A stretch of 47,682 bases of DNA from assembly GCF_017308075.1 (NCBI RefSeq), contig NZ_JAFKFX010000052.1:1-47682 (forward strand), in the 5' to 3' direction. The notes under the pieces were generated by a model. That model was not told where the DNA came from and searched no databases. It saw nothing but the letters and a program-made list of their open reading frames with translations. This document shows, one piece after another, positions 1 through 47,682 of this stretch. The stretch's first letter is position 1, and every line of letters begins with the position of its first letter. The stretch comes from Allobosea sp. (GTDB lineage: Bacteria; Pseudomonadota; Alphaproteobacteria; Rhizobiales; Beijerinckiaceae). A program made the position numbers and the translations under genes.

Positions 1-147
1 TCCTCGCTCGGCTACAAGCCGCCAGCACCGGTCGCTGTGGTCTGGCCGGCTGCGCAAACCCAACCCGCTTCGCCGGCCATCTCAACCGTGGCCGCCAAGC
101 CCACCATGCACTAGATTAGAACCGGGCCACCTAACGGGGGCGGGCCA
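1..147 (+). mobile_element. Right end of an IS3-family insertion sequence (3' end of transposase OrfB plus terminal repeat)
   Basis: The first 114 bases are open in frame 1 and encode the last 37 residues of a transposase, beginning SSLGYKPPAP and ending in KPTMH before a TAG at 112-114. The H/SSLGYKPPAP motif lies just after the DDE catalytic domain in many IS3-family OrfB proteins of Rhizobiales. The catalytic core is outside the window. Bases 121-147 read inward from the right as TGGCCCGCCCCCGTTAGG and onward, starting with TG as IS3 ends do, so I take 147 as the element boundary. A similar terminal sequence is seen at 47201. The element borders the accessory block that follows. Confidence 0.72.
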
Positions 148-355
148 GCTTGTCGACAGTCGGTCGGCCAGGTCGAGATGGGATTTGGGCCGCTGCATGT
201 CCACGTGTCGGCGACCGAGGTTACTTCAGCGCGCGGGATATCGAGGGGGCACTTTCGAAGCCGTCATTCTCGAACTCGTCACGTCGGCGGGAGGGCGACG
301 GGCGGTTCGCTAGTCGAATTTCGGGAGGGCGGATTCTCGCAGGAGCGGCATTCCC

Positions 356-697
356 ATGGATCCAATAGATCTGGCTTGGACGGAGCGTCGGGCAGGGATT
401 GAACTCGAGATCGAACGGCTGACGCGGCTCGTCGCCGACCTCACGATGTTCTGCGCCACTAAAGCTCCGGCCAGCGCCGAGCTCGCAACGGCGCCGATGC
501 TTGATCGATGGCTGGCGACGTCAAGGCCCGCCTATTGCCTCGTTGGCGAGGTTTCCGGACATCCGCTGCTGGCGGGATCGGGGCGCAGGGTCGTTACCTC
601 CGACCTCGTCCTGATCGACGGAGAGCGCGGTTGGGCGAGAACACGGTCTCGCTGGTATCGGCTCGGCACGCACACCACGTCGACGTCCGGCGGCTGA
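356..697 (+). CDS. Small DUF6634-like protein of mobile regions
   Basis: The product is 113 residues. It opens with MDPIDLAWTERRAGIELEIERLTRLV, which looks like a short charged helix. The core reads RPAYCLVGEVSGHPLL, then TSDLVLIDGERGWARTRSRWYRLG, a pattern I associate with the DUF6634 family found on plasmids and islands of Rhizobiales. That assignment is from memory of the family. No catalytic motif is apparent and the function is unknown. A GGAGCGG stretch lies about 10 bases before the ATG. The gene sits between an IS end and the phosphoesterase gene, with a 106-base gap before the latter. The stretch of 208 bases before it shows no convincing gene. Confidence 0.6.
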   Translation: MDPIDLAWTERRAGIELEIERLTRLVADLTMFCATKAPASAELATAPMLDRWLATSRPAYCLVGEVSGHPLLAGSGRRVVTSDLVLIDGERGWARTRSRWYRLGTHTTSTSGG

Positions 698-803
698 AGT
701 TTCCACTCAACGAGATCCGTCGAGCGCGCCGAGAAAATTACCTCCGGCTTCCAACTCATCGTCGCGCGCGTTTCGCACCCGACGCGGCCAATAGGAATGA
801 TGC

Positions 804-1610
804 ATGCGTCTTCTCGTCCTATCCGACATCCATCTTGAATTCGGCCCCTTCGAGCTTCCCGATGACATCGAGGATTTCGATGTCGCCGTGTTCGCCGGCG
901 ACATCGGTCGACCGATCGCAGACGCGATTGCGTGGATCGATCGGCAACGGAGCGGCCCGCTCAAGGGGAGACCGGTCGTCTTCGTGCCGGGGAACCACGA
1001 GTTCTATCGAGCGGAGTTCGCCGAATCCTTGAGCGCAGGCAAGACTTCGGCCGAACGGGCCGGAATCCATATGTTGGCGCCGGGAATGGTCATCCTCGGC
1101 GAGACGCGCTTCATCGGCTGCACGCTCTGGACCGATTACGCCCTGCTGGGAGACCCCAAAGCTGCGCGACAAGCGGCGCTCATGAGAATGAACGATCACC
1201 GCCTGATCGAGGTGGTCGAAGATCGACAAAGAATGCGCTTCCTGCCTCCGCACGCCGCCGCGCTACACGCGCAGGATCTGAACTTCATCGTGGCAAATCT
1301 CCGGCAGCCATTCGGAGGGAACACGGTCGTGGTCACGCACCACGCTCCTCACCCAGGATCCGTGCAGTCGCGATACCAAGGGGATGCGCTGTCGCCTGCT
1401 TTCGCCTCCGACCTCTCCGAGATCATCGAACGGTATCGCCCCGAACTCTGGATCCACGGTCACGATCACGCTTCCCACGACTATAGGGTCGGCCAGACAC
1501 GTATCCTTTCGAACCAGGCCGGCTATCCGCGCAGCGGAGGAGGGCGCGAGAACCCCGAGTTCAACCCGCGCCTCGTTGTCGAACTCTCTCCATTTCGCAA
1601 TTGTCGCTAA
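804..1610 (+). CDS. Calcineurin-like metallophosphoesterase
   Basis: This 268-residue cytoplasmic protein carries the full metallophosphoesterase signature: SDIH (D8, H10), AGD (D33), PGNHE (N64, H65), THH (H179, H180) and a C-terminal GHDH (H220, H222). These residues build a two-metal site that hydrolyses phosphomonoesters or phosphodiesters. The natural substrate cannot be read from sequence. No signal peptide or membrane segment is present. The AAA+/M41 gene follows after only 15 bases, so the two are very likely one transcript and may act together. Codon use is less GC3-biased than in the core genes beyond 5.2 kb, which suggests horizontal acquisition. The fold assignment is secure; the role is open. 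Confidence 0.85.
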   Translation: MRLLVLSDIHLEFGPFELPDDIEDFDVAVFAGDIGRPIADAIAWIDRQRSGPLKGRPVVFVPGNHEFYRAEFAESLSAGKTSAERAGIHMLAPGMVILGETRFIGCTLWTDYALLGDPKAARQAALMRMNDHRLIEVVEDRQRMRFLPPHAAALHAQDLNFIVANLRQPFGGNTVVVTHHAPHPGSVQSRYQGDALSPAFASDLSEIIERYRPELWIHGHDHASHDYRVGQTRILSNQAGYPRSGGGRENPEFNPRLVVELSPFRNCR

Positions 1611-1625
1611 CCGGGGTCCAATCCG

Positions 1626-3569
1626 ATGAGAAAACGGAATGGCAGAATCTTGCGGGACCGCGCCAACATTATCCGCAGCGCTGGCCGCCTTCTGGCTTAT
1701 TGCGCGACGATCCGCGGTTGCCGGCCGTATCTGCGCCGCGGCGGTACCCTCGCACTCGTCCTGATCGTCCCGGACGACGCTGACGTCGAGGACTACCGGC
1801 ATGCAACCAACTTCGCGTTTTCGAAACCTGATCGGTTCGGCGGCTTCGATTTTGGCGACAACGCGAAGATCGTGGTCGCTCCCGATCACTGGCGAAAAGA
1901 GCGAAAAGAGGCCGCTCAGGACGACCTTCTGAAGCACGATTGCCTTGTCATTCTTGCGAAAGATGTGGCCGAGGTTCCGAATGCGGTAATGGCGGCAATC
2001 GACGACGTGGTGAAGTTGGACCGCCCTCAGGTCCGGCACCTCATGGCGGCCAGTCGCGTCTGCCTTAAGCAGCGGATGAGCGTGGTTCAGGCCGAGGAGC
2101 TTGCTGCCATGCCCCTGGCTCTGGTCGGTTCGATGCTGTGGCGCACCAGGCCGGTGTCCCAATCTCTTGATTGTATGAGGGATGTTCTGAGGGAGCGCAG
2201 GCCGGTCAAGGATCGGGAACTCCGCATCGAGAATCTGCATGGCCTAGGCGAGGCCGGGAGCTGGGCGCTTGATCTCGCCCAAGATCTAAATGACTGGCGT
2301 GAGGGCAAGATCGGGTGGGAGGACATCGATAAGGGAATTCTAATCAGCGGCCCGACCGGGACCGGCAAGACGACCTTAGCAAAGGCTTTAGCGGCAAGCT
2401 GCGGCGTGCATCTCGTTCTAGGGTCACTGGCACGTTGGCAAGCGCACGGCCATCTTGGCGATTATCTCCGGGCGATGAGGGCCGCTTTCGACGAAGCGCG
2501 TAAGAATGCGCCGTCCATCATCTTCATCGACGAGGTCGACGCCGCCGGAGACAGGGAGAAATTCAGCAACGATTACAACAGCCAGTACCACAATAAGGAG
2601 GTGGCGGCTCTCCTTGAATGCATCGATGGCGCCGAACGGCGAGAGGGCGTGATTGTCGTAGGCGCGTGCAATTATCCGGAAAGGTTGGATGCCGCTCTCG
2701 TTCGGCCTGGACGCCTCGATCGTCATATACGGATTCCACTACCCGATGGTCCGGCTCGGGAGGGTATCATCCGGTGGCATCTGGCCGGGGCACTTGAAAG
2801 CGACGATCTTTCCGTCGCCGTAGGCCGGACCGAAGGCTGGAGCGGCGCTGCCTTGGAGCAACTCGTCCGTGACGCCCGCCGATCGGCCCGTCGGGCTCGA
2901 CGGATGGTCTCCGTCTCCGATCTCAACGCAACGCTCCCGCCGACCGTCTCGGTTCCCGCCGCGATGTTGCGTCGTGCGGCTGTGCATGAGGCCGGACATG
3001 TGATTGCCGCTGTCGTGTTGGACAAGCCCTTCGAGTTTGCGGAGATCCGCGACAAGGTAGATTCCGCTGGCGGGCATCAATCATTGGGCGTTGTCCGGGT
3101 CGGCAAGATGCCAATCGCCGAGATCACCGTCCAGAGCCTCCTCGACGAGATTTGCTTTCTGCTGGCTGGCATAGCTGCGGAAGGCGCCATCCTGGGCAGT
3201 CGCTCCATTGGTGGCGGCGGAACCCGAGGCAGCGATCTCCATCTGGCGACCCTCGTCGCACTCCGGCTCGAAGGGTCCTATGGGCTTGGCGAAGGGCTGG
3301 CTTTCCTGGCGGGAGAAGGAGAGGCTGAGCTGCTTCGATTGCTCCACACCTCAAAAACCATTCGCGAGCGGGTCGAAATCATTCTTGCCGAGCAAATGGT
3401 GAGGGCACGCTCACTCGTCGAGAGACACCGCGGCGCGCTGGAGCGCGCGGCTGATGAACTGCTCGACGGGAGGCGCATCACAGGTGTTAATGCAGGCGAG
3501 TTGATGGCAAGCGTCATAGATCGACCTGGGATTGGCCGAGAGCTAGTCGCCATCGGCTCAGCCCAGTGA
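1626..3569 (+). CDS. Soluble FtsH-like AAA+ ATPase / M41 zinc metalloprotease
   Basis: The product is 647 residues with a unique N-terminal region of about 200 residues, an AAA+ ATPase (about 220-430) and an M41 peptidase domain (about 445-635). Visible motifs are Walker A GPTGTGKT (242-249), Walker B IIFIDEVD (298-305), an arginine-finger segment LVRPGRLDR (359-366 with R360, R363, R366), the zinc motif HEAGH (454-458), and GSDLHLAT, in which D537 matches the third zinc ligand of FtsH. It should therefore be an ATP-dependent protease. Cellular FtsH has two N-terminal membrane helices; here only one short hydrophobic stretch (TLALVLIV, 41-48) is seen, so the protein is probably not membrane-anchored. 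The N-terminal domain, unlike that of FtsH, may select substrates. It is likely co-transcribed with the preceding metallophosphoesterase. It could belong to a defence or stress-response cassette, but that is inference. Confidence 0.85.
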   Translation: MRKRNGRILRDRANIIRSAGRLLAYCATIRGCRPYLRRGGTLALVLIVPDDADVEDYRHATNFAFSKPDRFGGFDFGDNAKIVVAPDHWRKERKEAAQDDLLKHDCLVILAKDVAEVPNAVMAAIDDVVKLDRPQVRHLMAASRVCLKQRMSVVQAEELAAMPLALVGSMLWRTRPVSQSLDCMRDVLRERRPVKDRELRIENLHGLGEAGSWALDLAQDLNDWREGKIGWEDIDKGILISGPTGTGKTTLAKALAASCGVHLVLGSLARWQAHGHLGDYLRAMRAAFDEARKNAPSIIFIDEVDAAGDREKFSNDYNSQYHNKEVAALLECIDGAERREGVIVVGACNYPERLDAALVRPGRLDRHIRIPLPDGPAREGIIRWHLAGALESDDLSVAVGRTEGWSGAALEQLVRDARRSARRARRMVSVSDLNATLPPTVSVPAAMLRRAAVHEAGHVIAAVVLDKPFEFAEIRDKVDSAGGHQSLGVVRVGKMPIAEITVQSLLDEICFLLAGIAAEGAILGSRSIGGGGTRGSDLHLATLVALRLEGSYGLGEGLAFLAGEGEAELLRLLHTSKTIRERVEIILAEQMVRARSLVERHRGALERAADELLDGRRITGVNAGELMASVIDRPGIGRELVAIGSAQ

Positions 3570-3575
3570 GGCCTA

Positions 3576-4580
3576 TTACCAAGCTTCAATCATCTCAGAT
3601 TGCTGCTTCTCTTCAGCGGCCACTTCGGGATTCGAGCTGTGCTCGGCAAGATATTTTTCGGCTTCAAGCGCTGCCATGCAGCCCATGCCTGCCGCGAGCA
3701 CCGCTTGACGATAAGTGGGGTCTGCCACGTCGCCTGCCGCTAGGACACCCCTTTGACTGGTCTTCGTGGACCATGGCGCGATCCTGATGTAGCCGGTCTC
3801 GTCCATATCGATCTGACCGCGAAAGAGCGCGGTTGCTGGATCGTGGCCGATTGCGACAAAGACGCCGTCGGTCGCAACTTCTTTGAACTCGCCAGTCTTC
3901 GTGTTCCGGATACGGACCCCAGTAACGGACTTCAGCGGTTCGGTAGTCCCGAGGATCTCGTCGACGGCGTGGTCCCAGATGACCTCAACCTTCGGATTTG
4001 CGAAAAGCCGCTCCTGAAGAATCTTCTCGGCACGGAAGCTGTCGCGACGGTGGACAACAGTGACCTTGCTGGCATGGTTAGTTAGGTAGAGAGCTTCCTC
4101 GACCGCGGTGTTGCCGCCGCCGACCACCACGACTTCCTTGCCCCTATAGAAAAAACCGTCACAGGTGGCGCACGCTGACACCCCGTGCCCGCCAAAGGCC
4201 CTCTCAGAATCCAAGCCAAGCCAACGTGCCTGGGCTCCAGTCGCGATGATTACGGTGTCCGCGAGATACGTGTCGCCTGAGTCGCCGATCGCCTTTTTAG
4301 GGGTGCTTGCAAGATCGACCGAGACGATCAGATCGTAGACCAATTGCGTGCCGACGTTCTCTGCCTGTTGACGCATCTGCTCCATCAGGTCGGGACCCTG
4401 AACCGGGTGTGCAAAGCCCGGATAGTTTTCGACGTCGGTGGTGATGGTTAGCTGGCCGCCCGGAGTCATGCCGGTCACGAGCATCGGCTTTAGGCTCGCA
4501 CGCGCCGCGTAGATTGCTGCGGTGTATCCCGCCGGACCGGCACCGATGATCAGTACCTTGGTGTGGTGGACCTTCGACAT
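3576..4580 (-). CDS. trxB: Thioredoxin-disulfide reductase, complete copy
   Basis: This 334-residue flavoenzyme transfers electrons from NADPH through FAD to thioredoxin. The FAD motif GAGPAG (13-18), the redox-active CATC (C137-C140) followed by DG, the NADPH motif GGGNTA (154-159) and the C-terminal GVLAAGDVAD segment are all present, so it should be active. It converges on the AAA+/M41 gene, with 6 bases between the stops. About 125 bases upstream lies the broken remnant of a second, more GC-rich trxB (4706-5100). The two differ clearly in sequence (for example QARWLGLDSERAFGG here against QAKWLGLPSEQSFQG there). I infer that this copy arrived with the accessory DNA and replaced the native gene functionally. 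Confidence 0.93.
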   Translation of the reverse strand: MSKVHHTKVLIIGAGPAGYTAAIYAARASLKPMLVTGMTPGGQLTITTDVENYPGFAHPVQGPDLMEQMRQQAENVGTQLVYDLIVSVDLASTPKKAIGDSGDTYLADTVIIATGAQARWLGLDSERAFGGHGVSACATCDGFFYRGKEVVVVGGGNTAVEEALYLTNHASKVTVVHRRDSFRAEKILQERLFANPKVEVIWDHAVDEILGTTEPLKSVTGVRIRNTKTGEFKEVATDGVFVAIGHDPATALFRGQIDMDETGYIRIAPWSTKTSQRGVLAAGDVADPTYRQAVLAAGMGCMAALEAEKYLAEHSSNPEVAAEEKQQSEMIEAW

Positions 4581-4655
4581 TGGGAAATCCGTTCGGAGTA
4601 TGATGCTGAGTCAGGCGGCCAAGCGAGTAGGACGGGCAGTATTGTAACTCTCTGC

Positions 4656-4667
4656 AACGCCTTGATT
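4656..4667 (-). other. Candidate att-site word at the trxB junction
   Basis: Read on the minus strand these bases are AATCAAGGCGTT. The same 12 bases occur on the plus strand at 46967-46978, a few bases after the tRNA(CAT) and just before a truncated integrase. Here the word lies about 40 bases inside the point where homology of the broken native trxB ends (about 4706). I infer an attachment-site half used by a tyrosine recombinase. The match could still be chance. Confidence 0.4.
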
Positions 4668-4705
4668 ATAAAGGTAGAGTATCACACTCGGGGGCGTTTC
4701 GCGAT

Positions 4706-5100
4706 CGCCGAAGCCCTGGAAGCTCTGCTCCGAGGGCAGGCCGAGCCACTTGGCCTGGGCGCCGGTGGCGATGACCAGCGCATCGCAGGAATAGGTCTCG
4801 CCGCCATCGCCCCAGAGCCGGAAGGGCCGCTGCGAGAGATCGACGCGGGCGATATGGTCGGAGACCATCTTCGTGCCCATGTGCTCGGCCTGGGCACGCA
4901 TCTGCTCCATCAGCCAGGGGCCCTGGATGACGTCGGCGAAGCCGGGATAGTTCTCGACATCGGTGGTGATCATCAGCTGACCGCCGGCCTGCATGCCGGA
5001 GATCAATACCGGCTCGAACAAGGCGCGGGCGGCGTAGATCGCGGCGGTAGCCCGCGGGGCCGGAGCCGATGATCATCACCTTGGCGTGGGTATGGGCCAT
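4706..5100 (-). pseudogene. trxB: 5' remnant of the native thioredoxin reductase gene
   Basis: The start is MAHTHAKVMIIGSGPAGY, the N-terminus of a TrxB. Immediately after, two bases are missing: the expected TAC-ACC-GCC-GCG-ATC reads TAC-CGC-CGC-GAT, a -2 frameshift inside an ACAC run near codon 18. The correct frame then resumes (from 5021 down) as a good TrxB up to PSEQSFQGFG, and homology ends at about 4706, just before the CxxC active site. The continuation is unrelated and stops near 4611. Both redox cysteines, the NADPH domain and the C-terminus are lost, so the gene is dead. Its place next to the ELM1-type gene and lrp suggests it was the resident copy. Confidence 0.85.
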
Positions 5101-5205
5101 TCTCGTCTTCCTCTACCGGCCGTGCCGGTGAATTTCGGTCTCTTCCGGCCTCGCCGGCGATATCGCCTGGCCGGCCGCAACCCGACATATCGGCATCGGG
5201 GCGCG

Positions 5206-6201
5206 TCAGTCCAAGCCTGTCACCGCCCTGTGGCAGCGCCAGGCCTCGTCGACGGCCCGCGCGATCGCTTCCGTCGAGTCTAGCGGCTCGTAGCGCCCGC
5301 CTTCAAGCCGGCCCTCGAAGTGATGCACAGCGCCATAGGCCTTCAGCGCCTCGAGGAACTTCGCCAGCCGGGCATGGCCGCCATGCGGCTCGAAGACCAG
5401 AATGGGGACACCGGTGGCTGCCGCCTCGCCGATCATGTTGGTCGAGTCGGCGGTGACGACGATCGCATCCGCCAGCGCCAGCAGCGGGACATAGGGGTTG
5501 GCGCCCGTGCCGTCCCACCACCAGCCGCCATGGCGCCTGAAAACAGCAGCGACCGCCGCCTCGAGCGCCGGCGGCGTGCGGCGCGAGCGCGAACCCATCA
5601 GGGCAACGCCGGAGGCGGCGAGCGCCTCGAGCCGGGCGGCGAAGGCCTCGACGTCCTGCGGCCGGAAGCGGTGATGGCGGCTATCGCCGCCGACCAGGAC
5701 GGCGGCGCGCGGCGAGGGCAGGGCGGCGAGCGCCGGCGGCGGCGCTGCGCGCGCGGCGGCGAGTGCGGCTGGGGCGAGGCGGTGCGGCGAGGTGATCGTC
5801 ACCAGGACATTGTCCCCGCGCAGACGGTCGTGCTGCGGCACCCAGATCAGGTCGGCGGCGCCGGCGCCGGTACGGGGGTCCTTGAGGAAGACGGTGAAGC
5901 TGCGCCCGTTCGAGGCTTTCTTCAGCGCGCGCAGATAGGCGACGGCGCGCCGGCCCGAGGCGATGGCGATATCGGGAAAGGGTGGGCGCAGCGGGCTGTC
6001 CGCGCGGTCCGGCGCCTCCCGCGGATCGATCGGCCCGCGCGGCATCAGCCAGGCCCAGGGCCGGCCCGGGCGGACGCGGCGGATTTCGGGGACGAGGCCG
6101 AGGCGCTCGGCGACACCGAGGCATTGGACCTCGTCGCCGGCCTTGCCGTCGGTGAGCACCCAGAGAGTGGGATTTGGTTCGGAAGGCCGATGCTCGCCCA
6201 A
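5206..6201 (-). CDS. Mitochondrial fission ELM1 family protein (DUF1022)
   Basis: The protein begins with PTLWVLTDGKAGDEVQCLGVAE, the hallmark opening of the ELM1/DUF1022 family, and continues through SGRRAVAYL, VGGDSRHHRF, GSRSRRTPP and the glycosyltransferase-like TADSTNMIGEAAATGVP. Length is about 331 residues, normal for the family. Plant ELM1 acts in mitochondrial fission; the bacterial role is not established, and the fold resembles GT-B glycosyltransferases. I prefer a TTG start at 6201 because GGGGA lies about 9 bases before it; another TTG at 6261 would add 20 residues without family support. The gene is divergent from lrp and upstream of the broken trxB. Confidence 0.8.
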   Translation of the reverse strand: MGEHRPSEPNPTLWVLTDGKAGDEVQCLGVAERLGLVPEIRRVRPGRPWAWLMPRGPIDPREAPDRADSPLRPPFPDIAIASGRRAVAYLRALKKASNGRSFTVFLKDPRTGAGAADLIWVPQHDRLRGDNVLVTITSPHRLAPAALAAARAAPPPALAALPSPRAAVLVGGDSRHHRFRPQDVEAFAARLEALAASGVALMGSRSRRTPPALEAAVAAVFRRHGGWWWDGTGANPYVPLLALADAIVVTADSTNMIGEAAATGVPILVFEPHGGHARLAKFLEALKAYGAVHHFEGRLEGGRYEPLDSTEAIARAVDEAWRCHRAVTGLD

Positions 6202-6353
6202 GAATGATATCCCCGACGCCCGCCGTTGTCCCGGGCAGCTTCTGGCTGCTCCCCGGGACAAGGCTCGAATGTGGCCATCCCGATGATGGCCATCGCCTTG
6301 TATCGCGTGGACACTGCGTCTACACCAGCGCGACCTTTTTCCCCGGAGGATCT

Positions 6354-6818
6354 GTGCGTTCCAAGCTCGACGAGATCGATCTTCGCATCCTGGCCGAATT
6401 GCAGCGTGATGGGCGGATGACGAATGTCGAACTCGCCAGCCGCGTTGGCATTTCGCCGCCGCCCTGCCTCAGGCGGGTCAGGGCGCTTGAGGAGGCCGGG
6501 GTGATCACCGGCTATCGGGCGCAGCTCGACGAGCGCAAGCTCGGCATCGAGGTCGTCTGCTTCGCCTTCGTTCACCTCGCCAGCCAGGCCGAGGCCGATC
6601 TCGCCGCCTTCCAGAGCCGGATCCGCGATTGGCCGGCGGTGCGCGAATGCTGGACGCTCTCGGGTGACATCGATTTCGTGCTGAAATGCGTCGCGACGGA
6701 CCTGAAAGCCTTCCAGGACTTCGTCAGCGACCTGACGGCGCTGCCCAATGTCCGCAATGTCCGCACCGCGCTGGCGCTCGACCGGGTCAAGGACGAGCCG
6801 ATCGCGCCTCTGGACTGA
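6354..6818 (+). CDS. Lrp/AsnC family transcriptional regulator
   Basis: This 154-residue protein has an N-terminal winged helix-turn-helix (LDEIDLRILAELQRDGRMTNVELASRVGISPPPCLRRVRALEEAG, about residues 4-49) and a C-terminal RAM effector domain ending in VRTALALDRVKDEP. Such proteins form octamers or dimers of dimers that respond to amino acids. The PPPCLRRV recognition helix is typical of the alphaproteobacterial Lrp group. The start is GTG at 6354, chosen because GGAGGA ends 4 bases before it and the preceding codons are not conserved. The gene is divergent from the ELM1-family gene, and the roughly 150-base space between them is the likely shared control region. Targets are unknown. Confidence 0.92.
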   Translation: MRSKLDEIDLRILAELQRDGRMTNVELASRVGISPPPCLRRVRALEEAGVITGYRAQLDERKLGIEVVCFAFVHLASQAEADLAAFQSRIRDWPAVRECWTLSGDIDFVLKCVATDLKAFQDFVSDLTALPNVRNVRTALALDRVKDEPIAPLD

Positions 6819-6822
6819 GGTC

Positions 6823-7308
6823 TCAGCCGAGCGTCAGCTTCTTGATCCAGGCGGCGTGGTTGACGATGAGGCGCTCGACGCGGCGCTCGTCGATACCGGG
6901 TGAGAACCAGAAACCGGAATCGCCGGCCCCGTTCATCGACAGGACCGGATAGGTCGCCAGCACCTCGCCTTTGCGGCCGGTGACCGTGACCAGACTTTCC
7001 AGATAGTCCGAGGTCGCGCCGTCATCGATGTCGCCGCCCACATAGGTCGGCATGGTCAAACCGCGCACGGCGACCGTGAGCGTCGCGCCGCCAGGCTGAC
7101 GCATCCCGGCGAAAGCGCGTGCCAGCTCTTGCTCGAGCCGGGTCCTGACGACCTCGGCGCGCGGGCCGACGCCGAGCTCGACCAGGCGCGAGACGTCGAC
7201 GCGAATGGTGCCGATCACGGTGCCGGGGTCGAGCGGCGGCGTGGTCTGGCAGCCGGTCAGCAAGGCCGCGGCTGCGCCCAGGACGAGCAGGCGGCGGGTC
7301 GGCAGCAT
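6823..7308 (-). CDS. Predicted lipoprotein, third member of a tandem paralog set
   Basis: The 161-residue product starts MLPTRRLLVLGAAAALLTGC. The LTGC lipobox predicts lipid attachment at Cys20 after Sec export. The mature part shares a plan with the next two genes: GTIRVDVSRL near the start, a stretch with LEQELA, a TLTVAVRGL strand, a LATYPVLS strand, a FWFSPGIDERR element and an ending AAWIKKLTLG. I do not recognise a named family. It is the last gene of a minus-strand set of three: its ATG at 7308 lies just after the stop of the gene before it, and the in-frame GTG at 7320 would overlap that stop. Translational coupling is likely. Function unknown. Confidence 0.75.
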   Translation of the reverse strand: MLPTRRLLVLGAAAALLTGCQTTPPLDPGTVIGTIRVDVSRLVELGVGPRAEVVRTRLEQELARAFAGMRQPGGATLTVAVRGLTMPTYVGGDIDDGATSDYLESLVTVTGRKGEVLATYPVLSMNGAGDSGFWFSPGIDERRVERLIVNHAAWIKKLTLG

Positions 7309-7312
7309 CGTC

Positions 7313-7780
7313 TCACCCACCGAGATAGCGCCTGATCCATTCTGCGTTGCTGGAGGCCAGGGCCGCGATCCGGCGCCGGTCGACGTCCGGCCGGTACCAG
7401 GCGCCCCCGGAGCTCGGGGCCATGATGGCGAGGATCGGGTAGCGGGCGAGCTCGCGCCCGTCGGCCCCGATCAGCCGGGCTTCGCTTTCGAGGCTGTCAT
7501 TGCCGAGGGTGACGGCCTGTCCGCCGGCATAGCTCGTCAGGTAGAGCCCGGTGACGGTGACCAGCAGGGTCGCGCCATGGGCGCTTCGCAGGCCGGCGAG
7601 CTCGCGCTCCAGCATCGGCTTGATCATCACGGCGGTGGTGCTCTGGCCCTTGGCTGCGAGCGGGCCGGTGTCGACGCGAATCGCGCCGATCGCGATGTCC
7701 TGACCGTGGCGCGACGTGGTCTGGCAGCCGGCCAGCAAGGCGGCGGCTGCGCCCAGGGCGAGCAGGCGGCGGGTCGGCAT
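7313..7780 (-). CDS. Predicted lipoprotein, second member of a tandem paralog set
   Basis: The 155-residue product starts [19 protein letters not shown], with a lipobox LAGC. It shares with its neighbours IGAIRVDTGPL, MLERELAGL, TLLVTVTGLYL, LARYPILAIM, GGAWYRPDVDRRRIAAL and the C-terminal AEWIRRYLGG. The last two blocks are almost identical to those of the upstream gene, so duplication is the clear origin. The ATG at 7780 is used here; an in-frame GTG at 7795 overlaps the stop of the previous gene. Outer or inner membrane anchoring is predicted, facing the periplasm. No enzymatic motif is visible. Confidence 0.75.
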   Translation of the reverse strand: MPTRRLLALGAAAALLAGCQTTSRHGQDIAIGAIRVDTGPLAAKGQSTTAVMIKPMLERELAGLRSAHGATLLVTVTGLYLTSYAGGQAVTLGNDSLESEARLIGADGRELARYPILAIMAPSSGGAWYRPDVDRRRIAALASSNAEWIRRYLGG

Positions 7781-7787
7781 CGCGGCT

Positions 7788-8270
7788 TCAGCCACCGAGA
7801 TAGCGCCTGATCCAGAGCGCGTTGTTCTCGAGCAGGGCCGCGACGCGCCGCTGGTCGATATCGGGCCGGTACCAGGCGCCGCCGGAGCTGGAGAGCAGGG
7901 TCGAGCGGATCGGATAGCTGGCGAGCACGCGGCCGCGATCGATCAGCTCAATATAGCTGTCCATATTGTCGTTGCTGTCGGAATCGCCGGGGCTGCCGCC
8001 ACCGGCGAAGCTGGCGAGCCAGATTCCGTGCACGGTGACGTAAAGTGTCGGGCCGCCGCGCTGGCGCTGGCCGCTGAGCTGGCCGGCCAGTTCCCGCTCC
8101 AGGGCCCGCGCGATCCGGCCGGCATTCTCGCCCCAGCCCTGCGGGCCGAGGCGGCTTGCATCGACGCGGATGGCACCGACCGGGAGGCCCTGAGCCAGGG
8201 CCTGAAACGAAGCGAGCCCGCCTGCGGCAAGCGCGGCGGACCCGGTGAGAAAAGCGCGGCGGCTGATCAT
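7788..8270 (-). CDS. Predicted exported protein, first member of a tandem paralog set
   Basis: The 160-residue product starts MISRRAFLTGSAALAAGGLA and has a cleavage site candidate after ALA/AQA near residue 27. The SRRAFLTG segment is twin-arginine-like, so it may be exported by Tat, whereas its two paralogs downstream carry lipoprotein signals. The mature part contains VGAIRVDASRL, ALERELAGQL, TLYVTVHGIWL, LASYPIRSTL, GGAWYRPDIDQRRVAALL and ends LWIRRYLGG. GGAGAAG lies before the ATG at 8270. It is the first gene of the three-gene set and its stop overlaps the possible GTG start of the next gene. Function unknown. Confidence 0.75.
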   Translation of the reverse strand: MISRRAFLTGSAALAAGGLASFQALAQGLPVGAIRVDASRLGPQGWGENAGRIARALERELAGQLSGQRQRGGPTLYVTVHGIWLASFAGGGSPGDSDSNDNMDSYIELIDRGRVLASYPIRSTLLSSSGGAWYRPDIDQRRVAALLENNALWIRRYLGG

Positions 8271-8338
8271 GGCGACTTCTCCGGCAGCAGGCATCCTCCT
8301 CAATCTAGGAGCTGCCGCCGGGCGGGCCAAGGAGCCTT

Positions 8339-8812
8339 TCAGCGGAAGGCGACGTCGACGACCTCATAGGACTTGCCGCCGCCGGGCGTATTGACCTGGA
8401 CGGAGTCGCCGACCTTCTTGCCGATGAGCGCGCGCGCGATCGGCGAGCCGATCGAGACCTTGCCCGACTTCACGTCGGATTCCGGCTCGCCGACGATCTG
8501 GTAGAGCTTCTCTTCCTCGGTATCGTCGTCGATCAGCTTGACGGTCGCGCCGAACTTGATCGTGTCGCCGCCGAGCTTCGAGATATCGATGATGTCGGCG
8601 CGGCCGATCAGCGATTCCAGCTCCATGATCCGGCCTTCGTTGAGCGACTGGGCCTCCTTGGCGGCATGATACTCGGCGTTCTCCGAGAGATCGCCGAGGG
8701 CCCGTGCCTCGGAGATCGCCTGGATGATCCGTTGGCGCTCGACCTGCTGCCTGTGCTTCAGCTCGACCTCGAGAGCGGCGAAGCCGCCCGCCGTCATAGG
8801 AACCTTGTCCAT
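8339..8812 (-). CDS. greA: Transcription elongation factor GreA
   Basis: GreA inserts its coiled coil into the RNA polymerase secondary channel and stimulates cleavage of backtracked RNA. The 157-residue length is exact for the family. The N-terminal coiled coil contains the [16 protein letters not shown] tip with the catalytic acidic residues, and the C-terminal FKBP-like domain carries [25 protein letters not shown]. The start [10 protein letters not shown] at 8812 matches family starts; the longer open frame upstream does not. carB lies 106 bases upstream on the same strand. Confidence 0.96.
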
Positions 8813-8918
8813 CGTCCCGTCCCAGTTCCGAAACGCGATGCGGCGCCGGCCGGACAAGTCCGCGCCAGCGCCGTCGCTTTCGATCGTCAGAAAAACTATT
8901 TCGGTGCGCCGTCCCGAA

Positions 8919-12251
<3,333 letters not shown>

Positions 12252-12499
12252 GGGTCTCGACCGTACTTGCGGGCGTGCGCGACCCTCGTCCGATCGTGCG
12301 AACGGGGGGCAGCAGGCGCCTGAATGAATGCTAGGCGCTCGCTATAGACGGGAGCGGCGGCTGGGGGAAGCAGAAAGCGCGGGCAGGTGGCATGCGCGCG
12401 CGGCGATCTTTCCTCCGCCGGCCGGTGGAATGCGCCTGGCCGGGGCGAGGCGTGCCGGGGTGGTGTCCAGGTTGCGGCCCTCCGCCATCGATGCGATAG

Positions 12500-12640
12500 A
12501 GGGCCCGGGTGCTCCGCCGCGCTGGTGCGGCGGGCAGGTTTTTTGCGCTGGTCGGGCCGCCAGTGCGAGGAGACCTGCATCGATGATCCCGGCCACCCGG
12601 GCGCGCCTCCTGCGTGCGCGCCGCGCTTTTGTCTGCTGTT
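12500..12640 (+). ncRNA. Structured leader RNA upstream of nhaA, candidate nhaA-I riboswitch
   Basis: An outer 9-bp helix pairs GCCCGGGTG (12503-12511) with CACCCGGGC (12594-12602). Inside it lie a hairpin CCGCCGC...GCGGCGG (about 12514-12532), a helix GCAGGT (12534-12539) with ACCTGC (12573-12578), and an inner helix GCGCTGG (12545-12551) with CCAGTGC (12559-12565). The 3' side is followed by a GCGCGC-loop-GCGCGC hairpin and a short T run (about 12601-12640), a possible expression platform. The position just before nhaA and the nested architecture match my memory of the nhaA-I motif, reported as a lithium-sensing riboswitch class. The structure is directly seen; the class name is inference. 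It fills most of the 420-base space between carB and nhaA. Confidence 0.6.
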
Positions 12641-12671
12641 CCGCAATCGCCTCGCAGAAGGGGCTGCGCCG

Positions 12672-13880
12672 ATGAGCGGTTCGCTTCACGCCCCCAACGC
12701 GCGCAAGCCCGTCACGACGCTGCGCAAATTCGTCGAGAGCGAGTCGGCCGGCGGTCTCGTCCTGATGGCGGCCGCGCTGCTGGCCATCCTCATCGCCAAT
12801 TCGCCGCTGGCTCCGACCTATTTCGCGGCGCTGAATGTCTATGTCGGACCGCTCAGCCTGCTGCACTGGATCAACGACGCGCTGATGGCGCTGTTCTTCC
12901 TGTTCGTCGGGCTCGAGATCAAGCGCGAGATGCTCGACGGGCAGCTTTCGAGCTGGAGCCGCAGGATCCTGCCCGGAGCGGCGGCGCTCGGCGGCATGAT
13001 CGTTCCCGGCCTGATCTTCATCGCCTTCAACCGGGCGGATCCGGCTGCGCTTCGCGGCTGGGCGATTCCGGCGGCGACCGACATCGCCTTCGCGCTCGGG
13101 GTGCTCTCGCTGCTCGGCTCCCGGGTGCCGGGCTCGCTCAAGGTCTTCCTCGCTGCGCTCGCGATCATCGACGATCTCGGGGCGGTCGTGATCATCGCGC
13201 TGTTCTACACGGCCGAGCTCAACCTCTATGCCCTGCTCGGCGGGGTCGTCGTGTTCGGGCTTCTCCTGGGGCTGAATCGCCTCGGCTATCGGAAACTGCC
13301 GGCCTATCTCGCCCTCGGGCTGGTGCTATGGGTGTTCACCCTGATCTCGGGCGTTCATGCAACCGTCGCCGGCGTGCTCCTGGCCCTGACCATCCCGATC
13401 CGGGTGACGCCCGCCAAGCCCGAATCCGATCCGGCGTATTCGCCGCTGCACCGCCTGGAGCACCATCTCCACCTGCCGGTCGCCTTCCTGATCGTGCCGA
13501 TCTTCGGTTTCGCCAATGCCGGCGTCTCGTTCGCCGGGCTTTCGCCCGCCGTGCTCGGCGACATGCTGGCCGTCGGCGTCGCGGCCGGCCTGTTCTTCGG
13601 CAAGCTGATCGGGGTGATGGGCGCCGTCTTGCTGATGGAGCGCAAGGGCTGGGCCGATCTGCCGGCCAATGCGAGCTGGGGCCAGATGTTCGGCGTCGCG
13701 CTGCTCTGCGGCATCGGCTTCACCATGAGCCTGTTCATCGGCCTGCTCGCCTTCGAGGACCCCGCCATGCAGGCGCGGGTGAAGTACGGCATCCTCGCTG
13801 GCTCGCTGCTATCGGGCCTGGCGGGCTATCTCGTGCTGCGGGTGGTCCGGCGGGACGACCCGCCGCCGCGCCGCGCCTGA
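12672..13880 (+). CDS. nhaA: Na+/H+ antiporter NhaA
   Basis: The 402-residue inner-membrane protein exchanges sodium or lithium for protons and protects against alkaline or salt stress. Motifs of the family are clear: [20 protein letters not shown] (75-94), [17 protein letters not shown] with D137, and the ion-binding pair D167-D168 in AIIDDLGAV. Hydrophobic helices fill the rest, and [16 protein letters not shown] lies near the end. The ATG at 12672 gives [20 protein letters not shown], a usual NhaA start; the open frame extends upstream into the leader RNA but is not conserved. Control by the structured RNA at 12500-12640 is likely. Confidence 0.95.
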
Positions 13881-14025
13881 TGATGCGGCGTCGGCCAGCG
13901 GCGCCGCCATCGCCCGTCTTGGCGCTTTCCGGGTGGGCGGCGCGGGTATAGCATCGCCGCTTCCGCGATGGCGTCGAGCCGGTTCGCGAGAGTTCCGGCC
14001 ACGCCCCAACCAGAGGAGCTTGGTC

Positions 14026-15087
14026 ATGCGTCAACCAGATCCGCAAAAGCTCGATGCCCTGGTGGGACGCCTCGTCGGGGACGTCGGCGCCTGCGTCACC
14101 GGCTCCCTGATCGTGCTGGGAGACCAACTCGGCCTCTACAAGGCGATGGGCGACGGCAAGCCGGTCACCGCTGCCGACCTTGCCAGCCGTACCGGCGTCA
14201 AGGAACGCTATGTCCGTGAATGGCTCTCGGCCCAGGCGGCGGCGGAATACGTGCAATATGACGAGAAGACGGATCGCTTCAGCCTGTCGCCGGAGCAGGC
14301 GATGGCCTTCGCCGAGGAGAGCAGCCCGGCCTTCTTCGCCGGGGCGTTCGAGGTCGTTCAATCCATGTGGGTCGACGAGCCCAAGGTCGAGCAGGCCTTC
14401 CGGACCGGTCAGGGCCTGGGCTGGCACGAGCACAGCAAATGCCTGTTCCGCGGCACCGAGCGCTTCTTCCGGCCGGGCTACAACGCCAATCTGAAGACGA
14501 GCTGGATCCCGGCGCTCGACGGTGTCGAGGCGAAGCTGGAGAAGGGCGCGGTCGTCGCCGATGTCGGCTGCGGCCACGGCGCCTCGACCATCCTGATGGC
14601 GCAGGCCTATCCGAAATCGCGCTTCTTCGCCTTCGACTATCACGGGCCTTCGATCGAGAAGGCGCGCGAGGCGGCCGACAAGGCCGGCGTCGGAGACCGG
14701 ATCGTCTTCGAACAGGCCTCGGCCAAGGATTTCCCGGCGAAGAAATACGATCTCGTCGCGATGTTCGATTGCCTGCACGACATGGGCGACCCCGTCGGTG
14801 CCGGCCGCCATGTCAGGGAGACGCTCGCCGATGACGGGACCTGGATGATCGTCGAGCCTTTCGCCCATGACCAGCTCAAGGACAATCTCAACCCGGTCGG
14901 CCGGATCTTCTACGGGGCGTCGACGATGATCTGCACCCCGGCCTCGCTGTCGCAGGAGGTCGGGCTCGGGCTCGGCGCCCAGGCCGGCGAGATGCGCTTG
15001 CGCAAGGTCGCGCTCGATGCCGGTTTCTCGCGTTTCCGCCGCGCCACCGAGACGCCGTTCAACATGGTGTTCGAGGTCAGGGCATAG
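14026..15087 (+). CDS. Class I SAM-dependent methyltransferase with N-terminal winged-helix domain (Rv2258c-like)
   Basis: The 353-residue protein has an N-terminal winged-helix-like domain (LDALVGRLVGDVGACVTGSL through TGVKERYVREWLSAQAAAEYV, about 5-75), as in Rv2258c-type methyltransferases. The Rossmann methyltransferase domain follows, with VVADVGCGHGASTILMA (motif I, about 178-194), FDYHG (motif II region) and FDCLHDMGDP. The substrate is unknown. AGAGGAG lies before the ATG at 14026, fixing the start. The gene stands alone between nhaA and a convergent amidohydrolase. Confidence 0.83.
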   Translation: MRQPDPQKLDALVGRLVGDVGACVTGSLIVLGDQLGLYKAMGDGKPVTAADLASRTGVKERYVREWLSAQAAAEYVQYDEKTDRFSLSPEQAMAFAEESSPAFFAGAFEVVQSMWVDEPKVEQAFRTGQGLGWHEHSKCLFRGTERFFRPGYNANLKTSWIPALDGVEAKLEKGAVVADVGCGHGASTILMAQAYPKSRFFAFDYHGPSIEKAREAADKAGVGDRIVFEQASAKDFPAKKYDLVAMFDCLHDMGDPVGAGRHVRETLADDGTWMIVEPFAHDQLKDNLNPVGRIFYGASTMICTPASLSQEVGLGLGAQAGEMRLRKVALDAGFSRFRRATETPFNMVFEVRA

Positions 15088-15104
15088 GACGCAGGACAGC
15101 TCTC

Positions 15105-16487
15105 CTAAGCGCAACAGGGGCAGCCCGGACCGAACACCGCCCGGCTGCCCAGTGCCGCGAGCCTGCCGCGCCAGCCCGGGACCTTCTCCTTGATGCGTGC
15201 CATCGTCCGTTCGCGGTCGAGGCGGGTCGGACGGCCATCCTCCATGACGATCGCCCCGTCGACGATGCTGGTCACCACGTCGCTTGCCCTCGCGTAATAG
15301 ACCAGCGCGGCGTAGTCGCCGTAATAAGGCTGGAGATGCGGGCGGTCGATGTCGACCATGATCAGATCGGCCTTCTTGCCGGCTTCCAGCGAGCCGATCT
15401 CGCCCGCCTGCCCCATGACGCGGGCGGCGCCGATCGTGTGCAGCTCCAGTGCCTGCGCGCAGGTGAGGGCGGTCGGGCTGCCGAGGCGCAGCCGCATGGC
15501 GTTGAGGGCGTTGCGCATGCCCTCGAACGGGTCGTTCAGCATCCAGTCCGTGGCGAAGCCGGTGGGGATGCCGCGCGCCATGATGTCTTCCAGCGGCGGA
15601 TAGCGGCCGCGGCGCGGATAGATCGTCGGGCAATGCGCATAGGCTGCGCCGCTCTCCTGGACGGCGTCGAGATCGCCATCCTTAGCGAAGACGAGATGGG
15701 CGAGCACGACATCCGGGCCGAGCATGCCGACATCCCTGAGGAATTCGACGGGGCCGCAGCCATGGGTCGCCTTGATCTGCTCGGCCTCGCCGGCGCTCTG
15801 GGCGGCATGGATATGCATGCCGATGCCGAGCCGGTTCGCCTCGGCGCGGGCCGTCTTGAGCAGTTCGGGCGAACAGGTGTCGGTGGCGTGCGTCCCGATG
15901 CGCGCGGTGATGCGGCCATTGGCGGCGCCGTGCCAGCGTTCGGCGAAGGCGACACCGTCGCGCAGGCGCTCCTCGCCGATATCAGGATGATGCGTGTAGT
16001 CGCCGCGCCAGAGTTCGTGCAGGCGGACATCGAAGACCTTGTGGGCGATCTGGGCACGCAGGCCGCAGGCTTCTACCGTCCCGGCGAGCCGGTGCGGCGC
16101 GTACCAGATGTCGTTGATGGTGGTGATGCCGGACTGGAGCATGTCGGCGCAGCCGGCCTCCGCCAACAACGCCCATTCGTCATCCGTGATGTCCTTCTCC
16201 ATCCGGAACGCGACTTCGAGCAGCGCCGCCTTGGCGGCGTGGTCGTCGGTCTGGCTGCGGAAGACCAGCGAAGCGGCGTGCGAATGGCAGTTGACGAAGC
16301 CGGGCAGGACCGCCCGCCCGGCGCCGTCCAGCGTGCGGGCGGGTGCCCAATGTCCCTCCGGCTGACGCGGGCCGGCATGGAGGATGCGCCCGCCTGAGAT
16401 CGCGACCTCGCCATCCGGGATCACCGGCATTCCGGGGCTGACCGGGTACAGGAATTCGGCGCGCACCAGGAGGTCGATCTCGATCAT
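15105..16487 (-). CDS. Amidohydrolase of the chlorohydrolase / cytosine-deaminase-like group
   Basis: The 460-residue protein belongs to the metal-dependent amidohydrolase superfamily. Visible metal and catalytic residues are NCHSH (HxH), GMHIHAAQSAGEAEQ (His), VLAHLVF (His) and FATDW (Asp), and a C-terminal composite beta domain ends with ADLIMVDIDRPHLQP. It resembles the TrzN/AtzA and S-adenosylhomocysteine deaminase group that removes amino or halide groups from heterocycles; the substrate cannot be told. The C-terminal tail ends in a cysteine cluster (GPGCPCCA), which is not a family feature I know. No signal peptide is present. Confidence 0.85.
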   Translation of the reverse strand: MIEIDLLVRAEFLYPVSPGMPVIPDGEVAISGGRILHAGPRQPEGHWAPARTLDGAGRAVLPGFVNCHSHAASLVFRSQTDDHAAKAALLEVAFRMEKDITDDEWALLAEAGCADMLQSGITTINDIWYAPHRLAGTVEACGLRAQIAHKVFDVRLHELWRGDYTHHPDIGEERLRDGVAFAERWHGAANGRITARIGTHATDTCSPELLKTARAEANRLGIGMHIHAAQSAGEAEQIKATHGCGPVEFLRDVGMLGPDVVLAHLVFAKDGDLDAVQESGAAYAHCPTIYPRRGRYPPLEDIMARGIPTGFATDWMLNDPFEGMRNALNAMRLRLGSPTALTCAQALELHTIGAARVMGQAGEIGSLEAGKKADLIMVDIDRPHLQPYYGDYAALVYYARASDVVTSIVDGAIVMEDGRPTRLDRERTMARIKEKVPGWRGRLAALGSRAVFGPGCPCCA

Positions 16488-16550
16488 GGTGCTGGCTCCT
16501 TCATCGGCATGAAGAGGTTAGCTTAGCGAGGCGAGACAATTTCCCAAGCC

Positions 16551-16663
16551 CCCATCCTCATCAGCGCTCCGCAGGAGTGCGTCTCGAAGGATGCCTCAGG
16601 AGGCTCTGGCGATAGCAGGAGCATCCTTCGAGACGCCGCTGCGCGGCCCTTCAGGATGAGGCC
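16551..16663. repeat. REP-like palindromic intergenic repeat
   Basis: Two perfect 16-base arms, GCGTCTCGAAGGATGC (16579-16594) and GCATCCTTCGAGACGC (16621-16636), are flanked by imperfectly inverted CCATCCTCATCAGCG and CAGGATGAGGCC segments. The CATCCTTCGAGACG word is a frequently repeated intergenic palindrome in Rhizobiales genomes, from general knowledge. It lies between the divergent amidohydrolase and COG0523 genes and may act as an mRNA-stabilising or insulating hairpin. Confidence 0.7.
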
Positions 16664-16720
16664 TGAGTTTGGAGACCGTCGCAGACCGCCTTGCGTCTCC
16701 CGATCACTCTCGATATGAAA

Positions 16721-16735
16721 TGTTACAACGTAACA
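16721..16735. promoter_or_regulatory. Zur box before the zinc-homeostasis genes
   Basis: TGTTACAACGTAACA is a perfect palindrome (TGTTAC-AAC-GTAACA) with the spacing of the alphaproteobacterial Zur operator, whose core resembles TGTTATaatATAACA. It ends 4 bases before the first ATG of the COG0523 gene, unusually close. Zinc-loaded Zur bound here would block transcription of the GTPase and AztD-like genes when zinc is plentiful. Confidence 0.78.
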
Positions 16736-16739
16736 AAAT

Positions 16740-17966
16740 ATGAGTTCCGAGATGGATACCCGCCTTCCGGTCACCGTGCTCTCCGGCTTTCTCGGCGCCG
16801 GAAAGACGACGCTGCTCAACCACGTCCTCAACAACCGCGAGGGCCGCCGGGTCGCGGTCATCGTCAACGACATGAGCGAGGTGAACATCGACGCCGACCT
16901 CGTGCGTGCTGGCGGCGGCGATCTCTCGCGCACCGACGAGAAACTGGTCGAGATGAGCAATGGCTGCATCTGCTGCACCTTGCGCGACGATCTCCTCGCC
17001 GAGGTCGGCCGGCTCGCCCGCGATGGGCGCTTCGACTATCTCCTGATCGAGGGGACCGGCATCGCCGAGCCCTTGCCGATCGCCGCGACCTTCGAATTCC
17101 GCGACGAGGACGGCTTCTCGCTTTCCGATCTCGCCCGGCTCGACACGATGGTGACCGTGGTCGACGCGGTGAACCTGCTGAAAGACTACGGCTCGCGCGA
17201 CTTCCTGCGCGAGCGCGGCGAGACGGCGGGGGAAGGCGACGAGCGGACTCTGGTCGATCTCCTGGTCGAGCAGATCGAGTTCGCCGATGTCGTCGTGCTC
17301 AACAAAGCGGCCGATGCCGGACCGGAGCTGCTCGAGCAGGCGCGGCTGGTGGTGCGGGCACTCAATCCCGATGCAAGGCTGGTCGAGGCCGATTTCGGCC
17401 GGGTGCCGCTCGATGCTGTCCTCGACACCGGGCTGTTCGATCACGACAAGGCGCAGGAGCACCCGCTCTGGCACAAGGAGCTCTACGGCTTCAAGGACCA
17501 TGTGCCGGAGACCGAGGAATACGGCATTTCCTCCTTCGTCTATCGGGCGCGCCGGCCCTTCCACCCCGAAAAATTCAATGCCTTCCTCGCTCGGAGCTGG
17601 CCGGGGCTGATCCGCGCCAAGGGCCATTTCTGGCTGGCGACGCGGCCTGAATGGGTCGGCGAGATGTCGCTCGCCGGCGCGATCTGCCGGACCGAGGCGA
17701 TGGGTTTCTGGTGGGCTGCGGTCCCGCGTTCGCGTTGGCCCGACCATCCAGAGTGGAAGGCGATCCTCAATCGGCACTGGCATTCGGTCTGGGGCGACCG
17801 GCGGCAGGAGCTGGTCTTCATCGGCACGGGGCTGGACGAGCGGGCGATCCGCGCCGCGCTGGATGTCTGCCTGATCGGCGAGGTGCCGACCATCGCCTTC
17901 AAACCCGAGCGCTATCGCGATTTGCCCGACCCGCTCCCGGCCTGGCGCCGGGCCGAAGCCGCCTGA
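16740..17966 (+). CDS. COG0523 (CobW-type) GTPase, probable zinc chaperone
   Basis: The 408-residue G3E-family P-loop GTPase has the Walker A GFLGAGKT (16-23), the metal-binding CICC motif in [13 protein letters not shown] (C76, C78, C79), a Walker B-like [13 protein letters not shown] and a C-terminal CobW_C domain with [12 protein letters not shown]. Members under Zur control deliver scarce zinc to essential enzymes. The Zur box immediately upstream and the AztD-like gene 58 bases downstream support a zinc role over cobalt. The ATG at 16740 or the ATG four codons later (16752) may be the true start; neither has a strong Shine-Dalgarno. The cellular client protein is unknown. Confidence 0.88.
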
Positions 17967-18024
17967 CATCCGACTTCCCCGTTTCCGGCCGCGGCGTGCG
18001 GCCCTTTCCCCTGGAGATATTTCG

Positions 18025-19326
18025 ATGCGTCTACCCGCCCTGAGAGCGGCCCTGCTTCTGTCGGCCGCCTGCGCGAGCCAATCCACCTTCGCCCATGACC
18101 ATGCGGTGCTGCGCGGCCGCCTGGTCTTCGCCGACCATGAGAAGCCGGTGGTCCGCGTGCTCGATCTCGACAGCGGCGAGGTCACCCATAGTTTCGCGGT
18201 GCCGAAGGCCAATCCGGGCTTTGCCGGCATCGAGGGCGGGCGCTTCGTCGCGATCAAGACCGGCGACGAGGCCGGCACGGTCCGCATCCTCGACAGCGGG
18301 CTGAGCTACGAGACCCATGGCGACCATGTCGATGTCGAGAAGGGGCCGGTGCGGCTGACCGATCTCGTGCTCACAGGCGAGCGGCCTGCCCATGTGATTT
18401 CCGGTCATGGCCAGCTCGCGGTCTTCTTCGACGGCATCCGCCCCTGGGAGGGCAAGAGCAGCGCCAAGGCCTTGCTGGTCGCGATCGACGATCTCGGCAA
18501 GGCCGGGCCCGCCGTGACGGAATGGCCGAGTCCCGGCCCGCAGCACGGCATCGTCGTGCCGCTCGGCGCGCAGCGCTGGCTGACTTCGGTGCCGAACCCC
18601 GCCTATGTCAGGGGCGACGACCGCAAGGCCTCCTCGCGGCCGGACGGTTTCGAAATCCAGCAGCAGGATAAGGGCACCTGGCGCCGGCTCGCCTCCTTCA
18701 ACGATCCCGCGAAGGCCGACGCCTCCTGCAAGCTCTATCACGGCCATGCCGCGGCCGGCGGGCGCCATGTCTTCGGCTGCGCCGAGGGCGAGGGCGGCGG
18801 CATGTTGGTGTTGTCGCAGGACAAGGGCCGCTTCAGCGCGCGCAAGCTCGCCTATCCCGACGATCGCCGGATCAGCGCGATCAAGGCCCGGGCCGGCGCG
18901 AAGTTCATGGTCGCCAATTACGGCAAGGCTGCGCCCTATGACGCGCTGCTGCGGGTCGATCCTGCCGCGCAGTCGCTGTCGGCGAGCGATGTCCTGCCTG
19001 TGCCGGGCGGTCAGCCGGCCTGCCAGTTCGAGTTGTCCGGCAATGGCAGGCGCCTCGCCAATCTGACGCCGGACGGCAAGCTGCGCATCTACGAGATCGC
19101 GCCCGCCTGGAAGGAACTCGCCAGCTTCGAGGCAGTGCCGGCCTTCGACTGCCAGTATGGCGCGCGGACGCCGACACCGTCGCTGGCGGTGATCGGCGGC
19201 AATGCCTTCGTCAGCGATCCCCTGAACGGCCGGATCCGCGAATACAGCCTGGATTCGCTGAAGCAGGGGCTCGACCTGCCGGTCGAGGGCAAGCCGGCCA
19301 ATCTCGCCGGCAGCGATGCGGGGTGA
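18025..19326 (+). CDS. AztD-like periplasmic zinc-binding protein
   Basis: The 433-residue product has a Sec signal (MRLPALRAALLLSAACASQSTFA), and the mature protein begins HDHAVLRG, a His-rich start suited to metal binding. The rest looks like a beta-propeller (ADHEKPVVRVLDLDSGEV, HGDHVDVEKG, KLYHGHAAAGGRH). This matches AztD, the metallochaperone that passes zinc to AztC of the AztABC importer. No aztABC genes are in the window, so it may serve another zinc importer. CTGGAGA precedes the ATG. It follows the COG0523 gene and should share the Zur-controlled transcript. Confidence 0.8.
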   Translation: MRLPALRAALLLSAACASQSTFAHDHAVLRGRLVFADHEKPVVRVLDLDSGEVTHSFAVPKANPGFAGIEGGRFVAIKTGDEAGTVRILDSGLSYETHGDHVDVEKGPVRLTDLVLTGERPAHVISGHGQLAVFFDGIRPWEGKSSAKALLVAIDDLGKAGPAVTEWPSPGPQHGIVVPLGAQRWLTSVPNPAYVRGDDRKASSRPDGFEIQQQDKGTWRRLASFNDPAKADASCKLYHGHAAAGGRHVFGCAEGEGGGMLVLSQDKGRFSARKLAYPDDRRISAIKARAGAKFMVANYGKAAPYDALLRVDPAAQSLSASDVLPVPGGQPACQFELSGNGRRLANLTPDGKLRIYEIAPAWKELASFEAVPAFDCQYGARTPTPSLAVIGGNAFVSDPLNGRIREYSLDSLKQGLDLPVEGKPANLAGSDAG

Positions 19327-19371
19327 TTGGCCGTAGGCTTCCGTTCAGCATCCGGGGTATAGGCATCCCGG

Positions 19372-19776
19372 ATGCTGAACCGTCTTCCTCGCCATACGCG
19401 CCAGGTCATCGCCTATGCCTTTTCGGGCGTGATGGCGGCGGTTGCGCATTACGGCTCGCTGATCGGTCTGGTCGAGCTCGGCGGAGCCGATCCCGTATTG
19501 GCGTCGCTTGCCGGTTTCGTACTCGGTGGCTTCGTCTCTTACGCGCTGAACCGCTGGCTGACCTTCGAGGCGACGCGGACCCATGGCGAGGCGAGCTGGC
19601 GCTTCGGCCTGATCGCCTTCGGCGGCTTCCTGCTCACCGGCGTGCTGATGCACCTCTTCGTCAAGGTCGCCGGTCTGCCCTATCTGCCGATGCAGGTGGT
19701 GACGACGCTGGTCGTGATGATCTTCACCTTCGCCGGGCACAAATTCTTCTCCTTCGCCGATCGCGAAGGGGCGTGA
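19372..19776 (+). CDS. GtrA family membrane protein
   Basis: The 134-residue inner-membrane protein has four predicted helices (about 10-32, 38-57, 73-95, 101-120) and the GtrA signatures FVLGGFVSYALNRWLTFE and FAGHKFFSF near the end. The family helps transfer lipid-linked sugars across the membrane, often beside glycosyltransferases; none is next to it here. Its TGA touches the convergent stop of the methyltransferase gene at 19777 with no space between them. Confidence 0.88.
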   Translation: MLNRLPRHTRQVIAYAFSGVMAAVAHYGSLIGLVELGGADPVLASLAGFVLGGFVSYALNRWLTFEATRTHGEASWRFGLIAFGGFLLTGVLMHLFVKVAGLPYLPMQVVTTLVVMIFTFAGHKFFSFADREGA

Positions 19777-20508
19777 TCAGCTATTGGCGCCTTCATCCAG
19801 GACAAGGTCCGGGACCGTGAGCGGCCGGCGCGCGGAAAAGGCCATGCGGTGCGGATTATGGCCGAAATTGCTGCGGCGTGTGACGCCTTCGAAGCCGGCC
19901 GCTTTGACCAAGGCGGTGAGGCCGACGGCGCTGTAGGTCGACAGGCCACACTGGGCGCGCAGCTTGCGATAGTCCGAGAAGAGCGTGCGGACGAGGCCGC
20001 CGAGCGCAGCGATGAAGAAGCCGCCGCGCCAGGCGAAGCCGAGCAGTTCGCTCGCATCCGTCAAAGGTGAAAGATCCGGTGGAATCACATCGGCAAGGAT
20101 GAGTTCGCCGCCGGGCTTCAGCTTTGCGAGCCAGGTGGCGAGCGCCCGCTTCAGCTCGACATCGCTCAGATACTGGATCAGCGAATTGGCGACGACGAGG
20201 TCGAGCGACCCGTCCGGCAGCGCCTCGACCTCTTCCGGCGACACGACGGAGAGGTTGGCGAGGGTGCCGAAACGGGCTTTCAGCTTATCGCGTACGGTCG
20301 GGGCCGCCTCGCACAGGATCAGCTTGCCTGAGGCGGCGGCGACGAGATCGGCCGAGAGCGCTTCGCCGCAGCCGACATCGAGCACGGCAGCGTCCTTGTC
20401 CGGCACGGCGGCGGCGATGTCCTGAGCGATGCGCCGGTAATGCAGGGCCTTGTGGCGCTCCGAGACGTAGATCGCGTGCTCGCCATTCCAGAAGTCGCGC
20501 CAGGACAT
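19777..20508 (-). CDS. Class I SAM-dependent methyltransferase
   Basis: The 243-residue product starts MSWRDFWNGEHAIYVSERHKALHY and has motif I AVLDVGCGEALSADLVA, a motif II acidic LCEAAP, and LKPGGELILADVIPPDLSPL as the post-methyltransfer strand. The C-terminal half contains SDYRKLRAQCGLSTYSAVGLTALVKAAGF. The substrate is unknown. The ATG at 20508 is preferred over the ATG seven codons earlier (20529) because the WRDFWN start fits related proteins. A direct repeat (CCGGCGCGGAAA at 20529-20540 and 20606-20617) lies just upstream. Confidence 0.85.
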   Translation of the reverse strand: MSWRDFWNGEHAIYVSERHKALHYRRIAQDIAAAVPDKDAAVLDVGCGEALSADLVAAASGKLILCEAAPTVRDKLKARFGTLANLSVVSPEEVEALPDGSLDLVVANSLIQYLSDVELKRALATWLAKLKPGGELILADVIPPDLSPLTDASELLGFAWRGGFFIAALGGLVRTLFSDYRKLRAQCGLSTYSAVGLTALVKAAGFEGVTRRSNFGHNPHRMAFSARRPLTVPDLVLDEGANS

Positions 20509-20720
20509 CGGGCCTTTTCCGTTTCGCACCGGCGCGGAAAGGCGCCTTTCCGGTTAGCCCTAACCTGTTTCGCAAGCGCGCGGAACCGGGGCAACTCGGG
20601 TTTCGCCGGCGCGGAAAAGTAATGCGCCCGACCGAAACGGCCGCAGGCGCGGCCAAACGGTTTGCGCTCCGGCCGGCGAGACCCTAGCCTTTCCGGAGCC
20701 GTTCATGCGCCGGGGGGACC

Positions 20721-21977
20721 ATGCTGCTGCTGCCTAAGCTTCTGAAGCGCTTCGTCCGCCAGGGCCGCCTCACCGTCATCACACCCGACAATAAGCGCCA
20801 TGTCTTCGGTCCCGGTCCGGGGCCGATCAGCTTCGCCGGCCAGAACAAGATCGCCCCCGACGTCACCGTGCGTTTCTCGGACGACAAGATCGAGCGCGAG
20901 ATCTTCCTCAATCCCGAGCTCGCATTGGCCGAGGGCTATATGGACGGGCGCGTCAATTTCGAGGACGGCTCCTCGATCCACGACCTGCTTTCGCTGTTCT
21001 GGCTGCAGCGCAAGGAACTGCGCAAGCACCCGCTGCAGCAGGTGATCCGCAAGGTCCGCTTCAAGATCCGGCGCTTCCGGATGCACAATCCGCTCGGCAT
21101 CGCCGGCAAGAAGGTCAAGCACCACTACGACATCCCGACCGATTTCTATCGGCTCTGGCTCGACGAGACGATGACCTATTCCTGTGCCTACTGGCACAGC
21201 CCCGAGGTCGGGCTCGAGGCGGCGCAGAAGGCGAAGCTGCGCCATCTCGCGGCCAAGCTCCGGATCGAGCCGGGCATGCGGGTGCTCGATATCGGCTCGG
21301 GCTGGGGCGAGCTGGCGATCTATCTCGCCAAGGCCTGTGGGGCGCAGGTCACCGGCCTCAATGTTTCGCCGGACCAGATGGCGGCGGCGCAGAAGCGAGC
21401 GGAGGCGGCCGGCGTCGGCGATGCCGTCAGCTTCATCAACAAGGATTATCGCGAGCTCACCGGCAGTTTCGACCGGATCGTCTCGGTCGGCATGATGGAG
21501 CATGTCGGCGTCGCGCATTATCTCGAATATTTCGAGAAGATCCGTGATCTGCTGGCGCCGGACGGGATCGCGCTCGTGCACTGCATCGGCCGGGTCGGGC
21601 CGCCCGGCTTCACCGGCCCGTTCTTCGACAAGTACATCTTCCCCGGCGGCTATGCTCCGGCGCTGTCCGAGGTCTTCGCCGCGGTCGAGCAGACGGGCTT
21701 GTGGCATTCCGACTGCGAGTTCTGGCGCCGGCATTACCACTGGACGCTGGAGGCCTGGCGCGAGCGCTTCATGGCGCAGCGCGACGAGGTCGTCGTGATG
21801 CTGGGCGAGCGTTTCGCGCGGATGTGGGAATTCTACCTGTCCGCCTGCTCGATCTCCTTCGATATCGGCGGCGACATGGTCTTCCAGCTCCTGCTCGGCC
21901 AGCACAAGAGCGCCGTTCCGGTGATCCGCGACTACGTCACCGAGGCGGAGCAGGAACTGGAGCAGCGCGGCTTCTGA
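20721..21977 (+). CDS. Cyclopropane-fatty-acyl-phospholipid synthase family methyltransferase
   Basis: The 418-residue protein carries the CFA-synthase pattern: an N-terminal lipid-binding domain, then HHYDIPTDFYRLWLDETMTYSCAYW (about 134-158), the SAM motif VLDIGSGWGELAIYLA (about 192-207), GLNVSPDQ, VSVGMMEHVG, and FDKYIFPGG with WRRHYHWTLEAWRERF near the end. It should methylate unsaturated phospholipid acyl chains at the inner membrane, adding a methylene bridge or a related group. Alphaproteobacteria usually carry several paralogs, so the exact product is uncertain and I give no symbol. The gene runs alone; 274 bases without a clear gene follow it. Confidence 0.88.
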   Translation: MLLLPKLLKRFVRQGRLTVITPDNKRHVFGPGPGPISFAGQNKIAPDVTVRFSDDKIEREIFLNPELALAEGYMDGRVNFEDGSSIHDLLSLFWLQRKELRKHPLQQVIRKVRFKIRRFRMHNPLGIAGKKVKHHYDIPTDFYRLWLDETMTYSCAYWHSPEVGLEAAQKAKLRHLAAKLRIEPGMRVLDIGSGWGELAIYLAKACGAQVTGLNVSPDQMAAAQKRAEAAGVGDAVSFINKDYRELTGSFDRIVSVGMMEHVGVAHYLEYFEKIRDLLAPDGIALVHCIGRVGPPGFTGPFFDKYIFPGGYAPALSEVFAAVEQTGLWHSDCEFWRRHYHWTLEAWRERFMAQRDEVVVMLGERFARMWEFYLSACSISFDIGGDMVFQLLLGQHKSAVPVIRDYVTEAEQELEQRGF

Positions 21978-22251
21978 GGCCGTGCCCGGTGCAGGGTGCG
22001 TTGCCGACGCAAGGTGCCGCGCAGATGAACCTGCGTCACATGAGTATCGCGATCGCCGCCGGCCCGAATTCGGCCTGCCTCCGGCCCTGCGGCAGGCAGC
22101 TGCCGAACTTTCCTCCAGCATCTTTCGCCGCAGGTGGGAGGCGAGCGCGGAGGTACGCCAGAATATCAGCCTCTGTCCCTGATCAATGCCGTGAAAATCG
22201 GCTATTCTGGCCACGCCTGCCGCTCTTTCAGCTTACAGATCCTGTGCGGTG

Positions 22252-22749
22252 ATGAAGATGAGACTGGTCGCCGGAAGCCTGCTCGGTGCCGCGAGTATCC
22301 TGCTCCTTTCGGATACCGGCTTCGCGCAGCAAAGACCGGCCGAATGGGTTCTCGGCGTCGACAAGGATACCCAGGAGGAGCTCGGCCTGAAGAAGCCTCC
22401 CAGGGTTGCGCATGTGCGCGCCAAGGCGGGTCGGAACAGCAGTTTCGTGCTGACAAAATGCAACAAGAACGCGATCGAGGGACGTTTCGACGACGATCCG
22501 ACGCTCAATGTCGAGAAGCTGTCAGGCGGTTCGGACACCAAGAAGATATTCGTGTCCTATGACGGCCTCTCGGCCGTCTCGACCTTCGCGGACAATGGCT
22601 ATGCGCCCTGGTATGTCGCGCTGCCGATGCCGCCTCGCAATGCCACGACGATCAATCTCTGTCCGACGGCCGAAGCGGCAGGCTCGCGCTGCCTGCGCTT
22701 TCCGATCGAGGGGTTCGCCAAGGCCCGGCAATTCGTCTGCGGCAAGTGA
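22252..22749 (+). CDS. Exported protein of unknown function
   Basis: The 165-residue product has a Sec signal (MKMRLVAGSLLGAASILLLSDTGFAQQ) with cleavage expected after GFA or FAQ. The mature part contains four cysteines (TKCNKN, NLCPTA, SRCLRF, FVCGK) that could form two disulfides, and KKIFVSYDGLSAVSTFADNGYAPWYVALPMPPRN in the middle. I do not recognise the family. It is not in an obvious operon. GTG at 22249 or ATG at 22258 are alternative starts. Confidence 0.72.
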   Translation: MKMRLVAGSLLGAASILLLSDTGFAQQRPAEWVLGVDKDTQEELGLKKPPRVAHVRAKAGRNSSFVLTKCNKNAIEGRFDDDPTLNVEKLSGGSDTKKIFVSYDGLSAVSTFADNGYAPWYVALPMPPRNATTINLCPTAEAAGSRCLRFPIEGFAKARQFVCGK

Positions 22750-22768
22750 CCGGGGGCTCTGCCTCGCC

Positions 22769-23671
22769 TCAGCGCCTGAGGTTGACGATCACGACGCCGG
22801 CCAGCGCCATCGCCCCGCCGAGGATGCCAAGCGCGGTCGGCACCTCGCCGAGCCAGAGGAAGCTGATCAGCATCGCGGTCGGCGGCACGCCATACTGGAA
22901 GTTAGAGGCGCGGGCGGCGGGCAGGCGCGAGAGCGTGATCGCCCAGGTGCCGTAGGCGATCAGGCTCGGCACGACCGCGAGATAGACCACGGACCAGAGC
23001 GCCTGGGCAGGCGCAGCCGGGACCTGCTCCAGCGCGCCGGGCAGGAAGGGCGAGAGCGCCAGCCCGCCGATCGCCATGTTCCAGGCGGCGACCGAGAGTG
23101 GCTTGTGGCGGGCGAAGAGCGGCTTCTGCACCACGGTCGAGATCGCATTGCAGAAGGCGGCGCCGAGGATCAGCAGGACGCTGACGCCGATGTTCAGGTC
23201 GAGCCCGTTGCTGAGCGCGATCACGCCGATGCCGGCGAAGGAGAGGGCGGTGCCGAGCCAGGCGACGAGGCTGAAGCGCTCGTTCAGGATCAACATGGCG
23301 AGCGCGGCGGTCATGATCGGGTTGGTGTTGATGATGAAGCTCGCGGCGCCCGCCGGCACGACGCGCTGGCCGAGATTGAGCAGGATCGCATAGAGCGCGA
23401 TGAAGACGATGCCGCCGGTGAGAAGGCGCCAGATGTCCGTGCCGGCGGGCAGGGTGGCGCGGGTCAGGGCCAGGAAGAGTGCGGCCGGCACGCCGGCGAG
23501 GGCAAAGCGCAGCGCCGCCATTTCGAGCGGGCCGAAGCCGGAAAGCCCCGCCCGGATCGCCGGGAAGGAGGAAGCCCAGGCGACCACGGTGAAGGGGATG
23601 GTGAAGAGCAGCAGGGGATCGATCGCCGTGCCGTGCCGGGCCGGGGTCGTGGAGCAGCTGACGTCTGCCAT
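22769..23671 (-). CDS. EamA/DMT-family transporter
   Basis: The 300-residue inner-membrane protein has ten predicted helices arranged as two EamA repeats. The first repeat opens with [28 protein letters not shown] and ends with [37 protein letters not shown]; the second ends with [31 protein letters not shown]. Such carriers export amino acids or other metabolites. It is divergent from the LysR gene, the classic arrangement in which the regulator controls the exporter. The substrate is unknown. Confidence 0.88.
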
Positions 23672-23784
23672 GAGAGGTCTCCAAGCGATCTGGTTCCGCC
23701 CTCATCGACCGCCTTCGAGACCGCCGATGCTTAGGCCTCGATAGACGCCTCCTCGAGCTGATTGACAAACGAGTAATTCGATGA

Positions 23785-23811
23785 CGAGCTGTGAACATGG
23801 ATCACAGCTCG
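23785..23811. promoter_or_regulatory. Inverted repeat spanning the lysR start codon
   Basis: CGAGCTGTGA (23785-23794) and TCACAGCTCG (23802-23811) are perfect 10-base arms around a 7-base centre that contains the ATG of the LysR gene (23797). As DNA it resembles a dimeric regulator operator. As RNA it would place the start codon in a hairpin loop. Either reading predicts autoregulation; both are inference. Confidence 0.5.
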
Positions 23812-24732
23812 AACCTGCCGCCGCTGGATACGCTGCGCGCCTTCGAGGCGGCGGCGCGCTCCGGCAGCTTTTCCGGCGCGGCGGAGGCGCTGAACCTGAC
23901 ACATGGCGCGGTCAGCCGGCAGGTGGCGAAGCTCGAGCACTGGCTCGGCCTGCGCGTCTTCCTGCGCCAGGCGCGCGGCGTCGTACTGACGCCTGAAGGG
24001 CAAAGGTTGCTGCAACGGACGCAGGAGGCGTTTTCGCTGTTCGCCGACACGTCGGACCGCTGGACCGAGCAGCGCGGCGCGGCGGTGGTCAGGCTCAGCG
24101 CGCCGCCCTCGGTCTGCGCGCTCTGGCTGATGCCGCGGCTGAGCGGGCTGGAGGCCGGCGACCCCGCCCTTCGGATCGTGCTGCAGGCCGAGCACCGCAA
24201 GGTCGATTTCGAGGAGGAGGGGATCGATCTCGGCGTGCGCTGCGGGCGCGGCGGGGCGCCAGGCCGCGTCTCGGTTCAGCTTTTCGAGGAATGGTGCTTT
24301 CCGGTAGCCTCGCCGGCATTGGCCGCCGCGTTCGGCGAGGGCCCAGCGGAGCGCCTGCTGGTGCAACCCCTGATCCATGATTCGGATGCAGCCGGCTGGA
24401 AGGCCTGGTTCGCCGCGCAGGGCCTCGATTATCGCCCGCGGCCACAGGATCGCCGCTTCGAGGACTACAACTTGGTGCTCGATGCCGCCGCCCATGGCCT
24501 CGGCATCGCGCTGGCGCGCCCGCCGCTCGCCCAGGAGCAGCTCGATGCCGGCCGGATCGTCGCCGTCGACCGGCGCACCGCGTTGAATCCGGTTGCCTAT
24601 TGGCTCGATCGCCCGCTCGGCCAGCCACGGCCGGCGACTATGGCGCTGGCTATGCGCATCGCAGAGCAGGCGGGATTGCCGGCCGCTCGTCTCGCGACCT
24701 TCCTGAAGCCGGAGGCGAGGACTGTCGCGTAG
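23797..24732 (+). CDS. LysR-family transcriptional regulator (GcvA-like)
   Basis: The 311-residue protein has an N-terminal LysR winged helix (PPLDTLRAFEAAARSGSFSGAAEALNLTHGAVSRQVAKLEHWLG, about 8-52) and a two-lobed LysR substrate domain of the GcvA type (DLGVRCGRG, HDSDAAGWKAWF, LVLDAAAHGLGIALARPPL). It should bind DNA as a tetramer and control the divergent EamA transporter gene. The ATG at 23797 is chosen; a GTG at 23791 is in frame. The start lies inside a perfect inverted repeat. Confidence 0.9.
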   Translation: MDHSSNLPPLDTLRAFEAAARSGSFSGAAEALNLTHGAVSRQVAKLEHWLGLRVFLRQARGVVLTPEGQRLLQRTQEAFSLFADTSDRWTEQRGAAVVRLSAPPSVCALWLMPRLSGLEAGDPALRIVLQAEHRKVDFEEEGIDLGVRCGRGGAPGRVSVQLFEEWCFPVASPALAAAFGEGPAERLLVQPLIHDSDAAGWKAWFAAQGLDYRPRPQDRRFEDYNLVLDAAAHGLGIALARPPLAQEQLDAGRIVAVDRRTALNPVAYWLDRPLGQPRPATMALAMRIAEQAGLPAARLATFLKPEARTVA

Positions 24733-25013
24733 CGCCTCTCCCGTGACGTTCCGTCGCGTCCCGGCGCTTCGGAGGTGGGTTGCTCGTTTTCCGCGACGGT
24801 GAACAAGCCGCCAGCTGACGAGGGAGGCCGTGCAGGAGTCGATAGCATCGGACCGAAACGTGGAATGCATCTTCCGAAGAATTTTAATGCAATGACAATG
24901 AGATAGGTCGCCGTTGTTGCGCCCAGGCGGACGCGCGGCGATCCAGCTGACACCGGACGACAATGGGCGCGGCTAAAAGCGTGGAGCTTGGCACCACAGC
25001 GAAAGGACACGCC

Positions 25014-25487
25014 ATGGCGAAGAACACGATCTGCGTCTGGTACGACAAGGACGCCGAGGCCGCTGCCCGCTTCTATGCCGAGACCTTTCCCGACAGCGCT
25101 GTCTCTGCCGTCCACCGCGCGCCCAGCGACTATCCCTCGGGCAAAAAGGGGGACGTTCTCACCGTCGCGTTCACCGTCGCCGGCATCCCCTGTCTCGGCC
25201 TCAATGGCGGCCCGGCCTTCAAGCACAGCGAAGCCTTTTCGTTCCAGATCGCCACCGATGATCAGGCCGAAACCGACCGCTACTGGAACGCCATCGTCGG
25301 CAATGGCGGCCAGGAGAGCGCCTGCGGCTGGTGCAAGGACAAATGGGGCGTCTCCTGGCAGATCACGCCGCGCGTGCTGACCGAAGCGCTGGCGGCCGGC
25401 GGCGAGGAGGCGCGGCGCGCCTTCGAGGCGATGATGGGCATGCGCAAGATCGACGTCGCGGCGATCGAGGCGGCCCGGCGCGGCTGA
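25014..25487 (+). CDS. VOC-family protein (PhnB-like)
   Basis: The 157-residue protein is a vicinal-oxygen-chelate fold protein of the type often called PhnB-like or 3-demethylubiquinone methyltransferase-like. It has CVWYDKDAEAAARFYAETFPDS near the start, GIPCLGLNGGPAFKHSEAFSFQI in the middle and a C-terminal CGWCKDKWGVSWQITPRVL. The start is set by GAAAGGA 8 bases before the ATG. The true substrate is unknown; the methyltransferase name is a common misannotation. The preceding 281 bases (24733-25013) hold no gene that I can support. Confidence 0.85.
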   Translation: MAKNTICVWYDKDAEAAARFYAETFPDSAVSAVHRAPSDYPSGKKGDVLTVAFTVAGIPCLGLNGGPAFKHSEAFSFQIATDDQAETDRYWNAIVGNGGQESACGWCKDKWGVSWQITPRVLTEALAAGGEEARRAFEAMMGMRKIDVAAIEAARRG

Positions 25488-25550
25488 TCCTCCAGCCGCT
25501 CCGGCGATGGGCGGCGGCCCGTCCCTGTCGGTCCCGGCGGTGCAGCGATC

Positions 25551-26354
25551 CTAGGCTGGCTGCATCGCTTCGTCCTTCGCGACCTCGAGCGCCTGCCGGG
25601 GGGCGTCGTCGAGGTGCAGCCGCATCTCCTCGGCGAGCGCGAAGAAGCGGTCGCGGACGGCGCGCGCATGCGGGTTGCCGCGTTCGATCGCGAGGAAGAC
25701 GTTCGGCGCATCGTAGCGGACCATCTCGGTCGCCTGCATCAGCAGGTCGAAGCTCGCCGTCGTCATCCGGCGCGGCAAGGGCTCCATCTGCACCAGGATC
25801 TTGGCGATCAGATGCGTCAGCCCCTGGGCGAGCGCGACCTCGCGGTCAAGGGCGTCGGGCGTGGTCATGATCACGTCGAGGCCGAGCACCCGGCGCAGGA
25901 AGGCGGCGATCCTGCCGGCGCTGCGGCCGCGGATCGGGCAGATCGCGATCTTCAGGCCGCGGATGCCCTTGCGCGCGCTCTGCGGCCCGAACAGGGGATG
26001 GGTTCCGACGATCTCGACATGATCGGGCAGGCCGGCCTGCATTGCGAGGGCGGGAGCGATCTTGACCGAGCCGACATCGAGCACGATCGCGCCGGCCCGC
26101 AGATGCGGCGCGAGAACGGCCAGTGCCGAGGGAACTGCGCCGACCGGGACGGCGAGGATGACGAGGTCGCAGGCGCCGATCTCGGCGATGTCGCCTGGAA
26201 CCAGGCCCTTTCCCGAGTCGTCGAATTGGGCGGGCTGATCGGGATCGAAGACGCGCAGCCGGAAATGCGGCTGGAGATGGTGCGCCATCAGCCGGCCGAA
26301 GGCGCCGAAGCCGATGATGCCGATCGAGGTGACGGTCTTGCGGGGGGTATGCAT
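25551..26354 (-). CDS. Prephenate/arogenate dehydrogenase family protein (tyrosine synthesis)
   Basis: The 267-residue enzyme belongs to the TyrA family, which oxidises prephenate or arogenate with NAD(P)+ on the way to tyrosine. The Rossmann motif GIIGFGAFGRLMA (12-24) is at the N-terminus, followed by DLVILAVPVGAV, VLDVGSVKIAPA and GTHPLFGPQSARKG, which holds the family's HP motif; the helical C-terminal domain contains LTHLIAKIL. There is no chorismate mutase or ACT domain, so product control may be transcriptional. That fits the leader peptide with two Tyr codons and the hairpin found just upstream. Whether prephenate or arogenate is used cannot be told. Confidence 0.87.
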   Translation of the reverse strand: MHTPRKTVTSIGIIGFGAFGRLMAHHLQPHFRLRVFDPDQPAQFDDSGKGLVPGDIAEIGACDLVILAVPVGAVPSALAVLAPHLRAGAIVLDVGSVKIAPALAMQAGLPDHVEIVGTHPLFGPQSARKGIRGLKIAICPIRGRSAGRIAAFLRRVLGLDVIMTTPDALDREVALAQGLTHLIAKILVQMEPLPRRMTTASFDLLMQATEMVRYDAPNVFLAIERGNPHARAVRDRFFALAEEMRLHLDDAPRQALEVAKDEAMQPA

Positions 26355-26400
26355 CGCGTTTTCCTGAGGGAGGCCGCGATGCCGGGTGACTGCCTGAATT

Positions 26401-26421
26401 CAACCGCCAGCGCGGCGGTTG
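26401..26421 (-). promoter_or_regulatory. Candidate attenuator hairpin of the tyrosine leader
   Basis: On the minus strand CAACCGCC (26421-26414) pairs perfectly with GGCGGTTG (26408-26401) over a 5-base loop. The word GGCGGTGG just after the leader stop codon (26442-26435) can pair instead with the ACCGCC half of the first arm, giving mutually exclusive structures. No U run follows, so the effect may be Rho-dependent or on translation rather than simple intrinsic termination. Confidence 0.5.
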
Positions 26422-26442
26422 AGACATGGGAATGCCACCGCC

Positions 26443-26493
26443 TTATGAGGACGGGGCGTAATAGTTCCGGGCGAGGAGGCAGGAGATGGCCAT
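26443..26493 (-). CDS. Leader peptide with tandem tyrosine codons
   Basis: A 17-codon frame encodes MAISCLLARNYYAPSS and stops with TAA. Tyr codons TAT and TAC (26463-26458) are adjacent, about 15 bases before the first pairing word of the downstream hairpin system, the distance needed for a stalled ribosome to free it. The next gene on the strand is a tyrosine-pathway dehydrogenase. A promoter-like pair (26500-26528) places the predicted transcription start exactly on the A of this ATG, so the peptide would be translated from a leaderless RNA, as described for rhizobial trpL. No Shine-Dalgarno is present, consistent with this. The reading is mine, from sequence alone. Confidence 0.6.
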   Translation of the reverse strand: MAISCLLARNYYAPSS

Positions 26494-26499
26494 GGCGGG

Positions 26500-26528
26500 C
26501 TTAGAGCGCGCCGGCGCAGGCCTGTCAA
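26500..26528 (-). promoter_or_regulatory. Promoter of the leader peptide/prephenate dehydrogenase unit
   Basis: On the minus strand TTGACA (26528-26523) is followed after 17 bases by TCTAAG (26505-26500). The -35 word is the consensus; the -10 is fair. The implied +1 is 26493, the A of the leader ATG. It lies right after the NIPSNAP gene stop (26530), so tyrosine synthesis is separated from carA transcription. Confidence 0.6.
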
Positions 26529-26529
26529 C

Positions 26530-26856
26530 TCAGAGCTGCGGCGAATAGTCGGTCGGCGTCAGCATGCGGTCCTCGATCGCGCCGACGAGGTCGCCATGCT
26601 CGATCGCGCTGACGCGCTTGATCTCGAGCCATTCCGGATCGGCCTTGAAGCTCGCCCAGCGCTCCGCCTTGGTCTGCGCATCGGGCCAGGCGAGGATATA
26701 GGCGAACTCGGTGCGGGTCGCGCTCCTGGTTTCCCAGAGCGACAGGATGCGGAAGCCGTGGCGGGCCATGATGCGCATCGCGTGATCTCGAAAGCGGGCG
26801 TGGAAAGCGGCCTTGTTGCTCTCGAAGATCTCGTAGATGCGCAGCTGGTGGATCAT
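26530..26856 (-). CDS. NIPSNAP family protein
   Basis: The 108-residue protein has the NIPSNAP ferredoxin-like fold pattern: MIHQLRIYEIFESNKAAFHARFRDHAMRIMARHGF, then WETRSATRTEFAYILAWPD and KAERWASFKADPEWLEIK. The family's biochemical role is unclear. GGAGAG precedes the ATG at 26856. It is 14 bases after the carA stop on the same strand and is probably read through from carA. Confidence 0.87.
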   Translation of the reverse strand: MIHQLRIYEIFESNKAAFHARFRDHAMRIMARHGFRILSLWETRSATRTEFAYILAWPDAQTKAERWASFKADPEWLEIKRVSAIEHGDLVGAIEDRMLTPTDYSPQL

Positions 26857-26870
26857 GGCCGCCGCTCTCC

Positions 26871-28079
26871 TCAGATCACCTTCTTCGCCTTCTCGGTTGC
26901 CATCATGTCGACGAAACGCGCGAAGAGGTAGTGACTGTCCTGGGGACCGGACGAAGCCTCCGGGTGGTACTGGACGCTGAAGGCCGGGCGGTCTGTCAGC
27001 GCGATGCCGCAATTGGAGCCGTCGAAGAGCGAGACATGGGTTTCGGTCGCGTTCTTCGGGAGGGAGGCCGGATCGACTGCGAAGCCATGGTTCATCGAGA
27101 CGATCTCGACCTTGCCGGTGGTCTTGTCCTGCACCGGGTGATTGGCGCCGTGATGGCCCTGCTTCATCTTCAGGGTCTGGCCGCCGATGGCGAGCGCCAG
27201 CATCTGATGGCCGAGGCAGATGCCGAAGGTCGGGATCTTCTGCTCCAGCAGGTCGCGGATCACCGGAGCAGCATATGCGCCGGTCGCGGCCGGGTCGCCC
27301 GGGCCGTTCGAGAGGAAGACGCCGTCGGGGGCGAGATCGAGGATCTGCTGGGCTGTCGCCGTCGAGGGCACGACCTCGACCTCGCAGCCGGCCTTGGCGA
27401 GCAGGCGCAGGATGTTGCGCTTGATGCCGTAGTCGATGGCGACGACGCGATGAGCCGCGCTTTCGCGCTTGCCATAGCCGCGCGGCCACTGCCAGGGCGT
27501 CTCGTCCCAGTCATAGCGCTGGGTCGCGGCGACGAGCGGGACGAGGTCGAGACCGGCCATGTCGGGCAAGGCGGCGGCTTCGCGCTTCAGGGCGTCGATA
27601 TCGAACGCGCCGTTGGGATCATGAGCGATGATCGCATTGGGCATGCCCTTGTCGCGGATCAGCGCGGTCAGGGCGCGGGTGTCGACGCCGCAGATGCCGA
27701 CGATGTTGCGGGCCTTGAGCCAGGCGTCGAGATGCTTGCCGGCGCGCCAGTTCGAGGGCTCGGTGATCGCGGCATGGAGGACGACGCCGCGCACGCCCGA
27801 GGAGGAGGAGGCGTTCACCGTCTCGGTGTCGTCGTCGTTGACGCCGACATTGCCGATATGGGGAAAGGTGAAGGTGATGATCTGCCCGGCATAGGACGGG
27901 TCGGTCAGGATTTCCTGATAGCCCGTCATCGCGGTGTTGAAGCAGACCTCGCCCGGCGCCCGGCCGATGGCGCCGAGGCCGAAGCCTTCGAGCACGGTCC
28001 CGTCCGCCAGTACCAGAACCGCAGTCGCGCGCGGCTCGCTCCAGCCCGCCGCGGCGGGGTTCCCTTCGTCAACGGTCAT
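26871..28079 (-). CDS. carA: Carbamoyl-phosphate synthase small subunit
   Basis: The 402-residue glutamine amidotransferase subunit supplies ammonia to CarB. It has the N-terminal CPSase domain (AVLVLADGTVLEGFGLGAIG, CFNTAMTGYQEILTDPSYAGQI) and a class I GATase domain with the nucleophile in FGICLGHQM (near residue 288), and the His-Glu pair in QYHPEASSGP (near 374). The length is normal for the order. The gene is transcribed away from yqeY with 136 bases between them and is followed by the NIPSNAP gene. carB is 15 kb away. Confidence 0.97.
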   Translation of the reverse strand: MTVDEGNPAAAGWSEPRATAVLVLADGTVLEGFGLGAIGRAPGEVCFNTAMTGYQEILTDPSYAGQIITFTFPHIGNVGVNDDDTETVNASSSSGVRGVVLHAAITEPSNWRAGKHLDAWLKARNIVGICGVDTRALTALIRDKGMPNAIIAHDPNGAFDIDALKREAAALPDMAGLDLVPLVAATQRYDWDETPWQWPRGYGKRESAAHRVVAIDYGIKRNILRLLAKAGCEVEVVPSTATAQQILDLAPDGVFLSNGPGDPAATGAYAAPVIRDLLEQKIPTFGICLGHQMLALAIGGQTLKMKQGHHGANHPVQDKTTGKVEIVSMNHGFAVDPASLPKNATETHVSLFDGSNCGIALTDRPAFSVQYHPEASSGPQDSHYLFARFVDMMATEKAKKVI

Positions 28080-28215
28080 GTCTATGTCTCGTCCAGGCCG
28101 CTCGGAAGCGCGGCATCGTGAAGGCAGGGCGCCGTTTGGTGCCGCCGGTCTGGAGCGTGAGCCTTAAAGAGCCGCTCGCGCCCCGTCAATGAACGAAGAC
28201 GAGGATAGCTGAGTC

Positions 28216-28677
28216 ATGTCCACCCTGCGCGAGCAATTCTCCGCCGACCTGAAGACCGCGATGAAGGCTGGCGAGAAGGGCAAGGTCGCCGCGATCCGCC
28301 TGATCCAGTCGGCGCTGAAGGACAAGGACATCGAGGCGCGCGGCGCCGGCAAGGGCGAGATCTCGCCGGACGAGATCCTGGCCATGCTGCAGAAGATGAT
28401 CAAGCAGCGCCAGGAATCGATCGCGATCTACGACGCCAATAGCCGTCCCGAGCTGGCCGATGGCGAGCGCGCCGAGGTCGCGGTGATCAGCGCCTATCTG
28501 CCGCAGCAGATGGGCGAGGCCGAGGTCAAGGCGGCGATCGAGAAGGCGATCGCCGAGACCGGCGCCGCCGGCGTCAAGGACATGGGCAAGGTGATCGGCG
28601 CGCTGCGTGCCGCCTATGCCGGCCAGATGGATTTCGGCAAGGTCTCGCCGCTGGTGAAGGGCATGCTCGGCGGCTGA
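28216..28677 (+). CDS. GatB/YqeY domain-containing protein
   Basis: The 153-residue helical protein matches YqeY: LREQFSADLKTAMKAGEKGKVAAIRLIQSALKDKDIEARG at the N-terminus, then AEVAVISAYLPQQM and DMGKVIGALRAAYAGQMDFGKVSPLVKGML. The domain resembles the tail of GatB, the tRNA amidotransferase subunit, which binds tRNA. The gene is regularly found next to carA and dnaG in Rhizobiales. An intrinsic-terminator-like hairpin follows about 50 bases after the stop. Confidence 0.92.
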   Translation: MSTLREQFSADLKTAMKAGEKGKVAAIRLIQSALKDKDIEARGAGKGEISPDEILAMLQKMIKQRQESIAIYDANSRPELADGERAEVAVISAYLPQQMGEAEVKAAIEKAIAETGAAGVKDMGKVIGALRAAYAGQMDFGKVSPLVKGMLGG

Positions 28678-28727
28678 GCCGTACCCGCAGGCTCTGTGCC
28701 TGCCGGGGGGCAGCGCCGGCCATCGTG

Positions 28728-28760
28728 CAGCTCCCTATCCGGGGAGCTGCTGTCTTCTTC
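28728..28760 (+). terminator. Intrinsic terminator after yqeY
   Basis: CAGCTCCC (28728-28735) pairs with GGGAGCTG (28742-28749) over a 6-base loop, followed by CTGTCTTCTTC, a pyrimidine-rich tail. The tail is weak in T, so termination may be partial before dnaG. Confidence 0.6.
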
Positions 28761-28847
28761 GGGCAGTGGCTGTGGATATAGGCGATAAGCCCCTCGCGTT
28801 TCGCTCCGGGGCTGGCTTTCATCGTCCGTATCGCCACATAGGAAGCC

Positions 28848-30737
28848 ATGAAGTTCCCGCCCTCCGTCCTTGAGGAGATCAAGGCGCGGCTGCCGGTCTC
28901 GGCGGTCGTGGGCAAGCGCGTGCGCCTTGCCAAGGCGGGGCGGGAATGGAAGGGGCTTTCGCCCTTCAATGCCGAGAAGACGCCGTCCTTCTTCGTCAAC
29001 GACCAGAAGGGCTCGTTCTTCGATTTCTCCTCCGGCAAGAACGGCGACATCTTCAAATTCGTGATGGAGACGGAAGGCCTGACCTTCCCCGAGGCCGTCG
29101 AGAAGCTCGCCTCCGAGGCCGGGGTGGCGCTGCCGAAGGCCTCGTTCGAATCGCAGGCGCAGGAGGAGCGCCGCAAGGGCCTGCACGAGGTGGTGGAGCT
29201 CGCGGCCCGGTTCTTCGAGGCCGAATTGCAGACCGAGCGTGGCGGCCTCGCGCGGCGTTACCTCGCCGGGCGCGGGCTGGAGGGCAAGGCCCGCGAGCAT
29301 TTCCGTATCGGCTATGCCCCGCATGACCGCTTCGCGCTGCGCGATCATCTCGCGGGCAAGGGCGTCGGCGCGGAGCTGATGATCGAGGCGGGACTGCTCG
29401 TCCATGGCGAGGAGATCGCCGTGCCCTATGACCGGTTCCGCGACCGGATCATGTTCCCGATCCATGATGCACGCGGGCGGGTCGTCGCCTTCGGCGGCCG
29501 GGCGATGAGCGCCGAGGTCTCGGCCAAGTATCTGAATTCGCCGGAAACGCCGCTCTTCCACAAGGGTGCGCTGCTGTTCAACCACCACAATGCCCGGAAA
29601 GCCGCGCACGACACCGGCCAGGTCATCGTCGTCGAAGGCTATGTCGACGTCATCGCCATGACGCTTTCGGGCTTCCCGCAGGTCGTGGCGCCGCTCGGCA
29701 CGGCCCTGACCGAGGACCAGCTCGGACTGCTCTGGCGCATGGCCGACGAGCCGGTGATCTGCCTCGACGGCGACAAGGCCGGGCGCAAGGCGGCGAGCCG
29801 GGCGATCGACCTCGCGCTGCCCATGCTGGAGCCGGGCAAGTCGCTGGCCTTCGCCCTCCTGCCGGAAGGGCAGGACCCCGACGATCTCGCCCGCTCCGGC
29901 GGCAAGCAGGCGATCGCGGAGGTGCTGGGCGCGGCCAAGCCCTTCGTCGATATGCTGTGGGCCCGCGAGTTCGAGGCGAGCCAGCTCGACACGCCCGAGC
30001 GCCGCGCCGCCTTCGAGCGCCGGCTGAAGGAGCCGCTCGGCCAGATCCGCGACGAGGCGACGCGGCGCCATTACCGGCTCGAAATCGACGAGCGGCTTGG
30101 TCAGCTCTTCGCCGCCGCCGCTCCTGCGCCGCGCAATGAGCGGCGCCCCGGATTTTCAGGCGGCGGACGAGGCGCCGGCCGCAGCGGCTTTGGGGCTGCC
30201 GCCGCACGGTTGAACCTGCCGCTGCGCGCCAGCCCGCAGCTCGCCCGTTCGGCCCTGCTGCAGCGGGCGCATCGCGAGAACCCGCGCGAGGCCTTCGTCC
30301 TGCTCGCTTTGGCGAGCCATCCCGACCTCGTCCTGCGCTGTGTCGACGACATTGCCGAGCTCGCCCTGGAAGGGCCGGCGGCGGAGCGCTTCCGCCAGGC
30401 CCTGCTCGATGCGACGGGCGAGGGCGATTTCGATCGCGAGGCCTTCCAGCGCCGTCTCCAGCAGACCCGTGTGGCCGAGGCGCAAGCCGCGCTCCTGGCC
30501 GTCACCGGCCCGGCCGAGCGGTTGAAGCTTCTCCAAACCGCTGATCCTGAATCGGTTTTTGATTCGATTCATCAAGCTCTCGTCTTGCATCGCCGGGCGC
30601 GCACGCTACATAGCGAGCTTAAGGCAGCCGAACGCGCATTGGCTGACGAAGCGACAGAAGCCAATTTCGCCTGGATGAAGGACGTTAAGGCCCGGCTCGA
30701 CGATGTCGAGGGCACGCAGGCCAACGCCGATGATTGA
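28848..30737 (+). CDS. dnaG: DNA primase DnaG lacking zinc-binding residues
   Basis: The 629-residue primase makes RNA primers at the replication fork. The TOPRIM core is intact, with the catalytic Glu in VIVVEGYVDV (about 258-267) and the acidic CLDGDKAGRKA (about 304-314); the C-terminal region that would bind DnaB helicase is present. The N-terminal domain is unusual. Where zinc-binding primases have CPFH and CFGC, this protein has SPFN (38-41) and DFSS (59-62), so all four ligand positions are substituted. The surrounding fold motif EKTPSFFVNDQKG and FPEAVEKLA is kept. I believe a group of alphaproteobacterial primases share this, so it is probably functional. rpoD follows 202 bases later. 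Confidence 0.96.
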   Translation: MKFPPSVLEEIKARLPVSAVVGKRVRLAKAGREWKGLSPFNAEKTPSFFVNDQKGSFFDFSSGKNGDIFKFVMETEGLTFPEAVEKLASEAGVALPKASFESQAQEERRKGLHEVVELAARFFEAELQTERGGLARRYLAGRGLEGKAREHFRIGYAPHDRFALRDHLAGKGVGAELMIEAGLLVHGEEIAVPYDRFRDRIMFPIHDARGRVVAFGGRAMSAEVSAKYLNSPETPLFHKGALLFNHHNARKAAHDTGQVIVVEGYVDVIAMTLSGFPQVVAPLGTALTEDQLGLLWRMADEPVICLDGDKAGRKAASRAIDLALPMLEPGKSLAFALLPEGQDPDDLARSGGKQAIAEVLGAAKPFVDMLWAREFEASQLDTPERRAAFERRLKEPLGQIRDEATRRHYRLEIDERLGQLFAAAAPAPRNERRPGFSGGGRGAGRSGFGAAAARLNLPLRASPQLARSALLQRAHRENPREAFVLLALASHPDLVLRCVDDIAELALEGPAAERFRQALLDATGEGDFDREAFQRRLQQTRVAEAQAALLAVTGPAERLKLLQTADPESVFDSIHQALVLHRRARTLHSELKAAERALADEATEANFAWMKDVKARLDDVEGTQANADD

Positions 30738-30939
30738 CCGGGCGCGGCGCGTTGCATTTCGTCGGTAAATCCGGTGATGGCGGCAGATGGTGCACGATTC
30801 ATCAACGATGAGTGGCGCTATCTGTGTGAGGGATGATTTGGGTGGGTGCGCGGCCGTTCCTTCGGCCGCGGCGCCCTTTCACGCGTCGAGGCATCGCTCA
30901 GGCGATGTCGCGGCGTTTCAGAAGGCGGAGCGCTGATTT

Positions 30940-32964
<2,025 letters not shown>

Positions 32965-32975
32965 AACGGTCTTGG

Positions 32976-33006
32976 ACGGGGCGCTTCGGCGCCCCGTTTC
33001 ATTTTT
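32976..33006 (+). terminator. Intrinsic terminator of rpoD
   Basis: CGGGGCGC (32977-32984) pairs perfectly with GCGCCCCG (32989-32996) over a TTCG tetraloop, followed by TTTCATTTTT. This is a classic Rho-independent terminator 12 bases after the rpoD stop. Confidence 0.92.
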
Positions 33007-33187
33007 GCGAGGGAGCGATGCCGGCGCGCCGCTTGTCTCGGTTTCGTTGCCCGAATATGCGGCGGCATCATTCGCAGCCCTGTATAGGCGCCCTCCCTCT
33101 GCAGGGCCTTCCAAGCGAATTCGGCTGCATCCGCCATTCTTTCGCTAAGATCGCCCAGAGGAATGCTGCATCGACAGGGGAGCGCGC

Positions 33188-33463
33188 ATGACCGGCATTC
33201 CAGATTCTGCCCAGATCGAAGTCGCCAGGGCTGCGGCGCAGGCTGAGCTGGAGAGCGAGGCGAAGAAGCAATCGGCCGCTTCGGCGGGCGATGCGGCTGG
33301 CAGCGCCGCCGATATCGGCGGCAATGTCATGATGGAAGGGGTCGGCGAGGTGGCGTTTGCCACGGTTGGTGCCGTCGTCGAAGGGATCGGCAGCGTCGTC
33401 GGGGCCGCGGCCGAAGGCGCGGCCGCGGTGGTTGGCGGCCTTTTCGAGGGATTGGGCAGTTAG
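33188..33463 (+). CDS. Small Ala/Gly-rich protein of unknown function
   Basis: The 91-residue product has an N-terminal charged helix ([22 protein letters not shown]) and a C-terminal stretch that is almost only Gly, Ala and Val ([40 protein letters not shown]). The second half is glycine-zipper-like and could insert in a membrane. AGGGGAG precedes the ATG. No family is recognised. The gene lies between the rpoD terminator and an exported protein gene. Confidence 0.55.
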
Positions 33464-33534
33464 GAGGCCAGCTACGCGGCTTCGCTCGTCCGGGCCGAAT
33501 GATCTGGCCCTATCGCATTGAAAAGGAGGCGCAT

Positions 33535-34095
33535 CTGTCCGCCTTGCATCGTCTTGCAGTAGCCGCCGTCCTGGCGGTGCCGATGGCCTTCCAGAGTTTC
33601 CAGGCGCTGGCAACGTCGATCGCTCCCGAAACCTTCATCGCAGCCGCGACGCAGATCGACGCTGCGAAGCTCTCGGCCCTCGCCCTTGCGGTGGAGGCCG
33701 ATCCCCGGGGCGTGGCGAACCGTCTGCAAGGCGATGTCGGAGGCCGCGGAGCGCTGCAGCGCTATGCTGCGGCGATGCTGCAGCAGGGCCAGGCCCAGCG
33801 CCTCGGCCGGCAATGGGCGGTGCTGGTCGCCGATACGGCCGTGCTGGCGGCGCCGGAAACCAAGGATGGAAGCGTCTGGTTTCCGCGGGCGAAGGATGCC
33901 GGTTTCTTCACCGGCGGCATCGCTGCTGCCTTGTTACGAGATTCGGGCGCCGTTTCGGCCTTCGCGCGCGGCGCCGGCCTGCCGGAGCCTGCGAAAGTCC
34001 AGAGCATCCCCGAATGGCTGTCGCAGCCGGCAGCGCTTTTGCCCCGGCCGGCTCGCTCCGCCTTCGATAGGGCCCAACGCGCCGGAGCCTTCTAG
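33535..34095 (+). CDS. Exported protein of unknown function, start codon uncertain
   Basis: The protein is about 186 residues if it starts at 33535 or 198 from the ATG at 33499. The only good Shine-Dalgarno, AAGGAGG (33523-33529), lies 5 bases before a CTG codon at 33535; an in-frame TTG is at 33544. From there the product starts with SALHRLAVAAVLAVPMAFQSFQALA, a good Sec signal, whereas the ATG start adds a charged, unmotivated stretch (MIWPYRIEKEAH). The mature part has GRGALQRYAAAMLQQGQAQRLGRQWAVLVAD and FFTGGIAAALLRDSGAVSAF. No named family is recognised. A non-ATG start is my inference from spacing. Confidence 0.6.
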   Translation: MSALHRLAVAAVLAVPMAFQSFQALATSIAPETFIAAATQIDAAKLSALALAVEADPRGVANRLQGDVGGRGALQRYAAAMLQQGQAQRLGRQWAVLVADTAVLAAPETKDGSVWFPRAKDAGFFTGGIAAALLRDSGAVSAFARGAGLPEPAKVQSIPEWLSQPAALLPRPARSAFDRAQRAGAF

Positions 34096-34287
34096 AACCT
34101 TGTCTTGTCGCATTTTTTCACGCGACCGGCGGCCGGAACGCTCGAAAATGCTCTGATCGCGAGCGCCGCAAGCGGCGCGATGTCGCCGATCCCGGGGTCG
34201 GCAGCGCATTGTTGACGAAGCGGCATGGGGCGCTCGACAGTGACCAACCGGGCATGTTTGATGCGGGCCTCTCGGTTGGAGCCTCCC

Positions 34288-34899
34288 ATGTCACCCGAAT
34301 TCCTGCTGACCTCGCTGATCATCGTGGCCTCGCCGGGTACGGGGGCGATCTATTCGATCGCGGCCGGGCTGGCGCGCGGCGGCAAGGCGAGCGTCGTGGC
34401 CGCTTTCGCCTGCACGCTGGGTATCGTGCCGCATCTGATCGCCGCGATGATGGGGCTCGCGGCGCTGCTGCACGCCAGTGCGGTGGCCTATGAAATCGTC
34501 AAATATGCCGGCGTCGCCTATCTGCTCTGGATGGCCTGGCAGACCCTGAAGGAGCAGGGCGCGCTCAAGGTCGAGACCAAGGCCGATCCGCGCTCCTTCT
34601 GGCGCGTGATGGTCGATGGCATCGCGATCAATGTGCTCAACCCGAAGCTCTCGATCTTCTTCGTCGCCTTCCTGCCGCAGTTCATCGCAACCGACGAGGT
34701 GAGCCCGCTGGCACGCATGCTCGAGCTCTCCGGCGTGTTCATGGCAATGACCTTCGTCGTCTTCGCGCTCTACGGACTGTTCGCGGCGGCGATGCGCGAC
34801 CATGTGGTGACGCGCCCTGCGGTGATGGCCTGGCTCAGGCGCAGCTTCGCGGCGGCCTTCGTCGCGCTCGGCGCCAAGCTCGCACTGACCGAGCGCTGA
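34288..34899 (+). CDS. LysE/RhtB family exporter
   Basis: The 203-residue inner-membrane protein has six hydrophobic segments and the family signature ASPGTGAIYSIAAGLARGGKASVVAAFACTLGIVPH near the N-terminus. NPKLSIFFVAFLPQF lies in the middle, as in RhtB-type amino-acid exporters. Export of amino acids or homoserine-like metabolites is expected; the substrate is unknown. MSPEFLLTSLIIV at 34288 is the usual start; the open frame extends upstream without conservation. YjbQ follows after 2 bases and is likely co-transcribed. Confidence 0.87.
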   Translation: MSPEFLLTSLIIVASPGTGAIYSIAAGLARGGKASVVAAFACTLGIVPHLIAAMMGLAALLHASAVAYEIVKYAGVAYLLWMAWQTLKEQGALKVETKADPRSFWRVMVDGIAINVLNPKLSIFFVAFLPQFIATDEVSPLARMLELSGVFMAMTFVVFALYGLFAAAMRDHVVTRPAVMAWLRRSFAAAFVALGAKLALTER

Positions 34900-34901
34900 G
34901 C

Positions 34902-35333
34902 GTGGCAACGCTGCCGCGGCAGTCGCGATTGACGATCGAGACGCGCGGCGCCGGGCTCTACGAGTTCACGCCGGCGGCCGCGCGCTTCGTGCGCGAGGCT
35001 GCGGTTGATGCCGGGCTGCTCACCGTGTTCGTCCGGCACAGCTCCTGCTCGCTGCTGATCCAGGAGAATGCCGATCCCGATGTAAGGCGCGATCTTCTCG
35101 CCTTCTTCGCCAGGCTGGTACCGCCCGCCGACGACCCGGCCATGGCCTATCTCACCCATCGCGCCGAGGGGCCGGACGACATGCCGGCCCATATCAAGGC
35201 GGCGGTCCTGCCGGTTTCGCTCGCGATCCCGGTGAGCGACGGGCGCCTTGCGCTCGGAACCTGGCAGGGCATCTATCTGTTCGAGCATCGCAGCAGTCCG
35301 CACCGGCGCGAGGTCGTGCTGCATCTGGCGTGA
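34902..35333 (+). CDS. YjbQ family protein (secondary thiamine-phosphate synthase)
   Basis: The 143-residue UPF0047/YjbQ protein has VRHSSCSLLIQENADPDVRRDL, THRAEGPDDMPAHIKAAVL and GTWQGIYLFEHR, the three conserved blocks with the histidines and arginine of the active site. Some members have thiamine-phosphate synthase activity; the primary role is uncertain. The start is GTG at 34902, two bases after the exporter stop. It converges with the TetR gene, with 4 bases between the stops. Confidence 0.86.
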   Translation: MATLPRQSRLTIETRGAGLYEFTPAAARFVREAAVDAGLLTVFVRHSSCSLLIQENADPDVRRDLLAFFARLVPPADDPAMAYLTHRAEGPDDMPAHIKAAVLPVSLAIPVSDGRLALGTWQGIYLFEHRSSPHRREVVLHLA

Positions 35334-35337
35334 GCGG

Positions 35338-35892
35338 TCACGGCGCGGCCGGGCGCGGCAAGAGCCGCATGAAGCTGCGGTAGCAATCGTGCAGGTCCTG
35401 CGACGACAGGCCGAGATCGAGTTGCTGGAAGCCGACGAAAGCGGCGTATTCGATCCGGGCCAATGCCAGGGCCTCTTCGGGCCGGCGCCCTACCTCGCCA
35501 TGGAGCCCGGCGAGGTATGCGATGCGCTCGCGATCGACAGCGGTGCAGATCGTGGCGACGCCGGCATCGAGCTGCGCGAGGCGGCGCATGCCCTGCTCGA
35601 TGCGAAAATCGAGGCTGAGCGCCATCTTGTCGAGCGCGATCAGCCTTGCGCCTGCGGCCTCGCCCTCGTCGGCCTCCTGCATCAGCCGCAGCGTAAAGCT
35701 CTCGCGCCAATGTTCGGCAAGGGCGGCAAGGAACGCCCCGAGCGCCGGGAAATGCGCGTAGAACGAGCCCTTGGTCTTGCCGGCACGCCGGCACAGGGCC
35801 TCGATGGTCAGGCTGGACGGTCCGCCCTCGGCGAGGGCGGCAAGGCCGAGTGCGAGCCAGTCCGCCCGACTGAAGCGGGAGGGGGGCTTCAC
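35338..35892 (-). CDS. TetR family transcriptional regulator
   Basis: The 184-residue protein has the TetR helix-turn-helix (SRADWLALGLAALAEGGPSSLTIEALCRRAGKTKGSFYAHFPALGAFLAALAEHW, about 7-62). The C-terminal ligand domain is variable. It starts at one of three consecutive in-frame GTG codons (35898, 35895 or 35892), the last overlapping the TGA of the membrane-protein gene upstream as GTGA, a sign of translational coupling. The perfect palindrome 20 bases before that gene (36279-36299) is the probable operator, so the operon should repress itself. Confidence 0.85.
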   Translation of the reverse strand: MKPPSRFSRADWLALGLAALAEGGPSSLTIEALCRRAGKTKGSFYAHFPALGAFLAALAEHWRESFTLRLMQEADEGEAAGARLIALDKMALSLDFRIEQGMRRLAQLDAGVATICTAVDRERIAYLAGLHGEVGRRPEEALALARIEYAAFVGFQQLDLGLSSQDLHDCYRSFMRLLPRPAAP

Positions 35893-36260
35893 CACCACAG
35901 CCCGAGCGCGCCGCAGGCGGTCATCGGGGTAAACAGCGCCCATTGCGGGAAATGGGCGGGGCGAAGCCGGAAGCCGCCGATCATGCCGAGGCTCCAGGCC
36001 GCGAAGAGCCCGGCTCCGGCCGTGGCGAAGATGGCGAGGTCGCGGCTGGCATGGCCGGATGCGGCGAGCGCGAAGGCGAGAGCCTGTCCGGCGAGGATGA
36101 TCGTCACCAGATGCCAGCAGTAATACATTGTGTATTTCGGGACATTGCGCAGCCGTTCGGCGGCGAGCAGCGGAGCGGCGATCTCGCGACCGCCGAGCCA
36201 GGCGTGGATCAGGGTCGTCAGCGCGGCGATGACGGCGGCGGCGGCCAGCCAGAGATTCAT
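35889..36260 (-). CDS. Small four-helix membrane protein of unknown function
   Basis: The 123-residue product has four predicted membrane helices (about 2-18, 49-69, 74-95, 105-121) and the motif VPKYTMYYCWHLVTI in the second. GHAS and RLRPAHFPQWALF lie between the helices. I have seen such proteins paired with TetR genes, but no function is known to me. Its stop overlaps the TetR start by 4 bases. The palindromic operator sits 19 bases before the ATG. Confidence 0.75.
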   Translation of the reverse strand: MNLWLAAAAVIAALTTLIHAWLGGREIAAPLLAAERLRNVPKYTMYYCWHLVTIILAGQALAFALAASGHASRDLAIFATAGAGLFAAWSLGMIGGFRLRPAHFPQWALFTPMTACGALGLWW

Positions 36261-36278
36261 GGCGGTCTCTCAAATTTT

Positions 36279-36299
36279 AATACCATACGGTATGGTATT
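36279..36299. promoter_or_regulatory. TetR-type operator palindrome
   Basis: Arms AATACCATAC (36279-36288) and GTATGGTATT (36290-36299) are perfectly inverted about a single central G. The ACCATAC-N-GTATGGT core is a well-known TetR-family operator form. It lies 19-39 bases before the membrane-protein/TetR operon. Confidence 0.85.
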
Positions 36300-36444
36300 G
36301 ATATTTGATCCCGGCGCAAGCGCCTCTGCCGGCAAGGGCGGCGAAAGCTGCGGAACGGGCCAGGAAGGGGAGCGCAGCGCTGCTGCACGTCGGCGTGGCA
36401 AGCGAAGGAGACTGCGGCGAGGCCGGTGTGCGCCGGCGGTCGGT

Positions 36445-36759
36445 TTAGCGGGCCGCGAAGCTTTCCTCTTGCGGCGAAGGCTCCCAGGCCTCGCCCGAGG
36501 CGATCAGACAGCTTTGGCCGTGCGGCGTCGTCGCGAAGACGGTGAAGGAACCTTGCGGACTGACGAAAATCTCGATCAGGACGCCGCTATCGGCCAGTCC
36601 CTGCCCGAGCCGGCGCTCCTCGAAGAGCTCGCCGAGCTGCGCGACCACTTCCTCATGCCTGCCGCAGGCCAGCCCCGCCGGAGCCTGGGCGGCGGCGGAA
36701 GTGAGCATGACGACCCCGGACGCCAGGGCCGCCAGATGCATTTTCAGGACGCGTGCCAT
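36445..36759 (-). CDS. Small exported protein of unknown function
   Basis: The 104-residue product has a Sec signal (MARVLKMHLAALASGVVMLTSAAAQA) and a mature part with two cysteines (LACGRH, QSCLIA) that could pair. ADSGVLIEIFVSPQGSFTVFATTPHGQSCLIASGEAWE resembles the exported hypothetical proteins common in Hyphomicrobiales, but I cannot name the family. The start at 36759 is chosen for the signal; the open frame continues far upstream without a signal. It is divergent from the HlyU gene. Confidence 0.7.
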   Translation of the reverse strand: MARVLKMHLAALASGVVMLTSAAAQAPAGLACGRHEEVVAQLGELFEERRLGQGLADSGVLIEIFVSPQGSFTVFATTPHGQSCLIASGEAWEPSPQEESFAAR

Positions 36760-37009
36760 GGCAGTACCGGTGGCAGAGCGGCCGTTGAGAGGGCAAGTTG
36801 GTCTATGGGCCTCTGTTCCCGCCCTGACTGAGCAAGAGATGGGGATGGCGTGCGTAAAACAACAGAGGCCGCTGGCGGTCGCGGTTCGACTGTCCCGGTG
36901 GGCCGCTTCATCTGCGCCCGGCCCGGCACTGCTAGCCTGCCCCTGCACGAGATGCTTGGCCTCGCGGCGCGCATCTGCGCTATAGAGAGCCAAACAGATG
37001 GAGCCAGCC

Positions 37010-37297
37010 ATGTCTTTTCTCAAATCCCTGTTCGGCCGCAAGGAGGCGACGCCGGCAGAGCCGGTCGCGCTCAAGACGGTGGAGCACAAGGGGTTCACCA
37101 TCCATGCCATGCCGTTCCAGGAAGGCGGGCAGCATCAGCTCTGCGGGGTAATCGAGAAGGAGATCGACGGCGAATTGAAGAGCTATCGCTTCATCCGTGC
37201 CGACCGGTTTCCGGGTGCGCAGGAGGCGGCGGATTTCGCGCTGGTCAAGGGGAGGCAGTTGATCGACGAGCAGGGAGAGAAGATATTCAGATCATAG
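37010..37297 (+). CDS. HlyU family protein
   Basis: The 95-residue protein matches the HlyU family: MSFLKSLFGRKEATP, KGFTIHAMPFQEGGQHQLCGVIEKEIDGELKSYRFIRADRFPGAQEAADFALVKGRQLIDEQGEKIF. It was named after the Vibrio haemolysin activator, but the Rhizobiales members are short, lack a clear DNA-binding helix-turn-helix, and may not be regulators. The MSFL start at 37010 is preferred to the ATG four codons earlier. It is a single gene, and 244 bases without a gene follow; they include a GC-rich inverted repeat (CGCGCCG...CGGCGCG). Confidence 0.87.
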   Translation: MSFLKSLFGRKEATPAEPVALKTVEHKGFTIHAMPFQEGGQHQLCGVIEKEIDGELKSYRFIRADRFPGAQEAADFALVKGRQLIDEQGEKIFRS

Positions 37298-37541
37298 AGG
37301 AGCAGTCTTCACGCCACAACGCGCCTTACGTTTCGTCATCTCTTCGGGGTCGCGATAGAATTCGCCGCCGCGCGATGCGGGGTGCAGCGCCAAGTGCAGG
37401 GATATCGACGAAAATTGTCGGTTCATTGCATGTTTCTGATTAACTGAATGCCGAGAATCGCGCGCCGAACGTCCGGCGCGATCAGCGAAATGCCGCACCA
37501 CTGTCGCGATTTAAAGATTTGTTGGCATTTTTAGTTTCTTG

Positions 37542-38861
37542 ATGGACCGGTATCGCTCGGGGCGCAATCACGACAGGTTTCGCATGTTTCGTAGTGCCGT
37601 GGCCGCGGAGACGCCGGCCGAGGGCCAGACCAGCAAGTCCGGGTCTGACACCGGCGAGGTCGACTTGGCCCTCGCCTTGCTTTCCCAGCAGGGCGTTGAG
37701 TCCAGCCTTCTCGAAGACCGTTGGTTCAAGGCCATCGTCGCCAACCTGCCTGCTGCCGTCTATACGACCAATGCCGACGGGCACCTGACCTATTTCAACC
37801 AGGCGGCGGCGCGCCTTGCGGGGCGCGTGCCGCAGATCGGCGAGGATCGGTGGTGCGTCGCCGAGCGCCTGTTCCTGCTGGATGGCGCCCCATTGCCGCA
37901 TCAGGACTGCGCGATGGCGATCGCCTTGCGCGAGAAGCGTCCCGTTCGCGGCGGCGCGGCCCTGGCGGAGCGCCCTGATGGCAGTCGTGTCGCCTTCATG
38001 GCGTTCCCGACACCGCTCTATGGTGACGAAGGCGAGATGGTCGGCGCCGTCAATCTGCTGCTCGAGCTGCGTGAAGGCGAGGAAATCGACGGCGAGGCCT
38101 GCGATGCCGCTCAGGGGATCGAGGCCGATCTGCGTCTCGCCATCGCCGGCGACCAACTGCGATTGCACTACCAGCCGCTGTTCGATGCGGCGGGAGTACT
38201 GGTCGGATTCGAGGCATTGGCGCGCTGGGCCCACCCGGAGCGCGGCGAGATCTCGCCCTCCGAGTTCATCCCTGCGGCCGAGGAATGCGGGCTGATTCTG
38301 CCGCTTTCCGAGCAGTTGCTGCGGCGGGCCTGCGCCGAGGCGGCCGGGTGGACCAATCCGCTGCGGGTCGCCGTGAACATCTCGCCGCTGCAGTTCCGCC
38401 ATGGCGATCTGCCGGGGCTGATCGAGACCGTGCTGGCCGAGACCGGGCTGGAGCCGGAGCGGCTCGAGCTCGAGGTCACCGAAGGCGTGATGATCACCGA
38501 TTTCGACCGGACCATGCTGGTCCTGCATCGGATCAAGGCGCTCGGCGTCAGGATTGCGCTCGATGATTTCGGTACCGGCTATTCGTCGCTCTCCTACCTC
38601 CATGTCTTCCCGCTGACGACGCTGAAGATCGACCGCAGCTTCGTCGCCAATCTCGGCGTGGCCTCCGAGGCGGCGGCGATCGCGCGGGCGGTGATCTCGC
38701 TCGGTCACGCGCTCGGCATCGAGGTGGTGGCCGAAGGGGTCGAGACGCGCGAGCAGTTCGATTTCCTGGTCGACGAGGGCTGCAACTATCTGCAGGGCTT
38801 CCTGCTCGGCCGGCCGATGGCGGCGGAGGACTACGCCGTCGAGATGGGGCGCAAAGCCTAG
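37542..38861 (+). CDS. PAS-EAL cyclic-di-GMP phosphodiesterase
   Basis: The 439-residue cytoplasmic protein has a PAS domain (DRWFKAIVANLPAAVYTTNADGHLTYFNQAAARLAG, about 60-170) and an EAL domain (about 190-435) without a GGDEF domain. Metal and catalytic residues of an active EAL are visible: FEALARW, VNISPLQF, ELEVTEGV, ALDDFGTGYSSLSYL, LKIDRSFV and VAEGVETREQ. It should hydrolyse c-di-GMP to pGpG in response to a small ligand or redox state sensed by PAS. The ATG at 37542 has no strong ribosome site; an ATG at 37584 (MFRSAVAAE) is possible. Likely effects are on motility and surface attachment. Confidence 0.9.
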   Translation: MDRYRSGRNHDRFRMFRSAVAAETPAEGQTSKSGSDTGEVDLALALLSQQGVESSLLEDRWFKAIVANLPAAVYTTNADGHLTYFNQAAARLAGRVPQIGEDRWCVAERLFLLDGAPLPHQDCAMAIALREKRPVRGGAALAERPDGSRVAFMAFPTPLYGDEGEMVGAVNLLLELREGEEIDGEACDAAQGIEADLRLAIAGDQLRLHYQPLFDAAGVLVGFEALARWAHPERGEISPSEFIPAAEECGLILPLSEQLLRRACAEAAGWTNPLRVAVNISPLQFRHGDLPGLIETVLAETGLEPERLELEVTEGVMITDFDRTMLVLHRIKALGVRIALDDFGTGYSSLSYLHVFPLTTLKIDRSFVANLGVASEAAAIARAVISLGHALGIEVVAEGVETREQFDFLVDEGCNYLQGFLLGRPMAAEDYAVEMGRKA

Positions 38862-38950
38862 AGCGCTCCTGCCGGAGGCGGATTGGTTGCCGATCTGCTT
38901 ATGGAAGCATTGGCTTCATCCGCAGCGCGGCTTCCGCTTCCCGATCCCGC

Positions 38951-39988
38951 CTAAGCCGTGGCATCGGCAGGATTGCCTGCGGCGCCCTGCAATTCGGCCA
39001 GCAGCGCTTCGCCCGGCCAATATTGTCGGTTCGCATCCCGTTCCGCCGCGCGCACGAGCGCTGTCAGCCGGGTATTCACCGGCGCTCGCCGCCCGAGCCG
39101 CTCGGCTAGGCGCACGACCTCGCCGTTCAGCCAGTCGATTTCGGTGGGGCGGCCGGCGACGAGATCATCCGCCATCGAGGAGCGCGCCAGCGGGTCGATC
39201 GCCAGCATGCGGCGGCCCAGCCGCTGGAAAACTCCGTCGGGAAGCCGGAGCACGGCAGGCAGAAGCTGTGCCGGGAGCGGTGTCAGCCGCGCCGGCCGGA
39301 TGCCGGCGCGCGCCAGCAGCCCGAGCGCTTCCTCCAGTGCGATGGCGAGGCAACGCCGATAGGCGCGCTGGCCGAGCTCCTCGCGCAGGGGCAGGCCGGA
39401 GAGCGCGTTGATGGCATTGTTGAGGTTGAGCAGCAGCTTGGCCCAGAGCACCGGCTCCATGTCGTCATGGCGGACCAGCGGCAGGCGCGCTGCGGTGAAG
39501 CTGGCGAGGAAGGGCGTGAGTGCTGGGGCGGCCTGCGCGTGCAAATGCCCTTGCGAGCCTTGATGGAAGGCGCCTTGGCCGCGGTGGACGACGTTGAACG
39601 CCACCATGCCGGCGAGCACTTTCTGCTGCGGCAGGGCCGTCCGCAGCAGTCCGGCATTGCCGATCCCGTTCTGTAGGCTGAGCACGACCGTGCCCGGCTG
39701 CAGAACGGAAGCGAGCTCGGCGCCGGCGGTCGCGGTGCCGGCGGATTTCACGGTGACGAGCACGAGCTCGGCGGTGGCTGCGGCCGCCGGCCCGGTCGCG
39801 AAGGCGATGACCGCCGGCCCCTGCCGCCAATGACCGCCGCGATAATCCGTGAGGCTGAGGCCATGGCGGTGCAGTTCCGCGCCGACGGGCTTGCGGCCGA
39901 TGAAGGCGACGTCGGCGCCACCTGCCAGCAGGCGCCCGCCGACATAGCAGCCGATCGCGCCGGCGCCGTAGATGCAGATCCTGGCCAT
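38951..39988 (-). CDS. 2-dehydropantoate 2-reductase family protein (ApbA/PanE)
   Basis: The 345-residue NADPH-dependent oxidoreductase has the Rossmann motif ICIYGAGAIGCYVGGRLLAGG (4-24), LVTVKSAGT, VLSLQNGIGNAGLLRTAL with the catalytic Asn, and VLWAKLLLNLNNAINALSGLPL with the family lysine. The C-terminal domain ends RPTEIDWLNGEVVRLAERLGRRAPVNT. It may make pantoate for coenzyme A or reduce another ketoacid, as many paralogs do. The MARICIYG start at 39988 is preferred to the longer open frame (40078). Confidence 0.88.
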   Translation of the reverse strand: MARICIYGAGAIGCYVGGRLLAGGADVAFIGRKPVGAELHRHGLSLTDYRGGHWRQGPAVIAFATGPAAAATAELVLVTVKSAGTATAGAELASVLQPGTVVLSLQNGIGNAGLLRTALPQQKVLAGMVAFNVVHRGQGAFHQGSQGHLHAQAAPALTPFLASFTAARLPLVRHDDMEPVLWAKLLLNLNNAINALSGLPLREELGQRAYRRCLAIALEEALGLLARAGIRPARLTPLPAQLLPAVLRLPDGVFQRLGRRMLAIDPLARSSMADDLVAGRPTEIDWLNGEVVRLAERLGRRAPVNTRLTALVRAAERDANRQYWPGEALLAELQGAAGNPADATA

Positions 39989-40184
39989 GATGTCGTTGCC
40001 CGCTTCCGCCGATAGAAGGTGCAGCAAGACCGGCCGCCGATAAAGCTGCGATAAAGGAGGACCTCGGTGGCCCTGCATCTGCGCCGCATGGCCCCGCGGC
40101 AGGTGCGCTTGCTGGCCCTCTGGCGCCCGCCTATTGCTCGATCAAAGAGAAACTCGTTCTCCGGCTGCGGCCAGGGGAGGGAAC

Positions 40185-41408
40185 ATGCCGATCGAAGATC
40201 CGCGCTACGCGCCCGATTCCTCCTATGCCTGGTTCAGGCTGGCGCTCGCCTTGCTGGTCGGCATGATCGCCTGCGTCGGTTCCTGGTCCGCGGTCGTGGT
40301 GGTGACGGCGGTGCAGCAGGAATTCGGCGTCCTGCGTGCCGATGCCTCGCTGCCCTATACCTTCGCCATGATCGGCTTCGGTGTCGGCAACATCGTCATG
40401 GGCCGCCTGGTCGACCGTTTCGGCATCGCCCTGCCGATCGTGCTCGGTGCGCTGCTGCTCGGCGCCGGCTATGCGCTCGCCTCGGTCTCGGCCACGCTCT
40501 GGCAGTTCGCGCTGGCGCATGGCTTCCTGATCGGGCTCGGCGCCGCGACCGGCTTCTCGCCGCTGATCGCCGACCTCTCGCACTGGTTCCGGCGCTATCG
40601 TGGCCTTGCCGTCGTCTTCGGCGCGTCGGGCAGCTACCTCGCCGGCGTGTTCTGGCCACAGCTGATCAACTGGGGCGTCGAGACGCATGGGCTGCGTACG
40701 ACGCATCTGTGGCTCGGCATCGCCTCGCTGGTCGTGATGCTGCCGCTGGCACCGCTGTTCCGGCGCCGGCCGAACGCCGCGACCTTCGCGGCGGCCGAGC
40801 TGAGCAGCGCCGGCGCGCGCGGCAATCTCGGGCTGACGCCGAACCAGCTGCAGCTGCTGCTGGTCGTGGCGGGGTTCTGCTGCTGCGTCGCGATGTCGAT
40901 GCCGCAGGTTCATATCGTCGCCTATTGCAGCGACCTCGGCTATGGCGTGGCGCGTGGCGCCGAGATGCTGACGGTGATGATGGCGCTCGGCATCGTCAGC
41001 CGGATCAGCTCGGGCTTCATCGCCGACAAGATCGGGGGCACGGCGACGCTGGCCCTGTCCTCGCTGATGCAGGGCATGGCGCTCTTTCTCTATCTCTGGT
41101 TCGACGGGCTGAGCTCGCTCTTCATCGTCACCGGCATTTTCGGGCTGTTCCAGGGTGGAATCGTGCCGATGTATGCGGTGGTGATCCGCGATTACATGCC
41201 GCCGCGCGAAGCGGGCGTTCGCATCGGCGTCGTGATGTCGGCGACGGTCTTCGGCATGGCCTTCGGCGGCTGGGTCTCGGGACTGATCTTCGACGCGACG
41301 GCCTCCTACCGCCTCGCCTTCCTCAACGGCCTCGCCTGGAACCTGATCAACCTCTCGATCGTCTGCTGGCTGATGTTCAAGGCGCGGCCGAAGCTGGCGG
41401 TGGCGTGA
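40185..41408 (+). CDS. Major facilitator superfamily transporter
   Basis: The 407-residue inner-membrane protein has about 12 predicted helices and the MFS loop motif GRLVDRFGIALPIVLGALLLGAGYALASV after helix 2. SGFIADKIGGTATL is the matching loop in the second half, and FGLFQGGIVPMYAVVIRDYMPPREAGVRIG resembles the monocarboxylate/oxalate-formate antiporter group. The substrate is unknown. GGGGAGGGAAC precedes the ATG at 40185. A REP-like palindrome follows the stop. Confidence 0.9.
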   Translation: MPIEDPRYAPDSSYAWFRLALALLVGMIACVGSWSAVVVVTAVQQEFGVLRADASLPYTFAMIGFGVGNIVMGRLVDRFGIALPIVLGALLLGAGYALASVSATLWQFALAHGFLIGLGAATGFSPLIADLSHWFRRYRGLAVVFGASGSYLAGVFWPQLINWGVETHGLRTTHLWLGIASLVVMLPLAPLFRRRPNAATFAAAELSSAGARGNLGLTPNQLQLLLVVAGFCCCVAMSMPQVHIVAYCSDLGYGVARGAEMLTVMMALGIVSRISSGFIADKIGGTATLALSSLMQGMALFLYLWFDGLSSLFIVTGIFGLFQGGIVPMYAVVIRDYMPPREAGVRIGVVMSATVFGMAFGGWVSGLIFDATASYRLAFLNGLAWNLINLSIVCWLMFKARPKLAVA

Positions 41409-41415
41409 TGCGTTC

Positions 41416-41505
41416 CGTCATTGCGGGCGCAGCAAGGCGATCCAGGGCGACATGGAACCCGTCGCCCCTGGATGGCGTCGTCGCTACGCGCCTCGCAATG
41501 ACGGG
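41416..41505. repeat. REP-like palindromic repeat after the MFS gene
   Basis: CCGTCATTGCG (41416-41426) is inverted as CGCAATGACGG (41495-41505). A second inner pair, TCCAGGGCGAC (41442-41452) and GTCGCCCCTGGA (41462-41473), is nearly perfect with one extra C. The CGTCATTGCG...GATCCAGG composition is a familiar repeat in Bosea and related genomes, from general knowledge. It sits between two convergent genes and may terminate or protect both transcripts. Confidence 0.68.
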
Positions 41506-41510
41506 AGAGT

Positions 41511-41933
41511 TCATGCAGGCTCGGCACCTGGCCGATAGGTTCCGAAGCACCAGACATGGCCTTCGGGATCCCGGCAGATGAAATCGCGGCTGCCATAGGG
41601 CTGGTCGGTCGGCTCCATGATGATCTCGGCGCCCGCCCGGCGCGCGCGCTCGCAGCGGGCGTCGATGTCGTCAGTGGCGATATAGGGCGAGGCCGTGGTG
41701 CCGCCGAGTTCGGCCGGGCGCGAGACGAGCTTGCCGAAAGCGTTGTCCTCGGCCGAGCCGAGCATGACATAGCTGTCGCCCAGGCGCAGTTCGCCATGCA
41801 GCAGCGTCCTGCCGTCCTGCGAGTAATGCGCAGCGACCCTCTCGAAGCCGAAGGCGTCGATCAGCCAATCATAGATTTTCGGGGCATCGGCATAGCGCAG
41901 CGAGATTGAGATCGTGGCGGGTGGCCGCGGCAT
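41511..41933 (-). CDS. VOC family (glyoxalase-like) protein
   Basis: The 140-residue protein is a single VOC/glyoxalase module: ISISLRYADAPKIYDWLIDAFGFERVA, LLHGELRLGDSYVMLGSAEDN, and AEIIMEPTDQPYGSRDFICRDPEGHVWCFGTY. The last motif is typical of the PhnB/YdeI-like, bleomycin-resistance-like group. Metal ligands can be proposed (H46, E118) but not proved. The function is unknown. It converges on the MFS gene. Confidence 0.87.
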   Translation of the reverse strand: MPRPPATISISLRYADAPKIYDWLIDAFGFERVAAHYSQDGRTLLHGELRLGDSYVMLGSAEDNAFGKLVSRPAELGGTTASPYIATDDIDARCERARRAGAEIIMEPTDQPYGSRDFICRDPEGHVWCFGTYRPGAEPA

Positions 41934-42012
41934 GACAGTCTCCTTGTGCAGGCATCGCTTGACGCAGCTTGCCCGCCCGGCAATCTCGGCTCAACCTCAA
42001 CGGGACCTCGCA

Positions 42013-42384
42013 ATGGTGCGCCTGACACGCTTCGAGCATCGGCGACAGAAACTGATCCCGATGCGGCGTTTTGCGCTGCGCATGGGGCGGGCGATGCTGC
42101 TCTGGCTGGCGCTGACCCTGGTCGGCCTCGGCATCGGCATGGCGGGCTATGCCGCGAGCGAAGGCATGAGCGCGCTTGACGCCTTCGTCAACGCGGCGAT
42201 GATCCTCTCCGGCATGGGGCCGGTCAGCGAACTCAAGACGAGTTCGGGCAAGCTCTTCGCCGGGTTCTACGCGATCTTCTCAGGCCTGTTTGTGGTGATC
42301 GCCACCGGCTTCGTGCTGGCGCCCGTGCTGCATCGTGTGCTCCATTCCTTCCATGTCGAGGAAGGAAAGGAAGCCGATGACTGA
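42013..42384 (+). CDS. Two-helix membrane protein, ion-channel-like arrangement
   Basis: The 123-residue product has a basic N-terminus (MVRLTRFEHRRQKLIPMRRFALRMGR), a first helix (AMLLWLALTLVGLGIGMAGYAA), a re-entrant-looking segment AFVNAAMILSGMGPVSEL and a second helix (GKLFAGFYAIFSGLFVVIATGFVLAPVL). The layout resembles the ion-channel (Ion_trans_2) pore unit, but the TVGYG filter is replaced by LSGMGPV, so potassium conductance is unlikely. Its stop overlaps the thioesterase gene start by 8 bases, so the two are one operon. Function unknown. Confidence 0.7.
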   Translation: MVRLTRFEHRRQKLIPMRRFALRMGRAMLLWLALTLVGLGIGMAGYAASEGMSALDAFVNAAMILSGMGPVSELKTSSGKLFAGFYAIFSGLFVVIATGFVLAPVLHRVLHSFHVEEGKEADD

Positions 42385-42787
42385 GCCTGGCCTGCAGCCC
42401 GAGGAGAAGCCGCGCGGGGCATTGACGGTGCGCACCATCGCCATGCCGGCCGATACCAACGCCAATGGCGATATTTTCGGCGGCTGGGTGATGTCGCGCA
42501 TGGACTCGGCCGGTGGCATTGCCGGGGTCGACCGGGCGCAGGGGCGCGTGGTGACGATCGCGGTCGAGGCGATGACCTTCTTCCGACCGGTCAAGGTCGG
42601 CGATGTGCTCAGCGTCTACACCACGGTGGAGTCGGTCGGCCGGACCTCGATGAAGATCTATGTCGAGGCCTGGGCCAAGCGCTTCCGGACGACGATCCAC
42701 GAGAAGGTCACCGATGCGACCTTCACCTTCGTCGCGATCGATGAGGAGGGCCGGCCCCGGCCGGTGCCGCCGCTCGGCGAGGACTGA
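42377..42787 (+). CDS. Acyl-CoA thioesterase (YciA-like hotdog)
   Basis: The 136-residue hotdog-fold enzyme hydrolyses acyl-CoA esters. The family residues are in TIAMPADTNANGDIFGGWVMSRMDSAGGIAG, with the catalytic Asp in the GDIFGGW loop, followed by VTIAVEAMTFFRPVKVGDVLSVYTTVESVGRTSMKIYVEAW. It is a short cytoplasmic protein. The start at 42377 overlaps the end of the preceding gene. The substrate chain length cannot be told. Confidence 0.9.
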   Translation: MTEPGLQPEEKPRGALTVRTIAMPADTNANGDIFGGWVMSRMDSAGGIAGVDRAQGRVVTIAVEAMTFFRPVKVGDVLSVYTTVESVGRTSMKIYVEAWAKRFRTTIHEKVTDATFTFVAIDEEGRPRPVPPLGED

Positions 42788-43018
42788 AGGCAGACGTTCG
42801 CGGTCCTCGTGTCGCGGGAGGCCTACTTTCGGGAAGGTTGCCGCCCCGCCGCAGTGCTCGCCGGCTGAACCGGGAGGCCGGCAAGTCCTAAGCGAAAGTA
42901 AACCGGTATCGGTGGCCGTTGATTCAGAAGACTCCAGCCGCTTAAACGTTCTTTAAGTGAAGCACCCCGATCTTGTCGGACAACAGGCGTCAGCCTGACC
43001 TGCATGCTGGGGAGCCAG

Positions 43019-43153
43019 ATGGTCGATCGCCGCGACATCCTGATAGGATTTGCCGCCAGCGTCGGGGAGCTGTCCGCTCCTCCCGACCGTTTCCTGGGCG
43101 CTCCGACCAAGGCCGAGATGGCCGCCGGCACTGTCGGCCCGGTTTCCATTTGA
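43019..43153 (+). CDS. Possible small protein with a twin-arginine-like start
   Basis: A 44-codon frame starts MVDRRDILIGFAASVGELSA with GGGGAG 4 bases before the ATG and ends in VGPVSI before TGA. The DRRDILIGFAAS stretch looks like the beginning of a Tat signal. It may be a real small exported protein or the remnant of a lost Tat substrate. It lies in the 455-base gap (42788-43242), where the only other thing I see is a short AT-rich palindrome CTTAAA...TTTAAG (42941-42957). Confidence 0.28.
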   Translation: MVDRRDILIGFAASVGELSAPPDRFLGAPTKAEMAAGTVGPVSI

Positions 43154-43242
43154 TCGTTCTGTAAAGGCCAGCCGCTCGAGGGGAGCGGCGGGCATCTTCT
43201 TGCTGCCGCGACTGCGCGGCCATGCCTTCGGGAGTATCGGGT

Positions 43243-45645
43243 ATGTCGAAGACAAAGAAGCCGGTGCGCCAGCCGAAGCCGGCATCGCGCGTCGGCATCG
43301 CCGCGCGAATCTATGCCGCGCTCGGCGTGCTGACCGTATTGACCATGGTGGCCTCGGGAGTTGCCTGGCTGTCCTATGAGCGTGTCTCGACGACGGTCGA
43401 CGACATGGTCGAGCGCAAGATCCCGGTGGTCGAGCTGTCGCTCGAGCTCTGGCAGGCTGCGACGACCTCGACCGCACTGGCGTCGCGCTTCATGGAGGTG
43501 CAGGCCGTGCGCGAGCGCGCCGCGCTGACCGGCGAGTTCGACAAGGTCGAGGCGCGGCAGTTCGACCTGGTGCGCCGGATCGGTCAGCTCGGCAATGTCG
43601 ACAACAAGAAGGCCCAGGCGGCGCTCGACAATCTCTCGCGCCACATCAACGACATCAACGACCTGACCGGCGAGCGCCTTCGCAATGTCGCGGAAGCGGA
43701 GACCGCTCTCGCCAACCTGTCCAAGGCGCAGGAGAACTTCATCAAGGCGGCGAGCGGCGAGGCCGAGCAGGCCAAGTTCGCGGTGACCTTCGGCTTCGAC
43801 GATCTCGGCTCGCTGACCGGCGAGGCGCTGACCGGCGCCGTCCGGACCCTGGTCGACCGCGACTTCGTGATCTTCGAGCTGGCGCGGACCCTGCAGGCCG
43901 ACGTCAACGAGCTCGTCGGCCTGTTGCGCGAGATCGCGCAGATCAACGACAAGGCCCGGCTCGGCACGGCGCGCGAGCGCTTCAACGGCATCGCCTACAA
44001 GCTCAGGACGATCCTGCAGGATGCCGACAAGGTCAGCACCAACCAGACGCGCACGCGCACGGTCCAGGATCTGATCGCGATCGGCGAAGGGACCGAAGGG
44101 CTGATCGACATCCGCAACCGTGATCTCACCACGCGCGAGGCGATCGCCCGCGGCCTGAAGGAGGTCGACGAGGCCGCCGAAGTGCTGCGGCGCGAGGTCG
44201 ATGTGCTGGTCCAGGGTGCGCGCGGCGAAGCCAAGGCAGCCAGTGCATCGACCATCGAGACGATCGCGACCAGCAAGCTCTGGCTCGGGCTGATCGGGCT
44301 CGGCTCGCTCCTGATCGCGCTCGCATTGTCGCTGTTCTATGTCCGTCCGATGATCGTCGGACGCCTGAACCGGCTCTGGGCCGCGACCCGGGCGATCGCC
44401 GATGGGCAGCTCGAGACCAAGGTCGAGATCCGCGGCAATGACGAGATTTCGGACATCTCGAAGAGCGTGCTGCTGTTCCGTGACAATGCTGTCGCGCTCA
44501 GGGCCGCCGAGCTCGCCAAGGTCGAGGACGAGGCCCGGGCGCAGGAGCAGCGCCAGGCGATGATGGCCGAGCTCGGCCAGGCCTTCGGCGAGGTCGTCGA
44601 GGCGGCGGCGCAGGGCGATTTCAGCCGCCGGGTTTCGGCGAACTTCGCCGATGCCGAGCTGAATGCGCTCGCAGACTCGGTCAACGAGTTGCTCGCAACT
44701 GTCCAGACCGGTCTGAGCGAGACCTGCGAGGTTCTGGCCGAACTCTCGGCCGGGCGCCTGCACACCCGCGTCGAGGGCCTCTATCACGGCGCCTTCCAGG
44801 AGCTGAAGGACGGCACCAACGGCCTCGCCGGCGAATTCGAGAGCACGCTTGCGCGGCTTTCCGAGACGGTCACCGCGGTCCGCAGCGCCACCAGCGAGAT
44901 CCTCGACGGCGTCACCGACCTTGCCGAGCGCACCAGCGAGGAGAGCAACGCGGTCTCGGTCGCGACGAACCAGCTCGGTGCCTTCGCCGGAAATGTCCAG
45001 AAGACCGCGAGGGATGCGGCCGAGGCCGTCGGCATGGCGCATAGCGCCGAAGAGCGCGCCCAGCAGGGCGAGCAGGTCGTCGCTTCGGCGCTCGAAGCGA
45101 TGCAGCGCATCCGCACCTCGTCGAGCAAGATCTCGGAGGTCATCGCGATGATCGACGAGATCGCCTTCCAGACCAATCTGCTGGCGCTCAACGCGGCGGT
45201 GGAGGCGGCGCGGGCCGGCGAGAGCGGCAAGGGCTTCGCCGTGGTCGCTGCCGAGGTGCGCAGTCTCGCCAAGCGCTCGGCCGACGCCTCCAACGACGTC
45301 AAGAAGCTGGTCGAAGCCGCCCATGGCGACGTCAAGGTCGGTGTCGGCCTGGTCGAGCAGAGCTCCGAGGTGTTCGGCAGCATCCTGACCTCGGTCAACG
45401 ATCTCTCGGCGCTGATGAACGGCATCTCGCAGACCGCGCGCGGCCAGGCCACGGATGTCTCGACGATCAACAAGGAGATCGACGGCATCGGCACCATGGC
45501 GCATCAGAACGCGGCGCTGGTCGAGCAGACCAATGCGGCTCTGGCGCTGACCGACGAGCAGACCCGCTCGCTGAAGGAGCATATCGCCCGCTTTAGCTTC
45601 CGCGAGGGGCAGGCGGCGGAACAGGAGCAGGCGCGCGCCGCCTGA
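43243..45645 (+). CDS. Methyl-accepting chemotaxis protein
   Basis: The 800-residue chemoreceptor has a first transmembrane helix (about 24-46), a long helical periplasmic sensor domain (about 47-345), a second transmembrane helix ([22 protein letters not shown], about 347-368), a HAMP domain after it ([29 protein letters not shown]), a second HAMP-like stretch ([31 protein letters not shown]), and a signalling coiled coil whose hairpin tip is the conserved [43 protein letters not shown] (about 637-680). It should control CheA. No CheBR pentapeptide is present. No che genes are in the window. The MSKTKK start at 43243 is chosen for its basic N-terminus. A strong terminator follows. Confidence 0.95.
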
Positions 45646-45675
45646 GCGCTCGCCGAGCCGTGCAGTCCGGACATC

Positions 45676-45711
45676 ACGGCCCCCGCCCCAGGCGGGGGCC
45701 GTTCTGCTTTG
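45676..45711 (+). terminator. Intrinsic terminator after the chemoreceptor gene
   Basis: ACGGCCCCCGCC (45676-45687) pairs perfectly with GGCGGGGGCCGT (45691-45702) over a 3-base loop, followed by TCTGCTTTG. A 12-bp GC-rich stem with a T-containing tail is a strong terminator. Confidence 0.82.
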
Positions 45712-45746
45712 CGGCGTCGGCTTGCCGCTGGCGATGATTCACATTA

Positions 45747-45763
45747 TTTAGAATTGTTCTAAA
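45747..45763. promoter_or_regulatory. Irr box (iron control element) before mbfA
   Basis: TTTAGAATTGTTCTAAA is a perfect inverted repeat TTTAGAA-TTG-TTCTAAA, the ICE consensus bound by the haem-responsive regulator Irr in Rhizobiales. It is 13 bases before the mbfA ATG. mbfA is a known Irr-repressed gene, so export should switch on when iron is plentiful. Confidence 0.9.
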
Positions 45764-45776
45764 CAAGGATCGCGCC

Positions 45777-46769
45777 ATGCTTTCTTCGCTCCTTCCGGCC
45801 GGGCTCGGCGGCCGGCGCCGTTTCGACAGCCTGTCCGAGCGCGAGATCCTCGCTTTGGCGATCTCCTCCGAGGAGGAGGACGGGCGGATCTACGCGACCT
45901 ATGCGGCGATGCTGCGTGCGGAATACCCGGCTTCCGCTGCGGTCTTCGACGGGATGGCGGCCGAGGAGGATGGGCATCGGCAGCGGCTGATCGGCGAGTA
46001 CCGACGGCGTTTCGGGGAGGTGGTGGTGCCGATCCGGCGCGAGCATGTCGCCGATTTCTATGTCCGCAAACCGGTCTGGCTGGTCGAAAATCTCGGGCTT
46101 GCGCGCATCCGCGAGGAAGCGGCGGCGATGGAGCGCCAGGCCCGCGACTTCTATGTCGCGGCTGCAGGCCGCAGCGGCGATGCCCAGACCAGGCAGCTGC
46201 TCGGCGATCTCGCCGCGGCCGAGGCCGGTCATGAGGCGAGGGCAGGGGAGCTTGTCGACAAGCATCTGGCTGAGGGGCCGAAGGCGGACGAGGACGCCGT
46301 GGCGCGCCGCCAATTCGTGCTGACCTGGGTGCAGCCTGGGCTCGCCGGGCTGATGGACGGCTCCGTCTCGACGCTCGCCCCGATTTTCGCGACTGCCTTC
46401 GCGACGCAAAATCCGTGGACGACCTTCCTGGTCGGGCTCTCGGCTTCGGTCGGTGCCGGCATCTCGATGGGTTTCACCGAAGCCGCCCATGACGACGGCA
46501 AGCTTTCGGGGCGCGGCTCGCCCTGGAAGCGCGGCCTCGCCTCCGGGGTGATGACGACGCTTGGCGGGCTCGGCCATGCCTTGCCCTATCTCATCCCGTC
46601 CTTCTGGACGGCGACGGCGATCGCGCTGGTCGTAGTCTTCATCGAGCTCTGGGCGATCGTCTGGATCCAGAACCGTTACATGGAGACGCCTTTCGCCCGC
46701 GCCACCTTCCAGGTCGTGCTCGGCGGCGCATTGGTGCTCGCCGCCGGCATCCTGATCGGCGGAGCCTGA
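45777..46769 (+). CDS. mbfA: MbfA: ferritin-like/VIT1 iron exporter
   Basis: The 330-residue protein joins an N-terminal erythrin-like di-iron domain (about 15-165), with iron ligands in ISSEEEDGRIY, MAAEEDGHRQ, EEAAAMERQARDFY and AAAEAGHEAR, to a C-terminal VIT1/CCC1-type membrane domain (about 180-330) with PGLAGLMDGSVSTLAPIFATAFAT and GLSASVGAGISMGFTEAAHDDG. In Agrobacterium and Bradyrhizobium MbfA is an inner-membrane iron exporter that limits iron and peroxide stress. The perfect Irr box upstream strongly supports the call. Confidence 0.94.
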   Translation: MLSSLLPAGLGGRRRFDSLSEREILALAISSEEEDGRIYATYAAMLRAEYPASAAVFDGMAAEEDGHRQRLIGEYRRRFGEVVVPIRREHVADFYVRKPVWLVENLGLARIREEAAAMERQARDFYVAAAGRSGDAQTRQLLGDLAAAEAGHEARAGELVDKHLAEGPKADEDAVARRQFVLTWVQPGLAGLMDGSVSTLAPIFATAFATQNPWTTFLVGLSASVGAGISMGFTEAAHDDGKLSGRGSPWKRGLASGVMTTLGGLGHALPYLIPSFWTATAIALVVVFIELWAIVWIQNRYMETPFARATFQVVLGGALVLAAGILIGGA

Positions 46770-46879
46770 GGCCAGTTCCGATGTTTCGACGAAGTGTCGG
46801 ATCGCCGATCTGTGCTGGCGACGGCGCTCGGCGATCTAACCCGTTGCATCGGCAGTGGGGCGAATGCTAGGCCTGCCGC

Positions 46880-46955
46880 GGGCCGGTAGCTCAATGGTTA
46901 GAGCTCGCTGCTCATAACAGCGCCGGTGCCGGTTCGAGTCCGGCCCGGCCCACCA
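46880..46955 (+). tRNA. tRNA with CAT anticodon (Met, or Ile2 with lysidine)
   Basis: The cloverleaf is complete: acceptor GGGCCGG/CCGGCCC, D-arm GCTC...GAGC, anticodon stem CGCTG/CAGCG with loop CTCATAA (anticodon CAT), T-arm GCCGG-TTCGAGT-CCGGC, then A and an encoded CCA. CAT is read as elongator Met or, if the C is lysidine-modified, Ile. Elongator Met is more likely. A TTGCAT/TGCTAG pair about 10-35 bases upstream may be its promoter. The 3' side is an integration site: an integrase remnant follows. Confidence 0.92.
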
Positions 46956-46966
46956 ATTCGTTTTAA

Positions 46967-46978
46967 AATCAAGGCGTT
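46967..46978 (+). other. Candidate att-site word next to the tRNA
   Basis: AATCAAGGCGTT begins 12 bases after the tRNA CCA and 45 bases before the integrase remnant. The identical word lies inverted at the trxB junction (4656-4667). Its position between a tRNA end and an integrase gene is where an attachment core or arm would be. Confidence 0.4.
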
Positions 46979-47022
46979 AGATACAGGACTCTGCGGGTGG
47001 AACATACAAGTGGAACATCCGC

Positions 47023-47200
47023 GTGTTCAATCCAGCCTATCTGCAGATCAGCCGCCACGGTGTGTTCTACCTACGTTGGCCGATTCCCCGACGCTTCCAT
47101 CCGGCCAACAAGCCAACGACATTGCGGATTTCATTACGAGTTCGCGCCCCGAAGACAGCGCTACGATTGTCGCGTGCGGTCGCAAATAAGGCAGACGGGC
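47023..47200 (+). pseudogene. N-terminal fragment of a tyrosine recombinase (DUF6538-type integrase)
   Basis: From a GTG at 47023 the frame reads MFNPAYLQISRHGVFYLRWPIPRRFHPANKPTTLRISLRVRAPK..., the SRHGxFYxRxxxP pattern of the DUF6538 N-terminal domain of phage/island integrases. It is cut at 47201, after about 59 residues, by the left end of an IS3 element, so the SAM-like and catalytic domains (R-H-R-Y) are missing. It marks an earlier integration event at the tRNA(CAT). Confidence 0.75.
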
Positions 47201-47482
47201 TGGCCTGCTGCCGGTTTCGTGGACACCGAGATTGGGTGTTTCATGAAGCGGGAGGTGGCATATGCAGCGAAGACAGTTTGGGCGTGAGTTCAAGATTGAG
47301 GCGGTCCGCCTGATCAAGGATCGCGGAGTGATTGTGGCGCAGGCGTCTCGGGACCTGGATGTCCATGAGAACCAACTGCGCAAATGGGTGAAGCTCTTCT
47401 CGGTCGATCCTGCGCAGGCCTTTCCCGGCCACGGTCAGATGAAGCCGGAGCAGCTTGAGATCGAGAAGCTGCGGCGAGAGGT
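47201..47482 (+). mobile_element. Truncated IS3-family element (left end and orfA)
   Basis: The left end reads TGGCCTGCTGCCGGTTTCGT..., beginning with TG and resembling the end at 121-147. The element carries orfA and was cut at 47483 by a second IS3 element. The orfB part is absent within the window, so it may continue beyond the second element. Confidence 0.7.
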
Positions 47483-47489
47483 TGAATAG
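47262..47489 (+). pseudogene. IS3-family transposase OrfA, interrupted
   Basis: The 75-codon frame starts MQRRQFGREFKIEAVRLIKDRGVIVAQASRDLDVHENQLRKWVKLF, the helix-turn-helix of IS3 OrfA, which binds the terminal repeats. A GGGAGG site precedes the ATG. Family members continue REVAKLKAERDILKKA; here the frame ends REVE then TAG, and the last two codons come from the incoming element at 47483. OrfA is therefore truncated and cannot frameshift into orfB. Confidence 0.78.
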
Positions 47490-47682
47490 CCCCGAGTTTC
47501 GTAGACGCCGTCGTGCTACGTATTGTGCTGCCATTCGAACTCGACGGGTGACAGCATCCCGTTCCTGACGTGCTTGCGCTTTGGGTTGTAGAACATCTCG
47601 ATGTAGTCGAACACGTCCTGCCTTGCCTCCTCGCGCGTTCGGTAGGTCTTGCGGCGGATCCGCTCGCGCTTGAGCAGATTGA
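47483..47682 (-). mobile_element. Second IS3-family element, right end, continues past the window
   Basis: The boundary TGAATAGCCCCGAGTTTCGT... begins with TG at 47483. It shares the GTTTCGT-G/A-GAC word with the first element's end. The element lies in the opposite orientation and is cut by the window edge. Confidence 0.72.
47516..47682 (-). CDS. IS3-family transposase OrfB, C-terminal part
   Basis: Read from the window edge, the frame gives NLLKRERIRRKTYRTREEARQDVFDYIEMFYNPKRKHVRNGMLSPVEFEWQ before TAG. This is the standard end of an rve/DDE integrase domain of IS3 OrfB, with the last catalytic Glu expected just outside the window. The N-terminal part is beyond the window. The frame is intact as far as it can be seen. 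Confidence 0.85.
   Translation of the reverse strand, partial: NLLKRERIRRKTYRTREEARQDVFDYIEMFYNPKRKHVRNGMLSPVEFEWQHNT

Follow-up and report, generated by a model that had tools for sequence, protein, structure and literature searches.

The window, as we call the whole stretch of 47,682 nucleotides that was analyzed, carries on its minus strand a gene for a tyrA-like prephenate dehydrogenase of 267 aa [25551..26354]. This gene, which is proposed to be the regulated one, starts with the ATG at 26354 and is preceded by a Shine-Dalgarno-like (SD) AGGA at 26362..26365. In Pfam, the protein matches PDH_N and two further NAD-binding models, and among solved structures it best matches those named prephenate dehydrogenase 1 (5t9f, E 1.2e-32). 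Pfam gave no match to an ACT domain in the 267-aa protein, in keeping with an earlier note on this DNA that had described the gene as TyrA-type without an ACT domain. A second, distant TyrA homologue is present elsewhere in the same genome (C12), and covariance-model scans of that genome did not find the leader element discussed below at this homologue. On the other side of the element, directly upstream of its promoter, lies a NIPSNAP-family ORF (26533-26856, minus strand). The sequence 5′ of the promoter varies in several relatives from the same genus; hence, the leader seems to be tied to tyrA and not to the NIPSNAP-family ORF. Elsewhere in the window, Rfam identifies an nhaA-I RNA on the plus strand (12507-12565, 48.7 bits).

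Read 5′ to 3′ on the minus strand, the leader element begins with the −35 element TTGACA (26528-26523), followed by 17 bases, the −10 element TCTAAG (26505-26500), six bases, and an ATG (26493-26491). The promoter is sigma-70-like and ends six bases 5′ of this ATG. TTGAC is invariant in the 30 genus rows, and the −10 element is TTTAAG in most of the genus relatives vs TCTAAG in the window (alignment A1). The ATG, at the predicted +1, opens a leader ORF of 16 codons, MAISCLLARNYYAPSS followed by a stop [26443..26493], with two adjacent Tyr codons that represent the proposed stall site [TAT 26463-26461 and TAC 26460-26458]. Directly 3′ of the leader stop is GGCGGTGG, and then come TCAACCGCC (26422-26414) and GGCGGTTGA (26408-26400). 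The leader ATG is situated 139 nt upstream of the tyrA-like start. Promoter, 16-residue peptide with its Tyr pair, and the words after the stop had all been reported in the earlier note, and re-reading on the minus strand confirmed them. Transcription probably starts on the leader ATG itself, resulting in a leaderless leader, since the starts sit 34-39 nt past a −35-like TTGA. This spacing holds for 100 distinct leaders, among which it also served as a selection criterion in the scoring. With no promoter required, TTGA or TTGC was found 32-39 nt ahead of a start for all 88 ORFs of the Y[YFS] type.

The leader arrangement is real, far above chance, and conserved in many alphaproteobacteria. In the genus of the window (61 genomes searched), 30 of the 30 tyrA-like orthologues among the matches listed have it. 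Among the genus loci (at least 30), the promoter together with an ATG 35-36 nt past TTGAC is present in 30 of 30, and in these 30 the peptides end in YYAPSS, YYTPSS, YYAPLS, or YYALFS. In addition, a search of named genomes that returned 380 loci gave the leader in 77 of the best 80 (absent in L088, L106, and L129); the 80 include records of Brucella, Methylobacterium, Chelatococcus, Hyphomicrobium, Thalassospira, and Roseococcus, with Bosea as the closest. The Brucella-named species we take to be former Ochrobactrum. A family sample of 149 genomes contained 25 carriers, 20 of them with the leader (absent in L146, L147, L148, L150, and L151), and among 397 genomes sampled from the order, all 24 tyrA carriers at E ≤ 1e-60 have it. 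The genus, named, family, and order sets overlap. When no promoter was required, a Y[YFS] leader ORF was present in 88 of 105 loci; of the remaining 17, nine retain the first Tyr with D, H, P, or R as the second residue, and eight are without a leader. Conservation across these sets of loci excludes chance. The leader ORF, covarying arms, and an ATG at the promoter-defined +1 were thus all found in relatives, which is the check that had been suggested for the element. Shortly upstream of the gene in L106, L129, L146, L147, L148, and L150, loci with no leader, is a small ORF that ends CxxCG...KFxxFPG(V/A)C.

Covariance models gave the same picture with respect to location: every clear hit lies in front of a tyrA-like gene. 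The order scan with model R1 (397 genomes) resulted in 16 hits, among which L048, L051, and L052 were false on inspection, and R1 missed 11 of the 24 order carriers that the protein search later turned up. When the class was scanned with model R2 (385 genomes), there were 11 hits, four of them true (L158, L159, L160, and L161); L160 corresponds to the window itself and L158 to the same place as L045. On inspection, L162 and L164-L168 resembled chance or were unclear, and L163 is a different leader and not the tyrosine element. In the genome of the window there is one clear copy; the next hits, at 23 and 17 bits, were unlike the element and were rejected as a second copy. As an observation in its own right, L163 (G766:C23:273048-273172, minus strand) has the leader ORF MTGRRHHFGWYFTSLP with Trp-Tyr-Phe codons and a stop behind a −35-like TTGAC, then a hairpin that resembles a terminator and has a U-rich tail, and downstream an ORF of 167 aa that looks acetyltransferase-like by eye. 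L164 (G958:C1:683710-683809) has a leader-like ORF, MMTRFYNGPLS and a stop, with a CGGCC-type inverted repeat.

Turning to the peptide, the sixth codon counted back from the stop encodes Tyr in 99 of the 100 distinct leaders (L049 is the exception). The first Tyr is encoded by TAT in 99 leaders and by TAC in one. The fifth codon before the stop is Tyr in 91, and otherwise Pro, Ser, His, Asp, or Arg. Because some lineages have another residue in place of the second Tyr, the first Tyr is considered to be the key codon. The leaders are 15 to 24 codons long and start with ATG (98 of 100) or GTG (two of 100); the sequence upstream of the Tyr codons is variable, yet the reading frame is open. In the alignment of 41 representatives, the Tyr codon lies outside the proposed helices but is nearly invariant, and pairing therefore does not account for its conservation. 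A Tyr codon in a leader ORF with a tyrosine-pathway gene downstream is, at the sequence level, what is expected of a ribosome-mediated attenuator. The residues 5′ of Tyr vary between lineages, and conserved upstream nascent-chain residues of the TnaC type were not found. Two of the longer leader peptides (22 and 24 aa) were tried against Pfam and NCBIfam and had no match.

The RNA from the Tyr codons to the tyrA-like start can be described as six segments. Segment 0 corresponds to the codons after Tyr, segment 1 extends over and after the stop (26434-26443 in the window), and segments 2 and 3 are the arms TCAACCGC and GCGGTTGA. Segment 4 is a conserved GGCATCGC(A/G)GC or its equivalent, and segment 5 comprises the SD and the start of tyrA. 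The minimum free energy (MFE) fold of the window RNA has 0:1, 2:3, and 4:5 together (−54 kcal/mol, z −2.6). In this fold, hairpin 0:1 [26434..26457] pairs the post-Tyr codons with the stop region, hairpin 2:3 [26400..26422] pairs TCAACCGCC with GGCGGTTGA, and the putative sequestrator 4:5 [26351..26382] pairs GCATCGCG with CGCGATGC over the tyrA start codon. A further helix, referred to as X [26373..26416], emerged from the RNAalifold genus consensus and a duplex test; here GCCGCGCTGGCGG (26416-26404) pairs with CCCGGCATCGCGGC (26386-26373) in region 4. Helix X joins the end of segment 2, the loop, and segment 3 to segment 4 and thereby excludes both 2:3 and 4:5. The Rfam scan of the window detected neither such a family at the gathering score nor a match to the T-box covariance model, and a search with the leader (E up to 10) gave no such family either; the sole match to the leader, to a snoRNA on the opposite strand, is meaningless.

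Covariation of the helices was evaluated in alignment A4, which holds 41 representatives below 80% identity; the RNAalifold genus alignment has too little variation to show covariation. Using shuffles that ignore the relatedness of the sequences, X has 86.5% of its cells paired and 38 double-change cells vs a shuffled mean of 16.6, and no shuffle out of 500 was as high. The corresponding figures are 92.3% and 17 vs 4.0 for 2:3, and 88.6% and 19 vs 5.4 for 0:1, again with 0 of 500 in each case. All three helices beat all slid registers on compensating double-change cells, and the score of X (0.289) is to be compared with at most 0.131 for its slid registers. Two weaker measures were less discriminating: pairs changed on both sides were reached by 26 (X) and 43 (0:1) of 500 shuffles, and further pair types by 107 and 84, respectively. 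A helix between segments 1 and 2 is conserved, but no covariation was seen among the 41 representatives, nor any gain over partner swaps (44%), perhaps because both arms have two partners each. Mutually exclusive structures, as suggested in the earlier note, have comparative support in that 0:1, 2:3, and X covary and X shares bases with 4:5 and excludes 2:3.

Hairpin 4:5 was assessed by exchanging partners between species. Its own partner beats a swapped one in 79% of 3280 swaps, and z is negative in 39 of the 41 representatives. The SD or the AUG of tyrA is covered by this hairpin in 40 of 41, and in all 41 its 5′ arm overlaps X. Moreover, its register shifts by lineage: in Bosea the start codon is covered (CATCGCG/CGCGATG), and in other lineages the SD, by CTGACCTCG/CGAGGTCAG in L044 and by CCTCT/AGAGG in L091. 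This change of register, in which either the start codon or the SD remains covered, is what we regard as the strongest indication that the output is translational. A U-run after arm 3 is absent in the window and in most of the representatives, with a mean of 1.98 U per 8 nt (n = 41) and four or more U within 8 nt in six of the 41. The earlier note had pointed to the missing U-run and left the mechanism open; the former stands for the window and its clade as a lack of an intrinsic terminator, and the latter can be refined. Because a conserved hairpin covers the SD/start codon of tyrA and there is no U-run, the output is most likely at translation initiation. Collectively, the parts of the system are well supported, i.e., the conservation, the Tyr-stop spacing, helices 0:1, 2:3, and X, the species-matched 4:5 hairpin, and the exclusions among them.

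These features lead us to consider it likely that the element is a tyrosine-specific, ribosome-mediated attenuator, most likely acting on translation initiation of the tyrA-like gene. The conserved in-frame Tyr codon and the covarying arms in relatives support the earlier proposal of a trp-attenuator-like logic operating with tyrosine. Transcription would begin with the A of the leader ATG, with a ribosome following behind. Counted from the first base of the A-site codon, the leading edge of a ribosome is about 12 nt away, such that a ribosome at the first Tyr would cover segment 0 and free segment 1, and a ribosome that has reached the stop would cover segment 1. Which segment the ribosome covers is set by the Tyr-to-stop distance, and this distance is fixed in 99 of 100 leaders. 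With enough Tyr-tRNA, the ribosome would reach the stop and cover segment 1, hairpin 2:3 would form, and the free segment 4 would pair with segment 5 and hide the tyrA SD or start codon (OFF). When Tyr-tRNA is short, the ribosome would stall on the Tyr six codons before the stop with its leading edge just short of segment 1. Segment 1 would then take segment 2 (1:2) or segment 4 (1:4), and segment 3 plus the loop could pair with segment 4 (helix X). In this scenario, 4:5 would be prevented and tyrA translated (ON). The leaderless start, the stalling, the direction of the switch, and the response to tyrosine are what we infer from the arrangement of these parts.

Folding calculations lend weak support to a stall-dependent switch and are partly at odds with it. 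At equilibrium, the tyrA start is predicted to open more easily with the ribosome at Tyr than at the stop in 60 of 100 leaders, with a median difference of 0.19 kcal/mol, and for freeing arm 3, equilibrium folding showed no difference (52 of 100, p = 0.33). For transcripts that end before the SD, comparing the stalled with the stop position in the 41 representatives, X was higher in eight and lower in 28, and 2:3 was higher in 22 and lower in nine, both contrary to the model. The stalled transcripts adopted the 1:4 pairing instead, which raises the possibility of an alternative ON state based on 1:4. Equilibrium folding was rejected as a proof of the switch, its results being weak, null, or contrary. 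A cotranscriptional walk, a crude heuristic applied to the 41 representatives, gave 2:3 in 36 at the stop vs 23 stalled, 1:2 in one vs 17, and X in four vs 11. In the same walk, the two states were alike in having a 4:5 hairpin of at least 5 bp in 26 of 41; on stalling, the start region was less paired in 17, more paired in nine, and equal in 15.

The small differences, at times in the wrong direction, between equilibrium folds at the two ribosome positions would be expected if the hairpins were conserved for another reason, e.g., as a stability or protein-binding element with no tyrosine response, and the Tyr codons were incidental. The near-invariant Tyr codon outside the helices, its fixed distance to the stop, and the tyrosine-pathway gene downstream make this very improbable. 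That the C-terminal hexapeptide is alike in many leaders (Y-Y-A-P) could point to a TnaC-like sensor in which the nascent YYAPxS stalls the ribosome on free tyrosine or another small molecule. We regard such a sensor as improbable given that changes in the post-Tyr residues preserve RNA pairing (YYALFS in L035, YYGRSS in L046), that several leaders have lost the second Tyr, and that the residues upstream differ among lineages. The leader RNA or peptide might also act mainly in trans, like rnTrpL/peTrpL of Sinorhizobium meliloti; the small ORF looks leaderless, it occurs in the same bacterial class, and trans roles have been reported for the trp leader (PMC7298713). In the clear hits that were examined, however, the element precedes the same gene in cis, the peptide is unconserved in its N-terminal half, and the window showed no terminator from which a small RNA could be released; we consider a mainly trans-acting role very improbable.

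A transcriptional attenuator of the trp type, with 2:3 as terminator (perhaps Rho-assisted), 1:2 as antiterminator, and 4:5 incidental, would have an identical leader logic. It is also favored by L155, L156, L184, L186, and, weaker, L187, where a GC hairpin and then U-rich sequence occupy the interval between leader and tyrA, and by four of 100 leaders (L089, L097, L100, and L154) with at least five U in the 8 nt past arm 3. Against it, no U-run follows 2:3 in the window or in most of the 41 representatives, and the species-matched hairpin over the SD or AUG is retained; for the window, we therefore find this alternative unlikely. In the five distant relatives just mentioned, a Tyr leader lies behind a −35-like element and the terminator-like hairpin replaces 2:3/4:5, as expected of transcription attenuation. 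This feature raises the possibility, to which we give somewhat less than an even chance, that one ancestral leaderless Tyr-codon sensor has two outputs, sequestering tyrA translationally in the lineage to which the window belongs and causing intrinsic termination in distant relatives. If so, the output module of an attenuator would have been exchanged in evolution while the sensor and the target gene were kept, which would suggest that attenuators are able to swap outputs. Under the preferred translational reading, the element would also be compact enough to serve for work on how an RNA of several segments is steered by a stalled ribosome. The alignments yield a model for annotating such leaders.

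For several amino acids, control by a leader-peptide attenuator is textbook knowledge. In the enterobacterial trp and phe attenuators, as in that of his, codon-specific stalling on the leader selects between alternative structures, and these leaders have their own ribosome binding site. Another relevant system is the anti-TRAP (rtpA) leader peptide of Bacillus subtilis, which reportedly senses uncharged tRNA and controls translation initiation (work attributed to Chen and Yanofsky, 2003 and 2004). It would share the translational leader-ORF logic of the tyrosine leader, and it differs in that rtpA responds to Trp, has a T-box in addition, and belongs to another phylum. T-box RNAs sense uncharged tRNA by direct RNA-tRNA binding and do so without a leader ORF.

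Tyrosine genes are regulated by T-boxes in other species, according to a 2005 comparative paper, which names attenuators for histidine, threonine, and phenylalanine (PMC1262725); the element discussed here, by contrast, has no T-box match. For the enterobacterial his attenuator, codon-specific stalling on a leader ORF and two alternative structures are likewise described (PMC3896937). The enterobacterial his, trp, and phe attenuators differ from the tyrosine leader in their terminator output and in the amino acids sensed. Closer in phylogeny, leaderless trpL is established in rhizobia, and two reports describe, for S. meliloti rnTrpL/peTrpL and Bradyrhizobium japonicum MSTAVAPARLWWRTS, adjacent regulatory codons and two exclusive structures in alphaproteobacteria, with the short trpL ORF of S. 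meliloti leaderless at +1 as predicted for the tyrosine leader (PMC7298713, PMC10117765). Rhizobial trpL differs in its Trp codons, its output of transcription termination, and the gene controlled. The closest alphaproteobacterial parallel that we have seen is the uORFC-8-2 motif before cysS in Rhodobacterales, which is predicted to be a ribosome-mediated attenuator and has two regulatory codons in tandem; here the codons are for Cys, the gene is cysS, and the order is another one (PMC8632094). The earlier note knew of no described tyrosine attenuator of this kind, and likewise none based on a leader peptide was found in the open-access papers that were searched. A widespread, apparently leaderless tyrosine attenuator that operates at the level of translation would fill the tyrosine gap among the leader-peptide attenuators.
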